In this document: positions 1 to 64,000 of the stretch, piece by piece
Position numbering within the stretch: position 1 is the stretch's first letter
Layout: every line of letters begins with the position of its first letter
Made by a program: the position numbers and the translations under genes
Assembly (NCBI RefSeq): GCF_022448905.1
Contig: NZ_JAKVCW010000004.1
Location: forward strand, 248,001 to 312,000
Direction of reading: 5' to 3'
Origin: Shimia sp.
GTDB taxonomy: Bacteria > Pseudomonadota > Alphaproteobacteria > Rhodobacterales > Rhodobacteraceae
Length of the DNA stretch: 64,000 nucleotides
Notes under the pieces: model-generated
Seen by the model: only the letters and a program-made list of their open reading frames with translations
The model's database searches: none
What the model was told of the DNA's origin: nothing

Positions 1-186
1 CAATTGAAACGCCGCCGCGGGCGCCGTCCCCTCTCCCAAAGCAAACCGTCCCGGGCAAACAGCAAGCTTACCCCAAGGAAAGAGTTGGGAATGGAAGCGC
101 TTGATCTGGAGCTTGTTGACTCCGTGAACAAGGAAAACGAACGGATTGACAAGGCCAACGCTATTGAAACCCAAGGTTCAAGGTGA
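1..186 (+). CDS. possible 3' end of a gene entering the window
   Basis: The frame is open from the left edge to a TGA at 184-186, so it may be the tail of a gene starting outside the window. An internal ATG at 91 follows the purine-rich stretch GGAAAG and would give a 31-residue acidic peptide. I recognise no domain. The stop overlaps a possible GTG start of the next frame at 183, which would suit a translationally coupled pair. The N-terminal half of the frame is rich in Arg, Lys and Ser and could be non-coding. Confidence 0.25.
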   Translation, partial: QLKRRRGRRPLSQSKPSRANSKLTPRKELGMEALDLELVDSVNKENERIDKANAIETQGSR

Positions 187-194
187 CTGCTGAC

Positions 195-443
195 ATGTCC
201 GAACTTCTGTCCTACGGCCTGATCCCAATTCTTGCCATTGCAGCGGCAGCCCTTCTGGCGCTTGTGGCTTGGGTCAATCGCGACCGCACCCCATTTGCCG
301 AAGAAGGCTCACAAGATCCCGACAATCACACCCTGCGCTCCGATTACCAATCCGGCATGGGGGGCGGTTCCGTAACAACCTGGAAAGTGCCTAAAGACCC
401 GGACGCCTACGCGCGCCTCTTTGTGCCAAAAGACAAAGACTAA
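195..443 (+). CDS. small single-pass membrane protein, unknown function
   Basis: About 82 residues from ATG 195; a GTG at 183 in the same frame would add four. Residues about 5-27 form one clear hydrophobic helix, followed by a charged tail with a Gly-rich patch and the ending FVPKDKD, so the protein is probably a single-span inner-membrane protein. It lies about 100 bp upstream of the monothiol glutaredoxin gene on the same strand and may share a transcript with it. I cannot assign a family or function. The coherent membrane-plus-tail layout and the position support it being real. Confidence 0.55.
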
Positions 444-544
444 CCACCTGCGGGGGACGCGCAAAGGCCCCGCATTTGGCAAACCCCTCACGCTTCTTTA
501 TATGGAAGCCACCAACACCGGCAGCCTGCCAAAAGGAACCTAAG

Positions 545-907
545 ATGACCGACGTCAAAGACCGCATCGACGAAATTGTAAAAGCCAACGATATGGTGCT
601 CTTCATGAAAGGCACCAAGGACATGCCGCAATGTGGCTTTTCCTCCCGCGTCGCAGGCGTGCTGAACTACATGGCGGTGGACTATGCCGACGTAAACGTG
701 CTCGCAGACGAAGAAATCCGTCAGGGCATCAAGGACTATTCCGACTGGCCCACCATCCCACAGCTCTACGTCAAAGGCGAGTTTGTCGGCGGCTGTGACA
801 TCATCACCGAAATGACCCTGTCTGGCGAGCTCGACACCATGTTGGACGACAACGGTCTGTCATATGACAAAGACGCCGCAGACAAAATCCGCGAAGCCAA
901 CGCCTAA
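545..907 (+). CDS. grxD: monothiol glutaredoxin, Grx4/GrxD type
   Basis: A 120-residue single-domain glutaredoxin with the signature CGFS in MPQCGFSSR, the hallmark of class II monothiol glutaredoxins. These bind a [2Fe-2S] cluster with glutathione, often together with BolA, and serve in cytosolic iron-sulfur trafficking and iron sensing. The conserved [19 protein letters not shown] segment supplies the cis-Pro and glutathione-binding residues. ATG 545 is chosen over the upstream extension to 476 because the protein then begins with the family's usual short N-terminus ([12 protein letters not shown]) and AGGAACC precedes it. A hairpin directly follows the stop. The assignment is secure. Confidence 0.97.
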
Positions 908-928
908 GCTTCGCGCGACAAGGCATTG

Positions 929-958
929 AAAAGCCCCGTCAATTTGGCGGGGCTTTTA
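929..958. terminator. bidirectional intrinsic terminator
   Basis: The arms AAAAGCCCCG and CGGGGCTTTT flank a short AT-rich loop, with T runs on both strands. It ends grxD and also serves the convergent gene, whose stop codon at 956-958 lies inside the 3' arm. Confidence 0.85.
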
Positions 959-1552
959 TCTTTGATATCCAGGCACAGCGGGTTCAACGCGGTAGACGTG
1001 CAACCTGTGGTCCAAACTCAAACCACCCGGATGCGACCCCGGCGCGCCCTCTGGCACAGGCACACCATAATGAGCGTAACGCCGCGACCAATCGTCTAAG
1101 ATGTTCCCCGTGTCGTCACGGCGAAAGCTCATCGGTGTTTCGCGAAAAAAAGGTCCACCGTTGGCATGCGCAAACATGTCAACAATCAACTCGCTACAAT
1201 ACAACTGGCGCTCACTCGGCAGAAAAAGCTTATCGTAAGACACCCCAAGCTGCGACATCCCATATCGCACAGCCGCCGGCAACCAATGCCTGTATTCGGG
1301 CAATAGGCGCGCATAGGCCAACCTCGGCAGGCCCTCTGTGTTCTTAGATCGCTCCACGTAGTTGGCATAAGGACCAGCTTTTACCTCTGGATCGATTGCT
1401 TCAAGCACCAAAAGCGCGCCGTCCTGTTCCACCGCAATACCGACATGATCAAAGCGTGCGCCGCGATAGCCCGCTTCAACCGCAGAAATCGCATTTTCGT
1501 CGCGGCCCAAAACCGAAAAGATGAAATCTCCATGGGCAACGACGGAACTCAC
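956..1552 (-). CDS. YiiX/YebB-like permuted NlpC/P60 cysteine hydrolase
   Basis: A 198-residue protein resembling the circularly permuted papain-like family (YiiX/YebB). An N-terminal HGDFIFSVLG strand leads to FDHVGIAV, which holds the catalytic His, and the Cys lies later in QLYCSELI. Members are predicted amidases, peptidases or acyltransferases; the substrate here is unknown. No signal peptide is visible. It starts with a GTG whose bases overlap the zapA stop by four (GTGA), so it is translationally coupled as the last gene of a coiled-coil/zapA operon. That context suggests a link with division or the envelope, but this is inference. The stop codon lies within the terminator shared with grxD. 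Confidence 0.83.
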   Translation of the reverse strand: MSSVVAHGDFIFSVLGRDENAISAVEAGYRGARFDHVGIAVEQDGALLVLEAIDPEVKAGPYANYVERSKNTEGLPRLAYARLLPEYRHWLPAAVRYGMSQLGVSYDKLFLPSERQLYCSELIVDMFAHANGGPFFRETPMSFRRDDTGNILDDWSRRYAHYGVPVPEGAPGSHPGGLSLDHRLHVYRVEPAVPGYQR

Positions 1553-1944
1553 CCCGCCGCCTTTTCTTCCACCAGATCCGCCAGGCTTTCCGCCCGTGCC
1601 GCCATTTCCGCCAGCGTCTGCGTCACTTCCTCTGGAATGGTCGGCACTTCCACCTTCTCAGGCTCGGCCTTGGGCGCCTCATGCAGCGCTTGGATCTCTT
1701 TGTCGCGCGCCGCAATCTTGGCTTCCGCATCGCGCAGCTGATCTTCCAGCCCCGCCGTTTTGTCTGCCAACATCAGGCCAGACATCAACAACATCCGCGC
1801 CTCAGGAATACGCCCGGCTTGTCCAACCAGCACCCGCGCCTGTTCATCCAGCATTTGTGCCGCTGCACGCAGGAAATGCTGTTCGCCTTCCTGACAGGCC
1901 ACTTCAAAAACGCGACCGCCAATTTCAATCTGTACTTCCGGCAT
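1549..1944 (-). CDS. zapA: cell division protein ZapA
   Basis: 131 residues. The N-terminal part, VQIEIGGRVFEVACQEGEQ, followed by helices FLRAAAQMLDEQA, matches the globular head of ZapA, and the rest is predicted helical coiled coil. ZapA crosslinks FtsZ filaments at the Z-ring. The C-terminus (about residues 95-131) is longer and more acidic than in the short gammaproteobacterial proteins. The ATG overlaps the stop of the upstream coiled-coil gene by one base, and the stop overlaps the next gene by four, so the three are co-translated. The coiled-coil partner beside zapA is a common Rhodobacterales arrangement. Confidence 0.9.
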   Translation of the reverse strand: MPEVQIEIGGRVFEVACQEGEQHFLRAAAQMLDEQARVLVGQAGRIPEARMLLMSGLMLADKTAGLEDQLRDAEAKIAARDKEIQALHEAPKAEPEKVEVPTIPEEVTQTLAEMAARAESLADLVEEKAAG

Positions 1945-2795
1945 CAGGCGTCTCCCGTTTCTTTCGTCTCTTCAGGGCTTTCCGCAAGCGGCTCGACCGC
2001 CGCATCTGCGGCCACCTCTGCCCCGGCCGCCTCAGGGGCCGCCGCTTCAGTCGCGGGCGCCTCTTCCGCGCCCTCAGGGGCCGCCGCCACCATGCCATGC
2101 ACCAACGGGCGCAGCTCGGCCAAAATCACCGCCGTCTCCGCACTCTCGGCTTCGCGCAGTGCATTCACGGTGTCCAGATCAGCCTTCAGCGCGTCATTCA
2201 CAGCGGATGGATCCACCATGCCGTCTTTCTCGACCTGCTCGCGCAGCACTTGGTTGGCAGAGCGTTCCCGCCGCGCCATCTGGCGCAACCGCCGCAACCG
2301 TTTGCCCAACTCGCCCAGCATCACGCGATTTTCTTCCACCGCCGCGGCCAACGCACTGTCTTCTGCCGCCGCTGGCGCCTCTGCAGGTGCCTCCGCCTCG
2401 ATGTCCGGGGCTGCCGTTGCCGCAGCCTCTGCCGCATCTGCCGCCGCCGCAGCTGCGGTCTCTGCCGCCTCTGCGCGCGCTTCCGCCGTGGTCAACGCTG
2501 CCGTGGCTTCCTCAGCCTTGCTTTCGGAAGCCTTCAAGGCCTCTTCCGCGTCCGATTTGGCCGACTGCGCCGCACCCAGCTCTTCCTCAAGCTCGGTCTG
2601 CCGCGCGGTCAAGGCCCGCACACGTTCTTCCATCTGCGCCGTGACCAGCGCTTCGTTCTCCAATGCCCGACGCAATGCCTGTACGTCTTCACCCTCTTCG
2701 GGCTCAGCAACCACGGCCTGCATACCGTCAACGCCCCGCGCAATCCGCTCCAGCGCTGCGGTCAGCCTGCCTTCCAGTTCGCTGATGTCGCTCAT
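1944..2795 (-). CDS. Ala/Glu-rich coiled-coil protein upstream of zapA
   Basis: 283 residues, mainly alanine, glutamate and lysine in heptad-like patterns. A first coiled coil covers roughly residues 40-130, an Ala/Pro linker follows, a second helical block (ENRVMLGELGKRLRRLRQMARRE) spans about 150-230, and the tail is acidic and Ala-rich. No enzymatic motif or membrane segment is visible. A good Shine-Dalgarno (GAGG) precedes ATG 2795. It is the first gene of the operon with zapA and the permuted hydrolase. By context it may be a cytoplasmic division or scaffold protein, but the sequence alone does not prove it. Its GC-rich composition creates long spurious frames on the opposite strand. Confidence 0.83.
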   Translation of the reverse strand: MSDISELEGRLTAALERIARGVDGMQAVVAEPEEGEDVQALRRALENEALVTAQMEERVRALTARQTELEEELGAAQSAKSDAEEALKASESKAEEATAALTTAEARAEAAETAAAAAADAAEAAATAAPDIEAEAPAEAPAAAEDSALAAAVEENRVMLGELGKRLRRLRQMARRERSANQVLREQVEKDGMVDPSAVNDALKADLDTVNALREAESAETAVILAELRPLVHGMVAAAPEGAEEAPATEAAAPEAAGAEVAADAAVEPLAESPEETKETGDA

Positions 2796-3050
2796 ATGCC
2801 TCGTCCTTTCCGGTCCGGTTCTTAGTGACCCGCGTTCTACATGCGCGTCCGTTCCTCTTAACGAATCAAAGAACGACGCTCAATGGCCTGATATTAGCGG
2901 CTGAAATTGCAAAATGCGCCCCCCTATGGCGGGAAAGCCCTGTGTCCAAACAAGCGCAAATCCACCACTCACAGGCGTGCCAGCTTGCTATTGCGCCTGA
3001 AACTGCTACTAACCCCGCAACTGAACCCCTTAATCCGAAGGAGCGCATCC

Positions 3051-5072
3051 GTGGATATCGCCGCACTGCGTGAAAAGAACCCAGAACATTGGATGAAAGC
3101 CGCCGCCATCCGCGCCCTGACGTTGGACGCGGTTGCCGCTGCAAACTCCGGTCACTCCGGCATGCCCATGGGCATGGCTGACGTGGCCACCGTGCTGTTT
3201 GAAAAGCACATGAAGTTTGACGTGGCGGCCCCAAGCTGGCCGGACCGTGACCGCTTTATCTTGTCCGCGGGCCACGGCTCCATGCTGATCTACTCCCTGC
3301 TCTACCTGATGGGCGACAAGCAGGTCACCCACGAGCAGGTGAAGAACTTCCGTCAGATGGGCGCGCTCACTGCGGGCCATCCGGAAAACTTCCTGATCGA
3401 CGCAGTTGAGACCACCACCGGCCCGCTGGGTCAGGGCATCGCCAACGCCGTCGGCTTCGCCATGGCCGAAGAAATCCAACGCGCCCAATACGGGCGCAAA
3501 CTGGTCGACCACTACACCTATGTGATCGCCGGTGACGGCTGCCTGATGGAGGGTATCTCCCAAGAGGCCATCGGCCTTGCCGGTCGCCACTCTCTCGGCC
3601 ACCTGATCGTGCTCTGGGACAACAACAACATCACCATCGATGGCACCGTGGAGCTGTCTGACCGCACCGATCAGGTCAAACGCTTCAAAGCCTCCGGCTG
3701 GCACGTGCTGGAAATCGACGGCCACGATCCAGAAGCGATCGACGCTGCGATTGAAGCCGCCAAGAAGACCAAAAAGCCGTCGATGATCGCGTGTAAAACG
3801 CACATCGCCATTGGTCACGCCGCCCAGGACACCTCCAAAGGCCATGGCGCTCTGACCGACGCGGATCAGATGAAAGCTGCCAAAGAAGGCTACGGCTGGA
3901 CCTCTGCGCCGTTCGAAGTCCCTGCTGACGTCAAAGCGCAGTGGGAAGCCATCGGTTCCCGCGGTGCCGCGGATCGCGAAGCTTGGGAAGGCCGCTTCTC
4001 TGAGGCTTCCAAGCAGAAGCAGGATCGCTTCAACCGCGCCTATGCTCTGGACGCCCCAAACAAGCTTTCCGCGACCATCAAGGCGCTTAAAAAGCAGGCC
4101 TCCGAAGAGCAGCCCTCCGTGGCAACCCGGAAGTCTTCCGAAATGGCGCTGGCCGCAATCAACCCGATCATGCCTGAAACCGTGGGCGGCTCTGCTGACC
4201 TGACCGGTTCCAACAACACCAAGACCGGCGATCTGGGCGTATTTGACACCGACAACCGTAAAGGCCGCTACATCTACTGGGGCATCCGTGAGCACGGCAT
4301 GGCCGCTGCGATGAACGGTATGGCGCTGCACGGTGGTATCCGCCCTTACGGCGGCACCTTCTTCTGCTTCACCGACTACGCGCGCCCGTCCATGCGTCTG
4401 GCCGCCCTGTCCAAGATCCCAACCGTGTTTGTCATGACCCATGACTCCATCGGTGTGGGCGAAGACGGCCCAACCCACCAGCCGGTTGAGCACTTGGCAA
4501 TCTGCCGCGCGACACCAAACACCTATGTGTTCCGTCCTGCCGACACCGTGGAAACTGCTGAGGCCTGGGAAATTGCCCTGACCAGCAAAGAGACCCCATC
4601 GGTGCTGGCCCTGACCCGTCAAAACCTGCCCACCGTGCGGACCGAGCACAAGCTCAAGAACCTCACCGCCCAGGGCGCCTATGTTCTGGCCGAAGCCGAA
4701 GGCAAACGTCAGGCCATCCTGATCGCCACCGGCTCCGAAGTTTCCACCGCGATGGAAGCCAAAAAACTGCTGGAAGCCGAAGGCATCGGCACCCGCGTGG
4801 TCTCCATGCCTTGTATGGAACTCTTCGCCGCGCAGGACGAAGCCTACCGCCGCAAAGTGCTTCCAACCGGCGCCGCCGTACGTGTCGGTGTCGAAGCAGC
4901 CGTGCGCAACGGTGGCTGGGACCAGTGGCTGCTGGGTGAACGCGCCCGCGCGGGCAAATCCGACTTTGTCGGCATGGACAGTTTCGGCGCTTCCGCCCCG
5001 GCGGGTGAGCTGTTCGAAAAGTTCGGCATCACCGCGGCCAATGTGGCTCAAAAGGTCAAAGACTTGCTGTAA
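3051..5072 (+). CDS. tkt: transketolase
   Basis: A full-length transketolase of 673 residues for the pentose phosphate pathway; it transfers two-carbon ketol units between sugar phosphates using thiamine diphosphate. Visible landmarks are [10 protein letters not shown] near residue 30, the diphosphate/Mg motif [13 protein letters not shown] near 160, and the pyrimidine-domain sequence [16 protein letters not shown] in the second half. A GTG at 3051, preceded by AAGGAG at a good distance, starts the conserved [17 protein letters not shown] segment. The frame extends upstream to 2907, but that stretch is unconserved in character and lacks a ribosome site. It is transcribed alone, divergent from the coiled-coil gene, with its own terminator. 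Confidence 0.97.
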
Positions 5073-5092
5073 GTTCGGCATATATCCCACTG

Positions 5093-5126
5093 AAAAGGCG
5101 CCTTATTCTGAGGCGCCTTTTTTATT
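5093..5126 (+). terminator. tkt terminator
   Basis: AAAAGGCGCC and GGCGCCTTTT arms around a short loop, followed by a T-rich stretch, 20 bp after the transketolase stop. Confidence 0.9.
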
Positions 5127-5128
5127 TT

Positions 5129-5543
5129 GACGCGCAGACGCGCGTTTGTTTTGCCTCCGGCGGGGAGTGCGCTGCGTCTCGGACGGAGCCCAGTGGGCTC
5201 CTTCAGCAGCAAACGGGCGGAGCCCTGAGGCAAGAAGAAGTAACCTTTCATTAACCATAAAGTCGCACGCTTTTGATGCGGTACAGGCTGGGAAGCCGAT
5301 GACCGCACAAGGAGAAGCCTCATCGGGGTTCCTTCCGGGGGTGGCCCCGCGCTGCCCGCAGCTTCTTCTTCTTGCCAAAAGTATCCCGGGGGTCTGGGGG
5401 CTGGCCCCCAGCTCGGACAGTCAGTGCGTTTGGCTGCGAGACCTGTCCGGACATCCTGCCGCCAAACCTACCCCAATTCCCCCTATCTTTACCTGTCGTA
5501 ACTCTCTATCAGCCACCCGACACCCCGCCACACAGGACCACTC
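5129..5543. repeat. GC-rich intergenic region with palindromic repeats, no gene
   Basis: This 415-bp gap holds no convincing gene. It contains a nearly perfect 17-bp palindrome at 5185-5201 (GGAGCCCA/TGGGCTCC), a second at 5394-5411 (eight pairs, CTGGGGGC/GCCCCCAG, two-base loop), and strings such as CTTCTTCTTCTTGCC and TCCCGGGGGTCTGGGGG. From memory this type of sequence is dispersed in Rhodobacterales intergenic regions. A weak CtrA-like match (GTAA-N7-TTAAC, 5240-5255) also occurs. A computer-predicted 138-residue frame here looks non-coding. Confidence 0.6.
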
Positions 5544-6290
5544 ATGCTCGCCACATTCCTAAAGCGCTGCCTTCTGGTCCTCACCGGCCCGTTTATCTTC
5601 CTGTTTGTGGCCTTCATCCCCACCGTCTGCGGCAAACGCCCGGGCTTTCGCGGCTGGTTCTGGCGCACTGTTTCGCGCTGCTGTTCCCGGCTGCTGTGGT
5701 TCCTCGACGTGAAAGTCGACATCTCTGACGCCGCCGCCGAGGCCCTGCGCACCGACACCAACTCCATCATCGCCGTAAACCACCGCAGCCACCTGGACGG
5801 CTTCTCAATGCTGCATGTAATCCCGGATGAAAAATGGGTCACCTTCGGCGCCAAGAAAGAGCTCTGCGAAGCCGCCCTGCTCAAACGCGGCTTTGAAGGC
5901 GCAGGTCTCTTGAAAATCGACCGTCAAAAGGGGCGCGACGCGCTCTCCTCCCTCACAGACGCCATCGCCGAGATGCCAGAACGCCGCTCGCCCATCCTGT
6001 TTGTCGAAGGCACGCGGTCCACCAAGCCCGGCCTTGCCCCGTTCAAAGCCGGCGCCGTGCTGATCGCCCAGAAAACCGGTCGCGCCGTGCGTCCCTTTGT
6101 GATCAGCCACTCCGACAAGCTCCTGCCACGGGGCAAGTTTTTCCCGTTCAAAGGCAGCATCCACATCGATGTGCTCGACCAGATGACATTCACGGCGGAC
6201 GAGAACACCGACGCCGCCGTCGCCCGCCTGCGCAGCACCATGGCCGCGGCTTATGACGCGCAGACCGGCGAAGCCACCAAACCTGCCTAA
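5544..6290 (+). CDS. lysophospholipid acyltransferase, PlsC family
   Basis: 248 residues with an N-terminal membrane anchor (about residues 8-30) and the glycerolipid acyltransferase boxes: NHRSHLD (NHxxxxD, catalytic His and Asp) near residue 78, and the FVEGTRS phosphate-binding box (EGTR) near 155. The expected reaction is acylation of lysophosphatidic acid or a related lysolipid at the inner membrane. Alphaproteobacteria often carry several paralogues, including ones making ornithine lipids, so the exact acceptor is open. ATG 5544 follows an AGGA ribosome site. The gene is transcribed on its own after a 470-bp intergenic stretch. Confidence 0.9.
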   Translation: MLATFLKRCLLVLTGPFIFLFVAFIPTVCGKRPGFRGWFWRTVSRCCSRLLWFLDVKVDISDAAAEALRTDTNSIIAVNHRSHLDGFSMLHVIPDEKWVTFGAKKELCEAALLKRGFEGAGLLKIDRQKGRDALSSLTDAIAEMPERRSPILFVEGTRSTKPGLAPFKAGAVLIAQKTGRAVRPFVISHSDKLLPRGKFFPFKGSIHIDVLDQMTFTADENTDAAVARLRSTMAAAYDAQTGEATKPA

Positions 6291-6370
6291 CATCTACGCC
6301 CTCATATGTGGTCTGGGTCAGAGGCATAGAAACGCTCGCTTTAGTGGTTAAATGGCCGTACAATTTTTGC

Positions 6371-6778
6371 ATGAAGTCCGAGTTTGAGCATTTTCTCACA
6401 GATATTTCCAACGCCTTCATCGAGTGCAACTTCGATCAGTGGCGCAACCGATTACTCCTGCCATTTTCATTGGTCACCAAGCTCAAGCCGATTGTATTGA
6501 CGAATGACGCGGCCGTGGCAAAGAACTTCGAGCAATACCTGGTCGCGGCCAAAATGATGAACTTGGATCTCATTGATCGCGTCCTAATCTCTCTGGAGGA
6601 ATGCCCGGACGGCACATGGCTTGGGACCTTCCGCACGAGAATGCTTTGCGGAGCGCATCTGGCGACCGCGCCATACACGTCAACAGCGCTATTGCACGAC
6701 ATTGATGGACGGTTCCGCATGTCCTCCATGCTCAACGCCAGAGGGCATCAAGACTGGACGGGGGTTGAGGAGGCGTAG
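6371..6778 (+). CDS. hypothetical protein, possibly NTF2-like; candidate leaderless gene
   Basis: 135 residues from ATG 6371. The alternation of helices and strands (WRNRLLLPF, GTWLGTFRTR, ending near RMSSMLNARGH) is reminiscent of small NTF2-like/SnoaL folds, but that is a weak resemblance and I cannot name a family. No Shine-Dalgarno precedes the ATG. A TACAAT hexamer at 6359-6364 sits so close that the transcript could begin at or next to the start codon. The last 31 bp overlap the convergent gene on the minus strand. An upstream extension to 6308 in the same frame is possible but less convincing. Confidence 0.7.
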   Translation: MKSEFEHFLTDISNAFIECNFDQWRNRLLLPFSLVTKLKPIVLTNDAAVAKNFEQYLVAAKMMNLDLIDRVLISLEECPDGTWLGTFRTRMLCGAHLATAPYTSTALLHDIDGRFRMSSMLNARGHQDWTGVEEA

Positions 6779-7194
6779 GTCTGAAGAGTAGCCAAAGCCT
6801 CACCGATCACATCCACCCGCAAATCAAACACAGCGCGCGGATCGACGATGTCATCCACTTCCGCGCCAATGATTTGGAGAACGTCTTTCAACTCACTGCC
6901 CGTTAGCCGGACATAATCCGGGTTTTCCCGGGATAGAATGTTGAACAATCTGCCCGCAGCACTGGAGGTTCGCGCTCTTGCGCGCTCCGCAATTCTCAAC
7001 CGCACATCCAAAAAGGCCGCAAGCTCTTCCTGAGCACGCGGGGCCAGCGTCATGCGTGTCTCAAATTCGGACAGTGTGGAGGCAGCGTTGATGAAACGCA
7101 TGTGACGCTCCGGGTAAATGGACCGTGTGCCGATCCATCTCTTGTACCAGGGACGCACCTCCCGGATCATCGACTCCGCGTCATCAACGGGCAT
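6748..7194 (-). CDS. hypothetical helical protein
   Basis: 148 residues, predicted largely alpha-helical and rich in Arg and Glu, with no signal peptide, membrane segment or recognised motif. Its ATG directly abuts the stop codon of the DUF808 membrane protein gene, so the two are almost certainly one transcript. Its 3' end overlaps the convergent gene at 6371-6778 by 31 bp. I do not recognise the family; function unknown. Confidence 0.75.
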   Translation of the reverse strand: MPVDDAESMIREVRPWYKRWIGTRSIYPERHMRFINAASTLSEFETRMTLAPRAQEELAAFLDVRLRIAERARARTSSAAGRLFNILSRENPDYVRLTGSELKDVLQIIGAEVDDIVDPRAVFDLRVDVIGEALATLQTYASSTPVQS

Positions 7195-8169
7195 TTAATG
7201 CGCAGCCTTCTTGCCACTCACTGCGCCCCAGATCGGCGCGATCACTTTAGTCGCCACCGGGATCAACGCCGCGCCCAGCACCAGACCAAACACACCGTCT
7301 AGCGCCGCTTTGGTGGTCCATTCGACAAAGCCCTCATAGGCCGCTGGCACCATATGGCCCGCCGCATAGGCAATGTCGTGGATGTGGTGGCCAAGCCAGC
7401 CAAAACCAAGCTCTTCCATACCGTGGATCACAATCGATCCCCCCACCCAAAGCATCGCCGCCGTACCAACAATGGTCAGCAGCTTCATGAAATAGGGCAT
7501 GCCGCGCACCAGCCAACGGCCCAGGGTGCGGGTCAGCGAAAGGCGGCCTTCGGCATACATCGCCAGGCCCACGTCATCCATTTTCACAATCAGCGCCACA
7601 GAGCCGTACACAGCTACGGTGATGCCAATACCGGCCACCGCCAACGTTGCCGCTTCCATCCAGAAATTGCTCTGCGGAATGCCGGACAGGATGATGGTCA
7701 TGATCTCTGCCGACAGGATAAAGTCGGTCTTGATCGCGCCCGCCGCCTTTTTCTCTTCCAGATGCGCGGGGTCGTCGACCTCCTCTTGCTCGCCGCCATT
7801 ATGCTCATCATGCGGAAGGAAGGCATGCAGCACCTTCTCAGCCCCTTCAAAGCACAGATACGCGCCGCCAATCATCAACAGTGGCGAAATCAACCAGGGT
7901 GCAAAGTTGGCCAACAACAAAGCCACCGGCAACAGAATGAGCAGCTTGTTCTTGATCGAACCTTTGGCGATTTTCCAGATGATTGGAAGCTCACGCTTGG
8001 CTTCAAACCCGTGCAGGTATTTTGGCGTCACCGCGGCGTCGTCAATCACCGCACCCGCCGCCTTGGCGCTTGCCTTGGCCGCGCCCGCCGCCACATCGTC
8101 AATCGAGGCCGCCGCCACTTTGGCAATCGACGCCACATCATCCAACAACGCCAGCAAACCACCTGCCAT
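7195..8169 (-). CDS. DUF808 family inner-membrane protein (YedI-like)
   Basis: 324 residues beginning MAGGLLALLDDVASIAK, the typical N-terminus of DUF808/YedI proteins, with several hydrophobic segments (about residues 75-110, 160-200, 220-250 and 285-310). The family is predicted to be integral to the inner membrane; its function is not established. ATG 8169 is preferred over the GTG at 8178 because GGGAG lies at a proper distance and the protein starts at the conserved MAGG. A middle loop rich in Glu, Asp and His (HDEHNGGEQEEVDD) is noteworthy. The downstream hypothetical gene follows with no gap. Confidence 0.92.
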   Translation of the reverse strand: MAGGLLALLDDVASIAKVAAASIDDVAAGAAKASAKAAGAVIDDAAVTPKYLHGFEAKRELPIIWKIAKGSIKNKLLILLPVALLLANFAPWLISPLLMIGGAYLCFEGAEKVLHAFLPHDEHNGGEQEEVDDPAHLEEKKAAGAIKTDFILSAEIMTIILSGIPQSNFWMEAATLAVAGIGITVAVYGSVALIVKMDDVGLAMYAEGRLSLTRTLGRWLVRGMPYFMKLLTIVGTAAMLWVGGSIVIHGMEELGFGWLGHHIHDIAYAAGHMVPAAYEGFVEWTTKAALDGVFGLVLGAALIPVATKVIAPIWGAVSGKKAAH

Positions 8170-8304
8170 CTTACGCACTCCCTTTGCCCCTTTGGCGGGG
8201 CTGTCTGTCCTGTTGGCTCTTCATGCACCACCCTGACAGATTTGCAAAGAGCTGTTGCGCCACAAGACGTTGCAGCGTGCGGTGCGGTCACACTTGTCCG
8301 CACC

Positions 8305-8383
8305 AAAACGCACCGTTCAAAAACAGCCGCGAGACCGACAGGATACCGACGTGATTTTGGGGCTGAATTTTTGTGTTAACGCC
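8305..8383. repeat. dispersed intergenic repeat, copy A
   Basis: About 79 bp matching 53091-53171. Shared stretches include the run ATACCGACGTGA, the preceding ACAG-CGCGA-AC-GACA pattern, an AAAAC-GCACC block and the end TTAACGCC. In both places it lies between two minus-strand genes, immediately 3' of the upstream one (here coaD) and 140-200 bp ahead of the downstream one. Confidence 0.65.
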
Positions 8384-8394
8384 GCTGCCGCGCG

Positions 8395-8892
8395 TCAGGC
8401 TTTGCCCAACCGCTGCATCAGCGCGTCGTTCACCGCGGGCGTCACAAACTGGGACACGTCCCCATCCAGCCGTGCGATCTCTTTCACGAGCTTGGAGGCA
8501 ATCGCCTGATGTTTCAGGTCCGCCATCAAAAACACGGTTTCGATGCTGCTGTCCAACGCACGGTTCATGCCAACCATTTGATATTCATACTCAAAATCGG
8601 TCACAGCCCGCAGGCCCCGCACAATGATCTGCGCGCCCACTTCTTTGGCACAATCGATCAGCAGGTTCTCAAACGGATGCGCAACAATCTCTGTGCCGCT
8701 CTCTTGGGACAGCTTGGCGCATTCGCCCTCAATCATCGCCACCCGCTCTTCCAGATCAAACATCGGCCCCTTGTCGCGATTGATCGCCACACCAATGACC
8801 AGCCGATCGACCAAAACGGCCGCTCGGCGGATAATATCTATATGTCCCAATGTGATAGGGTCAAACGTGCCTGGGTAAAGTGCGGTGCGCAT
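8395..8892 (-). CDS. coaD: phosphopantetheine adenylyltransferase
   Basis: 165 residues. It catalyses the penultimate step of coenzyme A synthesis, transferring AMP from ATP to 4'-phosphopantetheine. The start MRTALYPGTFDPITLGHIDII carries the nucleotidyltransferase T/HxGH motif, and the C-terminal half has the KHQAIASKLVKEIA segment (the ISSS-like signature region). ATG 8892 is chosen over the upstream start at 8931 because the family begins here and GGGGGAGG lies just upstream. The gene is flanked by short gaps on both sides and is probably monocistronic. The dispersed repeat lies just after its stop. Confidence 0.97.
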   Translation of the reverse strand: MRTALYPGTFDPITLGHIDIIRRAAVLVDRLVIGVAINRDKGPMFDLEERVAMIEGECAKLSQESGTEIVAHPFENLLIDCAKEVGAQIIVRGLRAVTDFEYEYQMVGMNRALDSSIETVFLMADLKHQAIASKLVKEIARLDGDVSQFVTPAVNDALMQRLGKA

Positions 8893-9011
8893 TTCTGCCT
8901 CCCCCGGTGGGTCTTGCGGTCCTGCGCGCACGCAACATTATTGCGCGGCCATTTGCAAGGGTTCTTTAAGGCATAGGTAGTTCTGCGGACAGAGAACGTC
9001 GCGGCACAGGC

Positions 9012-9446
9012 TTAATGCCCCATGATCATGCCTTGCAACGCGTCTTTCTCCATCGCCACTTCCGACAGCCGCGCTTTGACCGCATCGCCCAATGAAATAA
9101 GACCTACGAGCTTTTCGCCCTCCACCACCGGCATGTGGCGGAACCGGCCTTTGGTCATCTTTTCCAACACCGACACCGCATCATCGTTGCGACCACAGGT
9201 CACAAGCTCCGTGGTCATGTAGTCGTCAACTTTGTCAGACATGCAGCCCACGCCGCGATTGGCCAGTTCCCGCACAATATCGCGCTCTGACAGGATACCC
9301 GCTAAGGCCTCACCATCAGGTGACACGATGACAGTCCCAATCCCATTTTCGGCAAGGATTTTTGCCGCCTCCTCCACCAAGGTTCCCGGTTTCACAGTCA
9401 GGACTCCTTCCGAGCCTTTGGACTTGAGAATTTGGTGTACGAGCAT
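9012..9446 (-). CDS. tandem CBS-domain protein
   Basis: 144 residues made almost entirely of two CBS motifs (about residues 8-65 and 76-130): GTVIVSPDGEALAGILSERDIVREL, then MTKGRFRHMPVVEGEKLVGLISLGDAV. Such stand-alone CBS pairs usually bind adenine nucleotides and act as energy sensors or regulatory subunits; the partner is unknown here. GGAGGTAGCC precedes ATG 9446. The gene lies between coaD and the LysR gene on the same strand, with gaps that allow separate promoters. Confidence 0.92.
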   Translation of the reverse strand: MLVHQILKSKGSEGVLTVKPGTLVEEAAKILAENGIGTVIVSPDGEALAGILSERDIVRELANRGVGCMSDKVDDYMTTELVTCGRNDDAVSVLEKMTKGRFRHMPVVEGEKLVGLISLGDAVKARLSEVAMEKDALQGMIMGH

Positions 9447-9515
9447 GGCTACCTCCGCTTTTCAACAGTTCTTGCGCTCCCCTGAGGGTCAGCGTTGCCG
9501 CATCCTAAGCACTTG

Positions 9516-10412
9516 TCAAGTTTGACCTTCTAGGTGGGCCACCTCTTGCCGCATACCTTCACACAACGCCTCAGAGAACCGATTGAGCCGCTCCAGCCGC
9601 CGGTCGTCGGCATGCCGGATCAAATAGAAACTGCGGGTCAAACTCACCTCATTTTCCAGAACCTTGGTCACACCGCGGCCCCATGGAATGGCAAAGTCAT
9701 GCACCACACCGATCCCGGCCCCGCTGCGCACCCAGTTGAACTGCACTGAGGCGGAATTGGACGCCAGCCGCACCCGGTCGATGCCAATTTCACTGAGGTA
9801 ATCCAACTCTTTGTCAAAGATCATATCCGGGATATAGCCGGTCACCACATGATCCTTGAGGTCCTCGACTGAGGTGATCGCAGGCCGTTTGCGCAGATAC
9901 CACTTTGCTGCGGCCAGATGCAGCTTGTAGTCGGTGATTTTTTGCACGGTCAGCCGCCCCGCCGTCGGCGCGCTCACCGCCACCACAAGGTCAGCTTCCC
10001 GCCGTGACAGGCTGACGACTCGCGGCAAGGCGACAATCTGAATTTCAAGATCCGGGTTGGCCTCGGCAATGCGGCCACACACGGCTGGCAGCAGATAATT
10101 GGCCACGCCATCCGGCGCACCAATCCTAATTTGCCCTGACAATCCAGCGCTTTGCCCCACCATCTCCTCAGTGGCTTCCTGTAGGCTTTGCTCGACCCGA
10201 AGTGCATGCCCCATCAATCGCTGCCCTGCGTCGGTGAGCGCATAACCCGTCGGAGACTTCACAAACAAGGGCGATTCAAAAGCCGTTTCCAGCCGCGCCA
10301 CCCGTCGCCCCACCGTGGCCGGGTCCACTTGTAACCGCCGCCCAGCCGCCGACAGGCTTTCCTCTCGTGCAACTGCCAAAAACACTCGCAGATCATCCCA
10401 ATGCGCCGCCAT
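9516..10412 (-). CDS. LysR-family transcriptional regulator, divergent from mmsA
   Basis: About 298 residues. The N-terminal winged helix-turn-helix (WDDLRVFLAVAREESLSAAGRRL, then VDPATVGRRVARLE) is followed by a periplasmic-binding-protein-like effector domain from about residue 90. ATG 10412 gives the usual LysR start (MAAHWDDLRVF); frames reach 10427 and 10502 but would overlap the divergent promoter. It is transcribed away from mmsA with about 100 bp between, the classic layout for a LysR regulator of its neighbour, so control of methylmalonate-semialdehyde dehydrogenase is a reasonable inference. The effector could be a valine-pathway intermediate. Confidence 0.92.
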   Translation of the reverse strand: MAAHWDDLRVFLAVAREESLSAAGRRLQVDPATVGRRVARLETAFESPLFVKSPTGYALTDAGQRLMGHALRVEQSLQEATEEMVGQSAGLSGQIRIGAPDGVANYLLPAVCGRIAEANPDLEIQIVALPRVVSLSRREADLVVAVSAPTAGRLTVQKITDYKLHLAAAKWYLRKRPAITSVEDLKDHVVTGYIPDMIFDKELDYLSEIGIDRVRLASNSASVQFNWVRSGAGIGVVHDFAIPWGRGVTKVLENEVSLTRSFYLIRHADDRRLERLNRFSEALCEGMRQEVAHLEGQT

Positions 10413-10428
10413 GCCATCCCCACTCATT

Positions 10429-10478
10429 TTTGCAAAGCCGTTTTGAACAGTTGCCTCTTTTCCGGTGATTTTTGCAAG
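10429..10478. promoter_or_regulatory. TTTGCAA motifs between LysR gene and mmsA
   Basis: TTTGCAAA at 10429-10436 and TTTGCAAG at 10471-10478 lie in the divergent promoter region. Similar motifs recur ahead of the acyl-CoA dehydrogenase gene (14594-14660). They resemble half-sites described for ScfR-type short-chain acyl-CoA regulators; function here is inferred. Confidence 0.35.
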
Positions 10479-10513
10479 CCTATTCTTTTGCTCAACTGTC
10501 ATAGGAGGATGCC

Positions 10514-12013
10514 ATGCAAGAGTTGACTCATTTCATCAACGGCGAACACGTCAAAGGCACGTCCGGCCGTTTTGCCGACGTGATGAACCCGGCCACCGGT
10601 GAGGTTCAGGCCAAAGTGCCCCTGGCCAGCAAAGAAGAGATGGACGCAGCCGTAGCCGCTGCACAGGCCGCACAGCCGGCTTGGGCCGCCGTAAACCCTC
10701 AGCGCCGCGCCCGTGTGCTGATGAAGTTTGTCGACCTGCTGCACCGCGACATGGACAAGCTGGCCGAGAAACTGTCGTCCGAACACGGCAAAACCTTCCC
10801 AGACGCCAAAGGCGACATCCAGCGTGGTCTGGAAGTGGCGGAATACTGCATCGCAGCGCCACAGATGTTGAAAGGTGAATACACCGACGCCGCCGGTCCT
10901 GGCATCGACATCTATTCCATGCGTCAGCCTCTGGGCGTGACCGCGGGCATCACTCCATTCAACTTCCCGGCCATGATTCCGATGTGGATGTTTGCCCCAG
11001 CAATCGCTTGCGGCAACGCCTTCATTCTCAAGCCGTCCGAGCGCGACCCATCCGTGCCGCTGATGCTGGCCGAACTGCTCGAAGAGGCTGGCCTGCCAAA
11101 AGGCATCATTCAGGTTGTGAACGGCGACAAAGAAGCCGTGGACGCGATCCTTTACGATCCAATCATCCAGTCCGTGGGCTTTGTGGGCTCCACCCCAATT
11201 GCCGAATACATCTACGGCACCGGCTGTGCCCAAGGTAAGCGCGTACAGTGCTTCGGTGGCGCGAAAAACCACATGATCATCATGCCAGACGCCGATCTGG
11301 ACCAGGCAGCCGACGCGCTGGTTGGCGCGGGCTACGGCGCTGCTGGCGAACGCTGCATGGCGATCTCCGTTGCCGTACCGGTTGGCGAAGAAACCGCAGA
11401 CCGTCTGCGCGACAAGCTGGTACCACGCATCGAAAAGCTCAAGATTGCGCCGTACACCGCTGGCGACGATGTAGACTACGGCCCGGTTGTGACCGCCGCC
11501 GCCAAGGAAAACATTCTGCGTCTGGTGCAGACCGGCGTCGATCAGGGTGCCGATCTGGTTGTGGACGGCCGCGACTTCAGCCTGCAGGGCTATGAGGACG
11601 GCTTCTTTGTTGGGCCACACCTGTTTGACCGCGTCACCAAAGACATGGACATCTACAAGACCGAAATCTTCGGCCCTGTGCTCTCCATGGTGCGCGCGCA
11701 GTCTTATGAAGAAGCGCTGGGTCTGGCGATGGATCACGAGTACGGCAACGGCACCGCGATCTACACCCGCGACGGTGACACCGCGCGTGACTTTGCCAAC
11801 CGCGTGAACGTGGGCATGGTTGGCGTGAACGTGCCAATCCCAGTGCCACTGGCGTACCACACCTTCGGCGGCTGGAAGAAGTCTGCCTTTGGTGACCTGA
11901 ACCAGCACGGCCCAGACGCGTTCAAATTCTACACACGCACCAAGACCGTGACCTCTCGCTGGCCATCGGGCATTAAAGAAGGCGGCGAGTTCCACTTCAA
12001 ACAGATGGATTGA
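10514..12013 (+). CDS. mmsA: methylmalonate-semialdehyde dehydrogenase (CoA-acylating)
   Basis: 499 residues, an aldehyde dehydrogenase-fold enzyme of the MMSDH type. It converts (methyl)malonate semialdehyde, NAD and CoA to propionyl-CoA or acetyl-CoA plus CO2, the last step of valine breakdown. The catalytic Cys lies in YGAAGERCMA, the cofactor region in VGFVGSTPIAEYIY, and the PFNFPAMIPMWM motif is typical of the CoA-dependent subfamily. An excellent AGGAGG precedes ATG 10514. mmsB and two further valine-pathway genes lie 3-7 kb downstream on the same strand. The divergent LysR gene probably regulates it. A strong terminator follows. Confidence 0.96.
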   Translation: MQELTHFINGEHVKGTSGRFADVMNPATGEVQAKVPLASKEEMDAAVAAAQAAQPAWAAVNPQRRARVLMKFVDLLHRDMDKLAEKLSSEHGKTFPDAKGDIQRGLEVAEYCIAAPQMLKGEYTDAAGPGIDIYSMRQPLGVTAGITPFNFPAMIPMWMFAPAIACGNAFILKPSERDPSVPLMLAELLEEAGLPKGIIQVVNGDKEAVDAILYDPIIQSVGFVGSTPIAEYIYGTGCAQGKRVQCFGGAKNHMIIMPDADLDQAADALVGAGYGAAGERCMAISVAVPVGEETADRLRDKLVPRIEKLKIAPYTAGDDVDYGPVVTAAAKENILRLVQTGVDQGADLVVDGRDFSLQGYEDGFFVGPHLFDRVTKDMDIYKTEIFGPVLSMVRAQSYEEALGLAMDHEYGNGTAIYTRDGDTARDFANRVNVGMVGVNVPIPVPLAYHTFGGWKKSAFGDLNQHGPDAFKFYTRTKTVTSRWPSGIKEGGEFHFKQMD

Positions 12014-12044
12014 TCCAGACCAAATTCTGTGATCATTTGCATAC

Positions 12045-12077
12045 AAACGGGCGGTCTCGTACCGCCCGTTTTTTTTT
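12045..12077 (+). terminator. mmsA terminator
   Basis: Arms AACGGGCGGT and ACCGCCCGTT around CTCGT, followed by an uninterrupted T run, 30 bp after mmsA. Confidence 0.93.
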
Positions 12078-12096
12078 GGCAAAGGGGTATGCAACC

Positions 12097-12516
12097 GTGT
12101 CCGTGTCGTTTCGGATCTTCTCTTCCATCGGACTGGTCTACGTCCGATACGACGGCCATGCCAATATGGCTGATACCTTGCAGGCCTTTGCCTCCTACGC
12201 CCAACATCCAGACTTTCGGCCAGGGCAAAAACAGTTTGTCGACCTCAGTGCTCTGACGGGTTGGGACGAGGACTACCTCGAACTGATGAAGGCACAGGCC
12301 AAAAAGGCTGAGGCCTTTACCGGCAACAATGCCGAAACGCTGATCATCTACTACGCAATATCCGATGTGGGCAAGAAACTGGCCCGCCTCGCGCTGCGCA
12401 GTTGGGAACCCTTCCCGTCGGTAGTGCCAATTGTTCAGGACAACGAGGCGGATGCGCTGGCCATTCTTGGCCTGCCACAATCCAGCCTCAATCAACTGCT
12501 CAGCGCCGCAGACTAG
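12097..12516 (+). CDS. hypothetical protein, possibly STAS/SpoIIAA-like
   Basis: 139 residues from GTG 12097, which has AAGGGG upstream. The frame stays open back to 12010, but that part runs through the mmsA terminator and is unlikely to be coding. The protein has a strand-helix alternation (YVRYDGHANMADTLQAF, QKQFVDLSALTGWDE, then a helical end) that could suit a small alpha/beta STAS-like fold; this is only a fold impression. No catalytic motif or membrane segment is seen. It sits between mmsA and the diguanylate cyclase gene on the same strand. Function unknown. Confidence 0.7.
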   Translation: MSVSFRIFSSIGLVYVRYDGHANMADTLQAFASYAQHPDFRPGQKQFVDLSALTGWDEDYLELMKAQAKKAEAFTGNNAETLIIYYAISDVGKKLARLALRSWEPFPSVVPIVQDNEADALAILGLPQSSLNQLLSAAD

Positions 12517-12683
12517 AACACAACGTCGCGTCAGCAGTTTCAACCAACCGGCAAAACTCCGCCTGTCGTTTAAAGTTTGATCCAATCCCCGCCTACTTTG
12601 GAAGCGCTCAAACCCGCGGCCTGTCCCCTAGGTTAAACCGACTTTAAAGCCTGTGCTTCACAAGTTTTCCAACACAAAACCAA

Positions 12684-14573
12684 ATGAGACACAGGCCCAT
12701 GCACCTCAAAATTGCACGTGCGTTTTTATGCGCCGCCACAGTTGTGACGGCGTGGGTTTTGCTGTCACTCACAGGTCCGGCTCCCGCTCTGGCGCACAGC
12801 GGCCCCGGACCAGAACGTGACCTGTCCTCCTTCGGATTTGACACCCGAGAAAAAGCCCGCCTGGATGGTGATTGGTGGTTTCATTTTGGCGCACGCCTCA
12901 CACCACAAGAGGCGGTCGCGGCGGCCAACGCGGACGAATTTGGCCTTCTGCACGTGCCAGATGACTGGCAGAGCTCCGAAACCGTGTCCGAAACCAATCC
13001 CCACGCCCACGGCACCGGCACCTATGTGCTCAACGTCACGCTGCCCTACTCCAACGGCACGCCACTGGCGATCACCTTTCCAAGAGTGGCCGACGCGTAC
13101 GAGGTGTTCTGGGTGCCTGCCAATGACCTGACCAAGGCCAACCGGATTGGCGGCAGCGGCGCAATGACAGGGCCAATCGAGGCCTCCCTGATCCACCAAA
13201 CCTTTGCGCTGGACCAAATCGGCGAAGGCTACCTGGTGGTGCAGGTCCGCAAAGAGCTGCAAAGCTACGGCGGCATCCTGCGCACCCCGGTCATTGCAGA
13301 CGCCGCCTTGTTGCAAAGCAACGCCCATCTAAACCACATCATCGAAGGCACCATTATTGGCATCACACTGCTGGTCGCCGCCCTCAATCTATTTCTGTTT
13401 GTGGTCTACCGCAAAGACACAGCCACCTTGCTGCTTGCGCTGGTGTCTTTCGCGTTTCTACTGCGCTCAGTCATCCTGGCTGGAACGCTGGAAATGGTGT
13501 TTGGTCCCGACGTCCGGCCGTTACGAATCCGAATAGAGTACGCTGACATTTTGCTGGCAGCCTGGGCCGGCTACACGCTGCAGCAAGCACTTGTCTGGCG
13601 CTGCCTATCCGATTTGGGTGGTCCGCTGGTGACGGGCGTTATCGCCATGCTGGGTGGCGCAGTTGTGCTCACCGCGCCCCTGCCTTTTGTCACCGAGCAG
13701 CTTTATGCCATCCAAATGTATTGCGTGGTGATCTTTGGTCTGATCCTCTGGACCAGCGCTCGTGCCATCATCAAGCGCATACCAGATGCTTGGTTCTACA
13801 CGTTAGGATGGTTCGTTCCTCTCGCAGCAGGCGCAAACGACATCATCGTCGCCAACACCTACCAAGGCGTCTATCTCGCCAACCACGCCTTTGTTCTGTT
13901 CATCTGCGCCTACAGCTTGAAAGTTGGTCGCCGTGTCACCAGTGCCGTGAGCCGCGCCGAAGTCCTGGACTTGGAGCGCTCCAACCTGCAACAGCTGCAC
14001 CAAAACGCGCTGGACACCGCCAGCCGAGACCACCTCACAGGTCTGCTGAACCGCCAAGCGTTTGACAACGAGCTCTCTCTGGCGTGGCGCGAAAAAGACT
14101 ACTCCGATCAAGGCATCTCGCTGGTGATCTTTGACATCGACCACTTCAAGATCGTGAACGACACCTATGGCCACCCCGCGGGCGACGACGTGCTGCGCGC
14201 CGTCGCCGATCTGGTACAAGCCGCCAATCTGCGCCGCGCGGACCGTGTGTGCCGCTATGGCGGCGAAGAGTTTGTGATGATCCTGCCCGACACCACCTGC
14301 GACAATGCCAAAGTGGTGGCTGAACGCATGCGCAATCGCATCGCCGCACTGACCACCGAATGCACCGGCAACGTCAGCCTGCGCGTCACCGCCAGCTTTG
14401 GCATCGCCTGCGCCGACCCGAACTCCGACCTCGAACCGCGCGAACTGCTCCTGCGGGCCGACGAAGCCCTCTATCACGCCAAATCCACGGGCCGGAACCG
14501 CTCTGTCACCTATGTCCAAATGATCGAGGAAGGCGCAGAAACCCCTTCCGACGATCTCAAAGCGGCCGGCTAG
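12684..14573 (+). CDS. 7TM sensor diguanylate cyclase (GGDEF)
   Basis: 629 residues. A signal-peptide-like start, then a beta-rich periplasmic region (about residues 40-210) of the 7TMR-DISM extracellular type, seven hydrophobic helices (about 220-410), a short coiled linker, and a C-terminal GGDEF domain. The active site reads GGEEF (residues 526-530) and FDIDHFKIVNDTYGHPAGD is intact, so c-di-GMP synthesis is expected. An RxxD product-inhibition site (R517-D520) lies five residues before GGEEF. ATG 12699 is an alternative start. The periplasmic ligand is unknown; location among valine-catabolism genes hints at a metabolic or carbohydrate cue, which is inference. Confidence 0.93.
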   Translation: MRHRPMHLKIARAFLCAATVVTAWVLLSLTGPAPALAHSGPGPERDLSSFGFDTREKARLDGDWWFHFGARLTPQEAVAAANADEFGLLHVPDDWQSSETVSETNPHAHGTGTYVLNVTLPYSNGTPLAITFPRVADAYEVFWVPANDLTKANRIGGSGAMTGPIEASLIHQTFALDQIGEGYLVVQVRKELQSYGGILRTPVIADAALLQSNAHLNHIIEGTIIGITLLVAALNLFLFVVYRKDTATLLLALVSFAFLLRSVILAGTLEMVFGPDVRPLRIRIEYADILLAAWAGYTLQQALVWRCLSDLGGPLVTGVIAMLGGAVVLTAPLPFVTEQLYAIQMYCVVIFGLILWTSARAIIKRIPDAWFYTLGWFVPLAAGANDIIVANTYQGVYLANHAFVLFICAYSLKVGRRVTSAVSRAEVLDLERSNLQQLHQNALDTASRDHLTGLLNRQAFDNELSLAWREKDYSDQGISLVIFDIDHFKIVNDTYGHPAGDDVLRAVADLVQAANLRRADRVCRYGGEEFVMILPDTTCDNAKVVAERMRNRIAALTTECTGNVSLRVTASFGIACADPNSDLEPRELLLRADEALYHAKSTGRNRSVTYVQMIEEGAETPSDDLKAAG

Positions 14574-14623
14574 ACCACAACCGCCCCTGCAAAATTGCAA
14601 AATCACTCTGCAATATCGCGGCG

Positions 14624-14635
14624 TGATAGCGCTAT
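14624..14635. promoter_or_regulatory. TGATAGCGCTAT palindrome, LacI-type operator candidate
   Basis: ATAGCGCTAT (14626-14635) is a perfect 10-bp palindrome within TGATAGCGCTAT, the shape of a LacI-family operator and similar to the motif I recall for the alphaproteobacterial carbon regulator CceR. It lies just upstream of the likely promoter of the acyl-CoA dehydrogenase operon. Confidence 0.4.
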
Positions 14636-14653
14636 TTTTGCGCCATTCGAGCT

Positions 14654-14682
14654 TTGCAATCTTTGTACAAGGGTGGTAATTT
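14654..14682 (+). promoter_or_regulatory. putative promoter of the acyl-CoA dehydrogenase operon
   Basis: TTGCAA at 14654-14659 and TAATTT at 14677-14682 are separated by 17 bp. The -35 element overlaps a TTTGCAAT motif of the kind also found ahead of mmsA, so a regulator binding that motif could act directly here. Confidence 0.4.
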
Positions 14683-14792
14683 AACACATGTTCAATTCGC
14701 GGAGGGAGGCTGCGAATGACCTTGGTCCCTGCCCTCACCCGCACCCGCCTTGGCATCGGTCTTCCCGACGCCGCGATCTTGAAGGATGAGAC

Positions 14793-15932
14793 ATGGATTT
14801 TGCACTGAGTGAAGAACAGACCCTGATCTTTGATATGGCCAAAGGTTTTGGCGAAGAGCACATAGCACCACACGCCCAGAAGTGGGAATCCGAAGGTACC
14901 ATCCCAAAAGATCTCTGGCCGCAAATCGCCGAACTGGGCCTCGGTGGCATCTATGTGTCCGAAGAATATGGCGGCTCTGGCTTGTCACGTCTTGACGCCA
15001 CATTGGTGTTTGAAGCCCTCGCCATGGCCTGCCCCTCTGTGGGGTCTTTCCTGTCGATCCACAACATGTGCGGCGGCATGATCGACAAATTTGGCTCCGA
15101 GGAAACCAAACAAAAATGGCTGCCGGATCTGTGTTCCATGAACAAGGTCTTCTCCTACTGCCTGACCGAACCCGGCTCAGGCTCTGACGCCGCGGCCCTG
15201 AAAACCCGCGCCGAACGCGACAACGAAGGCTATGTTCTCAACGGCACCAAAGCCTTTATCTCCGGCGGGTCTTATTCTGACGCCTATGTCTGCATGGTGC
15301 GCACCGGCGAAGACGGCCCCAAGGGCATTTCCACTGTGGTGGTCGAGGATGGCACTGACGGCCTGTCCTTTGGCGCGTTGGAAAAGAAAATGGGCTGGCT
15401 CAGCCAACCGACCTCCCAGGTCCAATTTGACGACTGCAAAGTGCCGGCCGACAACCTGATCGGCGAAGAAGGCAAAGGCTTCTCCTACGCCATGAACGGT
15501 CTGGACGGTGGTCGTTTGAACATCTCTGCGGGTGCTCTGGGCGGCGCTCAGAAAGCCCTCGACCTGACCGTGCAATACATGTCGGAGCGCAAGGCCTTTG
15601 GCAAATCCATCAACCAGTTCCAGGCCCTACAGTTCCGCCTCGCCGAGTATGAAACCAAACTGCAAGCCGCCCGCACCTTCCTGCGCCAGGCCGCATGGAA
15701 GCTCGACAACGGCGACCACGACGCCACCAAATACTGCGCCATGGCCAAGCTGATGGTCACTGACGTGGCCTTTGACGTCGCCAACGGCTGCTTGCAGTTG
15801 CACGGCGGCTATGGCTACCTCGCAGATTACGGTATCGAGAAAATTGTCCGCGACCTGCGGGTGCATCAGATCCTCGAAGGCACCAACGAAATCATGCGCT
15901 TGATCATCTCCCGCCAGATGATCTCTGCCTAA
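14793..15932 (+). CDS. acyl-CoA dehydrogenase, probably isobutyryl-CoA dehydrogenase
   Basis: 379 residues, a standard FAD-dependent acyl-CoA dehydrogenase. The N-terminal helical domain is followed by the FAD/substrate region (SYCLTEPGSGSDAAALKT), and the C-terminal domain carries the catalytic Glu in ILEGTNEIMR. The neighbouring hydrolase and 3-hydroxyisobutyrate dehydrogenase genes identify it as the likely isobutyryl-CoA dehydrogenase that makes methacrylyl-CoA. AAGGATGAG precedes ATG 14793. The leader holds a LacI-type palindrome and TTTGCAA motifs. A hairpin terminator before the next gene may reduce read-through. Substrate choice rests mainly on context. Confidence 0.9.
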   Translation: MDFALSEEQTLIFDMAKGFGEEHIAPHAQKWESEGTIPKDLWPQIAELGLGGIYVSEEYGGSGLSRLDATLVFEALAMACPSVGSFLSIHNMCGGMIDKFGSEETKQKWLPDLCSMNKVFSYCLTEPGSGSDAAALKTRAERDNEGYVLNGTKAFISGGSYSDAYVCMVRTGEDGPKGISTVVVEDGTDGLSFGALEKKMGWLSQPTSQVQFDDCKVPADNLIGEEGKGFSYAMNGLDGGRLNISAGALGGAQKALDLTVQYMSERKAFGKSINQFQALQFRLAEYETKLQAARTFLRQAAWKLDNGDHDATKYCAMAKLMVTDVAFDVANGCLQLHGGYGYLADYGIEKIVRDLRVHQILEGTNEIMRLIISRQMISA

Positions 15933-15940
15933 CCACGACC

Positions 15941-15968
15941 GGGCCGCCCTTCAGGAGCGGCCCTTTTC
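15941..15968 (+). terminator. hairpin terminator or attenuator
   Basis: GGGCCGC and GCGGCCC arms around CCTTCAGGA, followed by TTTT, between the acyl-CoA dehydrogenase stop and the next start. It lies inside what is otherwise one catabolic operon, so it may dampen rather than end transcription. Confidence 0.65.
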
Positions 15969-15986
15969 AAAGACGGAGCGCCCCGC

Positions 15987-17027
15987 GTGTCTGACATCTC
16001 CATCCGCAAATCTGGTCAAACCGGCCGCATCACCTTCACCCGCCCCAAGGCGCTGAACGCCATGTCCTATGACATGTGCATCGCCATCGAAGACGCGCTC
16101 GACATCTGGGCCACCGATGACGACGTCAAAATGATCGTCATCGATGCGGAAGGTGAAAAGGCCTTCTGCGCCGGTGGCGACATCGCTGAGCTCTATGACA
16201 CCGGCACCAAAGGCGACTTTGCCTATGGCCGGAAATTCTGGGCCGACGAATACCGCATGAACGCAAAACTCTTTGAGTTCCCCAAACCGGTGGTCAGCTT
16301 CATGCAGGGGTTCACCATGGGCGGCGGCGTTGGTGTGGGCTGTCACGGTTCCCACCGCGTTGTCGGTACCACCAGCCAAATCGCCATGCCGGAATGTGGC
16401 ATTGGCCTTGTACCAGACGTGGGCGGCTCGCTGATCCTCGCCCGTGCACCGGGTCGATTGGGCGAATACCTCGGCCTCACCGCCGCGCGCCTCAACGCAG
16501 CGGACGCAATCTACGTAGGCTTTGCCGACTACTTCATTCCAGAAGACCAATGGCCCGCTCTGATCGCACAACTCGAAGAGACGGCTGACTACACCCTGAT
16601 CGACGCCGCCGCCTCTGAACCAGAGGCAGGACCGCTCACCACCCAGCAGGCCGACATCGACGCCAACTTCGGTGGCGAGGCCCTCAGTGACGTCCTAAAC
16701 GCGCTGAAGTATTCCGACAGCGAATTCGCCGCCGGTGCCTTGAAAAAACTCTCCCGCAATTCCCCCATCGCCATGGGGGCGGCGCTAGAGATCATTCACC
16801 GCGTACGCAATCGCGACGACATCCGCTTTGCGCTAGATCAGGAATACCGTTTTACCTTCCGCGCCATGGAGGATGGCGATTTTCTGGAAGGCATCCGCGC
16901 ACAAATCATCGACAAAGACCGCAATCCGCAATGGAAATACAGCCTGGACACCCTACCCGCTGGCAAGGTGACCAAAATGCTGCTGCCACTTGGAGCGGAT
17001 GCGCTGACATTTGAAAAGGGAGAGTAG
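15987..17027 (+). CDS. 3-hydroxyisobutyryl-CoA hydrolase / enoyl-CoA hydratase family
   Basis: 346 residues starting at GTG 15987. It has the crotonase fold with AFCAGGDIAELY (oxyanion hole), GFTMGGGVGVGCH, and PECGIGLVPDVGGSLILAR, the last carrying the acidic residue typical of the hydrolase subgroup. The length, about 90 residues more than simple hydratases, also fits 3-hydroxyisobutyryl-CoA hydrolase, which releases free 3-hydroxyisobutyrate in valine catabolism. mmsB begins 4 bp after its stop and would oxidise that product. A separate methacrylyl-CoA hydratase is not present in the window. Confidence 0.88.
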   Translation: MSDISIRKSGQTGRITFTRPKALNAMSYDMCIAIEDALDIWATDDDVKMIVIDAEGEKAFCAGGDIAELYDTGTKGDFAYGRKFWADEYRMNAKLFEFPKPVVSFMQGFTMGGGVGVGCHGSHRVVGTTSQIAMPECGIGLVPDVGGSLILARAPGRLGEYLGLTAARLNAADAIYVGFADYFIPEDQWPALIAQLEETADYTLIDAAASEPEAGPLTTQQADIDANFGGEALSDVLNALKYSDSEFAAGALKKLSRNSPIAMGAALEIIHRVRNRDDIRFALDQEYRFTFRAMEDGDFLEGIRAQIIDKDRNPQWKYSLDTLPAGKVTKMLLPLGADALTFEKGE

Positions 17028-17031
17028 CACC

Positions 17032-17904
17032 ATGAAGATCGGATTTATCGGACTGGGCAATATGGGTGGTCCCATGGCCGCCAACCTTGCAAAAGCGGGC
17101 CATGAGGTCACCGGCTTTGACATGGCAGATGTGGCCATCGAAGGCGTCACCATGGCCGATACCGGCGCAGCCGCCGCCACGGGCGCGGATGTGGTCATCA
17201 CCATGTTGCCCAATGGCCAGATCCTGCGCGCTGTCGCCAACGAAATCATCCCGGTGATGTCTGCAGGCGCCGCCTTTGTGGACTGCTCCACCGTGGACGT
17301 GGACAGCGCCCGCGCCGTGGCCGAAGAAGCCACCGCAGCCGGCCTCCTGCCTGTGGATGCGCCTGTGTCAGGCGGTGTGGGCGGCGCGGCTGGCGGTACG
17401 CTGACCTTTATGGCCGGTGGCTCCAAAGACGCTTTTGCCAAGGCCGACCCTCTGTTTGACATCATGGGCCAAAAGGCGGTGCATTGCGGCGACGCCGGTG
17501 CTGGTCAGGCCGCAAAGATCTGCAACAACATGATCCTCGGCGTGACCATGATCGCCACCTGCGAAGCCTTTGCACTGGCCGACAAACTAGGTCTGGACCG
17601 TCAGTCGATGTTTGACGTGGTCTCCACCTCGTCCGGCTACAGTTGGACCATGAACGCCTACTGCCCGGCCCCGGGTGTTGGCCCGCAATCGCCAGCCGAC
17701 AACGACTACCAGCCAGGGTTTGCCTCTGAATTGATGCTCAAAGACCTGCGCCTGTCGCAACAAGCCGCCGAAAGTGCCAATGCAGACACCCCAATGGGGC
17801 AAGCCGCTGCCGCGCTCTATGAGCAGTTTGTGGAGAAGGAAGGCGGGCTTGGCACCGACTTCTCCGCAATGTTGCCACGTTTCGAAAAACGCGGTCGAGG
17901 CTAA
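17032..17904 (+). CDS. mmsB: 3-hydroxyisobutyrate dehydrogenase
   Basis: 290 residues. The N-terminal Rossmann motif GFIGLGNMGGPMAANL binds the cofactor, VDAPVSGGVGGA is the substrate-binding signature, and the catalytic Lys lies in AGQAAKICNNM near residue 168. It oxidises 3-hydroxyisobutyrate to methylmalonate semialdehyde, the substrate of MmsA. ATG 17032 follows GGGAGAG and lies 4 bp after the hydrolase stop; an in-frame start at 17011 would overlap it. The gene ends the operon at a strong terminator. Confidence 0.96.
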   Translation: MKIGFIGLGNMGGPMAANLAKAGHEVTGFDMADVAIEGVTMADTGAAAATGADVVITMLPNGQILRAVANEIIPVMSAGAAFVDCSTVDVDSARAVAEEATAAGLLPVDAPVSGGVGGAAGGTLTFMAGGSKDAFAKADPLFDIMGQKAVHCGDAGAGQAAKICNNMILGVTMIATCEAFALADKLGLDRQSMFDVVSTSSGYSWTMNAYCPAPGVGPQSPADNDYQPGFASELMLKDLRLSQQAAESANADTPMGQAAAALYEQFVEKEGGLGTDFSAMLPRFEKRGRG

Positions 17905-17929
17905 CTCCGCGACCTTTCCGCCATAAAAC

Positions 17930-17965
17930 AAAGGGCCGCGCCACGTCTGGCGTGGCCCTTTTTGT
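17930..17965 (+). terminator. terminator of the valine operon
   Basis: A long stem (AAAGGGCC, one G-U pair, then CGCCA; mirrored by TGGCG and GGCCCTTT) with a four-base loop and a T run, just after mmsB. Confidence 0.92.
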
Positions 17966-18117
17966 TGCCCGGCACATCCGCTGACCCCGCACAATTTTAA
18001 TTAATCTTTCCTTACCCCAGCCCCGTTCGCGCCACGTTTGCCCGCCAATTTTGCCCTGACCGAGGACCCGCAGAGGTTCCGGAATTGGACAAGAGCAGAA
18101 CGCACTGAGGTAGAGCC

Positions 18118-19695
18118 ATGCCAACGGCAACGGAACTGAACATCAACACAAGCGCCACCGCTACCGCGATGGCCAACGAGATCTTTGGCGACCCAACCCG
18201 TATCGTCAGTGCCACCTACACCGGTGATGCCCAATCTTCCGGCATTTACACCGGCGCGGACACCACCAGCGCGGGCGTGGCCCCTGCTGACAGTGGCGTG
18301 ATCCTCTCCACCGGCCATGTCGACGACTTCACCAACAGCAACGGCAGCACCAACACCAACCAACGCGCCAACACCTCCACCAACACCTCTGGTGAGGACA
18401 ACAACGCGCTGTTTAATGCGGCCGCAGGCACCAACACCTTTGATGCCTCCTACCTGACCATCGACTTCAACGGCACCGCTGGTGAATTGCTCACCATCGA
18501 CTTCGTGCTCTCGTCCGAAGAATATCCGGAATACCTCAGCTACAACGACGCCATTGGCGTCTGGGTTAACGGTGTCGAAGCCCAAATTTCCGTCGGCGAC
18601 GGCGGCGCCACAGTGGGCAACATCAACGACGCCAACGAAAACATCTACGTCGACAACGCGGGCGATCAATACAACACCGAGATGGACGGTTTCACCGTCA
18701 CCCTGACCTTCGTGGTGCCCTTGCAAGACGGCGTGAACGAGTTGGTGATCGGTATCGCCGACGCCACAGACACGCAATATGATTCCAACCTGCTGATCGC
18801 CGGTGGTTCGGTGCAAACCGCCATTGTGGCCCAGGACGATGACATGCGCATCGCCTATGGCAACAGCAAAACATTGGACGTTCTGAACAACGACAGCTCG
18901 TCCGCCGGCCCTACCCTGACCATCACACATATCAACGGCGTGGCCGTCAGCCACGACGGCAGCGGCGGCCTGCCCAACAGCGTGACCCTGGCCACCGGCC
19001 AGGTGGTGACACTCAACGCCGATGGCACACTCACCGTGGATGCAGACACCGACAACGAAACCATCTATTTCAACTACACCATCGAGGACTCCGCCGGAGA
19101 AACCGACACCGCATTGGTCGAGATCGAGCAGCACGCGCCTTGCTTCACCGCCGGTACTCTGATCCGCACCTCAGAGGGCGACATTCCCGTCGAAGAGCTG
19201 CGCGCCGGTATGCTGGTCGACACGCTCGACAATGGTTTCCAGCCAATCCAGTGGATTGGCCACTCCCATATGCCGCTGCGTTACGAATCCCTGCCCATCC
19301 GCATCAAAGCCGGTGTGCTCGACAATGACCGCGACCTGATCGTGTCCCCGCAACACCGCGTCTTGCTTCAAGGCTACCGCGCCGAACTTCTGTTTGGATG
19401 CGGCGAGGTGCTGGTGAAAGCCAAGGACCTTGTGAATGGCCGCGATGTGACCCGGTGCGAAACCAATGGCACCATCACCTATTTCCACATCCTGATGCCG
19501 CAACACGAGCTGCTCTATTCCGAAGGCCAATGGTCCGAGAGCTTCCTGCCCGGCCCGATGACACGCTACAGCTTTGATCCTTTCGCTAACCGCTCCCTGC
19601 GGCAGGTGATGCGCGAGAAAAACATCAGCTTTGCCGACATTTCCGCCCGCCCAAGCCTGCGCAGTTATGAGGCCACGGCGCTTCTGGCGGCCTAA
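18118..19695 (+). CDS. choice-of-anchor L protein with C-terminal Hint domain
   Basis: 525 residues. Residues about 15-235 match the choice-of-anchor L style: Thr/Asn/Asp-rich, with SSEEYPEYLSYNDAIGVWVNG and a DGFTVTLTF region. A short Ig- or cadherin-like segment (about 240-335) follows. From C342 on lies a Hint domain (hedgehog/intein type): CFTAGTLIRTSEGDIPVEEL, then VSPQHRVLL and ending with HELLYSEGQW. The fold is used for self-cleavage in relatives. After it come only about 50 residues, so no large extein follows. No classical signal peptide is visible, suggesting type I or another export route. GAGGTAGAG precedes ATG 18118. Confidence 0.87.
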   Translation: MPTATELNINTSATATAMANEIFGDPTRIVSATYTGDAQSSGIYTGADTTSAGVAPADSGVILSTGHVDDFTNSNGSTNTNQRANTSTNTSGEDNNALFNAAAGTNTFDASYLTIDFNGTAGELLTIDFVLSSEEYPEYLSYNDAIGVWVNGVEAQISVGDGGATVGNINDANENIYVDNAGDQYNTEMDGFTVTLTFVVPLQDGVNELVIGIADATDTQYDSNLLIAGGSVQTAIVAQDDDMRIAYGNSKTLDVLNNDSSSAGPTLTITHINGVAVSHDGSGGLPNSVTLATGQVVTLNADGTLTVDADTDNETIYFNYTIEDSAGETDTALVEIEQHAPCFTAGTLIRTSEGDIPVEELRAGMLVDTLDNGFQPIQWIGHSHMPLRYESLPIRIKAGVLDNDRDLIVSPQHRVLLQGYRAELLFGCGEVLVKAKDLVNGRDVTRCETNGTITYFHILMPQHELLYSEGQWSESFLPGPMTRYSFDPFANRSLRQVMREKNISFADISARPSLRSYEATALLAA

Positions 19696-19774
19696 ACTGC
19701 ACCCACTTAGAGGCAGATCAAATCACATTCCATTTGACGCATGTATTTTTCTCTCGACCTTAGGAGGGAAACAC

Positions 19775-19969
19775 ATGCTGAAAAAGAACGTTGGAACTGT
19801 GGACAAAATTTTGCGGATCGTTATTGGCCTCGCGCTCCTCGCCGGAGCCATGGCTGGCTATGGCGCCTGGATGTGGATCGGCCTGATCCCTCTCTTCACG
19901 GGCCTGCTGGGCACCTGCCCGCTTTACACCGTTTTTGGTTTTCGCACCTGTCCGCTAGAAACCAAGTGA
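19775..19969 (+). CDS. DUF2892 (YgaP-like transmembrane) small protein
   Basis: 64 residues: MLKKNVGTVDKILRIVIGLALLAG, one hairpin of two membrane helices, then TGLLGTCPLYTVFGFRTC. This is the DUF2892/inner-membrane YgaP-type module, which in larger proteins is attached to a rhodanese domain; here it stands alone. Two Cys-Pro-Leu motifs lie in the C-terminal part. Function unknown, and a role in sulfur or redox chemistry is speculative. A strong AGGAGG precedes ATG 19775. Its stop abuts the stop of the convergent regulator gene. Confidence 0.88.
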   Translation: MLKKNVGTVDKILRIVIGLALLAGAMAGYGAWMWIGLIPLFTGLLGTCPLYTVFGFRTCPLETK

Positions 19970-20740
19970 TCACGCCCCGGCCAGCGCCTCCAATGCGAGG
20001 CGCGTGGCTTCATCGGCAGGAAACATCATCTCGATCCGCAGCTCGCTGAGGGCTATATCCTCGGCGGACCCAAACTGGCTGATCGTGGAGAAAAACGACA
20101 TCTGCATCCCCCCAAACTCATACACCGCCGGAATGATCGCGGGTTTGATGCCATCCACCTCAAGTACCGCCTCGCCAAGCCGCTCTTCCATACGCGAAAT
20201 GCCGTCTTCCAGCACCGGATCATGCCCGAAATGCGCGCTTTCGACACGCAGACGCGCAATCATGTGACGCAGAATTTCTTCATAATTGACAAGCGCTTGC
20301 CGGACACCCTTCGAGTCAACCATCATATCAATCAGACTGTCGCCAACCTGAACTTCAAACCCAGCCAACAACTGTGCAGAAACCGCATTCATCGCCACCA
20401 GCTTCCAATGCCGATCAATCGCCATCGCCGGATATGGCTCGTGCCGCTTGAGTGTCCATTCCATCGCCGCCCGCATCGGCGCCATATCCGCCTCTGACAA
20501 ATCACGCTCGGCGTACGCAGGGCTCATACCCGCCGCCGACAACATGCGATTGCGCTGCGCAAACGGCACCTCCAACTCATCACAAAGCCGCAGAACCATC
20601 CCCCGACTGGGGCGCGAGCGGCCGGTTTCCAGAAACGAGATATGCCGTGAGCTCACGCCAGCGGACAACCCAAGGTCCAGCTGGCTCACCCGCCGCACCT
20701 GCCGCCACTCCTTTAAAACCGCGCCAAACTCTACGCCCAT
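19970..20740 (-). CDS. XRE-family regulator with MmyB-like sensor domain
   Basis: 256 residues. Residues about 5-60 form a Cro/C1-type helix-turn-helix (LKEWRQVRRVSQLDLGLSAGVSSRHISFLETGRSRPS). The remainder (MEWTLKRHEPYPAMAIDRHWKLVAMN and beyond) matches the MmyB-like ligand-binding domain, which in this family is PAS-like and thought to bind fatty acids or similar molecules. It is divergent from a small membrane protein gene, and a TTACCT-N3-AGGTAA palindrome between them is a good operator candidate. It probably controls its own gene and that neighbour. Confidence 0.9.
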   Translation of the reverse strand: MGVEFGAVLKEWRQVRRVSQLDLGLSAGVSSRHISFLETGRSRPSRGMVLRLCDELEVPFAQRNRMLSAAGMSPAYAERDLSEADMAPMRAAMEWTLKRHEPYPAMAIDRHWKLVAMNAVSAQLLAGFEVQVGDSLIDMMVDSKGVRQALVNYEEILRHMIARLRVESAHFGHDPVLEDGISRMEERLGEAVLEVDGIKPAIIPAVYEFGGMQMSFFSTISQFGSAEDIALSELRIEMMFPADEATRLALEALAGA

Positions 20741-20792
20741 GTCCTGCTCCTCATTGTCCCGACCACCATAACCGATCCCTTGCGCAAAGCAC

Positions 20793-20807
20793 TTACCTCA
20801 CAGGTAA
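20793..20807. promoter_or_regulatory. TTACCT-N3-AGGTAA operator candidate
   Basis: A perfect 6-3-6 inverted repeat (TTACCT, CAC, AGGTAA) lies between the divergent MmyB-type regulator and the membrane protein gene. The helix-turn-helix regulator next to it would be expected to bind a palindrome of this size. Confidence 0.55.
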
Positions 20808-20866
20808 TTGTTTTGCCTCACCAATCGGATGCAGTTTGTCGCCATAACCTCAACTGGAGACATCAC

Positions 20867-21301
20867 ATGACACAGGATCGCGCGATCTACCTTCTGAAAC
20901 TCACCTCACTTGGCACAGTGCTTTTTGGCCTCATTCCGCTGTTTGCCATGATTGGCGGACTTCACGGCATCGTCGGCTGGTTTCTGGACCTCACACACCT
21001 GCCCCTTGATGGCGCACAAAGCTTTGGTGGCGACAGCGAGAAGGTTCTCGCAGCCATCGGCGGCGGCCTCATGGTCAGCCTTGGCGTTGTGACCTGGCAA
21101 GTCACCATCCGCGTTTACGCCAACGATCCTGAAATCGGCGCCTCCATCATCAGCTGGGGTGTCTGGAGTTGGTATGTGGTGGACAGCGCAGGCTCCTTCG
21201 TTGCAGGCGCCTGGTTCAACGTGGTGATGAATACCGGCTTCCTGCTAATGTTTGTGCTGCCAATCACGCTGGCAAAACCCCGCCAAGCTGTGGCGGCCTA
21301 A
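20867..21301 (+). CDS. four-helix membrane protein, probable target of the divergent regulator
   Basis: 144 residues with about four hydrophobic segments (residues about 12-38, 58-78, 88-108 and 115-138) and few charged residues, hence an integral inner-membrane protein. I do not recognise a characterised family, although small roseobacter membrane proteins beside MmyB-type regulators look like this. ATG 20867 is used; the frame extends to 20780 but that part runs through the palindromic operator. Regulation by the divergent regulator is inferred from position. Confidence 0.75.
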   Translation: MTQDRAIYLLKLTSLGTVLFGLIPLFAMIGGLHGIVGWFLDLTHLPLDGAQSFGGDSEKVLAAIGGGLMVSLGVVTWQVTIRVYANDPEIGASIISWGVWSWYVVDSAGSFVAGAWFNVVMNTGFLLMFVLPITLAKPRQAVAA

Positions 21302-21305
21302 AGAA

Positions 21306-21337
21306 AACGGGCGGTGGTTTTCTGCAACCACCGCCCG
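21306..21337 (-). terminator. uvrA terminator
   Basis: A 12-bp perfect stem (CGGGCGGTGGTT with AACCACCGCCCG) and a six-base loop. A T-rich tail occurs only when read on the minus strand, so it serves uvrA. Confidence 0.85.
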
Positions 21338-21343
21338 ACTATC

Positions 21344-24205
21344 TTATTCTGCTGCCACTTTCTTCTTCGGCACCAGCATGTCTTTCAGGTACCGCCCAGT
21401 ATGGCTCGCCGCCACTTTGGCGACCTTCTCCGGCGTGCCTTTGGCAACCACCTTGCCGCCACCGTCACCACCTTCCGGGCCAATGTCGATGATATGATCG
21501 GCGGTTTTCACAACATCCAGATTGTGCTCAATCACCACAACCGTGTTGCCCTGATCGACCAATTCATGCAGCACTTCCAGCAACTTACGCACATCTTCAA
21601 AGTGCAGACCCGTGGTCGGCTCATCCAGAATATAGAGCGTACGACCAGTGGATCGTTTCGCCAACTCCTTGGACAGCTTCACCCGCTGCGCTTCCCCACC
21701 GGAAAGCGTTGTCGCCTGCTGCCCAACCTTGATGTAGCCAAGCCCAACCCTCATCAGCGCGTCCATCTTATCGCGAATGCTGGGCACCGCTTTGAAGAAC
21801 TCCTGCGCTTCCTCAACGGTCATATTCAGCACATCGGCAATGCTCTTGCCTTTGAACTTGATCTCCAAGGTCTCGCGGTTATACCGCGCGCCTTTGCAGG
21901 TTTCACACTCCACATAGACGTCCGGCAGGAAGTGCATCTCGATCTTGATCACACCGTCGCCCTGACAGGCCTCACAACGCCCACCTTTGACGTTGAAACT
22001 GAACCGCCCCGGCTTATAACCGCGCGCTTTAGCTTCCGGCAGTCCGGCAAACCAATCGCGGATCGGCGTGAACGCGCCAGTATAGGTCGCCGGATTGGAC
22101 CGTGGCGTGCGCCCGATGGGTCTCTGGTCAATGTCGATCACCTTGTCCAGATGTTCCAACCCCTTGATAGTCTCACAAGGCGCAGGCGTCTGCCGCGCAC
22201 CGTTCAGCCGCATCGACGCAGTCTTGAACAGCGTCTCAATGGTCAGCGTGGATTTGCCGCCACCAGACACACCGGTCACACAGACAAACTTACCAAGCGG
22301 GAAGTCCGCCGTGACCTTCTTCAGGTTGTTGCCCGTGGCCTTCACCACCGTGATCGCTTTGCCATTGCCCTCGCGCCGTTCGGTTGGCACCGCAATTTCA
22401 CGCGCACCCGACAAGTATTGCCCGGTCAAAGACGCCGGATCGGCGGCAATCTCTTCCGGCTTGCCTTTGGACACCACCTGACCGCCATGCACACCGGCCC
22501 CCGGGCCAATGTCGAACACATAATCCGCCTCGCGCACGGCCTCTTCGTCGTGCTCCACCACAATCACCGTATTGCCCTGATCGCGCAGGTTTTTCAGCGT
22601 CGTCAGCAGACGGTCATTGTCACGTTGGTGCAGACCAATCGACGGTTCATCCAGCACATACAACACGCCGGTCAGGCCAGAACCAATCTGGCTTGCCAAT
22701 CGAATACGCTGGCTTTCCCCGCCGGACAGCGTGCCACTGTTGCGCGACAGGGTAAGATACTCCAGCCCCACGTTGTTCAAGAAACCAAGGCGCTCCTGGA
22801 TCTCTTTCACAATCGCCCGCGCAATCTCTTGCCGCTGCGGAGTCAACGCCGCAGGCACACTCTCGATCCAGGCCAAAGCCTCGCGGATCGACAGCTGCAC
22901 CACATGGCCAACATGTTTCTCGGCGATCCGAACCGCCAAAGCCTCTTCACGCAGCCGGTGCCCACGACAGGCGCCACACGGACGGTTGTTCTGATAGTTC
23001 TCAAACTCTTCGCGGATCCAGTTGCTATCCGTCTCGCGGTAGCGCCGTTCCATGTTGGGGATCACGCCCTCAAACACCCGCGTCACCTGATAGACCCGAC
23101 CACCTTCGTCATAGCGGAATTCAATCTCTTCCTCGCCCGAGCCGTACAAGAACACTTGCTGCACATGTTTTGGCAGCTCTTTCCAAGGCGTGTTCTTGTC
23201 AAACTCGTAGTGCTTCGCGAGTGCCTCAATTGTCTGCAGGAAGTAGGGCGACTTGCCTTTCCGCCACGGCGCCAGCGCCCCGTCATAGACCTTCAACGTC
23301 ACATCCGGCACCACCAACCGCTCGTCAAAGAACAACTCTTTGCCCAACCCGTCACACTCTGGACAGGCCCCAAACGGCGCGTTGAACGAAAACAGCCGTG
23401 GCTCAATCTCGGGAATGGTGAACCCACTCACCGGACAAGCAAATTTCTCAGAAAACGTGATCCGCTCCGGGTCGCCCTCCTTGGGCGCGGTCTCCAGAAC
23501 CGCAATCCCATCTGCCAAGTCGAGCGCAGTACGCAAGCTGTCCGCCAGCCGAGTTTCCATGCCTTCGCGCACCACCAGCCGGTCAACGACAACATCAATG
23601 TCATGGCGGAACTTCTTGTCCAGCGTCGGCGGCTCATCCAGCTCATAAAAGGCACCGTCGACCTTCACCCGCTGAAAACCCTGCTTCCGCAGCTCCAGGA
23701 ACTCTTTTTTGTACTCACCTTTGCGGTCCCGCACGATCGGCGCCAACAGGTAGCCGCGCGTACCGTCTTCCAGACCCATGATCCGGTCAACCATGTCCTG
23801 CACCTGCTGAGCTTCAATCGGCAGACCGGTGGCGGGCGAATACGGCGTGCCCACACGGGCAAACAGCAGACGCAGATAGTCATAAATCTCCGTCACCGTA
23901 CCTACTGTCGAGCGCGGGTTCTTGGAGGTCGTCTTCTGTTCAATCGAAATCGCCGGAGAAAGCCCGCTGATGTGATCCACATCCGGCTTTTCCATCATAT
24001 CAAGGAACTGCCGCGCATAGGCGCTCAGGCTCTCGACATAGCGTCGCTGCCCTTCGGCATAGATCGTGTCAAAGGCCAGCGAGGACTTGCCCGAACCCGA
24101 CAGACCGGTGATCACCACCAGCTGATCGCGCGGAATGTCCACATCGATGGACTTCAAGTTGTGCTCGCGCGCCCCGCGCACCTCAATATTCTTCAGCTCG
24201 GCCAT
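21344..24205 (-). CDS. uvrA: excinuclease ABC subunit UvrA
   Basis: 953 residues, full length. Two ABC ATPase modules are visible: Walker [13 protein letters not shown] (residue 34 on) and GVSGGGKST in the second half, with signature motifs [13 protein letters not shown] and [13 protein letters not shown]. UvrA with UvrB recognises bulky DNA lesions in nucleotide excision repair. Zinc module 2 ([18 protein letters not shown]) is intact. Module 1 shows C257-P-V-S260 and C281PEC, so one of its four Cys is Ser. The promoter carries a GAAC-N7-GAAC SOS box. An unusually long frame on the opposite strand is a GC-bias shadow. Confidence 0.98.
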
Positions 24206-24271
24206 TCAAACCCCCAACGGATACGGCACCAGACATAGGGGATCGCACCCGCTCTGCCAACCAGATATCGC

Positions 24272-24286
24272 GAACATACAGAGAAC
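24272..24286 (-). promoter_or_regulatory. LexA (SOS) box of uvrA
   Basis: GAAC-ATACAGA-GAAC, i.e. GTTC-N7-GTTC in the uvrA direction, 67 bp before its start. This direct repeat is the LexA target known from Rhodobacter and other alphaproteobacteria. It lies about 97 bp from the divergent VWA gene and could affect that promoter too. Confidence 0.75.
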
Positions 24287-24382
24287 ATTTTAATTCGCCA
24301 AGCCCGGTTTTTGAACTGATACTTGCCTCGATCCAATTTTCTCTCGTAGTCTCTGCGCATTACGAATTTGAGGACCTTTTGG

Positions 24383-26581
24383 ATGACGTTTTTGAGAGCG
24401 ACCACGGCCGCAATTTGCCTGCTGCCCACCAGCCTTCTTGCCCAGGACAACCCCGCCGCCATTGTGGTGATGGACGGCTCCGGCTCCATGTGGGGCCAAA
24501 TTGAAGGCGTGGCCAAAATCACCATTGCCCAGCAAGTGATGGGCGAGTTGATGACCACCCTGCCCGCAGACCTGGACTTGGGCCTGACCGTCTATGGCCA
24601 CCGCCGCAAAGGCGACTGTTCTGACATCGAAACCGTGGTCCTGCCCGGCCCAGATACGCGCGCCGCGATCACCACCGCCGTGAACGGCATCACCCCCAAA
24701 GGCAAAACCCCTATGGCCGACGCCGTGGTCGCCGCCGCCAAAGCGCTGCGCCACACCGAGGAGGCCGCCACGGTGATCCTGGTGTCTGACGGCATCGAAA
24801 CCTGCGTGCCCGATGTCTGCGCCGTCGCCAAAGAGCTCGAAGCCACCGGCGTCGACTTCACCGCGCATGTGGTGGGCTTTGACGTCACCGATCCCGAAGC
24901 GCTGGCGCAATTCCAATGTATGGCCGAGGCCACCGGCGGCAAATTCCTCGCCGCCGCCAACGCCGATGAGTTGGGCAACGCCCTCACCGAAGTCGCCGCC
25001 GCCCCGCCCCCCGAACCAGAACCACAGCCGGTGCAGGTCACGATTGTGGCCACCGACGGCAAAAACGGCCCGGTCATCAACACCCCGCTGATCTGGGATC
25101 TCACCGGCGGCGACACCGCCATCCATGACGACCACAGCGCTGCCTCTTTGAAAGAACATCTGCTTGAGGGCGAATACACCGTCTCCGTCCTACGCCCTGA
25201 GGATGAGGCCTCCGCTGAAATGCGCTTTGGCGTCGGCTCGGTCGACAAACGAGTGGTGTTGGAACTGCCGGAATTCAAACCGCCAGCCACCGTGTCCGGC
25301 CCGCAATCTGCGCCCGCTGGCAGCATGATCACCGTCGATTGGACCGGCCCCAACGCCAAAGATGACTTCATCGCCGCCGTGGATCCGGAAACAAACAAGT
25401 GGATCACCTACAATTATACGCGTGAAGGCAGCCCGCTCTCGCTACAAATGCCCCCGAAACCCGGTGCCTATGAAATCCGGTACATCCTGAGTGATGGCCG
25501 CAAGCCGCTGGCAAGCCAACCGATCACAGGCACTGACGTCACTGCCACCCTCTCCGCCCCGGACGAGCTGGTCGCAGGCGCCACGGTGCCGGTCGATTGG
25601 ACCGGCCCTGACTACAAAGGTGATTTCATCTCCGTCACCAAACCGGACGATGAGAAATGGATCACCTACACTTACACCCGCGAAGGCAGCCCCTTGATGC
25701 TGCAAATGCCGGGCGAACCGGGTGATTATGAGCTGGTCTATACCATGAGCCAGGACCGTACGATCATCCATCGCGCACCGATCTCCGTCGCCGCACTGGC
25801 CTATGGCCTTGACGCAGACGCCACCGCCAACGCCGGTGCCAAACTCTCGGTCACCTGGACCGGCCCCGGTTATGACGGCGACTACATCACCGTTGCGGGC
25901 ACCGACACGGCGGACGACAAATACGTCAACTACACCTACACCCGCGAGGGCAACCCGCTGAACCTAGTGATGCCCGGCGAGGCCGGTGCGTACGAAATCC
26001 GCTATGTGCTTGGGCAAGACCGCTCCGTGCAGGCGCGCACCACCGTTGAGGTGAAAGCGGTTGGCGCAACCGTCTCCGGCCCAGCCACCGGCCCGATTGG
26101 CGGTAAAATTATTGCCTCATGGACTGGCCCTGCCGGCGATGGCGATTACCTGACCATCGTGACGCCGGACGCGCCGGACGGCGACTACGGCCCCTACGCC
26201 TACACCCGAGACGGCAGCGACCTGACCCTCAACCTACCCGCAAACCCAGGCACCTACGAGCTGCGCTACGTGGCGGACACCAACCCGATGAAAGTGCTGG
26301 CCCGCACCCCACTGACGGTTGAGGACGTGCCCGTCACCATCACCGCACCGGCCTCGGCCGCCGCAGGCAGCAGCATCGAGGTGACTTGGACCGGCCCCGG
26401 CCACCCGCGCGACTACCTCGCAGTTGGCAACGCGGCCAGCGAGTACATCACTTACACTTACGCGGAGCAAGGTACATCGTTGTCGCTCGCGGTCCCCGAG
26501 GAACCCGGCGACTACGAAATCCGATACTTCCTGGATGTGGACAACAAGCTGCTCGCCTCTGTGCCACTGAAAGTCGAATAG
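24383..26581 (+). CDS. secreted VWA-domain protein with five C-terminal repeats
   Basis: 732 residues. A signal peptide (cleavage after LLAQ, about residue 21) precedes a von Willebrand A domain (about 28-205) with an intact MIDAS: DGSGSMWG, then KGKTPMADA and LVSDGIETC. After a Pro-rich linker and a carboxypeptidase-like strand domain (215-300) come five copies of an 85-88 residue Ig-like repeat with the marks WTGP near the start, YTREG in the middle and PG-YEIRY near the end. The layout is that of an exported metal-dependent binding protein. Its partner is unknown. GAGGA precedes ATG 24383. Confidence 0.9.
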   Translation: MTFLRATTAAICLLPTSLLAQDNPAAIVVMDGSGSMWGQIEGVAKITIAQQVMGELMTTLPADLDLGLTVYGHRRKGDCSDIETVVLPGPDTRAAITTAVNGITPKGKTPMADAVVAAAKALRHTEEAATVILVSDGIETCVPDVCAVAKELEATGVDFTAHVVGFDVTDPEALAQFQCMAEATGGKFLAAANADELGNALTEVAAAPPPEPEPQPVQVTIVATDGKNGPVINTPLIWDLTGGDTAIHDDHSAASLKEHLLEGEYTVSVLRPEDEASAEMRFGVGSVDKRVVLELPEFKPPATVSGPQSAPAGSMITVDWTGPNAKDDFIAAVDPETNKWITYNYTREGSPLSLQMPPKPGAYEIRYILSDGRKPLASQPITGTDVTATLSAPDELVAGATVPVDWTGPDYKGDFISVTKPDDEKWITYTYTREGSPLMLQMPGEPGDYELVYTMSQDRTIIHRAPISVAALAYGLDADATANAGAKLSVTWTGPGYDGDYITVAGTDTADDKYVNYTYTREGNPLNLVMPGEAGAYEIRYVLGQDRSVQARTTVEVKAVGATVSGPATGPIGGKIIASWTGPAGDGDYLTIVTPDAPDGDYGPYAYTRDGSDLTLNLPANPGTYELRYVADTNPMKVLARTPLTVEDVPVTITAPASAAAGSSIEVTWTGPGHPRDYLAVGNAASEYITYTYAEQGTSLSLAVPEEPGDYEIRYFLDVDNKLLASVPLKVE
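25290..26578 (+). repeat. five tandem about 258-267 bp repeats inside the VWA gene
   Basis: Repeat units begin near 25290, 25548, 25800, 26067 and 26334. Each encodes WTGP, then YTREG (degenerate in units 4 and 5), then PG-YE-RY. Divergence at DNA level shows the duplication is old and under protein-level constraint. Confidence 0.8.
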
Positions 26582-26647
26582 TCTCCGCCACATTCACAAC
26601 GTCAAAGGCGGCTGAAATCTCATCCTTGAAACATTGGAGACAACCCT

Positions 26648-27016
26648 ATGAATTGGATTGCATTTATCGTTGGCTTCATCGCCTGTTCTGCATTTGGCTT
26701 TCTGGTCTATGGCCCCGTGCTGGGCCTGCAACAACGCTGGGCCGAAGGCAGCAACATCGATCCAGAGCCCCCAGAGAAAATGCCGATGGGCCCGCTCTTC
26801 ACAAATTGGATCGCCATCGCGATTCTGGCCTACATCGTAGCACTCACCGAAACCAAGCAGAACCTGACCGTGGCCCTGCTCGCGATCCTCGCCTGCGCGG
26901 CCTATGTCGCCAACACGGGCGCGTGGATCAACAAGTCCCGCTTCGCCATAACAGTCGATGTCGGTTACGTGCTCGGCTCCGGCGTGTTAATGATCCTCGC
27001 GCACGCCATCCTGTAA
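26648..27016 (+). CDS. DUF1761 family membrane protein
   Basis: 122 residues with four hydrophobic segments (about residues 3-25, 52-70, 77-92 and 100-120), beginning MNWIAFIVGFIACSAFGFLVYG. The pattern, with a short cytoplasmic loop after the first helix and a second half of closely spaced helices, fits DUF1761, a family of small membrane proteins without known function. TTGGAGAC precedes ATG 26648. It follows the VWA gene by 66 bp on the same strand and may be co-transcribed, though a functional link is not evident. Confidence 0.75.
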   Translation: MNWIAFIVGFIACSAFGFLVYGPVLGLQQRWAEGSNIDPEPPEKMPMGPLFTNWIAIAILAYIVALTETKQNLTVALLAILACAAYVANTGAWINKSRFAITVDVGYVLGSGVLMILAHAIL

Positions 27017-27033
27017 ACCCTGGTCGCCCCGGC

Positions 27034-28209
27034 CTACGCGCCGGGGCCACGCGCCCGCGCACGGGCTTGTGCCAAAACCATATGCGCGGCAGCGCCAATC
27101 ACAAGCAGCACAGCCGACACCATCAGCATCCCGCCATAGCCGCTCATCGCGATCACCGCCAATAATATGGGCGTACCGATGGTGTTGCCCAAATTACCGG
27201 CCTGCGCAAAAACGCCGTTGGCATTGGCCCGGTCTGCCGCCGTGTCATTGAGCTCCGGCACCAGCGCAAAGCTTGCCCCTTGGATCAGGCCCAAGGCCCC
27301 TGCCAGCAGCAGACACACCACCGGCGACCCCGGCAAAAGCAGCAGCCCAAGCGCTGCCATTGCGGAGACCAAAAACCCAGTTTGGATCACCCGAACTATC
27401 ACCCAATAGCGCAACAACCAGACACCCAACGTCATGGAGATGATCATGCTCATCAGCGGCATCGCCCCAACCGTAAACGTGCGCCATTCAGGCGCAATAT
27501 AGGGCGGCAACAACGTCAGCAGGCTGACAAAGCAGAAGGTGTAAAACAGCCAGCCCACCGCCGCCGCATTCATAAACGGCGAGCGATAGACCTCCCAATG
27601 CTGCTTCAGCACACCGCCAAGCCGCAGCCGCTGCGCCGTCTGCGCCTTCTCCTCCGGCAATCCGATCGCCGCCACGGCAAGCACACTTGCAGCCATCCAG
27701 CCGCCATGCGCCAGATACACTGCGTTTAACCCATAGGCATCAACCAAAGGCCGCCCCAGCCAGGCAAACAGCGCAAAAGCCACGCCAAAAAACGTGCCCC
27801 ACAGGGTCAGGGAAAACGCGCGCTTCTCTGGTGGGGAGACTTTGGCAATCAACGTCGGCGCCGCCACAACAATCGCCAAATGCGCCAGACCTTCCACAAT
27901 CCGGCTCAGCAGGAACACATCAAAGGACAGCCCCAAGGCCTGCACGAACGACACCACCGCGCTCAGACCAAGCCCGCCCAGCAAGATACGCCGCATGCCC
28001 ATTTTGGACGCCAGCACCCCCGCCACCACGCCAAGGAAAATCCCCGCGAGCCCAAGGATCGACAAGGCAAAGCCCAGCCGCGCCCCAGCCTCCGGATACA
28101 CCTGCCCCACCTGATCAAACGTTACGCTGACCTTGGCAAACTGCCCCGCAGCGCCCACGCCGGCCAGCCAGATCACCACAACCGGCAGCATACTCTGTTG
28201 TTTTGACAC
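27034..28209 (-). CDS. MFS transporter
   Basis: 391 residues with about twelve membrane helices and the MFS loop 2-3 motif GVLASKMGMRRILLGGLGL. It begins with GTG 28209, preceded by GAGG; ATG 28191 lacks a ribosome site. The substrate cannot be read from the sequence. It lies 62 bp downstream of lpd on the same strand and may be in its transcript. The middle loop (about residues 190-205) is short and charged, as expected. Confidence 0.88.
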   Translation of the reverse strand: MSKQQSMLPVVVIWLAGVGAAGQFAKVSVTFDQVGQVYPEAGARLGFALSILGLAGIFLGVVAGVLASKMGMRRILLGGLGLSAVVSFVQALGLSFDVFLLSRIVEGLAHLAIVVAAPTLIAKVSPPEKRAFSLTLWGTFFGVAFALFAWLGRPLVDAYGLNAVYLAHGGWMAASVLAVAAIGLPEEKAQTAQRLRLGGVLKQHWEVYRSPFMNAAAVGWLFYTFCFVSLLTLLPPYIAPEWRTFTVGAMPLMSMIISMTLGVWLLRYWVIVRVIQTGFLVSAMAALGLLLLPGSPVVCLLLAGALGLIQGASFALVPELNDTAADRANANGVFAQAGNLGNTIGTPILLAVIAMSGYGGMLMVSAVLLVIGAAAHMVLAQARARARGPGA

Positions 28210-28271
28210 CGAAAAACCTCAAAGGCGCGCCCGGCGAAACCGGTACGCGCCCACGTCAAAAGGACCCCAAC

Positions 28272-29666
28272 TTAAATGTGGATCACACGATCATAGGCGT
28301 CCAGCACGCTTTCGTGCATCATCTCGCTCAACGTTGGATGCGGGAACACGGTTTCCATCAACTCCGCCTCGGTGGTCTCAAGCTGACGCCCCACCACATA
28401 GCCCTGGATCAACTCCGTGACTTCCGCGCCCACCATATGCGCCCCCAACAGCTCACCGGTCTTGGCATCAAACACGGTTTTCACCATGCCCTCTGGCTCA
28501 CCCAAAGCAATCGCCTTGCCATTGCCGATGAACGGGAACCGCCCGACCTTCACGTCATAGCCCAGCTCTTTGGCCTTGGCCTCGGTGTATCCGACGCTTG
28601 CCACCTGTGGATGGCAATAGGTGCAGCCTGCAATGCTCTCCGGCTTCACTGGGTGCGGTTTCCCACCCGCAATCAGCTCTGCGACCATCACGCCTTCATG
28701 GCTCGCTTTATGCGCCAACCACGGCGCACCCGCGATGTCGCCAATCGCAAACAGCCCGTCCACGCCGGTCTGGCAATATTGATCCGTCACCACATGGGTC
28801 CGATCAATCTTCACCCCCAGCTTTTCCAGCCCAAGGTTTTCGACGTTGCCGACAATGCCCACAGCCGAAATCACGGTGTCAAACTCTTGCGTTGTGACTT
28901 TGCCACCCGCTTCGATATGCGCGGTGACTTTGTCTTTGCCGCGATCAAGTTTCTTGACCGTGGATTTCTCTAGGATGGCCATGCCCTGTTTGACAAATTG
29001 CTTTTTGACAAAAGCACTTATCTCCGCATCTTCAACCGGCAGAACCCGATCCATCACCTCAACAACCGTGGTCTCCGCCCCCAGTGTGTTGTAGAAACTG
29101 GCAAACTCGATCCCAATCGCGCCCGAGCCGATCACAAGCAGTTTCTTCGGCATATGCGGCGGCTGCAGCGCGTCCTTATAGGTCCAAACCCGCTTGCCAT
29201 CGCCCTCAAGCCCCGGCAACTCCCGCGCCCGCGCGCCGGTGGCCAGCACGATGTTCTTCGCTGTCAGCTCCTCAACACCTTTTTCGCCTTTGACCGACAC
29301 TTTGCCTTTGGCGGGCAATGTCGCCTCCCCCATAAAGACGTCAACTTTGTTCTTCTTCATCAAGAAGGACACGCCAGAGCTCAACTGCTTCGCCACCCCA
29401 CGCGAGCGTTTCACCACCGCGTCAATGTCATAGCCAATACCTTCCGCCTTCAAGCCGAAGTCCTTCGCGCGCTCCATCAAATGAAACACCTCTGCTGAGC
29501 GCAGCAACGCTTTGGTGGGAATACAACCCCAATTCAAGCAAATCCCGCCCATGTGCTCGCGCTCCACAATCGCAACCTTCAGGCCCAGCTGCGCGCCGCG
29601 AATGGCGGCCACATAGCCGCCCGGCCCTGCGCCAATCACAATCATGTCGAAGTTCTTGCTAGCCAT
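28272..29666 (-). CDS. lpd: dihydrolipoyl dehydrogenase (E3), pyruvate dehydrogenase type
   Basis: 464 residues, an FAD-dependent disulfide reductase that reoxidises the lipoyl groups of 2-oxoacid dehydrogenases. The FAD motif GAGPGGYVAAIRGAQLG is at the N-terminus, the redox-active disulfide is in GGICLNWGCIPTK, the NAD motif IGSGAIGIEFA is in the middle, and the His-Glu pair lies in CTYCHPQVASVGYTE and HPTLSE. The CLNWGC form is the one usually paired with pyruvate dehydrogenase. ATG 29666 (MASKNFDMIVIGAG) is correct; the frame extends to 29960 but has no ribosome site there. pdhABC is about 26 kb away. Confidence 0.96.
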   Translation of the reverse strand: MASKNFDMIVIGAGPGGYVAAIRGAQLGLKVAIVEREHMGGICLNWGCIPTKALLRSAEVFHLMERAKDFGLKAEGIGYDIDAVVKRSRGVAKQLSSGVSFLMKKNKVDVFMGEATLPAKGKVSVKGEKGVEELTAKNIVLATGARARELPGLEGDGKRVWTYKDALQPPHMPKKLLVIGSGAIGIEFASFYNTLGAETTVVEVMDRVLPVEDAEISAFVKKQFVKQGMAILEKSTVKKLDRGKDKVTAHIEAGGKVTTQEFDTVISAVGIVGNVENLGLEKLGVKIDRTHVVTDQYCQTGVDGLFAIGDIAGAPWLAHKASHEGVMVAELIAGGKPHPVKPESIAGCTYCHPQVASVGYTEAKAKELGYDVKVGRFPFIGNGKAIALGEPEGMVKTVFDAKTGELLGAHMVGAEVTELIQGYVVGRQLETTEAELMETVFPHPTLSEMMHESVLDAYDRVIHI

Positions 29667-29825
29667 GGTGTTTCCCCGCCTCCCGCTATGTCTTTGCGCG
29701 AGCCTACTGGAACTCTGTGGCGGCTTCAACAAAGCGCGCCGCCCGTTTTGCGCGCAATTTTCCTCTGGTGATCGCGCAAGGACAAGCGCACACTGCGCCC
29801 GCATCACCGAGTCGGGAGCACTGCG

Positions 29826-30278
29826 ATGAAAACGCTGAAAGATCTTCTGGTCGCCATGATCAATGCCACGCTCATTCTGGTGGCGATTTGCCTGTTTTTC
29901 CTCTGGCGCCTGTCTGACAGCGCTGAACGAGTGGTGGCCAGCTTTGTCCAAAACCTGCAAATCGTCGAACCGCTAGAAACCAAAGTCGACGGGTTGCGGG
30001 ACGAGGTCGCCAACCTGCGCAGCGATCTGGCCGCGATCTCTTTGGACAGCAGCACTCTCACAACACAGGCCACGGAGCACCTGCAAAGCCGCGCCAACGC
30101 GTTGCAGTTAGAATTGGAAGGCATCAACAGCAGCTTGGCCCGTCTTGCCGACACGCCGGAAACCCTGATGCAAACCGCCTTGGATGATGTGGCCACCCGC
30201 GTGAGTGGCCGTGTTGGCGCCATCGCCAGCTGCTACGCGCCCGACCCTGCGTCGGACGCCAGCTCAGCTTCTGACTAA
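29826..30278 (+). CDS. hypothetical membrane-anchored coiled-coil protein
   Basis: 150 residues. An N-terminal hydrophobic helix (about residues 8-27) is followed by a helical, heptad-like region rich in Leu, Ala and Glu (about 30-130) and a short Ser/Ala tail. A single Cys lies near the end. The layout suggests a bitopic inner-membrane protein with an extended coiled coil on one side; no family was recognised. It is divergent from lpd with 159 bp between the starts and converges on the DUF924 gene. The start codon has no strong Shine-Dalgarno. Confidence 0.7.
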   Translation: MKTLKDLLVAMINATLILVAICLFFLWRLSDSAERVVASFVQNLQIVEPLETKVDGLRDEVANLRSDLAAISLDSSTLTTQATEHLQSRANALQLELEGINSSLARLADTPETLMQTALDDVATRVSGRVGAIASCYAPDPASDASSASD

Positions 30279-30285
30279 TCGCAGC

Positions 30286-30864
30286 CTATTCCGCCGCCTG
30301 CAACGCCCGCACGGTGGTTCCGTAGCCACCATCCGCCACATAAGCCATCTCCACCTCAGTGGAGGCCCGCGCCAAGGCATCATTGCGATACGGGAACCGA
30401 CCAAACTGCCGGATCACTTCGCGGTGCGCTTTGGCATGTAACAGGTTGGACGCACCGGTCTCGGGCGTCCGGTCCAGGAACATACGAATACAGCGTTCCT
30501 GATCACAGAGGTTTTCCGAGTGCATCAAAGGCAGGTAGAAAAACTGCCGCGCAGGCTCGTCGATCCGCAGATCCCACTTTTTGTCGATGGCGATCTTTGC
30601 GGCACAGAGCGCCTTACGATCGGTCGAAAATGCCTGCCCGGATCCCCGGAACATGTTGCGCGAGAACTGATCGGTCAGGATCACATACGCCAAGGTGCCA
30701 CTTGGATAGGTCAGCCACTGCCCCAATCCACCGGCCTGCGCCTGTTCCCATGTTGCCTCAAACCGCTGCCGGATCTTTTCGTCCAGCTCTTCGGAAACCG
30801 CATACCATCCACTTGGCCCAACTTCATCAAGCCAAAACGAAAGTACTTCTTCGGGACCCACCAT
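30286..30864 (-). CDS. DUF924 family protein
   Basis: 192 residues matching DUF924: EEVLSFWLDEVGPSGWYAV at the N-terminus, then LDEKIRQRFEATWEQA, the conserved ILTDQFSRNMFRGSGQAF, and FFYLPLMHSENLCDQERCIRMF. The family is all-helical, TPR-like and of unknown function. AAGGAGAAGG precedes ATG 30864. Two adjacent inverted repeats lie 24-52 bp upstream of the start, suggesting dedicated regulation. Confidence 0.9.
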   Translation of the reverse strand: MVGPEEVLSFWLDEVGPSGWYAVSEELDEKIRQRFEATWEQAQAGGLGQWLTYPSGTLAYVILTDQFSRNMFRGSGQAFSTDRKALCAAKIAIDKKWDLRIDEPARQFFYLPLMHSENLCDQERCIRMFLDRTPETGASNLLHAKAHREVIRQFGRFPYRNDALARASTEVEMAYVADGGYGTTVRALQAAE

Positions 30865-30887
30865 GTCCCTTCTCCTTTTGCCTGTTC

Positions 30888-30916
30888 CGTCTTACGAAAA
30901 GACGCTTAGTACTAAG
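30888..30916. promoter_or_regulatory. adjacent inverted repeats ahead of the DUF924 gene
   Basis: CGTCTT-N5-AAGACG (30888-30904) is directly followed by the perfect palindrome CTTAGTACTAAG (30905-30916). Such a tight cluster upstream of a start suggests a protein-binding site. Confidence 0.35.
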
Positions 30917-31011
30917 GACGTTACACACAGTGAATTAAGAAAGAATAGTCACAAAATGCAACATCCCGACACAGCCCGCGACCTTTTGCGCTAACACCGG
31001 CAGAGGCTTGC

Positions 31012-32277
31012 TTACCCTGCGGCAGCTTCCTGCTCTTCCTCCATCGCAGACTCGATTGCGACCTCTTGTGCCACCTCCACCGCAACCACCGAAGCGGTTG
31101 GCATAACGGCGGTGTAGCTGCCGGTTTCATCCACCGGTGCAGCCGGACGGCGAGTGGTGCGATAGCCTGCGTAAACGCCAAGCGCGGCCAGCAGGATGAT
31201 CAGGTAAATGAAATACCCACGCGGCCCCACCACATCCATCATCCACCCAGTGATCAGCGGGCCAGCTATCGCCCCTACGCCGTTCACAAACACCAACCCG
31301 CCAGAAGCCGCTGCCATGTCCTCGTATTCCAGGAAATCATTGGCGTGGGCGATCAGCATCGAATAAAGCGGATTAGAGAACCCACCAATGAACAGCGCAG
31401 CCACCAGCAGCAGCGGGTAGTTGTCACCAGCCACAAATCCCAGCGTTGCCCCGGCCGCGCCGATGGCGGCCACAAACATGATCAGCACCCGCCGATCCAT
31501 CCGGTCGCTCATCCAGCCCAGCGGATACTGAAACACCGTCGCCCCGACGTAAAACGCCGCGATAAACAACGACAACTCGCTCAGGCTCAACCCTGCCCGC
31601 GTGGCAAACACCGCCGACATGCCAAACTGTGCGGAAAACACCCCCCCCAGCATGAACATCCCCACTACCCCGAGCGGTGAATTCTGGAACAGCTCTTTGA
31701 GGCTCATTGGCTTGGTGGTCTCAAATGCCGGCGTTGGCGAGACCGACAACAGAATGGGGGCAAAAGAGATCGATACCAGCACCGAGGGGATCACAAACAA
31801 CAGGAACCCTGTGGCATCAGGAATGGTCATCATACCCTGCGCGGTCACAATGCCGATCATCTGGACCATCATATAAATCGACAGCGCCTTGCCGCGCGTG
31901 TCATTGGTTGCCGCGTTGTTGAGCCAGCTTTCCGCCGTCACATACACGCCGGAGAAACACAGCCCCATCAACGCCCGCCCGGCAATCCAGGCCACCGGGT
32001 GCTCCAGCGTTGGGTACAGGATGAGTACAGCGGAAATCATCGAGGCCATGGCGGCAAACACCCGCACATGCCCCACTCGGCGGATCAGCTCCGGCGTCAC
32101 ACGGCTGCCACCCAGAAAGCCAACAAAATAGGCCGACATCACCATCGACATCTCAAACGTCGAAAATCCCGCTGCCTCGCCGCGAATACCCAGCAACGTC
32201 CCATGCATGCCGTTGCCCACCATCAGCAACAGCATTCCCAGCAACAGCGGCCACGCGCCTTTCAGAAACTGACCCAT
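31012..32277 (-). CDS. MFS transporter with acidic C-terminal tail
   Basis: 421 residues with twelve predicted helices and typical MFS loops (GGSRVTPELIRRVGHVRVF, then YPLGWMSDRMDRRVLI). It resembles the YcaD-type branch, where AESWLNNAATNDTRGKALSIYMM is a conserved segment. After the last helix comes an unusual cytoplasmic tail of about 40 residues rich in Glu, Ala and Val (ending EEEQEAAAG). Substrate unknown. GAGGG precedes ATG 32277. queA lies 116 bp upstream on the same strand. Confidence 0.88.
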   Translation of the reverse strand: MGQFLKGAWPLLLGMLLLMVGNGMHGTLLGIRGEAAGFSTFEMSMVMSAYFVGFLGGSRVTPELIRRVGHVRVFAAMASMISAVLILYPTLEHPVAWIAGRALMGLCFSGVYVTAESWLNNAATNDTRGKALSIYMMVQMIGIVTAQGMMTIPDATGFLLFVIPSVLVSISFAPILLSVSPTPAFETTKPMSLKELFQNSPLGVVGMFMLGGVFSAQFGMSAVFATRAGLSLSELSLFIAAFYVGATVFQYPLGWMSDRMDRRVLIMFVAAIGAAGATLGFVAGDNYPLLLVAALFIGGFSNPLYSMLIAHANDFLEYEDMAAASGGLVFVNGVGAIAGPLITGWMMDVVGPRGYFIYLIILLAALGVYAGYRTTRRPAAPVDETGSYTAVMPTASVVAVEVAQEVAIESAMEEEQEAAAG

Positions 32278-32393
32278 AGAGCGACCCTCGACACAACTCT
32301 CTCACAGATGCGCCCGTATGCAAAACGCCCCTGCCGCCATCGCACCCAATCGCGACAACGCCATGTCGTTTTGCGGCATCTCGGGAGAATTTT

Positions 32394-33443
32394 TCAGGGG
32401 ATCAAGAGCGACGCATCACCGTAAGAGAAGAACCGATACCCCTCTTTCACCGCATGGTCATAAACCTTGCGAATTTCTTCCTGTCCCAGCAAGGCACTGA
32501 CCAACATCATCAACGTCGATTTTGGCAGGTGAAAGTTGGTCATCAAGGCATCTGCCACATTGAATGCAAAGCCTGGATAGATGAATATGTCGGTGTTGCC
32601 TTCCCACGGTTGGATCGCGCCACTGTCCCGCGCCGCACTTTCAATCAACCGCAGCGCCGTGGTGCCCACCGGGATCACCCGACCACCCGCCGCCTTTGTG
32701 GCTGCAATCTCCGCCGCCGCAGCCTCGGTGACGCGTCCCCACTCGGCATGCATCTTGTGCTCTTTGACGTTGTCGACCTTCACCGGCAGGAACGTCCCCG
32801 CCCCAACATGCAAAGTAACATGAGTGAACTGAACCCCTTTGGCCAGCAGCGCCGCCAGCAACGCATCGTCAAAATGCAGCGACGCGGTTGGAGCCGCCAC
32901 CGCGCCAGAATGTTTGGCCCAAACGGTCTGATAATCGGTCTTGTCTTTCTCATCCGCCGCGCGCTTGGCTGCGATATAGGGCGGCAGAGGCATATTGCCT
33001 GCGGCCTCCAGCGCCGCGTCAAAGTCGTCGCCTGCCAGGTCAAACTGCACCAGCCCCTGCCCGTCTTCCTTGGACAGCAACCGGCCCTTGAGACCCGCGG
33101 CAAAGACAATCTCTTCGCCCTCGCGAATTTTCCGTAACGGTTTGATCAGCGCAGCCCAAGCCCCACCTGCGCGCGGCTCAAGCAGCGTCACTTCCATACG
33201 GGACTGGGTTTCCCCTTCCGGCCCCTGCCGCACGCGATAGCCAGACAGCCGCGCCGGGATCACCTTTGTGTCGTTCAACACCAGCCGGTCGCCCGGCTGC
33301 AGCAGATCCACCAGATCCGTGACCACCCCGTCGGTGATCTCACCACCTCTGGCCACCAACAACCGCGCGGAGCTGCGCGGCTCCGCCGGCCGGGTCGCAA
33401 TCAAAGACTCGGGAAGATCAAAATCAAAATCAGAAAGCTGCAT
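32394..33443 (-). CDS. queA: tRNA preQ1(34) S-adenosylmethionine ribosyltransferase-isomerase
   Basis: 349 residues, the QueA enzyme that transfers and isomerises the ribosyl moiety of S-adenosylmethionine to the modified base preQ1 at tRNA position 34, giving epoxyqueuosine. Conserved stretches are [20 protein letters not shown] at the start, [13 protein letters not shown], and [16 protein letters not shown] with MHAEWGRV and [16 protein letters not shown]. Length is normal for the family. It begins 14 bp after the stop of the AsmA-like gene and may be co-transcribed with it. No strong Shine-Dalgarno is evident. Confidence 0.97.
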
Positions 33444-33457
33444 CGGTGCTCGCGCCG

Positions 33458-36400
33458 TTAGTTACTCAGGTCCGGAGGTGGACGGCGGAAAATCTCTCTA
33501 AAGAAGCCCGGCGTCAAGGCCGAGAGTGGGTTCACCGAAATCTCCGGCTGCTGCGACGGTCCGCGCATGGTGTAATTGAATCCGATCAACCCTTCGCCAC
33601 GACGTGCAAACGGCCGCCCCACGACGTTTACTGCATAAAGTGGCGACACCGTGCCCTGAATATTGAACCACTCTTGCACAAAACTGTAAGTGCCATTGGC
33701 AGAGAGCCCCATCGACGGCCCCGCCGCGCTGCTTTCGCCAATCACCAACCTATCTGGGGTCAGGCGGAACCGTGCAAACACATCGGTGAACAGTATCCCC
33801 GGCCCGGCCAGTTGCTCCACCAGCCCCACAACACTGATCGCGTTCAGAAGTTCAGCCACCAGCGGCATTTGCTGCACCTTGACCTCTTTCATCTCCATGA
33901 CGCCATCGTATTCGCCTTTCGCGGCGCGCGGCACCATCGACAAGGTCATCGCCCCACGGCTGGCGGATTTCACGACCCCCATGAGCTGCGCAATCTTTCC
34001 ACCATTGTCAGAGGTCACCCGCATCTGCGTGCCATATTGGTGCGGCGCTAAAGTACCAAACACCAGCGGTCCGCCTTTGAAATTCCCGCTGAAACTACCG
34101 CTCAACCCGCCGTCAAAGTTCAGCTCTGCTTTCACCGGTCCCAAACGGATGTTGTCGGTCACAACCACCTCATCCACATTGGCCGTGACTGGCCCAATGC
34201 CCGCCGCGCCGCCACGCCCACTGCCTTTGCTGCTCTCCGGCATGCGCCGCATGTCCAGTCGCCCACTTGTCACCACCACGGCTGGCGGTGCTTTGCCACG
34301 CCCCAACAAACGCCCTGTCCCACTGAGCCAGCTGCCCACCGCAAAGCTGTCCATCTGCGCCACGCCAAGACCACCGCCATCCGCAATTGAAATCCTGCCT
34401 CGGGCACTCAGCCCCGGTGTCTCAAACAGCACGCGGTCGATGCTTGGCGACGTGCCTAACGTCATATCGACCTCCAGCATGCCACTACTGTTTGCGGATT
34501 TGCGCCACCCCAACGGCGGTGAGGACATGCGCACCCCGACCAAATCTGATCGCAACCGCATCTTGGGAGGCTGATCGCGCACAATGTCCATCTCGTAACT
34601 GGCTTGCCCAACCTCAGACACGGTGCCTTTGGGCAGCCCCACCTCAAACGTGTCCAGCGCCGCCGCACTCAGCTCCGCCGTCCCGCTCACCCAACTGCGC
34701 CCGGCATTCTCCTTACCGCCCAGCATGTGCCATTTGGCAGTCACCGGTATGTCTGCGACAAAGCCGTCGCCCCAAACCTCAACCCGCTCCGGCGTGGCCG
34801 TGACTTGCAACGCGCCGCGCATCTCCTTGCCCGGCAAGAAATGTCCACTGCGCACATCACTCAGATCGCCGTGCACATCGTAAACCACTTTTTCAATGGG
34901 CAGCTTATCCTTGAGCACCAACTCCACCGTGCCCTCCAAATCCGCCCACCCGGAGGCAAAATCCACCGGCAGTTTCGCCTTAGTGAACAGCTCCAAAGGC
35001 TTGCGATCCAGCAACGACAGCACCGCCTCAACCGGTCCGCGCGCCTGCGCACGCACCAAGGCCGGCGACTGCTTTAGCCTGGTGTTCAGGATCACCATGC
35101 TGGTGCCTGCCACGTCCATGCGCCCGCCCTGATCCGCTTCGACATACCCCGCCTCAGCGGTGATATGCAGCTGATGGTCCTTCAACACCCCAAAACCAAT
35201 GCCATCGCGCACCGGCGGCATGGTTTTCACCGCTTTGATGTCCACGTCGCGGAACTGGAAGTCCACATAGACCTCTGGCGGTGCCGCCCCTTTGGAGCGC
35301 ACCGCCAGATCGATGTCATGCAAGGTGGCCTTGTAGATGTTCTGGTCGATCCACTTGCGCAGCTTGTGCTTGAAACTCTTCGGCCACAGCGCCAGCACAC
35401 TCTCCGGCACCACCTCGTCCATATGCCCGTTCAACGCATAGGCCCAGTTTTCGCCTTCGGTGGCCAAATGCCCGTCGAGCACAATCTGGTTGCCGTTCTG
35501 GCGCACCACCAGTTGCCCCAGGTCCAGTTCAAACGGGTCCAGTTTCAACCGGAAATCCGCATAGGACCGTTCAAGCGCCACCGGATCATCCTCCAAATTG
35601 CGCGGATTGGCGCGGAATTCGTTCAGCGTCAGCTGCACCAAAAACTCTTCCGGCAACCCCTGCGACAGCGAGCCAATGAAAGCTTCCCCATGGGCATTAA
35701 CCCGCACCATGTCACTGCTAAGCGACAACTCGTCAAAGCGGATCGCGCCACGATTGGGGTCATAGGTCAGGTAGCTGCGCATGCTTTCAAATGGCACCGG
35801 CCGCACCGCGCCATCCGGCTGCAACACGCCGTCTGCGATCTGCAAGGTTGCATTCACATTGCCCAGATTGCCTTCGCTGTCGATACTCGCCCGCAGCGCC
35901 CCAGAGATCGGCGCCCGCAAAATCTGCAACCAGCTCAGCGCGGCGGATTGCGCGGCAATGTCCTCACTTGGGAGGTCCTCAAAATTAACGCCAAACTCGG
36001 TTGTACGCGTGCCAAACCGCGTGGTCACCGACGCCTCAATGGTGCTCGCATAACTGCGCCCACCCAGCAGAGTCATCTGTGAGGCCAGCTCCACCAACTC
36101 CTCGGTGCGCCGCAAAGTGATATGCCCGCCATCCACGGTCCAGGCCTGCCGCGCCCGCCGGTCCTCAAACCGGATCGTCACATCTTCGATCTGAAACAGA
36201 TCAAGATAGGCCAGCAGTGGCGCCTGCAAGTAACCCTCGATCTGATCGCCAAAAGTGGTGAGATCCGTGTCAGTTTGAAACGCGCCGCCACCCTGGCCTA
36301 TCGAAACCTGCACGGTCCCATCCTGTTGACGCAACACCAACAACGACACGCCCGACACCTGCACATCGCGCAGCGCAATCTCCCGGTCCAAGAGCGGCGC

Positions 36401-36883
36401 AAAGGCCAACCGCGCCCGCGCCGTCTCCAAACGCACCGGACTCCCGCCGTCCTCCGGCGACACCAGCACCCCCTGCAATTCAATGCTCGGGTCCCAGTCG
36501 TCTTCCACCACCAGAGCCATGCGCTCAATGGTCACTTCGATGCCCTCAAGCTGCTGGTTTACAGCCGCCTGCACACGCGCATGCACCCACTCTGGTGCCT
36601 CAAGCGGTTTACCACTGACCACAAAAGCCACCGCCGCCAAGAACACTACCGGCACCAAAAGACTAAACAACGCGATGACGCCAAACCGCCGCGCACGGCG
36701 CGGGCGACGCGCAGGTTGCGTCTCTGTGATCTCCGCCTCCGGTTGCACCGTATCTTGCCCGTCTTCGGGCGATACGGCGGTATCGGATGTTGTGGCTGGA
36801 CCCTCAGATGCGGAGTTATGATCGCCGTTCTCTGTCAGGGTTGATGCCTCTGTGTGTTCTGGTATTCCGGTGCTCGTGGACAA
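33458..36883 (-). CDS. AsmA-like / DUF3971 giant membrane-anchored protein
   Basis: About 1140 residues. A charged N-terminal region leads to Arg-rich RRPRRARR, one membrane helix ([21 protein letters not shown]), and then an all-beta periplasmic part of the DUF3971/AsmA_2 kind (YhdP-like repeating beta-groove proteins), ending with [28 protein letters not shown]. Related AsmA-like proteins are thought to bridge the inner and outer membranes for phospholipid transport. The start is uncertain. No ATG occurs before the helix; TTG 36883 with a weak AGG is preferred, while the frame is open to 36946. It is followed by queA and divergent from bcp. Confidence 0.86.
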
Positions 36884-36960
36884 AACTATACCTGCAAGCG
36901 CCGCCCGACCCAAGGCCAGATCACGGCATTGGCACCATCGGGCCACAAAGGAGCAAAATG

Positions 36961-37422
36961 ATGATTGATGCCAACCAACCTGCCCCCGATTTCACCTTGC
37001 CGTCCACTTCAGGCGACGACGTCACGCTCTCTACCCTGCGTCCCGCACCCGTGGCCCTGTTTTTCTACCCACGCGACAACACCGCAGGCTGCACCAAAGA
37101 GGCCATCGCCTTTTCCCACCTGCTGGAAGACTTCGCTGCGGCCGGCGTAAAAGTCTTTGGCATCTCCAAGGACAGCATGAAAAGCCACGACAAATTTGTT
37201 GAGAAAAAAGAGCTCACCGTGCCGCTCCTCTCGGATGAGCACGGCACCGTTTGCGAAGACTACGGCGTCTGGGCCGAGAAAAAGATGTATGGCAAAACCT
37301 TCATGGGCATCGTCCGCGCCACCGTCCTGATCGACGCCAACGGCAACATCGCCCGCACCTGGCCAAAGGTCAAAGTCGACGGCCACGCCGAAGAGGTTCT
37401 GGAGGCGGCAAAAGCACTCTGA
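36961..37422 (+). CDS. bcp: peroxiredoxin, Bcp/PrxQ family
   Basis: 153 residues. The peroxidatic Cys44 lies in DNTAGCTKEA, with PSTSGDDVTLS upstream and GVWAEKKMYGKTFMGI downstream, all typical of Bcp. In E. coli the resolving Cys follows five residues later; here that position is Ile49, so this copy is of the form lacking the helix-2 resolving Cys. Another Cys in GTVCEDYG is conserved. The product reduces peroxides using thiol partners. ATG 36961 has AAGGAG seven bases upstream; ATG 36958 directly before it is an alternative. Its stop overlaps the next start by one base. Confidence 0.95.
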   Translation: MIDANQPAPDFTLPSTSGDDVTLSTLRPAPVALFFYPRDNTAGCTKEAIAFSHLLEDFAAAGVKVFGISKDSMKSHDKFVEKKELTVPLLSDEHGTVCEDYGVWAEKKMYGKTFMGIVRATVLIDANGNIARTWPKVKVDGHAEEVLEAAKAL

Positions 37423-38252
37423 TGACACAAACTCTTGCAGAAATGGCGGTGGAGGTCCTCACCACCGCCGACGGTCGTACCAAAACCGCAATTTCCAAAA
37501 AACACGCCGAAGCGTGGTTTGCCGCGCGCGAAGCCGGTAACCCATTGCCCATCGGCACCGCTAATCCACCGCTGCAACCGGCCCGACCGGAGCAACCGGA
37601 GCTTTTGAACCCACGCGACGTGCCCCGCCGCAAACCTGGCAGCCCGCAGGGCCGCATCGCCATGCTGCACGCTGTGGCGCACATCGAGCTCAACGCCGTG
37701 GACCTGCACTGGGACATCATCGCCCGCTTCACCGACGTTGACATGCCGCTGGGATTCTATGACGACTGGGTCAAATCTGCCGCCGAAGAATCCAACCACT
37801 TCAACCTGATATGCGACAGTCTTGAAGCCAAAGACAGTTTCTACGGCGCGCTCCCTGCGCACGCCGGCATGTGGCGCGCAGCTGAGGATACAGTTGATGA
37901 CCTGATGGGTCGTCTCGCTGTGGTGCCAATGGTGCTCGAAGCCCGCGGCTTGGATGTAACCCCAGGCATGATCCGCATCTTTGAAAACGCCAAAGACGCG
38001 CAAACACTGGAAGCCCTGCGCATCATTTACGCCGAAGAAGTGGGCCACGTCGCTTATGGCTCCAAGTGGTTCAACTTCCTCTGCGGCCGCCACGCGCTTG
38101 ACCCCAAAGTCACCTTCCACGGCTTGGTACAGAAATACTTCCACGGCGCTCTGAAACCGCCGTTCAACGAAGAAAAACGCGCCGACGCTGGCCTACCGCC
38201 AGACTTCTATTGGCCGCTCGCCGACGAAGAGCCGCCCGCCTACGCCCGCTGA
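37422..38252 (+). CDS. DUF455 ferritin-like protein
   Basis: 276 residues of the DUF455 ferritin-like four-helix family. Metal-ligand type motifs are visible: AHIELNAVDLHWD, AAEESNHFNL (EExxH) and YAEEVGHVAYG (EExxH). These should form a di-metal site; the substrate is unknown. Related proteins occur beside tRNA- or redox-related genes. The start overlaps the bcp stop (TGATG), so the two are translationally coupled and may act together against peroxides or on reactive metal chemistry, which is inference. Confidence 0.88.
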   Translation: MTQTLAEMAVEVLTTADGRTKTAISKKHAEAWFAAREAGNPLPIGTANPPLQPARPEQPELLNPRDVPRRKPGSPQGRIAMLHAVAHIELNAVDLHWDIIARFTDVDMPLGFYDDWVKSAAEESNHFNLICDSLEAKDSFYGALPAHAGMWRAAEDTVDDLMGRLAVVPMVLEARGLDVTPGMIRIFENAKDAQTLEALRIIYAEEVGHVAYGSKWFNFLCGRHALDPKVTFHGLVQKYFHGALKPPFNEEKRADAGLPPDFYWPLADEEPPAYAR

Positions 38253-38441
38253 ACATCGGCGGCAAACCGCCCATCTCTGCGCCACATCCGCGCCATACCC
38301 GCCTAAAAAGGTCAAAATCCTTGCCGGACATGGCCCAGGCGGCTAAAACCCTGCCCCAAGGCGCCATCAAAAGGCGTTGGGGACAAAGGGTTGCGCCGGG
38401 GGTGGCGTGCTCTGGGATGGGACTAAACAAGGAATTCTTCC

Positions 38442-39755
38442 GTGAGAACACGACTCGCGATCCGCGCGCACGCGATCCTGGAACGCTTCTTTCCGGAACG
38501 CAGGCTCTTTCTTCGGTCAGACACAGACACCCGCTTCATTCGCCTGAAGCCAAGCACGCAGCTTGTTGCTTTTGTCGGCTCTTCCGCCATCGTCGCCTGG
38601 GCCATCATCGCCACCGCAATCCTGTTGATGGACAGCATTGGCTCCGGCAATTTCCGGGAACAAGCCAAGCGCGACCAACTCACCTATGAGCAGCGCCTGA
38701 ACGCCCTTTCCTCTGAACGCGACATGCGCACCGAGGAGGCTCTGGCGGCACAAGCCCGCTTCAACTCCGCACTCACACAAATTTCCGATATGCAGTCCGA
38801 ACTGCTCGCTTCGGAAATCCGTCGCAAAGAGCTGGAAACCGGCATCGAGGTCATCCAGGCCACCCTGCGCCGCACTATGCAGGAGCGGGAACTCGCCCGC
38901 GCCGAGGTTGTCGCCCGCGATCAGGCCCAAGCAGAGACCCAAACGGCTCTTATCGGCTCTTCGCCTTTGGGCAATGACATGCTGGACGTGCTGTCCACCG
39001 CGCTCAATGAAACCGCCGCTGAGCGGGACGAAGTGGTTGCCAACGCCCAACTGGCCCTGCGAGCCGCTGAGGAAATGGAGCGTGAACTCCTGCTGATGGA
39101 AGAGAAGAATGATAAAATCTTCCGCCAGCTCGAAGACGCGATGACCGTCTCTGTAGAGCCGCTGACCAAAATGTTCACCGCCGCCGGTCTGGATACCAAA
39201 AGCCTGATGGATGAGGTTCGTCGCGGCTATCAGGGCCAAGGCGGCCCGATGATGCCTCTCAGCTTCTCCACCAAAGGCGCGGAGATTTCGGAAGAAACCC
39301 TACGCGCCAACCGCCTTCTAGAACAGCTGGATCAGTTGAACGTCTACCGCATCGCTGCGGAAACCGTGCCGTTTGACAATCCACTGAAGTCCGCCTTCCG
39401 CTACACCTCTGGTTTTGGCATGCGTTGGGGCCGGATGCACAAAGGCACCGATTTTGCCGCCCGCTATGGCACGCCGATCCATTCCACAGCGGAAGGTGTG
39501 GTGGTTCATGCCGGCTGGCTGTCCGGTTACGGGCGTCTCATCAAAATCAAACATGACCACGGAATTGAAACCCGCTATGCCCACTTGGCGAAAATCCGCG
39601 TGAAGGAAGGCCAAAGGGTCTCGCGCGGCGACCATATTGGTGATATGGGCAATTCTGGACGCTCGACCGGCACGCATTTGCACTACGAAGTGCGCGTCAA
39701 TGGTCGCGCAGTGAACCCGATGACATTTATCAAGGCTGGAAGAGATGTTTTCTAA
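38442..39755 (+). CDS. membrane-anchored M23 metallopeptidase with coiled coil
   Basis: 437 residues starting at GTG 38442 after AAGGAA. A cytoplasmic N-terminus, one membrane helix (about 41-63), a long coiled coil (75-230), and a C-terminal M23/LytM domain (about 320-430). The zinc ligands are present: H333 and D337 in MHKGTDFAA, and H414 in THLHYE. The enzyme should cleave peptide cross-links in peptidoglycan. It overlaps the bactofilin gene by 11 bp. The coupling of an M23 peptidase and a bactofilin is known from cell-shape systems in Helicobacter and in stalked or budding alphaproteobacteria. Confidence 0.93.
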   Translation: MRTRLAIRAHAILERFFPERRLFLRSDTDTRFIRLKPSTQLVAFVGSSAIVAWAIIATAILLMDSIGSGNFREQAKRDQLTYEQRLNALSSERDMRTEEALAAQARFNSALTQISDMQSELLASEIRRKELETGIEVIQATLRRTMQERELARAEVVARDQAQAETQTALIGSSPLGNDMLDVLSTALNETAAERDEVVANAQLALRAAEEMERELLLMEEKNDKIFRQLEDAMTVSVEPLTKMFTAAGLDTKSLMDEVRRGYQGQGGPMMPLSFSTKGAEISEETLRANRLLEQLDQLNVYRIAAETVPFDNPLKSAFRYTSGFGMRWGRMHKGTDFAARYGTPIHSTAEGVVVHAGWLSGYGRLIKIKHDHGIETRYAHLAKIRVKEGQRVSRGDHIGDMGNSGRSTGTHLHYEVRVNGRAVNPMTFIKAGRDVF

Positions 39756-40278
39756 GAGCAAAATCAACGACCCCGCACCGACTACAGACACTCCGGCCAA
39801 GCCTGCGGCCGCCGACGCCTCCCCGATTCCGGCGGCACCGGCCAAGGCCAGCGAATTCAAAAGCGCGTCTGCCCCAAAAGCCAAGCCACCTGCCTCTGTG
39901 CTGTCCTCTGACCTGCACATCTCCGGCAACATGAAAACCACCGGTGACATTCAGGTGGAAGGCACTGTTGAAGGCGACATCCGCGCCCACCTGCTGACCG
40001 TTGGCGAAAGCGCCACCATCAAAGGTGAGATCATCGCAGACGACGTGGTCATCAACGGCCGCATCGTCGGCCGCGTACGTGGTCTGAAAGTACGCCTGAC
40101 CTCCACTGCGCGTGTAGAAGGCGACATCATCCACAAGACCATCGCCATCGAAAGCGGCGCCCACTTTGAAGGCTCCGTACAGCGCCAGGACGATCCACTG
40201 ACCGTTGGCAAAGCCGCCGCGCCAAAGGCCGCAGCCCCTACTGCCGCGCCCGCCGCTGCCGCAAAGCCAGCGAAATAA
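39745..40278 (+). CDS. bactofilin
   Basis: 177 residues. A disordered Pro/Ala-rich N-terminal region (about 1-50) precedes a DUF583 bactofilin core (about 50-150): HISGNMKTTGDIQVEGTVEGDI, GEIIADDVVINGRIVGRV and AIESGAHFEGSVQR, a right-handed beta-helix with glycine turns. A Pro/Ala-rich tail ends the protein. Bactofilins polymerise without nucleotide and scaffold localised wall remodelling. The start lies within the end of the M23 gene (11 bp overlap), and an intrinsic terminator follows. The pair makes a very probable functional module. Confidence 0.93.
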   Translation: MFSKSKINDPAPTTDTPAKPAAADASPIPAAPAKASEFKSASAPKAKPPASVLSSDLHISGNMKTTGDIQVEGTVEGDIRAHLLTVGESATIKGEIIADDVVINGRIVGRVRGLKVRLTSTARVEGDIIHKTIAIESGAHFEGSVQRQDDPLTVGKAAAPKAAAPTAAPAAAAKPAK

Positions 40279-40303
40279 GCGACAAAATCGCCACAGACGT
40301 TTG

Positions 40304-40336
40304 AAACCGCTGCGCCCTTGGCGCGGCGGTTTTCTT
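40304..40336 (+). terminator. bactofilin terminator
   Basis: AAACCGC-T-GCGCC with GGCGC-G-GCGGTTT around a CTT loop, followed by a short T-rich stretch. It ends the M23-bactofilin transcript. Confidence 0.85.
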
Positions 40337-40464
40337 GTGGGCAACCGTCTGAAAACACGGCAAAACCTCTAACTGATCACCTTCCAAGCAGAGCAGTCCC
40401 CGCCATCACAGCTGCCAAACCTCCCGATTTTCTCCCCTAGGCAGAGCCAAATTCGCTTCCTACG

Positions 40465-40487
40465 CTCCCAGAAGGTATATTTGGGAG
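40465..40487 (+). promoter_or_regulatory. aqpZ: hairpin over the aqpZ ribosome-binding site
   Basis: CTCCCA (40465-40470) pairs with TGGGAG (40482-40487). The second arm contains the GGGAG Shine-Dalgarno for ATG 40497, so the paired form would hide the ribosome site. Confidence 0.4.
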
Positions 40488-40496
40488 TGATATAAA

Positions 40497-41186
40497 ATGT
40501 TTCAGAAACTCGGCGCAGAATTCATCGGCACCTTCTGGTTGGTGCTCGGCGGCTGTGGCAGTGCGGTCCTTGCAGCCGGTGTGGCGGATGTCGGCATCGG
40601 CTGGCTTGGCGTCAGCTTCGCCTTTGGTCTTACGGTGATGACCATGGCCTATGCTGTGGGCCACATCTCCGGCGGACACTTCAACCCCGCCGTCAGCCTT
40701 GGCCTCATGATCGGGGGCCGTTTTGAGGCCAAAGACCTGATCCCCTACTGGGTAGCACAAGTTGCCGGCGCCATCGCCGCAGCGATAGTTCTTTACCTCA
40801 TTGTCTCCGGCGCGCCTGAGTTTGCCGGTGTCGGCGGATTTGCTTCCAACGGCTACGGTGAGGCGTCTCCGCAAGGCTACTCCATGATGTCTGCTCTGAT
40901 CATCGAAGTGGTCCTGACTGCAGCCTTCCTCTTCATCATCCTCGGGTCCACCTCCTCTGGCGCACCCGCAGGCTTTGCCCCCATCGCTATTGGCCTGGGC
41001 TTGACCCTGATCCACTTGATCTCCATCCCGGTCACCAACACCTCGGTGAACCCCGCCCGCTCTACCGGCGTGGCGCTTTTTGCCGACGGTCCCGCTCTGG
41101 CACAACTCTGGTTGTTCTGGGTTGCCCCTTTGCTTGGCGGCGCAATTGGTGGCATTCTGTGGAAGGTCATCGGCTCTGACGAGTAA
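40497..41186 (+). CDS. aqpZ: aquaporin Z
   Basis: 229 residues, six helices with two half-helix NPA motifs: [13 protein letters not shown] near residue 60 and [11 protein letters not shown] near 180. [20 protein letters not shown] at the start is typical of AqpZ-type water channels; the small, uncharged residues near the second NPA fit a water rather than glycerol channel. It is transcribed alone, with a hairpin over its ribosome site and a terminator afterwards. Confidence 0.96.
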
Positions 41187-41199
41187 CCCGTAAACCACC

Positions 41200-41227
41200 G
41201 CGAGGGCGCACAGCCCTCGCCCTTTGT
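41200..41227 (+). terminator. aqpZ terminator
   Basis: Perfect eight-base arms GCGAGGGC and GCCCTCGC with loop GCACA, and a weak T tail. Confidence 0.7.
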
Positions 41228-41285
41228 ATCAGTGGCAAGGATACGGTGACCCAAAAGGACCAAACCAACCCCGGGGAGCCCCACA

Positions 41286-41612
41286 ATGAAATGTCTGACT
41301 CTGCCACTTGCTGCGGCGCTTTTGACCGCAACCGCTGCCACCGCCGAAGACCTGCAATTCCTGCTCGTCAATGAATCCAGCGCAGCCGTCACCGCCTTCC
41401 ACGTCAGCACCTCTTCCTCTGACAGTTGGGAAGAAAACCTGATTGCCGGCGGCTAATTGGACTCCGGCTATGAAATCAACGTGCTGATCGCGGACGGTTA
41501 AACCACCTGTGTTTACGACGTGCTGGCAGAATTTGCCGACGGCGCCACGTTGGAAGACTACAACCTCGATCTCTGCGAAATGGGTAGCTACACCTTCGCC
41601 GACTACCCCTAA
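41286..41612 (+). pseudogene. small secreted-protein gene with two in-frame TAA codons
   Basis: From ATG 41286 a single frame of 109 codons runs to TAA at 41610-41612 but is broken by TAA at 41454-41456 (codon 57) and 41499-41501 (codon 72). Ignoring them, it reads as a complete small exported protein: signal peptide (LPLAAALLTATAATA), a beta-rich body with SDSWEENLIAGG, LDSGYEINVLIADG, TTCVYDVLAEF and the ending YTFADYP. GGGGAG lies upstream. Continuous sense beyond both stops argues for a recently inactivated gene. Stop-codon read-through or a sequence error cannot be ruled out. Codon 1-56 would yield a truncated peptide. Confidence 0.78.
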
Positions 41613-41624
41613 CCTGAGCCCGCT

Positions 41625-42368
41625 TTACAGCACATTGTAGTGCTCCACAGCGGGCTCAAACACTTTGGCATCCAGCAGGGAAAATTTCTCGAAACCCTCG
41701 GTCGCGCTCTGTATCCGGTCACAGCGAAATGTGCGCGGCGCATCCCGCAAATGATCCCAGGCCAGCACATACCACACCGGCGAACACAGCAGCAGGTAAT
41801 GCGGCGCAATCGTGCGCTTAGATTTCGCCCCGTCCTCGCGCACATAGGAAATCTCCACCAGTTTCTGGTTGAGAAACGCCTGATGCAAGGTCTGCACCAC
41901 CCGCGGCTTCGGCTCCCCCATGGATGTCTGCACCGGCAGAGACGCCTGCTCCGCAATTAAAATCCGTTTCTTGATGCCTTCCACAGCCCGCCGCTTCTCT
42001 TTGGAAAACGACGCAATCAACTGCCGCCGAATGGAGCCCATCTTGGCCAGAAACAGCGGCGAGTTCATCTGCTCTGCCACCGCCAGGCTGATCAAAAGGT
42101 CGACACTCTCCGCGTAAGACAGGTTGAGCCGGCCTACACCCCAGTTCACATCCATGCGCACGCCACCACCCCGGCCGCGTTCCGCCTCAATCGGCATGCC
42201 CTGCGCCCGCATGATCTCCAGATCCCGCGCAATGGTGCGCCGGCTCACCCCATGGGTCTTGGCCAAATCCTCAACCGTACAGGGCTCTTCGCCCTTTAGC
42301 TGGGCCGCGATCTGATCCAACCGCATCATCCGGGTTTGTGCATCCGCACGCGAACGTTTCTGTGTCAT
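41625..42368 (-). CDS. HTH-WYL regulator (YafY/DeoR-like)
   Basis: 247 residues. A winged-helix domain (about residues 12-65: LKGEEPCTVEDLAKTHGVSRRTIARDLEIMRAQG) is followed by a WYL domain (about 135-220; PHYLLLCSPVWYVLAWDHLRD) that senses small ligands or nucleic acids. ATG 42368 begins MTQKRSRADAQTRMMRLDQI; the frame runs further upstream but crosses the divergent gene. It is divergent from the ABM-domain gene with 70 bp between the starts and may control that gene. Ligand unknown. Confidence 0.88.
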   Translation of the reverse strand: MTQKRSRADAQTRMMRLDQIAAQLKGEEPCTVEDLAKTHGVSRRTIARDLEIMRAQGMPIEAERGRGGGVRMDVNWGVGRLNLSYAESVDLLISLAVAEQMNSPLFLAKMGSIRRQLIASFSKEKRRAVEGIKKRILIAEQASLPVQTSMGEPKPRVVQTLHQAFLNQKLVEISYVREDGAKSKRTIAPHYLLLCSPVWYVLAWDHLRDAPRTFRCDRIQSATEGFEKFSLLDAKVFEPAVEHYNVL

Positions 42369-42438
42369 GCGCACAAATAGGACATAAAACGGCGCATTAC
42401 TCAATATCCCGTCCCTGTCACACATACAGGAGACTCCC

Positions 42439-42759
42439 ATGACACCCATCACCGTTCTGGCCCCGATCAAACTGGCGCCCAACAAGACCGAAGCCGACCT
42501 GCTGGCGGCCTCCGCCAAATTCCAATCTGAGTTTGTCGCCCATGAACCGGGTGTGCTGCGCCGCGAGCTGGTCCGCGCCCAAGACGGCACCTATCTCGAC
42601 ATCGTGCAATTCCGCAGCGAGGCCGATATGGCCGAGGTCATCGAAAAAGAAATGCAATCGCCAGCCTGCGCCGACTTCTTTTCCGTGATGGACCTGACCG
42701 ACTTTTACCCGGATGCCCCTATGGACACCTACGTCTCACTGGAAACCCACGCGGCCTAA
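42439..42759 (+). CDS. ABM-like small alpha/beta barrel protein
   Basis: 106 residues with the beta-alpha-beta pattern of the antibiotic biosynthesis monooxygenase superfamily (ITVLAPIKLAPNKTEADLL, REL-VRAQDGTYLDIVQF, then EKEMQSPACADFFSVMDL). The family includes quinol monooxygenases and heme-degrading enzymes as well as non-enzymatic proteins; the exact role is unknown. AGGAGACTCCC precedes ATG 42439. The WYL regulator is divergent and likely governs it. Confidence 0.72.
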   Translation: MTPITVLAPIKLAPNKTEADLLAASAKFQSEFVAHEPGVLRRELVRAQDGTYLDIVQFRSEADMAEVIEKEMQSPACADFFSVMDLTDFYPDAPMDTYVSLETHAA

Positions 42760-42760
42760 A

Positions 42761-43987
42761 TCAGTTGAACACCAGCGCCTTCACCGGAATGACAATCGCC
42801 ATGGCGCGAATGACCACCGCATTGGTCACGCCCAGCCCGTCAATCGCCTTATACATAAAGGCATGAAGGCCGGTGAGCCCGTTTTCCGCGATGAATTGGG
42901 AGTGGTCCGTAAAGCCAACCCCGGTGCAGCGACTGCCTGGCGGCACGCCCTCCACTTTCTCCGGAAAGATCGGCTCCATAATCGCCAACAAGGTGCCGGG
43001 CCGAATGCGGTCCTGAATATCAATCAAATTGTCGCCGGGCCGAAACTGTCCGGCGGCAATCGTGTCCTGCACCTGCACCACCCGCATCGGGATCACCGTC
43101 AATGGCTTCGCCGGGCAGGTCATTTCAATCAACATGCCCTCTTTCACGATGCCCGCTGAAATCTGCCGGAAGCCCGCCATGAACCGCCGTGGCCCCGCCA
43201 TATCCGCCACGAGAACACCGGCAGGCCGCAGGATCGGGTTGATCACATCACCGGGCTTGAGCTGAAACTGCGTCACCGTCCCGCTGACCCCGGCATACAC
43301 CGTGGACAAGGCAATCTCCGTCTCCGCCTGCGCCAAGGCCGCCTCGGCACTGTCCCGCTGTGCTGGCAAAGTGTCACTGACCCGCAAGGTGGCCGCCTGC
43401 ACCGCCGCAATCGCCGCGTTGCGCTGGCCCTCGGCCACATCCACCGCATTGGACAACTGTTCCAACTCCTGCTCTGTCACCACGGTGCTGTTGCGCTCTG
43501 CAATGCTTTGCCGCCGCTGCAAATCATCCCGCGCCTGGGTCAGCTGCGCCTCAGAAGCATCCAACTGCGCCTGCGCTCCGGCAATCTCTGTGGCGCCAAG
43601 CAGCAAGGCCGCATCTACCTCCGCAATCTGCCGCCGCGCCGTTTCCGCCGCCGCTTCTTGCCGCGAGGTATCCAGCCGGAACAACGGATCCCCTTCCGCC
43701 ACCCGGTCATGGTTGCTCACATAAACCTCCGCCACACGGCCACCGGATTCTGACAGGATCGTCACGGTGCGGAAGAACGAGGTGATCTTGTCCGAGGTTG
43801 GGTGATAATAGAAAATCAACGTGATCAGTGAAATCGCCAGTACTGCGCAGCACGAAATTCCCCAGCGCAACTCGTACCAGACGTTGAAGAATGTGATCTC
43901 ATACCCCAGACGTTTACCCTGCGCAAAACGGCGATACAGGATATCCGGCACCAAGGTCACAAGGCAGCTCAACATCAACTCAAGCAT
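42761..43987 (-). CDS. HlyD-family membrane fusion protein
   Basis: 408 residues from ATG 43987. A first hydrophobic stretch and a strong membrane helix (about residues 45-70) anchor a periplasmic protein with the biotinyl-lipoyl-like strand GGRVAEVYVSNHDRVAEGDPLFRLDTS, a coiled-coil hairpin (about 120-220), and a C-terminal barrel (VYAGVSGTVTQFQLKPGDVINP). This is the HlyD/EmrA-type membrane fusion protein. No ABC or MFS pump is adjacent; instead it overlaps a small DUF3302-type gene, the same pairing as yiaV-yiaW of E. coli. It may act with that partner rather than a pump. Confidence 0.88.
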   Translation of the reverse strand: MLELMLSCLVTLVPDILYRRFAQGKRLGYEITFFNVWYELRWGISCCAVLAISLITLIFYYHPTSDKITSFFRTVTILSESGGRVAEVYVSNHDRVAEGDPLFRLDTSRQEAAAETARRQIAEVDAALLLGATEIAGAQAQLDASEAQLTQARDDLQRRQSIAERNSTVVTEQELEQLSNAVDVAEGQRNAAIAAVQAATLRVSDTLPAQRDSAEAALAQAETEIALSTVYAGVSGTVTQFQLKPGDVINPILRPAGVLVADMAGPRRFMAGFRQISAGIVKEGMLIEMTCPAKPLTVIPMRVVQVQDTIAAGQFRPGDNLIDIQDRIRPGTLLAIMEPIFPEKVEGVPPGSRCTGVGFTDHSQFIAENGLTGLHAFMYKAIDGLGVTNAVVIRAMAIVIPVKALVFN

Positions 43988-44372
43988 TGTCCTGCACCTT
44001 CGCCTCTGCCTCGACCTCAACAGCCTCTTCCGGTGCGGCATCTATCTCCGGAGGCGCCTCCCGTGCGGCCAGCGCCTGATCTACCCGCGCAAAATGATCC
44101 GGGAACAGCTCATGAAACGGAATCGCCGCCAGCAATATGCCCGCAATCCAGAACGCGTTGTTCATGGTGAAAAGAGAAATCACGCCCAAAATGCCAACGA
44201 TCTGCATCTGAATTTTGTGACTGCCAGAGGCCATGCGGTCAGGAATGGCCTGCACTGTGAAATACAGCGCTCCAAGGCCTAGCAAAACCACGACCAGAAA
44301 GATGCCAATTCCCAGCATAAAGTAGTCTGTGCCACCAGGCGCAACGACAAAAAAAGGTAGTTCGGCGTCCAT
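43980..44372 (-). CDS. DUF3302-like small membrane protein (YiaW-like)
   Basis: 130 residues from ATG 44372, with GGGGAGG seven bases upstream; the extension to 44387 lacks a ribosome site. DYFMLGIGIFLVVVLLGLGALY forms one helix, ILGVISLFTMNNAFWIAGILLAAIPF a second, followed by an acidic Glu/Ala-rich tail. The helix arrangement matches DUF3302, seen with HlyD proteins. It overlaps the HlyD gene by eight bases and precedes it in the same operon. Function unknown. Confidence 0.78.
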   Translation of the reverse strand: MDAELPFFVVAPGGTDYFMLGIGIFLVVVLLGLGALYFTVQAIPDRMASGSHKIQMQIVGILGVISLFTMNNAFWIAGILLAAIPFHELFPDHFARVDQALAAREAPPEIDAAPEEAVEVEAEAKVQDNA

Positions 44373-44470
44373 CTCGCGCCTCCCCAAAAGCTATTGAAAT
44401 CCCAATAACTTCAACCGTAACGCGGAAAACCGGTTTCAATCAACGGTTCTGACATGTTTGGCGCGCGGGC

Positions 44471-45451
44471 TTACTTGTCCAGCATCCATTGCCCATCCGG
44501 CCAAAACGCATGAAAGGCAAAGGCAAACAGCACATCATGCGGCACATCGTTTCCGCTGCCGTCCCTCACCCGAATGGTGCCCACATCCTTGCTCTTGCCG
44601 ATGTTGGCTTTGTCCAACGCCGACGCCTGCCCCGCCTGCCAAGAGATGGTGATCCCCGCTTCTGACACGTTGCCTTCCTCGGCCAATCGCGTCATCGGCC
44701 AGGCCCGATCCCCCACGCGCACCACCCGCACCAAGGGTGGCACCCCATGCGGCGGGTTCTCCCCGCTAAACAGAAACGGCCGCGCCGAGCTGTCATAACG
44801 CACATAAGGATTGCGCCCATAGTCACGGTTGTATGGCGGCTCCGCCATCACCAGCCCCTCCGGATGCCGCGCCTTGAACTGCGCCCAGCTCTCCATCCAG
44901 GTGGGCAAAGCCTTCAGCCTCACCCCGGTCATCTCACCCACAATCCCAGTGCCAATCGCCTGCTGCCACCAGCTCTGGGTCTCGCGGTCATACATCACCA
45001 TGTCGCTGTTGCGCAGCTTGCCCGACACCCCAAGCGTCAGAACTTTGCCTTTGGCCCGCCGATCAAAGGTGATTGCAGAATTGCACAACGGGCAAAAAGT
45101 GACCGCAATGGGCGTCTTGCCCACCTGATCATTTACAATCTCATGCCAGGTCAGATAGCGGATCGGATAAGCCCGTGGCAGCTCACCGGGCATCTCCACC
45201 GTCACCACCGGCTCGCGATCCCCAATCCGGCTCTCGTCGCCAACCCGAATGAACTGCGGATCACTCAGCGCTGGAATCCCATCTTTGGGCGGCCCACCAC
45301 TCATGATCTCGACCCAATTGTTGATGCTGGTTCTGGAAAAATCCGTCTCCGGCCACTCATGCTTCCAGAAACTCGGATCAGCCCAAGCCGTCCCCCCAAC
45401 AGCCAAAGCCACAGCCACCGCCGCCAAACGTCCCAATCGTTTCAATGCCAT
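44471..45451 (-). CDS. DUF3179 domain secreted protein
   Basis: 326 residues. A signal peptide (MALKRLGRLAAVAVALAVGGTAWA) leads into the DUF3179 domain: PIRYLTWHEIVNDQVGKTP and TFCPLCNSAITFDR, with a conserved Cys-Pro-Leu-Cys pair, then LGVSGKLRNSDMVMYDRETQSWWQQ. The family is extracytoplasmic and of unknown activity. A redox or metal role for the CPLC motif is possible. GGGAGGG precedes ATG 45451. It is divergent from the PRMT-like gene, with a palindrome between. Confidence 0.9.
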   Translation of the reverse strand: MALKRLGRLAAVAVALAVGGTAWADPSFWKHEWPETDFSRTSINNWVEIMSGGPPKDGIPALSDPQFIRVGDESRIGDREPVVTVEMPGELPRAYPIRYLTWHEIVNDQVGKTPIAVTFCPLCNSAITFDRRAKGKVLTLGVSGKLRNSDMVMYDRETQSWWQQAIGTGIVGEMTGVRLKALPTWMESWAQFKARHPEGLVMAEPPYNRDYGRNPYVRYDSSARPFLFSGENPPHGVPPLVRVVRVGDRAWPMTRLAEEGNVSEAGITISWQAGQASALDKANIGKSKDVGTIRVRDGSGNDVPHDVLFAFAFHAFWPDGQWMLDK

Positions 45452-45509
45452 AGACCAACCCTCCCGCGCTTCTCAAAAGCCTGCGCCGAAACCTGCCTCC
45501 GCACCAGCC

Positions 45510-45527
45510 CTCACACGCAGATGTGAG
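45510..45527. promoter_or_regulatory. CTCACA-N6-TGTGAG inverted repeat
   Basis: A perfect six-base inverted repeat with a six-base spacer between the divergent DUF3179 and PRMT-like genes; the spacing resembles a dimeric regulator site. No regulator gene adjoins it. Confidence 0.3.
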
Positions 45528-45603
45528 ACGCCTTTACCAATCCTCAATCCCTCTGCCGCATAGCTAGCTCCGCAGCATTTGCCTCAAAAAAGGAAAATTA
45601 AAG

Positions 45604-46824
45604 TTGTTAGAAGAACAACCCTCTGCCGCCGACCTCGATCTCATTGCCGAGTTTGAACCCCGTTTTGAGATGTTGGACGCCAACAGCCTCGTGGCCCTCG
45701 CCGAAAACGCCCCCCTGGGCGATGGCGGTGTACACGCCTCCAATCTGCTGGCCCAAGCGCTTGAGAAAGACCCGCATCACCACGCGGCGCATCTCCTGAA
45801 AGAGCAATTGCATCAGATGTTTGTGCCCCGCTGGCACTTCCCCATGCTGGCCGACACCGTGCGCAACCAAGCCTACGCCAAAGCCATCGCCGCCAAGGTG
45901 CAGCCGGGCGACATTGTGCTCGACATCGGATGCGGCGCCGGCCTCACCGCCATGCTCGCCGCCCGCGCAGGCGCCAAGCACGTCTACGCCATCGAAGGCC
46001 AGCCGCTGATTGCCGCCGCCGCCAAACAGGTGATCGCCGACAATGGTCTGAGCGAGAAAATCACCGTGCTGTCCAAATGGTCCCATGAATTGATCATCGG
46101 CGAGGACCTGCCAGAGCGCGCCGACGTTGTGGTCTCTGAAATTGTCGACAGCAACCTGCTCGGCGAAGGCGCTCAGGCCACACTGGCCCACGCGATGGAG
46201 CATCTCGCCAAACCCAACGCCCGGGCCGTGCCGGAAAGCGGCATGCTCAAGGCGCAACTGGTGGAAAGCGCCACCCTGCGCAACCAGTACCGCCCACTTG
46301 AGGCCGAAGGCTTTGACCTCTCCGCCTTCCACAAATTTGCCAATGTCGCGCAGGTCACCCCCAACGACTCCGCCGCCTGCGGCCTGCGTCCCTTAGGCCC
46401 CACCAGCGAGCTGTTCCACTTCGACTTCACCCGCCCGGATATGTCCCACGGCAAAACCACCCTGCCGCTGTTCTGCACCACCATGGGCACCGCCCATGCG
46501 GTTGTGGTCAGCTTTGACATGGTGCTGGCGCCGGGCATTTCGGTCTCCAATGACCTCAACACCGACGGCCACTGGGGGCGTTTCTCCTATCTGCTGGAGC
46601 ACTCCACGCCGGTCAGTGTTGGGTCGCAAGTCACCATCACCGCGCAACACGACGCCACCAAGCTCAGCGTGTCGATCCACGACACTGCCCCGGCAGAGCG
46701 CCCCATCATCTGGCAGCGTGGTGTCAACAGCCGCAGCACCTTTGCGCCTTTGCCCGAGGCCACTCCGTCATGGTTTGTACCAGACACGCAGGAGACACCC
46801 TCTTCCGAGCGTCCGATGCACTAA
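45604..46824 (+). CDS. class I SAM methyltransferase, PRMT7-like
   Basis: 406 residues. A helical N-terminal segment precedes the Rossmann methyltransferase: VLDIGCGAGLTAMLAARAGAKHVYAIEGQ (SAM motif I), then VVSEIVDSNLLGEG, the double-Glu-like loop of arginine methyltransferases. A beta-barrel follows (residues about 215-400), as in PRMT7. This suggests protein arginine methylation, but the substrate is unknown and the resemblance to L11-type methyltransferases is partial. It starts at TTG 45604, with AAGGA upstream. The first ATG in frame (residue 23) is an alternative start. Confidence 0.82.
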   Translation: MLEEQPSAADLDLIAEFEPRFEMLDANSLVALAENAPLGDGGVHASNLLAQALEKDPHHHAAHLLKEQLHQMFVPRWHFPMLADTVRNQAYAKAIAAKVQPGDIVLDIGCGAGLTAMLAARAGAKHVYAIEGQPLIAAAAKQVIADNGLSEKITVLSKWSHELIIGEDLPERADVVVSEIVDSNLLGEGAQATLAHAMEHLAKPNARAVPESGMLKAQLVESATLRNQYRPLEAEGFDLSAFHKFANVAQVTPNDSAACGLRPLGPTSELFHFDFTRPDMSHGKTTLPLFCTTMGTAHAVVVSFDMVLAPGISVSNDLNTDGHWGRFSYLLEHSTPVSVGSQVTITAQHDATKLSVSIHDTAPAERPIIWQRGVNSRSTFAPLPEATPSWFVPDTQETPSSERPMH

Positions 46825-46847
46825 GGCGCACACACAACACAAAACAC

Positions 46848-46884
46848 AAAAGGCCCACCGCAAAGCTGCGATGGGCCATTTTTC
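46848..46884. terminator. terminator between PRMT-like gene and cyclophilin operon
   Basis: GGCCCA/TGGGCC stem, a mismatch, then CGCA/TGCG and loop AAGC, with A and T runs outside, so it can end transcription in both directions. Confidence 0.85.
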
Positions 46885-46914
46885 TTTGAGCAACGCCGAC
46901 GGGCGCTCTTAAAA

Positions 46915-47466
46915 TCACTCGGTCACAGAGACTTTCTTCATCATGTCCGGCTGACCAACCACAGCGCCGTTCTGGCCGGTGCCACGTTTGATCGCATCGA
47001 CCACATCCATGCCATCGGTCACTTGACCCACAACGGTGTACTGGCCGTTCAGGAATGGGCCCGGTGCAAACATGATAAAGAACTGGCTGTTGGCGGAGTT
47101 CGGGTTCTGGCTGCGCGCCATGCCGACAACACCACGGTCGTAGTTGATGTCAGAGAACTCCGCAGGCAGGTCCGGACGGTTGGACCCACCCCGGCCCGCC
47201 ATGCGCATGTCGCCACCCATTTTGCCATATTGCACGTCACCGGTCTGCGCCATGAAGCCGTCAATCACGCGGTGGAACACCACGCCATCATACTGGCCGT
47301 CGGCGGCCAACGCGGTGATCTGCTCAACGTGCTTTGGCGCTACATCTTCCAACAGGTCGATGGTAATGACGCCATTGGCCTCACCTTCCACCTCAATCTG
47401 AAGACCAGCGGCCAGCGCCGGGCTGGCCATCACGGCAAACGTCGCTGCAAGCTTAAGCATCGACAT
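46915..47466 (-). CDS. periplasmic cyclophilin-type peptidyl-prolyl isomerase
   Basis: 183 residues with a signal peptide (cleavage near SPALA). The cyclophilin core follows: VVFHRVIDGFMAQTGDVQYGKMGG, SANSQFFIMFAPGPFLNGQYTVVGQV, with the catalytic Arg in FHRV. It assists folding of exported proteins. It overlaps the stop of the upstream cytoplasmic cyclophilin by 14 bp, so the two arose as a tandem pair with different locations. AAGGTGG precedes ATG 47466. Confidence 0.95.
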   Translation of the reverse strand: MSMLKLAATFAVMASPALAAGLQIEVEGEANGVITIDLLEDVAPKHVEQITALAADGQYDGVVFHRVIDGFMAQTGDVQYGKMGGDMRMAGRGGSNRPDLPAEFSDINYDRGVVGMARSQNPNSANSQFFIMFAPGPFLNGQYTVVGQVTDGMDVVDAIKRGTGQNGAVVGQPDMMKKVSVTE

Positions 47467-47965
47467 CTGAAGCCACCTTTACGCTGATCATACGGTCTGG
47501 GTTCGCAGGTGGCTCGCCACGTACAATCGCGTCCACATGCTCCATACCCTCAACCACACGGCCATAAACTGTGTACTGGCCATTCAGGAAGTGGTTGTCT
47601 TTGAAGTTGATGAAGAACTGGCTGTTCGCGGAGTCAGGCATCTGGCTGCGCGCCGCGCCCAGGGTGCCGCGGTCGTGTGGCAGCTTGGAGAATTCCGCCT
47701 TCAGGTTTGGCAGATCGGAACCACCGGTGCCCGCCATGCGGATGTTGAAGTCTTTTTCCATGTTGCCGTTGGCCACGTCGCCGGTTTGCGCCATGAAGCC
47801 GTCGATCACGCGGTGAAAACACACGTTGTCGTACTGACCAGAGCGTGCCAGCTCTTTCATGCGCTCGGCATGACCCGGTGCCACATCCGGCAGCAGCTCG
47901 ATAACAACCGTGCCACCGGTCAGTTCCATCAGGATTGTGTTCTCAGGATCTTTGATCTCAGCCAT
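47453..47965 (-). CDS. ppiB: cytoplasmic cyclophilin-type peptidyl-prolyl isomerase
   Basis: 170 residues without a signal peptide, beginning MAEIKDPENTILMEL. The cyclophilin motifs are intact (VCFHRVIDGFMAQTGDV, SANSQFFINFKDNHFLNGQYTVYGRV). It accelerates proline isomerisation in the cytoplasm. ATG 47965 with GGAGCG is used; the frame extends to 47980. It is the first gene of the two-cyclophilin operon. A putative promoter with TTGGCA and TAACTA lies 33-61 bp upstream of the start. Confidence 0.95.
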   Translation of the reverse strand: MAEIKDPENTILMELTGGTVVIELLPDVAPGHAERMKELARSGQYDNVCFHRVIDGFMAQTGDVANGNMEKDFNIRMAGTGGSDLPNLKAEFSKLPHDRGTLGAARSQMPDSANSQFFINFKDNHFLNGQYTVYGRVVEGMEHVDAIVRGEPPANPDRMISVKVASDVDA

Positions 47966-47997
47966 TTCGGCGCTCCTCAATGTAAATTCTTGCCCCG

Positions 47998-48026
47998 TAG
48001 TTAAACATCCCTACGGCGATTGCCAA
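47998..48026 (-). promoter_or_regulatory. putative promoter of the cyclophilin operon
   Basis: Read on the minus strand: TTGGCA (48026-48021), 17 bp, TAACTA (48003-47998). Confidence 0.5.
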
Positions 48027-48033
48027 GAGAGCG

Positions 48034-48061
48034 TTGACCCCGTGCTCCAGTGCGCTAGGAA
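48034..48061 (+). promoter_or_regulatory. putative pgk promoter
   Basis: TTGACC (48034-48039), a 16-bp spacer, TAGGAA (48056-48061), 34 bp before the pgk start. Confidence 0.5.
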
Positions 48062-48094
48062 TGCGGCAACGGATTTTCTTTGGAGATTGAGACC

Positions 48095-49285
48095 ATGGCG
48101 TGGAAGACCCTCGATGAAATGCAGCTGAGCGGCAAAAACGTGCTGACCCGCGTGGACATCAACGTGCCGGTTGCGGACGGCGTGGTCACCGACACCACCC
48201 GCATCGACCGCATTGTCCCCACCGTGAAGGACATCCTCGCCGCTGGCGGCAAACCGATCCTACTGGCGCACTTTGGCCGCCCCAAAGGCGAACGTGTGCC
48301 AGAGATGTCCCTGCAACAACTGGTCCCTGCTCTTGAAGCGGCCTTTGGCACCAAAGTGATGTTTGCCGCGGATTGTGTCGGCCCCGCGGCCGAAGCTGCC
48401 GTGAACGCGCTGGCCGATGGCGATGTGCTGCTTTTGGAGAACACCCGCTACCACGCGGGCGAAACCAAAAACGACGCCGACCTGACTGCCGCCATGGCCA
48501 AACTCGGCGACATCTTCTGCAACGACGCCTTCTCCGCCGCCCACCGTGCCCACAGCTCCACCTGCGGCCTGGCTCACGCCCTGCCCGCCTGTGCCGGTCG
48601 CTTGATGCAGGCCGAACTCTCCGCGCTGGAAAGCGCGCTGGCCGATCCGGTCCGTCCGGTCACTGCGGTTGTGGGCGGCGCCAAAGTCTCCACCAAATTG
48701 GAGCTGCTCGGCAATCTCGTCTCCAAGGTCGACAACATCGTAATCGGCGGCGGCATGGCCAACACTTTCCTCGCAGCGCAAGGCATCGACGTCGGCAAAT
48801 CGCTGGCCGAGCACGACATGAACGACACCGCGTCTGAAATTCTCGCCAAAGCCAAGGCCGCTGGCTGCACCATCGTGCTGCCCACCGATGTGGTTGTGGC
48901 ACGTGAGTTTGCCGCCAACGCCGCCAACGAAACCGTAGCTGCCGACGCCTGCCCCGCCGACGCCATGATCCTGGACGCGGGGCCTGCCACCGTTGCGCAG
49001 GTCTCTGAAGTCTTCGAGGCCTCCAAGACCCTGATCTGGAACGGTCCAATGGGAGCTTTTGAAATCGAACCGTTCAACGCCGCCACCGACGCCGCTGCTC
49101 TCAAAGCCGCCGCGCTCACCAAATCCGGTGCTCTGGTGTCTGTGGCCGGCGGCGGTGACACCGTTGCGGCGTTAAACGCCTCCGGCGCTGCGGCTGACTT
49201 CAGCTACATCTCCACCGCAGGCGGCGCATTCCTGGAATGGATGGAAGGCAAAGAACTGCCCGGCGTGGCAGCACTGAGCCAGTAA
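48095..49285 (+). CDS. pgk: phosphoglycerate kinase
   Basis: 396 residues, full length. It interconverts 1,3-bisphosphoglycerate and 3-phosphoglycerate with ADP/ATP. Motifs: [17 protein letters not shown] at the start, AHFGRPKGE, and the nucleotide domain [28 protein letters not shown] and [11 protein letters not shown] 48095 with GGAGA at eight bases is correct; the frame extends to a TTG at 48080. The aldolase gene follows 168 bp later on the same strand but has its own promoter-like elements. Confidence 0.98.
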
Positions 49286-49291
49286 CACCAG

Positions 49292-49325
49292 ATTTGCGCA
49301 AACCGCGCAAAACAAAGGCGCAAAT
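49292..49325 (+). terminator. weak hairpin after pgk
   Basis: ATTTGCGC (49292-49299) and GCGCAAAT (49318-49325) with an 18-base loop, followed by TTAAT. The loop is long for a terminator. Confidence 0.35.
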
Positions 49326-49351
49326 TTAATCCGACACTCAAATTAATGAGC

Positions 49352-49396
49352 GGTAGCGCCACCATAATTGCACCCGTTGGCCGGCTCCTCTATGAG
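49352..49396 (+). promoter_or_regulatory. putative aldolase promoter with LacI-type operator
   Basis: TTGCAC (49368-49373), 17 bp, TATGAG (49391-49396). The near-palindrome GGTAGCGCCACC (49352-49363) sits just upstream of the -35, a position suited to activation, and shares the AGCGC centre with the site ahead of the acyl-CoA dehydrogenase gene. Confidence 0.4.
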
Positions 49397-49453
49397 CTAG
49401 GGCAACGGGGCTTTAACCCTTTATTCACAACCATTTTTTTGATGGGGACAGAT

Positions 49454-50347
49454 ATGTCAAACCAAGCTCAAGCAGAAAAGATCTCCAACGGCCAAGGCTT
49501 CATCGCCGCGCTCGACCAATCCGGCGGATCTACCCCAAAGGCCCTCGGCCTATACGGCGTGCAGGCGGATGCCTACAGCAACGACGCAGAGATGTTTGAC
49601 CTGATCCACGGCATGCGCTCCCGCATCGCACAGGCCCCGGCCTTCACCGGCGACAAAGTGGTTGGCGCAATCCTGTTTGAAATGACCATGGACCGCGACA
49701 TCGACGGCACCCCGACCCCGACCTACATGTGGGAGAAGCGCGGCGTTGTGCCTTTCCTGAAAGTCGACAAAGGTCTGGAAGCTGAAGAAAACGGCGTTCA
49801 GATGATGAAACCCATGCCAGAGCTCGACACCCTCTGCGAGCGCGCAGTATCCAAGGGTGTGTTTGGCACCAAAATGCGCTCCGTGATCTCGGCCGCCAAC
49901 GCCGACGGTATCCGCGCCATCGTCGCACAGCAATTCATGGTTGGTGAGCAAATCATCGGCCACGGTTTGATGCCGATCATCGAGCCAGAGGTCACCATCT
50001 CCATCGCAGACAAAGCCGAGGCCGAAGACATCCTTTTGGCCGAGCTGACCGCCGCGCTGGACATCCTGCCCGAAGATCAGCAGGTGATGTTGAAACTGAC
50101 TCTGCCATCCAAAGCCAACCAGTACAAATCTCTGGTCGACCACCCCCGCGTAATGAAAGTTGTGGCCCTTTCCGGCGGCTACACCCGCGAAGAAGCCAAC
50201 GCAAAGCTGGCGGAAAACACCGGCATGATTGCCAGCTTCTCCCGCGCCTTGACCGAAGGCCTGTCTGCGCAGCAGAGCGACGACGAATTTGCCGCCACCA
50301 TCGCAGACAGCATCGAAGGCATCTACCAAGCCTCCATCGCAGGCTAA
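49454..50347 (+). CDS. class I fructose-bisphosphate aldolase
   Basis: 297 residues of the bacterial class I (Schiff-base) aldolase type: GFIAALDQSGGSTPKALGLYG at the start, VPFLKVDKGLEAEENGVQMMKP, and QQVMLKLTLPSKANQYK, where a Lys is expected to form the Schiff base. It cleaves or forms fructose 1,6-bisphosphate without metal. ATG 49454 with GGGGAC upstream starts MSNQAQAEKI; the frame continues to 49346 but lies in the promoter region. It follows pgk and ends at a strong terminator. Confidence 0.95.
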   Translation: MSNQAQAEKISNGQGFIAALDQSGGSTPKALGLYGVQADAYSNDAEMFDLIHGMRSRIAQAPAFTGDKVVGAILFEMTMDRDIDGTPTPTYMWEKRGVVPFLKVDKGLEAEENGVQMMKPMPELDTLCERAVSKGVFGTKMRSVISAANADGIRAIVAQQFMVGEQIIGHGLMPIIEPEVTISIADKAEAEDILLAELTAALDILPEDQQVMLKLTLPSKANQYKSLVDHPRVMKVVALSGGYTREEANAKLAENTGMIASFSRALTEGLSAQQSDDEFAATIADSIEGIYQASIAG

Positions 50348-50365
50348 ACCTCAGCGACAGACATC

Positions 50366-50396
50366 AAAAAAGGCGCCTCCTCACGGGGCGCCTTTT
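50366..50396. terminator. terminator after the aldolase gene
   Basis: AAAAGGCGCC and GGCGCCTTTT arms, with A and T runs that also serve the convergent lytic transglycosylase gene. Confidence 0.88.
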
Positions 50397-50400
50397 CATA

Positions 50401-51552
50401 TCAAGCCAATGAGGCCAACAACGCCTGCGACGGGTCGCCCGTCGGCTCCAATCCGCGACTGCGCTGATAGTCGGCAATGGCGGCCTTAGACTTTGGCCCC
50501 AGCACGCCATCCGCCCCACCAGTGTCATATCCCCGCGCCGTCAAACGCGACTGCAAGGCAATCCGGTCGTCTTTGGTGAGCCCATACTGATCCGGCGGGA
50601 ACGCTGTCCGCAAAGGTCCGCCCCCAGCAATTCGATCCGCCAGATGCCCCACGCCAATCGCGTAACTGTCCGAATTGTTGTAGCGTTTGATTGCCGAGAA
50701 ATTCCCGGTCACCCCAAACCGCGGCCCACCGGCCTGCGGCTGGATCACCCGCCCCGCGCTCTCCCCCGGCCGCAGTTCCCGCCCCCAAGACACACCACGT
50801 GTCCAGCCATTGCGTTGCAAATAAGCCGCCGTGGAGGCCAAAGCATCCGATGGATCATCCGACCAGATATCGCGCCGCCCATCCCCGGTATAATCCACCG
50901 CAAAGGCTTGATAACTCGTGGGAATAAACTGCGTGTGCCCCATCGCTCCGGCCCAGCTGCCGGTCATGCGGTCCACCGTGATATCGCCGTTCTGCAAAAT
51001 CCTCAGCGCCGCAATCAGCTGCTTCTCATAAAAACTCCCGCGCCGCCCATCAAAGGCCAGCGTCGAGGTGGCCGAGATCACAGGAATGTCACCCTTGCGC
51101 TCACCATAGTAACTCTCCAGCCCCCAGATCGCACAGATGATCTCCGCATCCACGCCATAGCTTTGCTTGAGATTGCGCAGCGTGCTGCCATGCCGCGCAA
51201 ACGCCGCCTTGCCTTTGGCAATCCGCTCATCCGAGGCTGCTATCGACAGATAATCCTCCAGCGTGCGGGTGAACTCTGTCTGGTTGCGATCGCGCTTGAT
51301 CACCCCCGGCAAATACCCGGTGTTGCGAAACGCCGCGTTCAACGTGGTCTCACTGATCCCCGCGCTCAAAGCCCGCCCGCGAAAACTCGTAACCCAAGCG
51401 TCATAGGCGCCATTGGGCGTGGGCCGCAAATCCACCGGCAACCCTTGCGCAATAGACGCAGTCTGCCGTGACGGCGTGGTCGAGGTGCCCTGACAGGCCG
51501 CCAATGCCAATGACGACAACCCCACCAGAAAGTTCCGACGTGAAAAACTCAT
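50401..51552 (-). CDS. lytic murein transglycosylase (MltB family), Tat-like lipoprotein
   Basis: 383 residues. The N-terminus MSFSRRNFLVGLSSLALAACQG combines a twin-arginine-like SRRNFL with a lipobox (LAAC), so it is probably a Tat-exported lipoprotein. The transglycosylase domain (about 50-310) has the catalytic Glu in IWGLESYYGE and MTGSWAGAMGHTQFIPTSY. A C-terminal peptidoglycan-binding domain (about 325-380, RLTARGYDTGGADGVLGPKSKAA) follows. It cleaves glycan strands to anhydromuropeptides. GAGG precedes ATG 51552. Confidence 0.94.
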   Translation of the reverse strand: MSFSRRNFLVGLSSLALAACQGTSTTPSRQTASIAQGLPVDLRPTPNGAYDAWVTSFRGRALSAGISETTLNAAFRNTGYLPGVIKRDRNQTEFTRTLEDYLSIAASDERIAKGKAAFARHGSTLRNLKQSYGVDAEIICAIWGLESYYGERKGDIPVISATSTLAFDGRRGSFYEKQLIAALRILQNGDITVDRMTGSWAGAMGHTQFIPTSYQAFAVDYTGDGRRDIWSDDPSDALASTAAYLQRNGWTRGVSWGRELRPGESAGRVIQPQAGGPRFGVTGNFSAIKRYNNSDSYAIGVGHLADRIAGGGPLRTAFPPDQYGLTKDDRIALQSRLTARGYDTGGADGVLGPKSKAAIADYQRSRGLEPTGDPSQALLASLA

Positions 51553-51706
51553 ACCAACTGCCTCTTGTTGTCCGGCCTATGTGCCAAATTCATTGCCAAG
51601 AAGTGTGGCAGAGATTTTTGGGAGGGGCGAGAGGGAAAATACGCGACAAAAGGCAAGGAACACCTTCCTCTACGCCGTCGCCACGTATTCTCAAAACTCA
51701 ACTTAA

Positions 51707-51726
51707 GCGTTATATGGGGATAACGC
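51707..51726. promoter_or_regulatory. GCGTTAT-N6-ATAACGC inverted repeat
   Basis: Perfect seven-base arms with spacer ATGGGG, 32 bp before the Rieske-like gene start. It is a candidate operator for that gene. Confidence 0.4.
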
Positions 51727-51757
51727 CGCCAGTGACTTTAAAGAAGCCAGAGTTTTT

Positions 51758-52333
51758 ATGATCAACAAAAACAACGCGCTCTATTACCTCACCGCAGGGT
51801 GGCTGTTTGCCACAGTGGCGACTGGGCTCTACTACTCGGCGAACAGCGCGACCCCCACCGCAGATGTGACGGCGCAAACCAACGCCAACTTGCACCAAAT
51901 ATCGGTCGTCGACATGGCTCCCGGAGACACGGCTTTCAGCGGCTTTAACGGGAAACCAGTGGTGATCTGGCGGCGCAGCCTGCCACAAATGGCAACCGCG
52001 CTGGTTCAGTGGGATTCCAGCCTTGCGTATGACGACATACTGGAGAGCCTGCAGGACGGATCACTCGAAGCGGACATGGACCCCAAGCAATTCACATATC
52101 TCGAATGGCTTGTGATCAGCCCGGTGGACATGGGTGGCATCGGCTGCGTCACCTTGGCCGATGCGGGGGATTTTGGCGGCTTTTTTGATCCCTGTCGCGG
52201 CACGCATTTTGATCTATGGGGACGCGTCAAAAAAGGACCAAGCGAGCACGACTTACAAGTTGTGCCCACTCGGTTTGATGACAACCGACAGTCCGTTTTG
52301 ATTGATCTCACCGATATTCAAAGGTTCAGATGA
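51758..52333 (+). CDS. degenerate Rieske protein paralogue without cluster ligands
   Basis: 191 residues that align over most of their length with the cytochrome bc1 Rieske subunit: LYYLTAG anchor region, PTADVTAQ, FNGKPVVIWRRS, YLEWLV, then GDFGGFF, GTHFDLWGRVKKGP. In true Rieske proteins the cluster is held by Cys and His in CTHLGC and CPCHG, with a disulfide between the other two Cys. Here those four ligands are M125, G127, D144 and R147, while the disulfide pair C130 and C146 remains at the normal 16-residue spacing. The twin Arg of the Tat signal is N5-N6. Intact frame and conserved scaffold suggest a functional, cluster-free protein. A genuine petA lies elsewhere, I infer. Confidence 0.85.
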   Translation: MINKNNALYYLTAGWLFATVATGLYYSANSATPTADVTAQTNANLHQISVVDMAPGDTAFSGFNGKPVVIWRRSLPQMATALVQWDSSLAYDDILESLQDGSLEADMDPKQFTYLEWLVISPVDMGGIGCVTLADAGDFGGFFDPCRGTHFDLWGRVKKGPSEHDLQVVPTRFDDNRQSVLIDLTDIQRFR

Positions 52334-52348
52334 TTTCGGAAACCGATC

Positions 52349-52885
52349 TCAAAACTTCGCCATACACTCCTGCGCCCGTTCAATTGCATTTTTGGGTGTT
52401 TTGAGCTTCACGGTCACAGCCCGCGGCGAGCCTTGGAATGCCACAAACTCGCGGGCTTTTTCCAGATCGACCACAAACTGCGGGTTGTCAAAAACGATGT
52501 AACCGCCGGTGAAGCCGCCAGAAACGGTCTGGGACACAGACGACGCCGTCCCCGAGTAGATGTTGCCATTCACCACAATCGCAATCTCGCGGTCCCCGTC
52601 CGCCGGCGCTTCGCCTTTGACAAAGGCTCCCAAATAGGCAGCGTCCTGCGCCATGGTGAGACCCGCCTGCACCACGCTGTTTTCGCTGCGCCACTCAATG
52701 AAACAGGACTGCCGCGTGTTGTTCTTGAAGACCGTCCAGTATTTTGAACTCAAATAGGTCTCCACATTGTCACCAGAGGTCGGCAGAACGGTGTCATCCG
52801 CGGCAAAGCTCATCGACGCCGCGAAAAGTGCCGCCGCAGCGGTCAATCCGGTCACAAAGGTCTGAACAGGGTTAAACAGGCTCAT
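52349..52885 (-). CDS. hypothetical secreted protein
   Basis: 178 residues from ATG 52885. A signal peptide (about 27 residues, ending near SMSFAA) is followed by a mixed alpha/beta domain with NNTRQSCFIEWRSENSV, DREIAIVVNGNIYSGTASSV and a Cys near the C-terminus (QECMAKF), so one disulfide is possible. It resembles the small invasion-associated or cell-surface proteins of Rhodobacterales only in outline. It converges on the Rieske-like gene 16 bp away. The sequence 53091-53171 lies about 200 bp upstream. Confidence 0.75.
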   Translation of the reverse strand: MSLFNPVQTFVTGLTAAAALFAASMSFAADDTVLPTSGDNVETYLSSKYWTVFKNNTRQSCFIEWRSENSVVQAGLTMAQDAAYLGAFVKGEAPADGDREIAIVVNGNIYSGTASSVSQTVSGGFTGGYIVFDNPQFVVDLEKAREFVAFQGSPRAVTVKLKTPKNAIERAQECMAKF

Positions 52886-53090
52886 GAAGGCTATTCCTTT
52901 CAAAAAATACGATTTGGGCCAAGCATAGGCACGGCCCGTTGAAGGTAAATTTCTTGTTAGGGTAGAGCATTCCTTGCAACCGGTCCATCACTCAGAAGGT
53001 GCGCATCAAACGCCTCCATGCGGAGAGCATCGTTTCAATCCGCCTAGCCCACCGCCCGCTGCCTTCACAAACGCAACATTTGGCACGCGC

Positions 53091-53171
53091 AAAACACGCA
53101 CCTCCGCAAAACAGTCGCGATACAGACAAAATACCGACGTGAAATTTGGCACAATTTAGCCGGTTAACGCC
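53091..53171. repeat. dispersed intergenic repeat, copy B
   Basis: The second copy of the element at 8305-8383. It shares AAAAC-GCACC, ACAG-CGCGA-AC-GACA, ATACCGACGTGA and TTAACGCC with only short substitutions. It touches the stop codon of the AidB-like gene. Confidence 0.65.
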
Positions 53172-54791
53172 CTACCCCAACCGCGCAATGATGGCGTCCA
53201 CATCCATGCCGCGCACGGCCCCGGGAAACGCCCCGCGATCCCCTGCAACCCGCGAGCTGACATAGCCTTCCGCCACCTCCGACGGCGCGGTTTTAATCAG
53301 GCTCGCCGCGGTCAAAAGCACCGCCAAGCTTTCCACAAACCACCGCGCCTCCGCCTCATGGGGAAGCCCCGGCCAGCGCTCAAAATGCACCTTCAAAGCC
53401 GCATCATACCGCGGATCTGATCCGGTCACCGATGTCAGCACTGCGCGCAGCGCTTCGCACGCTTCTGGCTCCTTCACCAGCGCCCGCAAGACGTCCAGAC
53501 AAATCACATTGCCGGAGCCTTCCCAGATGCCATTGAGCGGCGCTTCACGATAAAGCATCGGCATCGGCGTCTCCTCGACGTAGCCCATGCCCCCCAGCAT
53601 CTCCATCGCCTCCGCAATCACGCCAATACAGCGTTTGTTGTTGAGGTATTTCGCCAAGGCAACGCCAATCCGCGCCAGAGCGCGGCTCTCCACATCGTCG
53701 CGATCAAAAGCACCTGCGAGGAACATGCCCACCGACAAAGCTGCCTCAGTGTCCACCGCCAAATCGGCCAACACAGACCGCATCAGCGGCTGGTCGATCA
53801 AGCGCTTTTGAAACGCAGAGCGTGACGCCACCCACCAATGCGCTTCTTGCACCGCCGCGCGCATCAACCCTGCCGGAGCCAACACCGTGTCCAAACGCGT
53901 GTGATGCACCATTTCGATAATGGTCCGCACCCCCGCGCCCTCTTCGCCGACGCGGTAGGACAGCGCATTGTGATATTCAATCTCAGAACTGGCATTGGCC
54001 TTATTGCCCAGCTTGTCCTTAAGCCGTTGAATACGAATGCCATTGCGCTCCCCTTCCAGCCAGCGCGGCACCAGAAAACAAGTGAGCCCGCCCTCGGCCT
54101 GCGCCAGCGTCAGGAACCCGTCACACATTGGAGCGGAACAGAACCATTTGTGCCCATTCAGTCGATACGCCTCGCCATCGCGACTGGCTTTGGTGGTGTT
54201 GGCCCGCACATCGCTGCCACCCTGCTTTTCGGTCATCGCCATGCCCAGCGTCGCGCCTTGTTTGGCGCCAATCGGCGTGGTGCGGGGATCATAAACACCT
54301 GAGGTCAAACGCGGTGTCCAAACCTCTGCCAGATCCGGCTGATGCCGCAGCGCGGGCACAGCCGCGTAAGTCATCGTCAATGGACAGGCCACGCCCGGCT
54401 CCAGCTGCGCCATATAGTAGGTCAGCACCGCATGGGTCGCATGCCCGCCAGCCTGCCCGTCCCAAGCCGCAGAGGCATAGCCCGCTTCTAAGCCCGCTTG
54501 CATCACCGCGTGGTAGCCGGGGTGAAACTCCACCTCATCCACCCGCCGTCCAGCCCGATCAAACGTCTTGAGCCGCGGCACATCCCGCCGCGCGTCCTCC
54601 GCCGCCTGTCTTAGCGTCTCACCGCCACATTCGGCCCCAACCTGCGCCAAATGATCCACCCGCGCACCCGCCGCTGTGGCGTGCTCTCTTAGCGCGTGAT
54701 CCTGCCCCCAAAGATCCACCGCCCGCTGCGGTTCAGGTTGGTTAAAAACCTCATGCGATCCTAACTGTGACACCGGCCGTGATGTGGTCAT
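53172..54791 (-). CDS. AidB-like acyl-CoA dehydrogenase family protein
   Basis: 539 residues. An N-terminal extension (TSRPVSQLGSHEVFNQPEP) typical of AidB precedes the acyl-CoA dehydrogenase fold with GMAMTEKQGGSDVRANTT, HKWFCSAPMCDGFL, and the FAD/active-site region LNGIWEGSGNVICLDVLRAL. AidB is a flavoprotein induced by alkylation damage that binds DNA, though some relatives may act as dehydrogenases. ATG 54791 with GGAGG upstream is used; the frame extends to 54809. No Ada box is evident nearby. Confidence 0.9.
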   Translation of the reverse strand: MTTSRPVSQLGSHEVFNQPEPQRAVDLWGQDHALREHATAAGARVDHLAQVGAECGGETLRQAAEDARRDVPRLKTFDRAGRRVDEVEFHPGYHAVMQAGLEAGYASAAWDGQAGGHATHAVLTYYMAQLEPGVACPLTMTYAAVPALRHQPDLAEVWTPRLTSGVYDPRTTPIGAKQGATLGMAMTEKQGGSDVRANTTKASRDGEAYRLNGHKWFCSAPMCDGFLTLAQAEGGLTCFLVPRWLEGERNGIRIQRLKDKLGNKANASSEIEYHNALSYRVGEEGAGVRTIIEMVHHTRLDTVLAPAGLMRAAVQEAHWWVASRSAFQKRLIDQPLMRSVLADLAVDTEAALSVGMFLAGAFDRDDVESRALARIGVALAKYLNNKRCIGVIAEAMEMLGGMGYVEETPMPMLYREAPLNGIWEGSGNVICLDVLRALVKEPEACEALRAVLTSVTGSDPRYDAALKVHFERWPGLPHEAEARWFVESLAVLLTAASLIKTAPSEVAEGYVSSRVAGDRGAFPGAVRGMDVDAIIARLG

Positions 54792-54887
54792 TTCTGGCTC
54801 CTCCCGCACCCAGCCTGACCGGAGAAAAACGCCCTGCCAACATTCCCGTCACGTCACAAAAATAAATGAAAAAACTTGTCGTTAAGG

Positions 54888-54904
54888 GATTCACACAGCG
54901 AATC
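54888..54904. promoter_or_regulatory. GATTC-N7-GAATC: two GANTC methylation sites upstream of ftsB
   Basis: GATTC (54888-54892) and GAATC (54900-54904) form an inverted repeat with seven bases between, and each is a CcrM recognition site (GANTC). They lie about 55 bp ahead of the septum-formation gene. Confidence 0.4.
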
Positions 54905-54955
54905 ACCTAAGATATAAAGAAATCAGACGGCGCAAAGCCGCACTCAGAGGCAAAA

Positions 54956-55258
54956 ATGACAGCATCTTCCACCAAACCGGCCCTTGGCGCGCTTGCGTTT
55001 TTCGGCATCGCTTTCACGCTGGCGATCTACTTCACCTTCGCCGCTGTGCAAGGCGATTACGGCCTGTTCCGTCGTGTGGAGATCCTGGCGGAAAAGCAGC
55101 AGCTGGAAGCCGAGCTGGCTCTGGCACAGGCGGAAGTGGCCCATATGGAAAACCTCACCCGCCGACTGTCTGACAGCTATCTGGACCTTGATTTGCTGGA
55201 TCAACAGGCCCGCGACGTGCTTGGTATGATCCGCGCTGACGAGCTTGTCATTCGCTAA
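54956..55258 (+). CDS. ftsB: septum formation initiator (FtsB/DivIC family)
   Basis: 100 residues. An N-terminal membrane helix (about 11-32) is followed by a leucine-rich coiled coil (EILAEKQQLEAELALAQAEVAHMENLTRRL) and a short tail (LDQQARDVLGMIRADELVIR) typical of the family. FtsB with FtsL and FtsQ activates cell-wall synthesis at the division site. AGAGG precedes ATG 54956. Being the gene directly before pdhA is a conserved alphaproteobacterial arrangement; the two may share transcription, although a palindrome and a 118-bp gap separate them. Confidence 0.92.
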   Translation: MTASSTKPALGALAFFGIAFTLAIYFTFAAVQGDYGLFRRVEILAEKQQLEAELALAQAEVAHMENLTRRLSDSYLDLDLLDQQARDVLGMIRADELVIR

Positions 55259-55334
55259 ATCCACGAACATCCTGACACTACAGACCTTTTTCCACTCGCA
55301 ACCCATGCGGTGATCCGCTACCCTTCCTGCAAGT

Positions 55335-55354
55335 ATGGTTTAACACTAAACCAT
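55335..55354. promoter_or_regulatory. palindromic operator candidate ahead of pdhABC
   Basis: ATGGTTTA and TAAACCAT are perfect eight-base arms with spacer ACAC, nine bases before the GGGAGGAG ribosome site of pdhA. It is a good candidate for a repressor that senses pyruvate or a related metabolite. Confidence 0.5.
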
Positions 55355-55376
55355 TTTGTCTTTGGGAGGAGCCACC

Positions 55377-56366
55377 ATGGCGGCAAAACGTGCTGCAAAG
55401 AAGCCCAACGTCTCGGGCGAAGACCTCACGCAATACTACCGCGACATGCTGTTGATCCGCCGCTTCGAAGAGAAGGCCGGCCAACTCTACGGCATGGGCC
55501 TGATCGGCGGTTTTTGCCACCTCTACATCGGCCAGGAAGCCGTGGTTGTGGGCCTAGAAGCCGCAACAGAAGAAGGTGACAAGCGCATCACATCTTACCG
55601 CGACCACGGGCACATGCTGGCCTGCGGCATGGATGCCAACGGTGTGATGGCTGAGTTGACTGGCCGCGAGGGCGGCTACTCCAAGGGCAAAGGCGGCTCC
55701 ATGCACATGTTCTCAAAAGAGAAGCATTTCTACGGCGGCCATGGCATTGTCGGCGCCCAAGTTCCTCTCGGCGCGGGCCTCGCCTTTGCGGACAAATACA
55801 AAGACAACGGCCGCGTTACCTTCACCTATTTTGGCGACGGCGCTGCCAATCAGGGTCAGGTCTATGAAACCTTCAACATGGCCGCACTTTGGGATCTCCC
55901 GGTGGTGTTTGTTATCGAGAACAACCAATACGCCATGGGCACCGCTCAGGCCCGTTCCACCTCCTCACAGGACATTTACAAACGCGGTGAAGCCTTTGGT
56001 ATTCCTGGAGAAATGGTCGACGGCATGGACGTCCTCGCAGTCAAAGACGCCGGCGAACGCGCCGTGAAACACTGTCGCTCCGGCAAGGGTCCCTACATCC
56101 TTGAGGTCAAAACCTACCGTTATCGCGGCCACTCCATGTCCGACCCCGCAAAGTACCGCACCCGCGAAGAAGTGCAGAAAATGCGTGAGGAGCGTGACCC
56201 GATCGAAAGCGTGCGTCAGATGCTCCTGACCGGCAAACACGCCTCTGAGGATGATCTGAAAGCGATCGACAAAGAGATCAAAGCCGTCGTGAATGCCTCG
56301 GCGGACTTCGCCAAGGAAAGCCCCCTGCCAGACGAGTCCGAACTCTGGACCGACATCTACGCATAA
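55377..56366 (+). CDS. pdhA: pyruvate dehydrogenase E1 subunit alpha
   Basis: 329 residues, alpha-subunit of the heterotetrameric E1: [39 protein letters not shown], and the thiamine-diphosphate motif [17 protein letters not shown], ending [17 protein letters not shown]. The phosphorylation-loop region [17 protein letters not shown] is typical. It decarboxylates pyruvate with PdhB. ATG 55377 follows an excellent GGGAGGAG; an upstream frame start at 55356 overlaps that ribosome site. Confidence 0.98.
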
Positions 56367-56386
56367 GCCAACGAGAGGACATAGAT

Positions 56387-57760
56387 ATGGCTACTGAAAT
56401 TCTCATGCCCGCCCTCTCTCCGACCATGGAAGAAGGCACGCTGGCCAAATGGCTGGTCAAAGAAGGCGACACCGTACAGTCCGGTGATATCATTGCCGAA
56501 ATCGAAACCGACAAGGCCACAATGGAGTTTGAGGCCGTCGATGAAGGTGTGATTGGCAAAATCCTTGTGGCTGAAGGCAGCGAGGGTGTGGCCGTGAACA
56601 CAGCCATCGCCATTCTGGCCGAAGAAGGCGAGGACGTCAGCGCTATTGAGGCAGCTCCAGAAGCGTCTGATGCCAGCGCACCAGCTCCTGCCGCCGACGC
56701 CCCTGCCTCTGTGCCTGCTCAAGCCGCCCCAGCCGCGCCAGCGCCGGATTTGTCTCCGGATTGGCCCGAAGGCACGCCCATGAAAACCCAGACCGTGCGC
56801 GAAGCGCTGCGGGACGCCATGGCCGAAGAGATGCGCGGTGACGAAGACGTCTACCTGATGGGCGAAGAGGTCGCAGAATATCAAGGCGCCTATAAAGTCA
56901 GCCAGGGTCTGCTAGACGAGTTTGGCAGCAAGCGGGTCATCGACACGCCCATCACCGAGCATGGTTTTGCCGGTATCGCAGTGGGCGCGGCTTTTGGCGG
57001 CTTGAAGCCGATTGTTGAATTCATGACATTCAACTTCGCCATGCAAGCCATTGATCAAATTGTTAATTCCGCAGCCAAGACACTCTATATGTCTGGCGGC
57101 CAAATGGGCGCACCTATGGTGTTCCGTGGTCCTAACGGTGCGGCAGCGCGTGTCGGTGCGCAGCACAGTCAGGACTATGCCGCCTGGTATGCTCAAATAC
57201 CGGGCCTCAAAGTTGCGATGCCTTACTCGGCCTCTGACGCCAAAGGGTTGCTCAAATCTGCGATCCGCGATCCAAACCCGGTGATTTTCCTGGAAAACGA
57301 AATCATGTATGGCCGCAGCTTCGAAGTGCCCGCCATGGATGATTTTACCATTCCTTTCGGCAAGGCCCGCATCTGGCGCGAAGGCTCTGACGTGACCATC
57401 GTCAGCTTCGGCATAGGCATGCAATACGCCCTCGAGGCCGCAGACAAACTGGCAGAAGACGGCATCTCCGCCGAAGTCATCGACTTGCGCACGCTGCGCC
57501 CGATTGACTATGACACAGTGATCGCCTCGGTGATGAAAACAAACCGCTGTGTAACCGTGGAAGAAGGCTGGCCGGTGGGGTCCATCGGCAACCACCTGTC
57601 CGCGACCATCATGGAACGCGCATTTGACTATCTGGACGCCCCGGTGATCAACTGCACCGGCAAAGACGTCCCGATGCCTTATGCGGCCAACCTCGAAAAA
57701 CTGGCGCTGACGACCACAGATGAGGTCATCACGGCAGTGAAAAAAGTGACCTATCGGTGA
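56387..57760 (+). CDS. pdhB: pyruvate dehydrogenase E1 subunit beta with lipoyl domain
   Basis: 457 residues. An N-terminal lipoyl domain (1-80, with Lys43 in ETDKATMEF) and an Ala/Pro-rich linker (85-125) precede the E1 beta core (about 130-457): [42 protein letters not shown] and [15 protein letters not shown]. The extra lipoyl domain is characteristic of alphaproteobacterial PdhB. Together with PdhA it transfers the hydroxyethyl group to lipoyl groups. It follows pdhA by 20 bp with GAGAGGAC. Confidence 0.98.
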
Positions 57761-57772
57761 GGAGACACGCAC

Positions 57773-59083
57773 ATGCCTATTGAAATCCTCATGCCCGCCC
57801 TCTCGCCCACTATGGAAGAAGGCACTCTGGCCAAATGGCTGGTCAAAGAAGGTGACGAAGTGTCCTCTGGTGACCTGTTGGCGGAGATTGAAACCGACAA
57901 GGCCACTATGGAATTTGAAGCCGTCGAGGACGGCGTGATCGGCAAGATCCTGGTGCCGGAAGGCTCCGAAGGCGTTGCTGTGAACTCGCCTATTGCCATC
58001 TTGCTCGAAGACGGCGAAAGCACGGATGATCTTGGCGCTACTCCAGCTGCGACGCCTGCCGCAGTGAGCGAAAGTGCACCTGAATCCGCCACCTCCGAGG
58101 TTCCAGAGCCTCCTGCCCCCGCAGCGCCCGCGGCCCCTGTAGCGGCAGACGGCAATCGCATCTTCGCATCGCCACTTGCACGACGCATCGCAGCCAACAA
58201 AGGCTTGGACCTCGCGACCATTCAGGGGTCCGGCCCACGGGGACGCATCGTGAAGGCAGATGTTGAAGGCGCGACGGCATCACCTGCTACTCAGCCCGTG
58301 GCAACTGCGCCAAAACCATCCGCACCGGCGCCAGCAACCAAACTGCCTAGCGGTCCGGACACCGACACGGTCCTCAAAATGTACGCGGACCGCGACTTCG
58401 AAGAGGTTGCTCTGGACGGCATGCGCAAAACCATCGCCGCGCGTCTTACAGAAGCCAAACAGTCGATCCCGCATTTCTATCTGCGCCGCGACATCAAATT
58501 GGACGCTCTTTTGGCGTTCCGCAGCCAGCTCAATAAGCAGCTCGAGAAACGCGGTGCAAAGCTATCGGTGAATGACTTTATCATCAAAGCCTGTGCGTTG
58601 GCCTTGCAAGAAGTGCCGGAAGCCAATGCCGTTTGGGCCAACGACCGTATCTTGAAGTTGTCGCCTTCTGATGTGGCCGTCGCCGTAGCCATCGAAGGTG
58701 GCCTGTTCACCCCGGTGCTCAAAGACGCCGAGATGAAGTCCCTCTCCGCACTCTCTGCGGAAATGAAAGACCTCGCCACCCGTGCAAGAGATCGCAAACT
58801 GGCCCCTCATGAGTACCAAGGCGGCAGCTTTGCCATCTCCAACCTCGGCATGTTCGGCATCGACAACTTTGATGCGGTGATCAACCCGCCGCATGGCGCG
58901 ATTCTAGCGGTCGGCGCAGGCACCAAGAAACCGGTTGTGAACGCCGAAGGTGATCTGGAGGTCGCAACTGTGATGTCCGTAACCCTGTCCGTCGATCACC
59001 GTGTGATTGATGGTGCCTTGGGGGCACAGCTGCTGAATTCCATTGTCGACAATCTGGAAAACCCAATGGCAATGCTGGCCTGA
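57773..59083 (+). CDS. pdhC: pyruvate dehydrogenase E2, dihydrolipoyllysine acetyltransferase
   Basis: 436 residues. Lipoyl domain (1-80, Lys43 in ETDKATMEF), linker, peripheral subunit-binding domain (about 125-160; [20 protein letters not shown], then [13 protein letters not shown]), a second linker, and the acetyltransferase core ending with the catalytic His-Asp motif [10 protein letters not shown]. It moves acetyl groups to CoA and forms the core of the complex. GAGGAG precedes ATG 57773, 12 bp after pdhB. The lipoyl coding region is close to that of pdhB at DNA level. Confidence 0.98.
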
Positions 59084-59104
59084 GACAACACACCAGACAA
59101 CGCA

Positions 59105-59131
59105 AAAAGGACCGCACCATGCGGTCCTTTT
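59105..59131. terminator. terminator of the pdh operon
   Basis: A perfect 12-bp stem (AAAAGGACCGCA, TGCGGTCCTTTT) with loop CCA. The A and T runs allow use from both sides, including the convergent cysE. Confidence 0.92.
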
Positions 59132-59151
59132 CCATTTAAATCAATGACCTG

Positions 59152-59967
59152 TCAGCCTTTGCTACAGTCACCAATATCCTGGTTCATATTCACGGCAGGC
59201 TGATCACAGCCCGCTTCGCCGACCACTTTTGCAGGTACACCGGCTACGGTCGAACATGGCGGCACTTCTTGCAGCACCACAGAACCAGCAGCCACGCGAC
59301 TGCAGTGGCCCACTTTGATATTGCCCAGCACCTTGGCTCCGGCGCCAATCAAAACGCCGTCGCCTATTTTGGGATGGCGGTCCTCTTCCTCTTTGCCGGT
59401 GCCACCAAGCGTCACTGAGTGCAGCATCGACACGTTGTCCCCCACGACAGCGGTCTCGCCAATCACAATGGAATGCGCGTGGTCGATCATGATGCCTTTG
59501 CCAATCTTGGCGGCTGGGTGAATGTCGATGCCAAAAATCTCACTGGTACGCATCTGAATAAAGTACGCCAAATCCGTGCGCCCCTGACGCCATAGCCAAT
59601 TACCAATGCGATAGGCCTGCACAGCCTGATACCCTTTGAAATACAGGATCGGCTGCAAAAGACGATGGCACGCCGGATCGCGGTCATAAATCGCCATCAA
59701 ATCCGCCCGAGCAGATTCTGCAATCGCCGGATCAGAGGCAAAGGCCTCATCTGCGATCTCTCGCAGGATCACCATCGACATCTCGTTGGAGGACAGCTTC
59801 GCGGCAAATCGATAACTCAACGCACGCTCAATGGTGCGATGGTGCAAAACGCAGGCATGCACCAGGCCGCCCATCAACGGCTCTTCCTTTACCGCCTCTT
59901 CCGCTTCTCGCGTAATGCGCTGCCAGACCGGGTCAAGTTCGGTCACTTTGGGTTGCGTCTCAGCCAT
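59152..59967 (-). CDS. cysE: serine O-acetyltransferase
   Basis: 271 residues. An N-terminal helical domain (DPVWQRITREAEEAVKEEPLMGGLVHACVL) and a left-handed beta-helix of hexapeptide repeats (about residues 145-240; DIHPAAKIGKGIMIDHAHSIVIGETAVVGDNV) with the catalytic His in MIDHAHSIVIGE. It forms O-acetylserine, the precursor of cysteine. The C-terminal tail responsible for feedback inhibition by cysteine is present. ATG 59967 with AGGGG upstream is used; the frame is open to 60081. The GTA gene ends 126 bp upstream on the same strand. Confidence 0.96.
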   Translation of the reverse strand: MAETQPKVTELDPVWQRITREAEEAVKEEPLMGGLVHACVLHHRTIERALSYRFAAKLSSNEMSMVILREIADEAFASDPAIAESARADLMAIYDRDPACHRLLQPILYFKGYQAVQAYRIGNWLWRQGRTDLAYFIQMRTSEIFGIDIHPAAKIGKGIMIDHAHSIVIGETAVVGDNVSMLHSVTLGGTGKEEEDRHPKIGDGVLIGAGAKVLGNIKVGHCSRVAAGSVVLQEVPPCSTVAGVPAKVVGEAGCDQPAVNMNQDIGDCSKG

Positions 59968-60093
59968 CCTGGTCCCCTTTTCTCCCTGCCAGTCTACACC
60001 ACCTAGGCAAAGCGCCGCAAATTCAAAGGTGTGAAGATGCCAAAAAGCAAATCGAATGAAACACAAGTTGGTGAAGCACAAGGACTTTTGGGC

Positions 60094-63000
60094 TCAAGCC
60101 CCCAGAGAAATGGAGCGAAACGGCCCAGGCCCATACACTGCTGAAATTTGCGCAACGTCAACCGAAAGACCCGCGACACCTCCAACCGCAGCCTGGTCAC
60201 TTACGAGGAATTGCCATTTGGGTTCCGATACTTGCACCTCTCGCACGACCACGTCCTCCCGTCGAACGCGTAGCAGATAGCTCTCGTTTTCTTCGCCTAG
60301 AGGCACCTCAAACCCGTCCCAACTGTCCGCATTTAAGCGGGCGCGCCGTATCCAAGTGATGTCGATGTCGCCGGAGGCTTGGGTCACGTGTGTCAAATGC
60401 ACTGGAGCATAGGGGCGCGGGCCATTGCCGTCAAAACTCTCCAAATGAAGGGTGTAACTCGGGTCATTCAGTCCGCGTTGCGCCGGACCAATCCGAAAAT
60501 ACCTAGCCTGCCCACGATGATGTCGCGCCAGTGGCAACTGCGTCAGTTGAGACGATCTGAACACAATCCAGCTGCCCGCCGGCCAAACCCCAGGTGCCAG
60601 GGCATCTGTGCCCAATTGCCCGCGAAGCCGTGTTGACAGGGCATAGCGCTCTTCCCCAATCAGCTCCGCATTCTGAAACTGTAACGCTTCCCAATTCTCG
60701 GAAGCCCCATCGCCGATAAACGCCAGGTTTTGCCCGTTGAGCACGTCCTGTGCGCTCACACTGCGCAACGCACCGTTCACCATGCGCACTTGCAGCGGTT
60801 CGCCCTGATCCCAAATGCCGGGTGTAGAGCGCACAAGTGGCGTTTCCGTCACGCCCACCATCGCACTGCCTTCGACCAAAGAATCCAATGCGTACCCTTC
60901 ATCGCGATCACTGGCATACACCGCAACTGCGCCCGGCCAAGGACGATCTGTCACCGCAATGTGCGGCTCGTGGGGATGCTCGTCACCTGTGACCAAAGGC
61001 AGATCCATAAACAGCGTTTGTACCGGCACCAGCGCAACAAACCGGCTCTTAGGCACGACATCCTCCGGCATCTCCGCCGTTTTGTACAGCGCCAGCTCCG
61101 TGCGCGCGCCTTCCAAAACCTGCGCGCCCTGTTGCGTCAGCCGATCCATCCGATACGCCTGTGTCTCGCCGATTGACAAAGGAACCTCGACAAGATCGCC
61201 TGCCCCAATGTTCATTTTGCTTGGTGGCAGAGCCAGTTTCACGCGATCCCGCGCAACACGCGCTTCCGCCAACCACCTCTCAGCTGTCTGTCGCCCCTCT
61301 GCTCGCGTCAGAACCTCTTCGACTTCGCTATGCGCCACCGCAAAAGTCGCCTCGTCGTGTAGGATGGCCTCTTCGGACACGACCTCAAAATCCCGTTCCG
61401 CCTGCACAAAGTTCAAGCGCACGCGGCCTGCCAATTCCGCATCTGATTGCCGCGTGAATTCAATATCCCCCTCGATCTCTTTGGAGTCCACGCACTCTTC
61501 CGGATCAACCGCACTTCCGGTCTGATCGCCACGCATAACAAAGCGCAGCACACCGTCCCGCTCAACCGCATCAAACCCATGTCGCAACATCAATGGCTGC
61601 AACGCGGCGCGTCCATCAGACACATCACCTTGCTCAAATCCGCGAACCACGCCGGTCAAACCAGACACATCATAATCAGCAATGCCCGCATTCACGCAAA
61701 CCTCTTCCACCACTGAAGCCAGCGTGCGGTTGCTCACCCGCCCATTTATCCAATGGCCTTTGTGATAATTGCCCCCGTCGCTCCATAGGTCTCGCTCATT
61801 GGGAAAAGCCGGAAACGGCCGCGCATCCCAGGCCCAGGCAAACATATGATCGCGGTCCACCATCGGTTCACCATAGACAGTGGATACCGGATTCATCTCC
61901 GTATCCGCATAATGTTCGTGAAGCGCTTGGTAATATCGCTGCTGCACAGCATCCTCTCGCAACCCATTGGAAAAATACGGGATTGCAGACTCCGAGGACT
62001 TCTCGTCCAGAAACTTATTGGGCTGATTGGCACCTTTGTCGATGGCAGCACAGCCTATTTCCGTGAACCAAATAGGCTTACTCTGGGGTTGCCAATTTGT
62101 GGGTGTGGCCTGGCGGACGCCGCCAATCCGCTCATGTTGCGCTTGCCCCCACCAGTTCCGTAAATCTTTGTAGCGATACACCCATGGCTCGTTGTAAGCG
62201 CCATCGGAAATCGTCGTGCGGTCCTGATCCTCGCGCGGCTCAGCCGAGGCATAAAACCAGTCAAACCCCTCGCCGCCTTCTATGTTGGCTTTCAGGTAGG
62301 CGATATCCTGAGGCCCGCGCCAACCTTCCTTGTCCAAATGCACATCTGTGTCCCGCCAATCCGACAGCGGCATGTAGTTGTCGATGCCAACAAAATCGAT
62401 CTCAGGGTCCGACCAAAGCGGATCAAGGTGGAAATACACATCACCGGAACCATCCTGCGGGTGATAGCCAAAATACTCTGACCAATCCGCCGCATAGCCG
62501 AGTTTCACCCCCGGCCCCAACAAAGACCGCACCTCTTGCGAAAGGTCTTTGAGGGCTTGAACGGCTGGAAACCCCGTTGCCCCACGCACCTGTGTCAGGC
62601 CCCGCATTTCTGAGCCGATACAAAAGGCTTCTACGCCCCCTGCCGCTGCACAGAGCGCCGCATAGTGCAGAATAAAACGCCGGTAAGACCACTCAGAGGG
62701 CCCGGAATACGTCACGCTGTCTGCGCCCACCTGAAAATCCGCCGCCATTGCCGTACCAAAAAACGCTGCCACCTCGGCATCCGCCTGCGCTGTCCCATCA
62801 GGTGACCCACTTTGCCCTGGTGCCTTTGAAGCCGTGATCCGCCCCCGCCACGGCAACACCGGCTGGTCCGCCGCACCGTCCCAAGGATTTGGCAACCCGT
62901 TTTCTGCCATCTGTTCCATCAGAATGAAGGGGTAAAACGTCACCTTGGTGCCCTGCTCATCCATGTGGCGAATGGCCTGAACAACAGCGTCGTCCGTCGG

Positions 63001-64000
63001 TGTTCCGCCATAGACGGGCCGCCCATCCAACTTGGCGATAACCTCCGCCTCCCCACGCGCCACTCCAGACACGCGCCACGGCATGTTGTCCCCGTCCACC
63101 TCGGCGTCTTCAACCTTGGGGCGCAAACGGCAATCCGCCATACGCAGGTCATCCCCAAACCAACTCACGATCAACGAGGCCGCACCACACTTCGGCAACT
63201 CTTCCTGTAAGTCCTCATGGGATGTGACAAAATTGGTCAGGCCAGACGGCGTGTGCTCATTGGCCACTTTTGTTTCGCCATTGCCCTGTCGGCAGTAGAC
63301 CGGCGTGGTTGCCAAAGAATACTCCCCCGTCCCCGGCATTAAGGCCACCGCCCGCACCGTTTCGCTATAGTCGGCGGCGCCTTCGGGAACGTGCTTTGGC
63401 GTTGCCCTTACAACTTCAAAATTGAACTACGGCACGCGGTTGCCAAACCGTCCCAGCTCAAGGTCTTCGATCACCACATAAGCTGTCCCCCGATACGCAG
63501 GCACGGTCCCAGCTCCTTCAACCGCCTCCATTTTGGGGTCCGGCATCTGGCTGTCAGAGCCTGTGTAAACTCGCAGGTTCAGCTCCTCGCGGCCAATTTC
63601 GTCACCGTCCGCCCAAATGCGCCCGACCCGTAAAATCTCCCCTTCACACAGAGCAATCGCAAGCGAGACCGAATAGCTGTAGGCGCGGGTTCTCGGCGCT
63701 TGGCGCATACCTTTGCCCCCGCCCGTTTCCTCGTAAGTTTCCAAAAACCGCGTGGCCCAAATCACCTGCCCGGCTACGCGAACCCGCCCAAACACCCGCG
63801 CCTGAGCGGCGCCCTCCGCAGAACCAGTGAGCCGGAAGCGTTTGATTTTTCCGGTTTCCACAACATCGGCGCCGCCTCCCATCAGCTTCTGGTCGATCAC
63901 ACGCCCCAAGGAAGCCCCAGCCAACCGCCCAATGGCCACAGAGGACACTCCGACCAAACCACCGCCTACCGCACCGCCAACCGCCGCACCGGCAGCCGCT
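60094..64000 (-). pseudogene. GTA baseplate multidomain protein (megatron-like), split by amber codon and cut by the window edge
   Basis: A continuous minus-strand frame of about 1300 codons extends from the right edge to 60094 except for one TAG at 63427-63429. The upstream part (64000-63430) reads GGAVGGGLVGVSSVAIGRLAG and on to ETGKIKRFRLTGSAEGAAQARVFGR. The part after the stop resumes FNFEVVRATPKHVPEGAADYS and continues through a TIM-barrel-like region (FCIGSEMRGLTQVRG, YAADWSEYFGYHPQDGSGDV, WFTEIGCAAIDKG) to a phage-tail end (SAVYGPGPFRS). This is the large tail gene of the Rhodobacter-type gene transfer agent. A GTG at 63357 could restart translation. Immediate vicinity of cysE is typical for this cluster as I recall. 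The rest lies outside the window. Confidence 0.85.

Follow-up and report, generated by a model that had tools for sequence, protein, structure and literature searches.

Background

The Rieske iron-sulfur subunit of the cytochrome bc1 complex (PetA, family TIGR01416) is the closest described relative of the protein reported here, and the two are homologous along the chain, sharing a single membrane anchor, an ADV hinge, a Rieske head and, in the sequences that we call type A, the disulfide pair of that head. The paralogue differs in having no ligands for the [2Fe-2S] cluster and, in type A, no Tat arginine pair, and it scores below the family cut-off; it has three additional residues in the neck and, in type A, one in the first ligand loop, and it is encoded alone, outside petABC. 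A cluster-free Rieske fold has a precedent in NirD, a nitrite reductase subunit without cluster ligands, though NirD is soluble and belongs to the oxygenase-type Rieske line, unlike the membrane-anchored, bc1-type paralogue.

Ligand loss is also known from the bc1 line, since Rieske proteins of Acidocella lack three or four ligands and retain the disulfide cysteine pair (Degli Esposti et al. 2023, PMC10715153), as type A does. The Acidocella protein is, however, described as the Rieske subunit of a deranged bc1 complex, whereas the paralogue reported here is mobile and supernumerary, its genome having an intact petABC as well. A lengthened neck has its counterpart in Rhodobacter capsulatus, in which the head, after insertion of one or two alanines (1Ala, 2Ala), stays for milliseconds or seconds at the quinol site; steady-state turnover is 4.2 against 140 per s for 2Ala and 144 per s, which is wild-type-like, for 1Ala (PMC4583038). 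Those are laboratory mutants of a cluster-bearing subunit, whereas the three extra residues here are natural and the protein has no cluster. Subunit IV of R. sphaeroides (FbcQ, PMC10041115) resembles the paralogue in being a supernumerary protein encoded outside the bc1 operon, but has 124 residues, is not described as a Rieske homologue and is a proven bc1 subunit.

Because of the Acidocella precedent, a ligand-less bc1 Rieske protein is not new in itself. What is new is a separate, mobile and selected family of ligand-less paralogues in genomes with a petABC of their own (Pfam-checked in the genome studied here), and a search of the open-access literature, with subscription papers mostly outside its scope, found no description of such a mobile family. 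A cluster-less Rieske protein that is selected and traded across genera beside a working bc1 complex amounts to a natural experiment on the uses of the scaffold other than electron transfer. If bc1 binding were borne out, a central enzyme of respiration would have in the paralogue a subunit for its regulation or protection. Its genes are, moreover, at risk of annotation as bc1 iron-sulfur subunits despite having no capacity for a cluster.

Results and discussion

A Rieske paralogue encoded apart from petABC

The window, by which we mean the whole stretch of 64,000 nucleotides of Shimia sp. that was analysed (genome G000), contains the following features.

50401..51552, minus strand: upstream, divergent neighbour, a lytic transglycosylase (SLT_2 and PG_binding_1; ORF list, Pfam)
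51707..51726, plus strand: perfect inverted repeat GCGTTAT-ATGGGG-ATAACGC, which the orthologues do not conserve
51758..52333, plus strand: gene of the cluster-less Rieske paralogue (ORF of 191 aa; profile and sequence matches)
51767..51847, plus strand: N-terminal membrane anchor, residues 4-30 (predicted helix), with K4-N5 at the position of the Tat Arg pair (canonical alignment)
51854..51925, plus strand: P-T-A-D-V hinge and neck up to P55-G56, three residues over the canonical length (spacing 18 against 15)
52109..52147, plus strand: residues 118-130, once ligand loop 1, free of Cys and His apart from the disulfide Cys130 (alignment)
52145..52147, plus strand: Cys130, first disulfide cysteine, present in 14/14 type A
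52187..52198, plus strand: former ligand loop 2, D144-P-C146-R147, canonical C-P-C-H (144 acidic in 21/21)
52205..52213, plus strand: H150-F-D152, matching canonical H-Y-D (H150 and D152 in 21/21)
52235..52240, plus strand: G160-P161, counterpart of the Pro loop of canonical proteins, retained in type A (alignment)
52349..52903, minus strand: downstream, convergent neighbour, a small protein with no Pfam match at 0.001, which we take to be IalB-like

The first-pass annotation, made from the letters of the window, had read a bc1 Rieske scaffold in this protein, and that reading is borne out. The best phmmer matches are bc1 Rieske chains (E 3.5e-18), with R. sphaeroides Rieske chains covering residues 5-176; TIGR01416 matches at E 3.5e-15, its 56.5 bits lying under the family cut-off of 97.4; and hhalign aligns the 21 ligand-less sequences described below with six canonical proteins at E 2.4e-33 over 168 columns. 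At E <= 1 the protein has no match to Pfam PF00355 (Rieske), which does match the canonical PetA of the same genome, nor to the Pfam NirD or Rieske_2 families.

Another contig of G000 carries intact petA, petB and petC, each clearly matched by Pfam; petABC was checked by Pfam in this genome, and a canonical-level Rieske match is listed for the remaining carriers in Shimia and Ruegeria. The ligand-less gene is solitary in the window genome, not encoded with petB and petC, and no linkage to petABC was found at any of its loci whose neighbours were listed.

The AlphaFold model of the window protein, built from six rows, has a mean pLDDT of 71.6 and a pTM of 0.65, with residues 31-39, 123-129 and 188-191 below 50, and is used with caution; an earlier five-row model (mean pLDDT 45.9) was left out as poor. 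The 50 Foldseek matches listed, out of 233, are all bc1 or complex III entries, isolated Rieske heads or Bcs1-bound Rieske proteins, and the bovine head 1rie is matched with a target TM of 0.62 and an rmsd of 6.0. A Rieske-like fold is thus predicted.

Ligand loops, disulfide, anchor and neck

Sorting 119 distinct Rieske-like ORFs by their ligand motifs gave 93 with both motifs and 26 without, the latter comprising 21 open ligand-less sequences, three broken or partial ones (L142, L149, L170) and two ligand-bearing variants (L132, L169). The homologue search proposed at first pass has therefore found others with the same ligand loss. Including the window protein, the 21 open sequences divide into 14 with the disulfide (type A) and seven without (type B), and their identity to the window protein goes down to 25%.

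Canonical proteins have C-T-H-L-G-C in ligand loop 1 and C-P-C-H in loop 2; the corresponding stretches of the window protein are D-M-G-G-I-G-C and D-P-C-R (residues 144-147). Residues 118-129 hold no cysteine and no histidine, so that the loss holds however the sequences are aligned. The claim that all four ligands are gone stands; the exact pairing of Met125 and Gly127 with two of them hinges on where a gap is placed, because loop 1 exceeds the canonical loop by one residue (13 against 12 from W to Cys). The two cysteine and two histidine ligands are missing from every one of the 21 sequences.

The disulfide cysteines C130 and C146, 16 residues apart, are present in the window protein, as had been claimed, and together with D144 in all 14 type A sequences. 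As a key trait of the whole ligand-less family the pair was rejected, for none of the seven type B sequences has it. Position 144 is acidic throughout, being aspartate in type A and, in type B, glutamate in six sequences and aspartate in one. W71 (21/21) and F142 (in most) also differ from the canonical residues, whereas H150 and D152, likewise present in all 21, are equally conserved among canonical proteins. If the divergent L079 is set aside, D36, V37, H150, D152, G160 and P161 occur in 13/13 type A sequences; the position of the proline (161) is glycine in 5/7 type B.

Nearly all ligand-less members retain the P-[ST]-ADV hinge and the LY anchor motif. The twin arginines ahead of the anchor, found in 93/93 canonical proteins, occur in 0/14 type A and 5/7 type B sequences; their loss from the window protein is confirmed, but it is Lys4-Asn5 that the alignment puts in their place and not Asn5-Asn6 as first annotated. 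From the ADV hinge to the following G the spacing is 18 in 20 of the 21 ligand-less sequences (two of these read by eye, since a preceding G had halted the automatic count; L079 has no motif) and 15 in all 91 canonical proteins in which it is measurable, two of the 93 not being so.

Single origin

In a tree of the 14 type A, seven type B and 28 canonical sequences, the last thinned at 80% identity and including the variants L132 and L169, the ligand-less sequences form one clade with support of 100/100, although the ligand loops were masked and the bootstrap had not fully converged. Common ancestry rests on this tree, which indicates that the ligand-less sequences are of single origin. The type B sequences branch together (99/97), whereas the best tree splits type A, the long-branch L079 falling beside type B (91/62).

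One of the two variants, L169:7988-8608 of genome G500, presents the opposite arrangement, keeping the Cys and His ligands and lacking the disulfide pair (CTHLNF ... CPSH), and its N terminus is unusual.

Distribution

Within the genus of the window, type A is found in 3/25 genomes (G000; G011, 90% identical; G019, 73%) and the more distant type B also in 3/25 (G009, G010, G011). A profile search of 394 genomes representing 393 genera of the taxonomic family gave at least seven carriers including G000, the others having type A (G142, G257) or type B (G117, G215, G333, G370). For this count 40 other genomes with at least two listed matches were searched again, membership being set at above 200 bits; G142 and G117 had scored 124.6 and 111.3 bits before they joined the profile, so divergent members may hide at canonical-like scores. 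Among 385 genomes from across the class nothing above 99 bits was found outside the taxonomic family of the host, and the ligand motifs are present in each of 48 further matches that were fetched, 45 of them from outside that family.

In the genus of Ruegeria denitrificans 11/54 genomes carry a copy, two of which (G463, G471) have internal stops, and a further strain (G489) has a remnant. Two of the genomes in which the gene occurs bear the names Ruegeria denitrificans CECT 5091 and Rhodobacteraceae bacterium KLH11. In G143 two weak matches lie side by side, but a stricter tblastn gave no confirmation of them. One IMG/VR contig has a type B gene (L200), and a search of viral contigs for further Rieske matches found none. 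On that contig (L200:197-3567) a Septu-like ptuA/ptuB pair is situated some 1.1 kb upstream of the type B gene.

Plasmid carriage was considered and rejected, as the matches listed (30 of 81; 3 of 3) are below 60% identity and are petA where the gene is named; 81 plasmid records hold a match. Ligand-bearing second petA genes were also encountered (L040, L041 and L297, in G024, G002 and G257).

Genomic position and transfer

Neighbouring genes are named here as we recognised them from their sequences, presumably ispG, dsbA, fba, pgk, rpoB and ialB; the name mltB for the upstream neighbour is based on Pfam SLT_2. In Shimia the ligand-less gene has fba on one side (together with mltB in G000 and G011) and on the other the downstream small-protein gene, and in G007 and G010 the same flanks are separated by approximately 145 and 190 bases that hold nothing. 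Fifteen Shimia loci were examined for these flanks; in ten further genomes that have the downstream neighbour, the flanks did not reveal the same region.

Of the 11 Ruegeria copies, seven have ispG and dsbA as their flanks and four are situated elsewhere. We fetched 30 of the 54 Ruegeria ispG loci (L264-L293), 24 of which reach dsbA, three with the ligand-less gene and 21 without it. Reading 17 of these 21 gene-free slots showed one to be empty (81 bases, L281) and the rest to hold other ORFs; of eight such ORFs scanned, two have no Pfam match and six match PAD_porph, FkbM methyltransferase, CHAP, DUF1194, DUF2189 and glyoxalase families. With contents varying from strain to strain, the ispG-dsbA position is an exchange slot. 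That the type B gene of G215 shares this position with Ruegeria type A genes was considered as proof of their ancestry and dropped, because the genes do not share one orientation and the occupants of the slot vary between strains.

Between G257, of another genus, and the Ruegeria genomes G470 and G464, dS is 0.28 and 0.29 for the ligand-less gene against 1.10 and 1.62 for petA, which indicates horizontal transfer. The gene is a patchy, dispensable, horizontally moving accessory gene that is broken in some strains. No integrase was seen by eye beside the ligand-less copies at loci with listed neighbours. Gene transfer agents are common in the Rhodobacterales and could be the carriers of such single-gene cargo.

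Between G000 and G011 the dS of the ligand-less gene is 0.18, with 0.36 for petA and 0.34-0.68 for the neighbours, a possible sign of recent exchange. One type A copy (L174:8857-9429) lies upstream of a 1381-aa ORF that, we assume, resembles rpoB, which is an unexpected site for accessory DNA of this kind.

Selection

The dN/dS check proposed at first pass shows that selection is not absent. Eight pairs, which share sequences and so are not all independent, give values of 0.16-0.32 (NG86), each significantly below 1 (Fisher P 9e-4 to 2e-19): window-L006 0.28, window-L007 0.21, L006-L007 0.16, L039-L043 0.31, L043-L038 0.16, G470-G464 0.32, G257-G470 0.29 and G257-G464 0.29. A set of eleven pairs gives 0.15-0.32. 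The head is the more constrained part in window-L006 (0.14 against 0.40 for the N-terminal part) and window-L007 (0.10 against 0.27), but the trend is reversed in other pairs, as in L145-L147 (head 0.55, N-terminal part 0.25).

As controls, petA in the same three genomes gives 0.06-0.11, pgk and fba 0.03-0.05, mltB 0.035 (its comparison with L037 was dropped as a spurious match) and the downstream neighbour 0.07 and 0.14; for the G257 trio, petA gives 0.02, 0.12 and 0.20 and ispG, in one pair, 0.015. Since the values for the ligand-less gene lie below 1 yet mostly above those of the controls, selection on it is purifying, though weaker than on core genes.

What the protein may do

Homologues, purifying selection and a predicted Rieske-like fold agree with the proposal, made at first pass, that the Rieske scaffold has been reused without its cluster site. 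The outcomes named there as refuting it, namely a lack of homologues with relaxed selection or a predicted structure unlike Rieske, did not come about, even if selection is weaker than on core genes. These genes very probably constitute a single-origin, mobile accessory family of bc1-type Rieske paralogues that lack the [2Fe-2S] site, with a membrane anchor, a Rieske fold and a head expected in the periplasm. For the function of this family we propose, as a possible though doubtful mechanism, a redox-dead stand-in at the quinol-oxidation site of bc1 that lowers or rebalances turnover or shields the site; the best explanation as a whole, which joins the identity of the family to this redox-dead occupant of bc1, we put forward tentatively. 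As anchor, ADV hinge, head and, in type A, loop proline are still of the Rieske type, the paralogue could enter the bc1 dimer, replacing the real Rieske subunit or standing beside it. Having no cluster, its head would be unable to pass electrons, and the three extra neck residues, given what alanine insertions do to the real head, suggest that the dead head might rest at the quinol-oxidation site. Turnover of bc1 would then be lowered or rebalanced, or the site shielded, when the strain benefits. The stronger version, in which a long-necked, mobile and dominant-negative Rieske protein enters the dimer, parks its dead head at Qo and is traded as a brake or shield on respiration, we consider unlikely.

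Several observations speak against a stand-in at bc1, among them the lack of linkage to petABC at the loci with listed neighbours. By analogy with R. capsulatus, a longer neck need not stop the enzyme, as 2Ala nearly does so there and 1Ala does not. Type A identity to canonical proteins (anchor 0.35, cluster subdomain 0.44, spacer/base 0.22) mirrors the conservation among the canonical proteins themselves (0.84, 0.85 and 0.63), and so gives no special sign of bc1 binding. In type B the disulfide is gone and so, mostly, is the loop proline, which we assume to be part of docking; the family is patchy and dispensable, and its dN/dS exceeds that of petA. Alternatively, the fold may have been recruited outside bc1, as an anchored periplasmic binding domain for another partner or ligand with the scaffold serving as a stable beta platform. 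This reading, which may hold but which we rather doubt, is favoured by the isolation of the gene, whose sites vary and of which none was seen next to petABC, by the clade-specific residues (W71 and the acidic 144 in all, F142 in most) and by the altered docking loops of type B, whereas the retention of hinge and anchor motif in nearly all members tells against it and the neighbourhood shows no partner.

The invariance of C130, C146 and D144 within type A, and the slot shared in seven Ruegeria strains with a gene that we take to be dsbA-like, might point to a thiol/disulfide or alternative-metal protein with a new reactive site built from C130-C146 or from D144/H150/D152. We find this improbable, seeing that type B, of the same ancestry, lacks both cysteines, that canonical proteins conserve H150 and D152 equally and that the contents of the dsbA slot change from strain to strain. 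A duplicate without function, drifting and passively moved, would account for the patchy distribution, for the internal stops, the remnant and the unconfirmed weak matches in G143, and for a dN/dS above that of core genes; it is already disfavoured, and we give it little credence, because dN/dS is significantly below 1 in all eight pairs and 21 copies remain open, with lengths and motifs conserved, at identities as low as 25%. Least probable of all is the arrival by transfer of a degenerate Rieske gene of the Acidocella type, for that gene is described as part of a deranged bc1 whereas intact petABC coexists with the paralogue here, and the class-wide search gave no match above 99 bits outside the taxonomic family.

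The upstream region

The inverted repeat GCGTTAT-N6-ATAACGC, from which controlled expression had been suggested, is present as a perfect palindrome in the window but is disrupted in the 90%-identical orthologue and missing from the 73% one. It therefore does not stand as a conserved operator, and regulated expression through it was ruled out as a conserved feature. A stretch resembling TCAAC-N-AAGCG-N-ATT, loosely common by eye upstream of several type A genes, lies at 51690-51725 of the window, where the palindrome overlaps it, and upstream of the Ruegeria genes L046, L047, L171 and L176; it is possibly a promoter.
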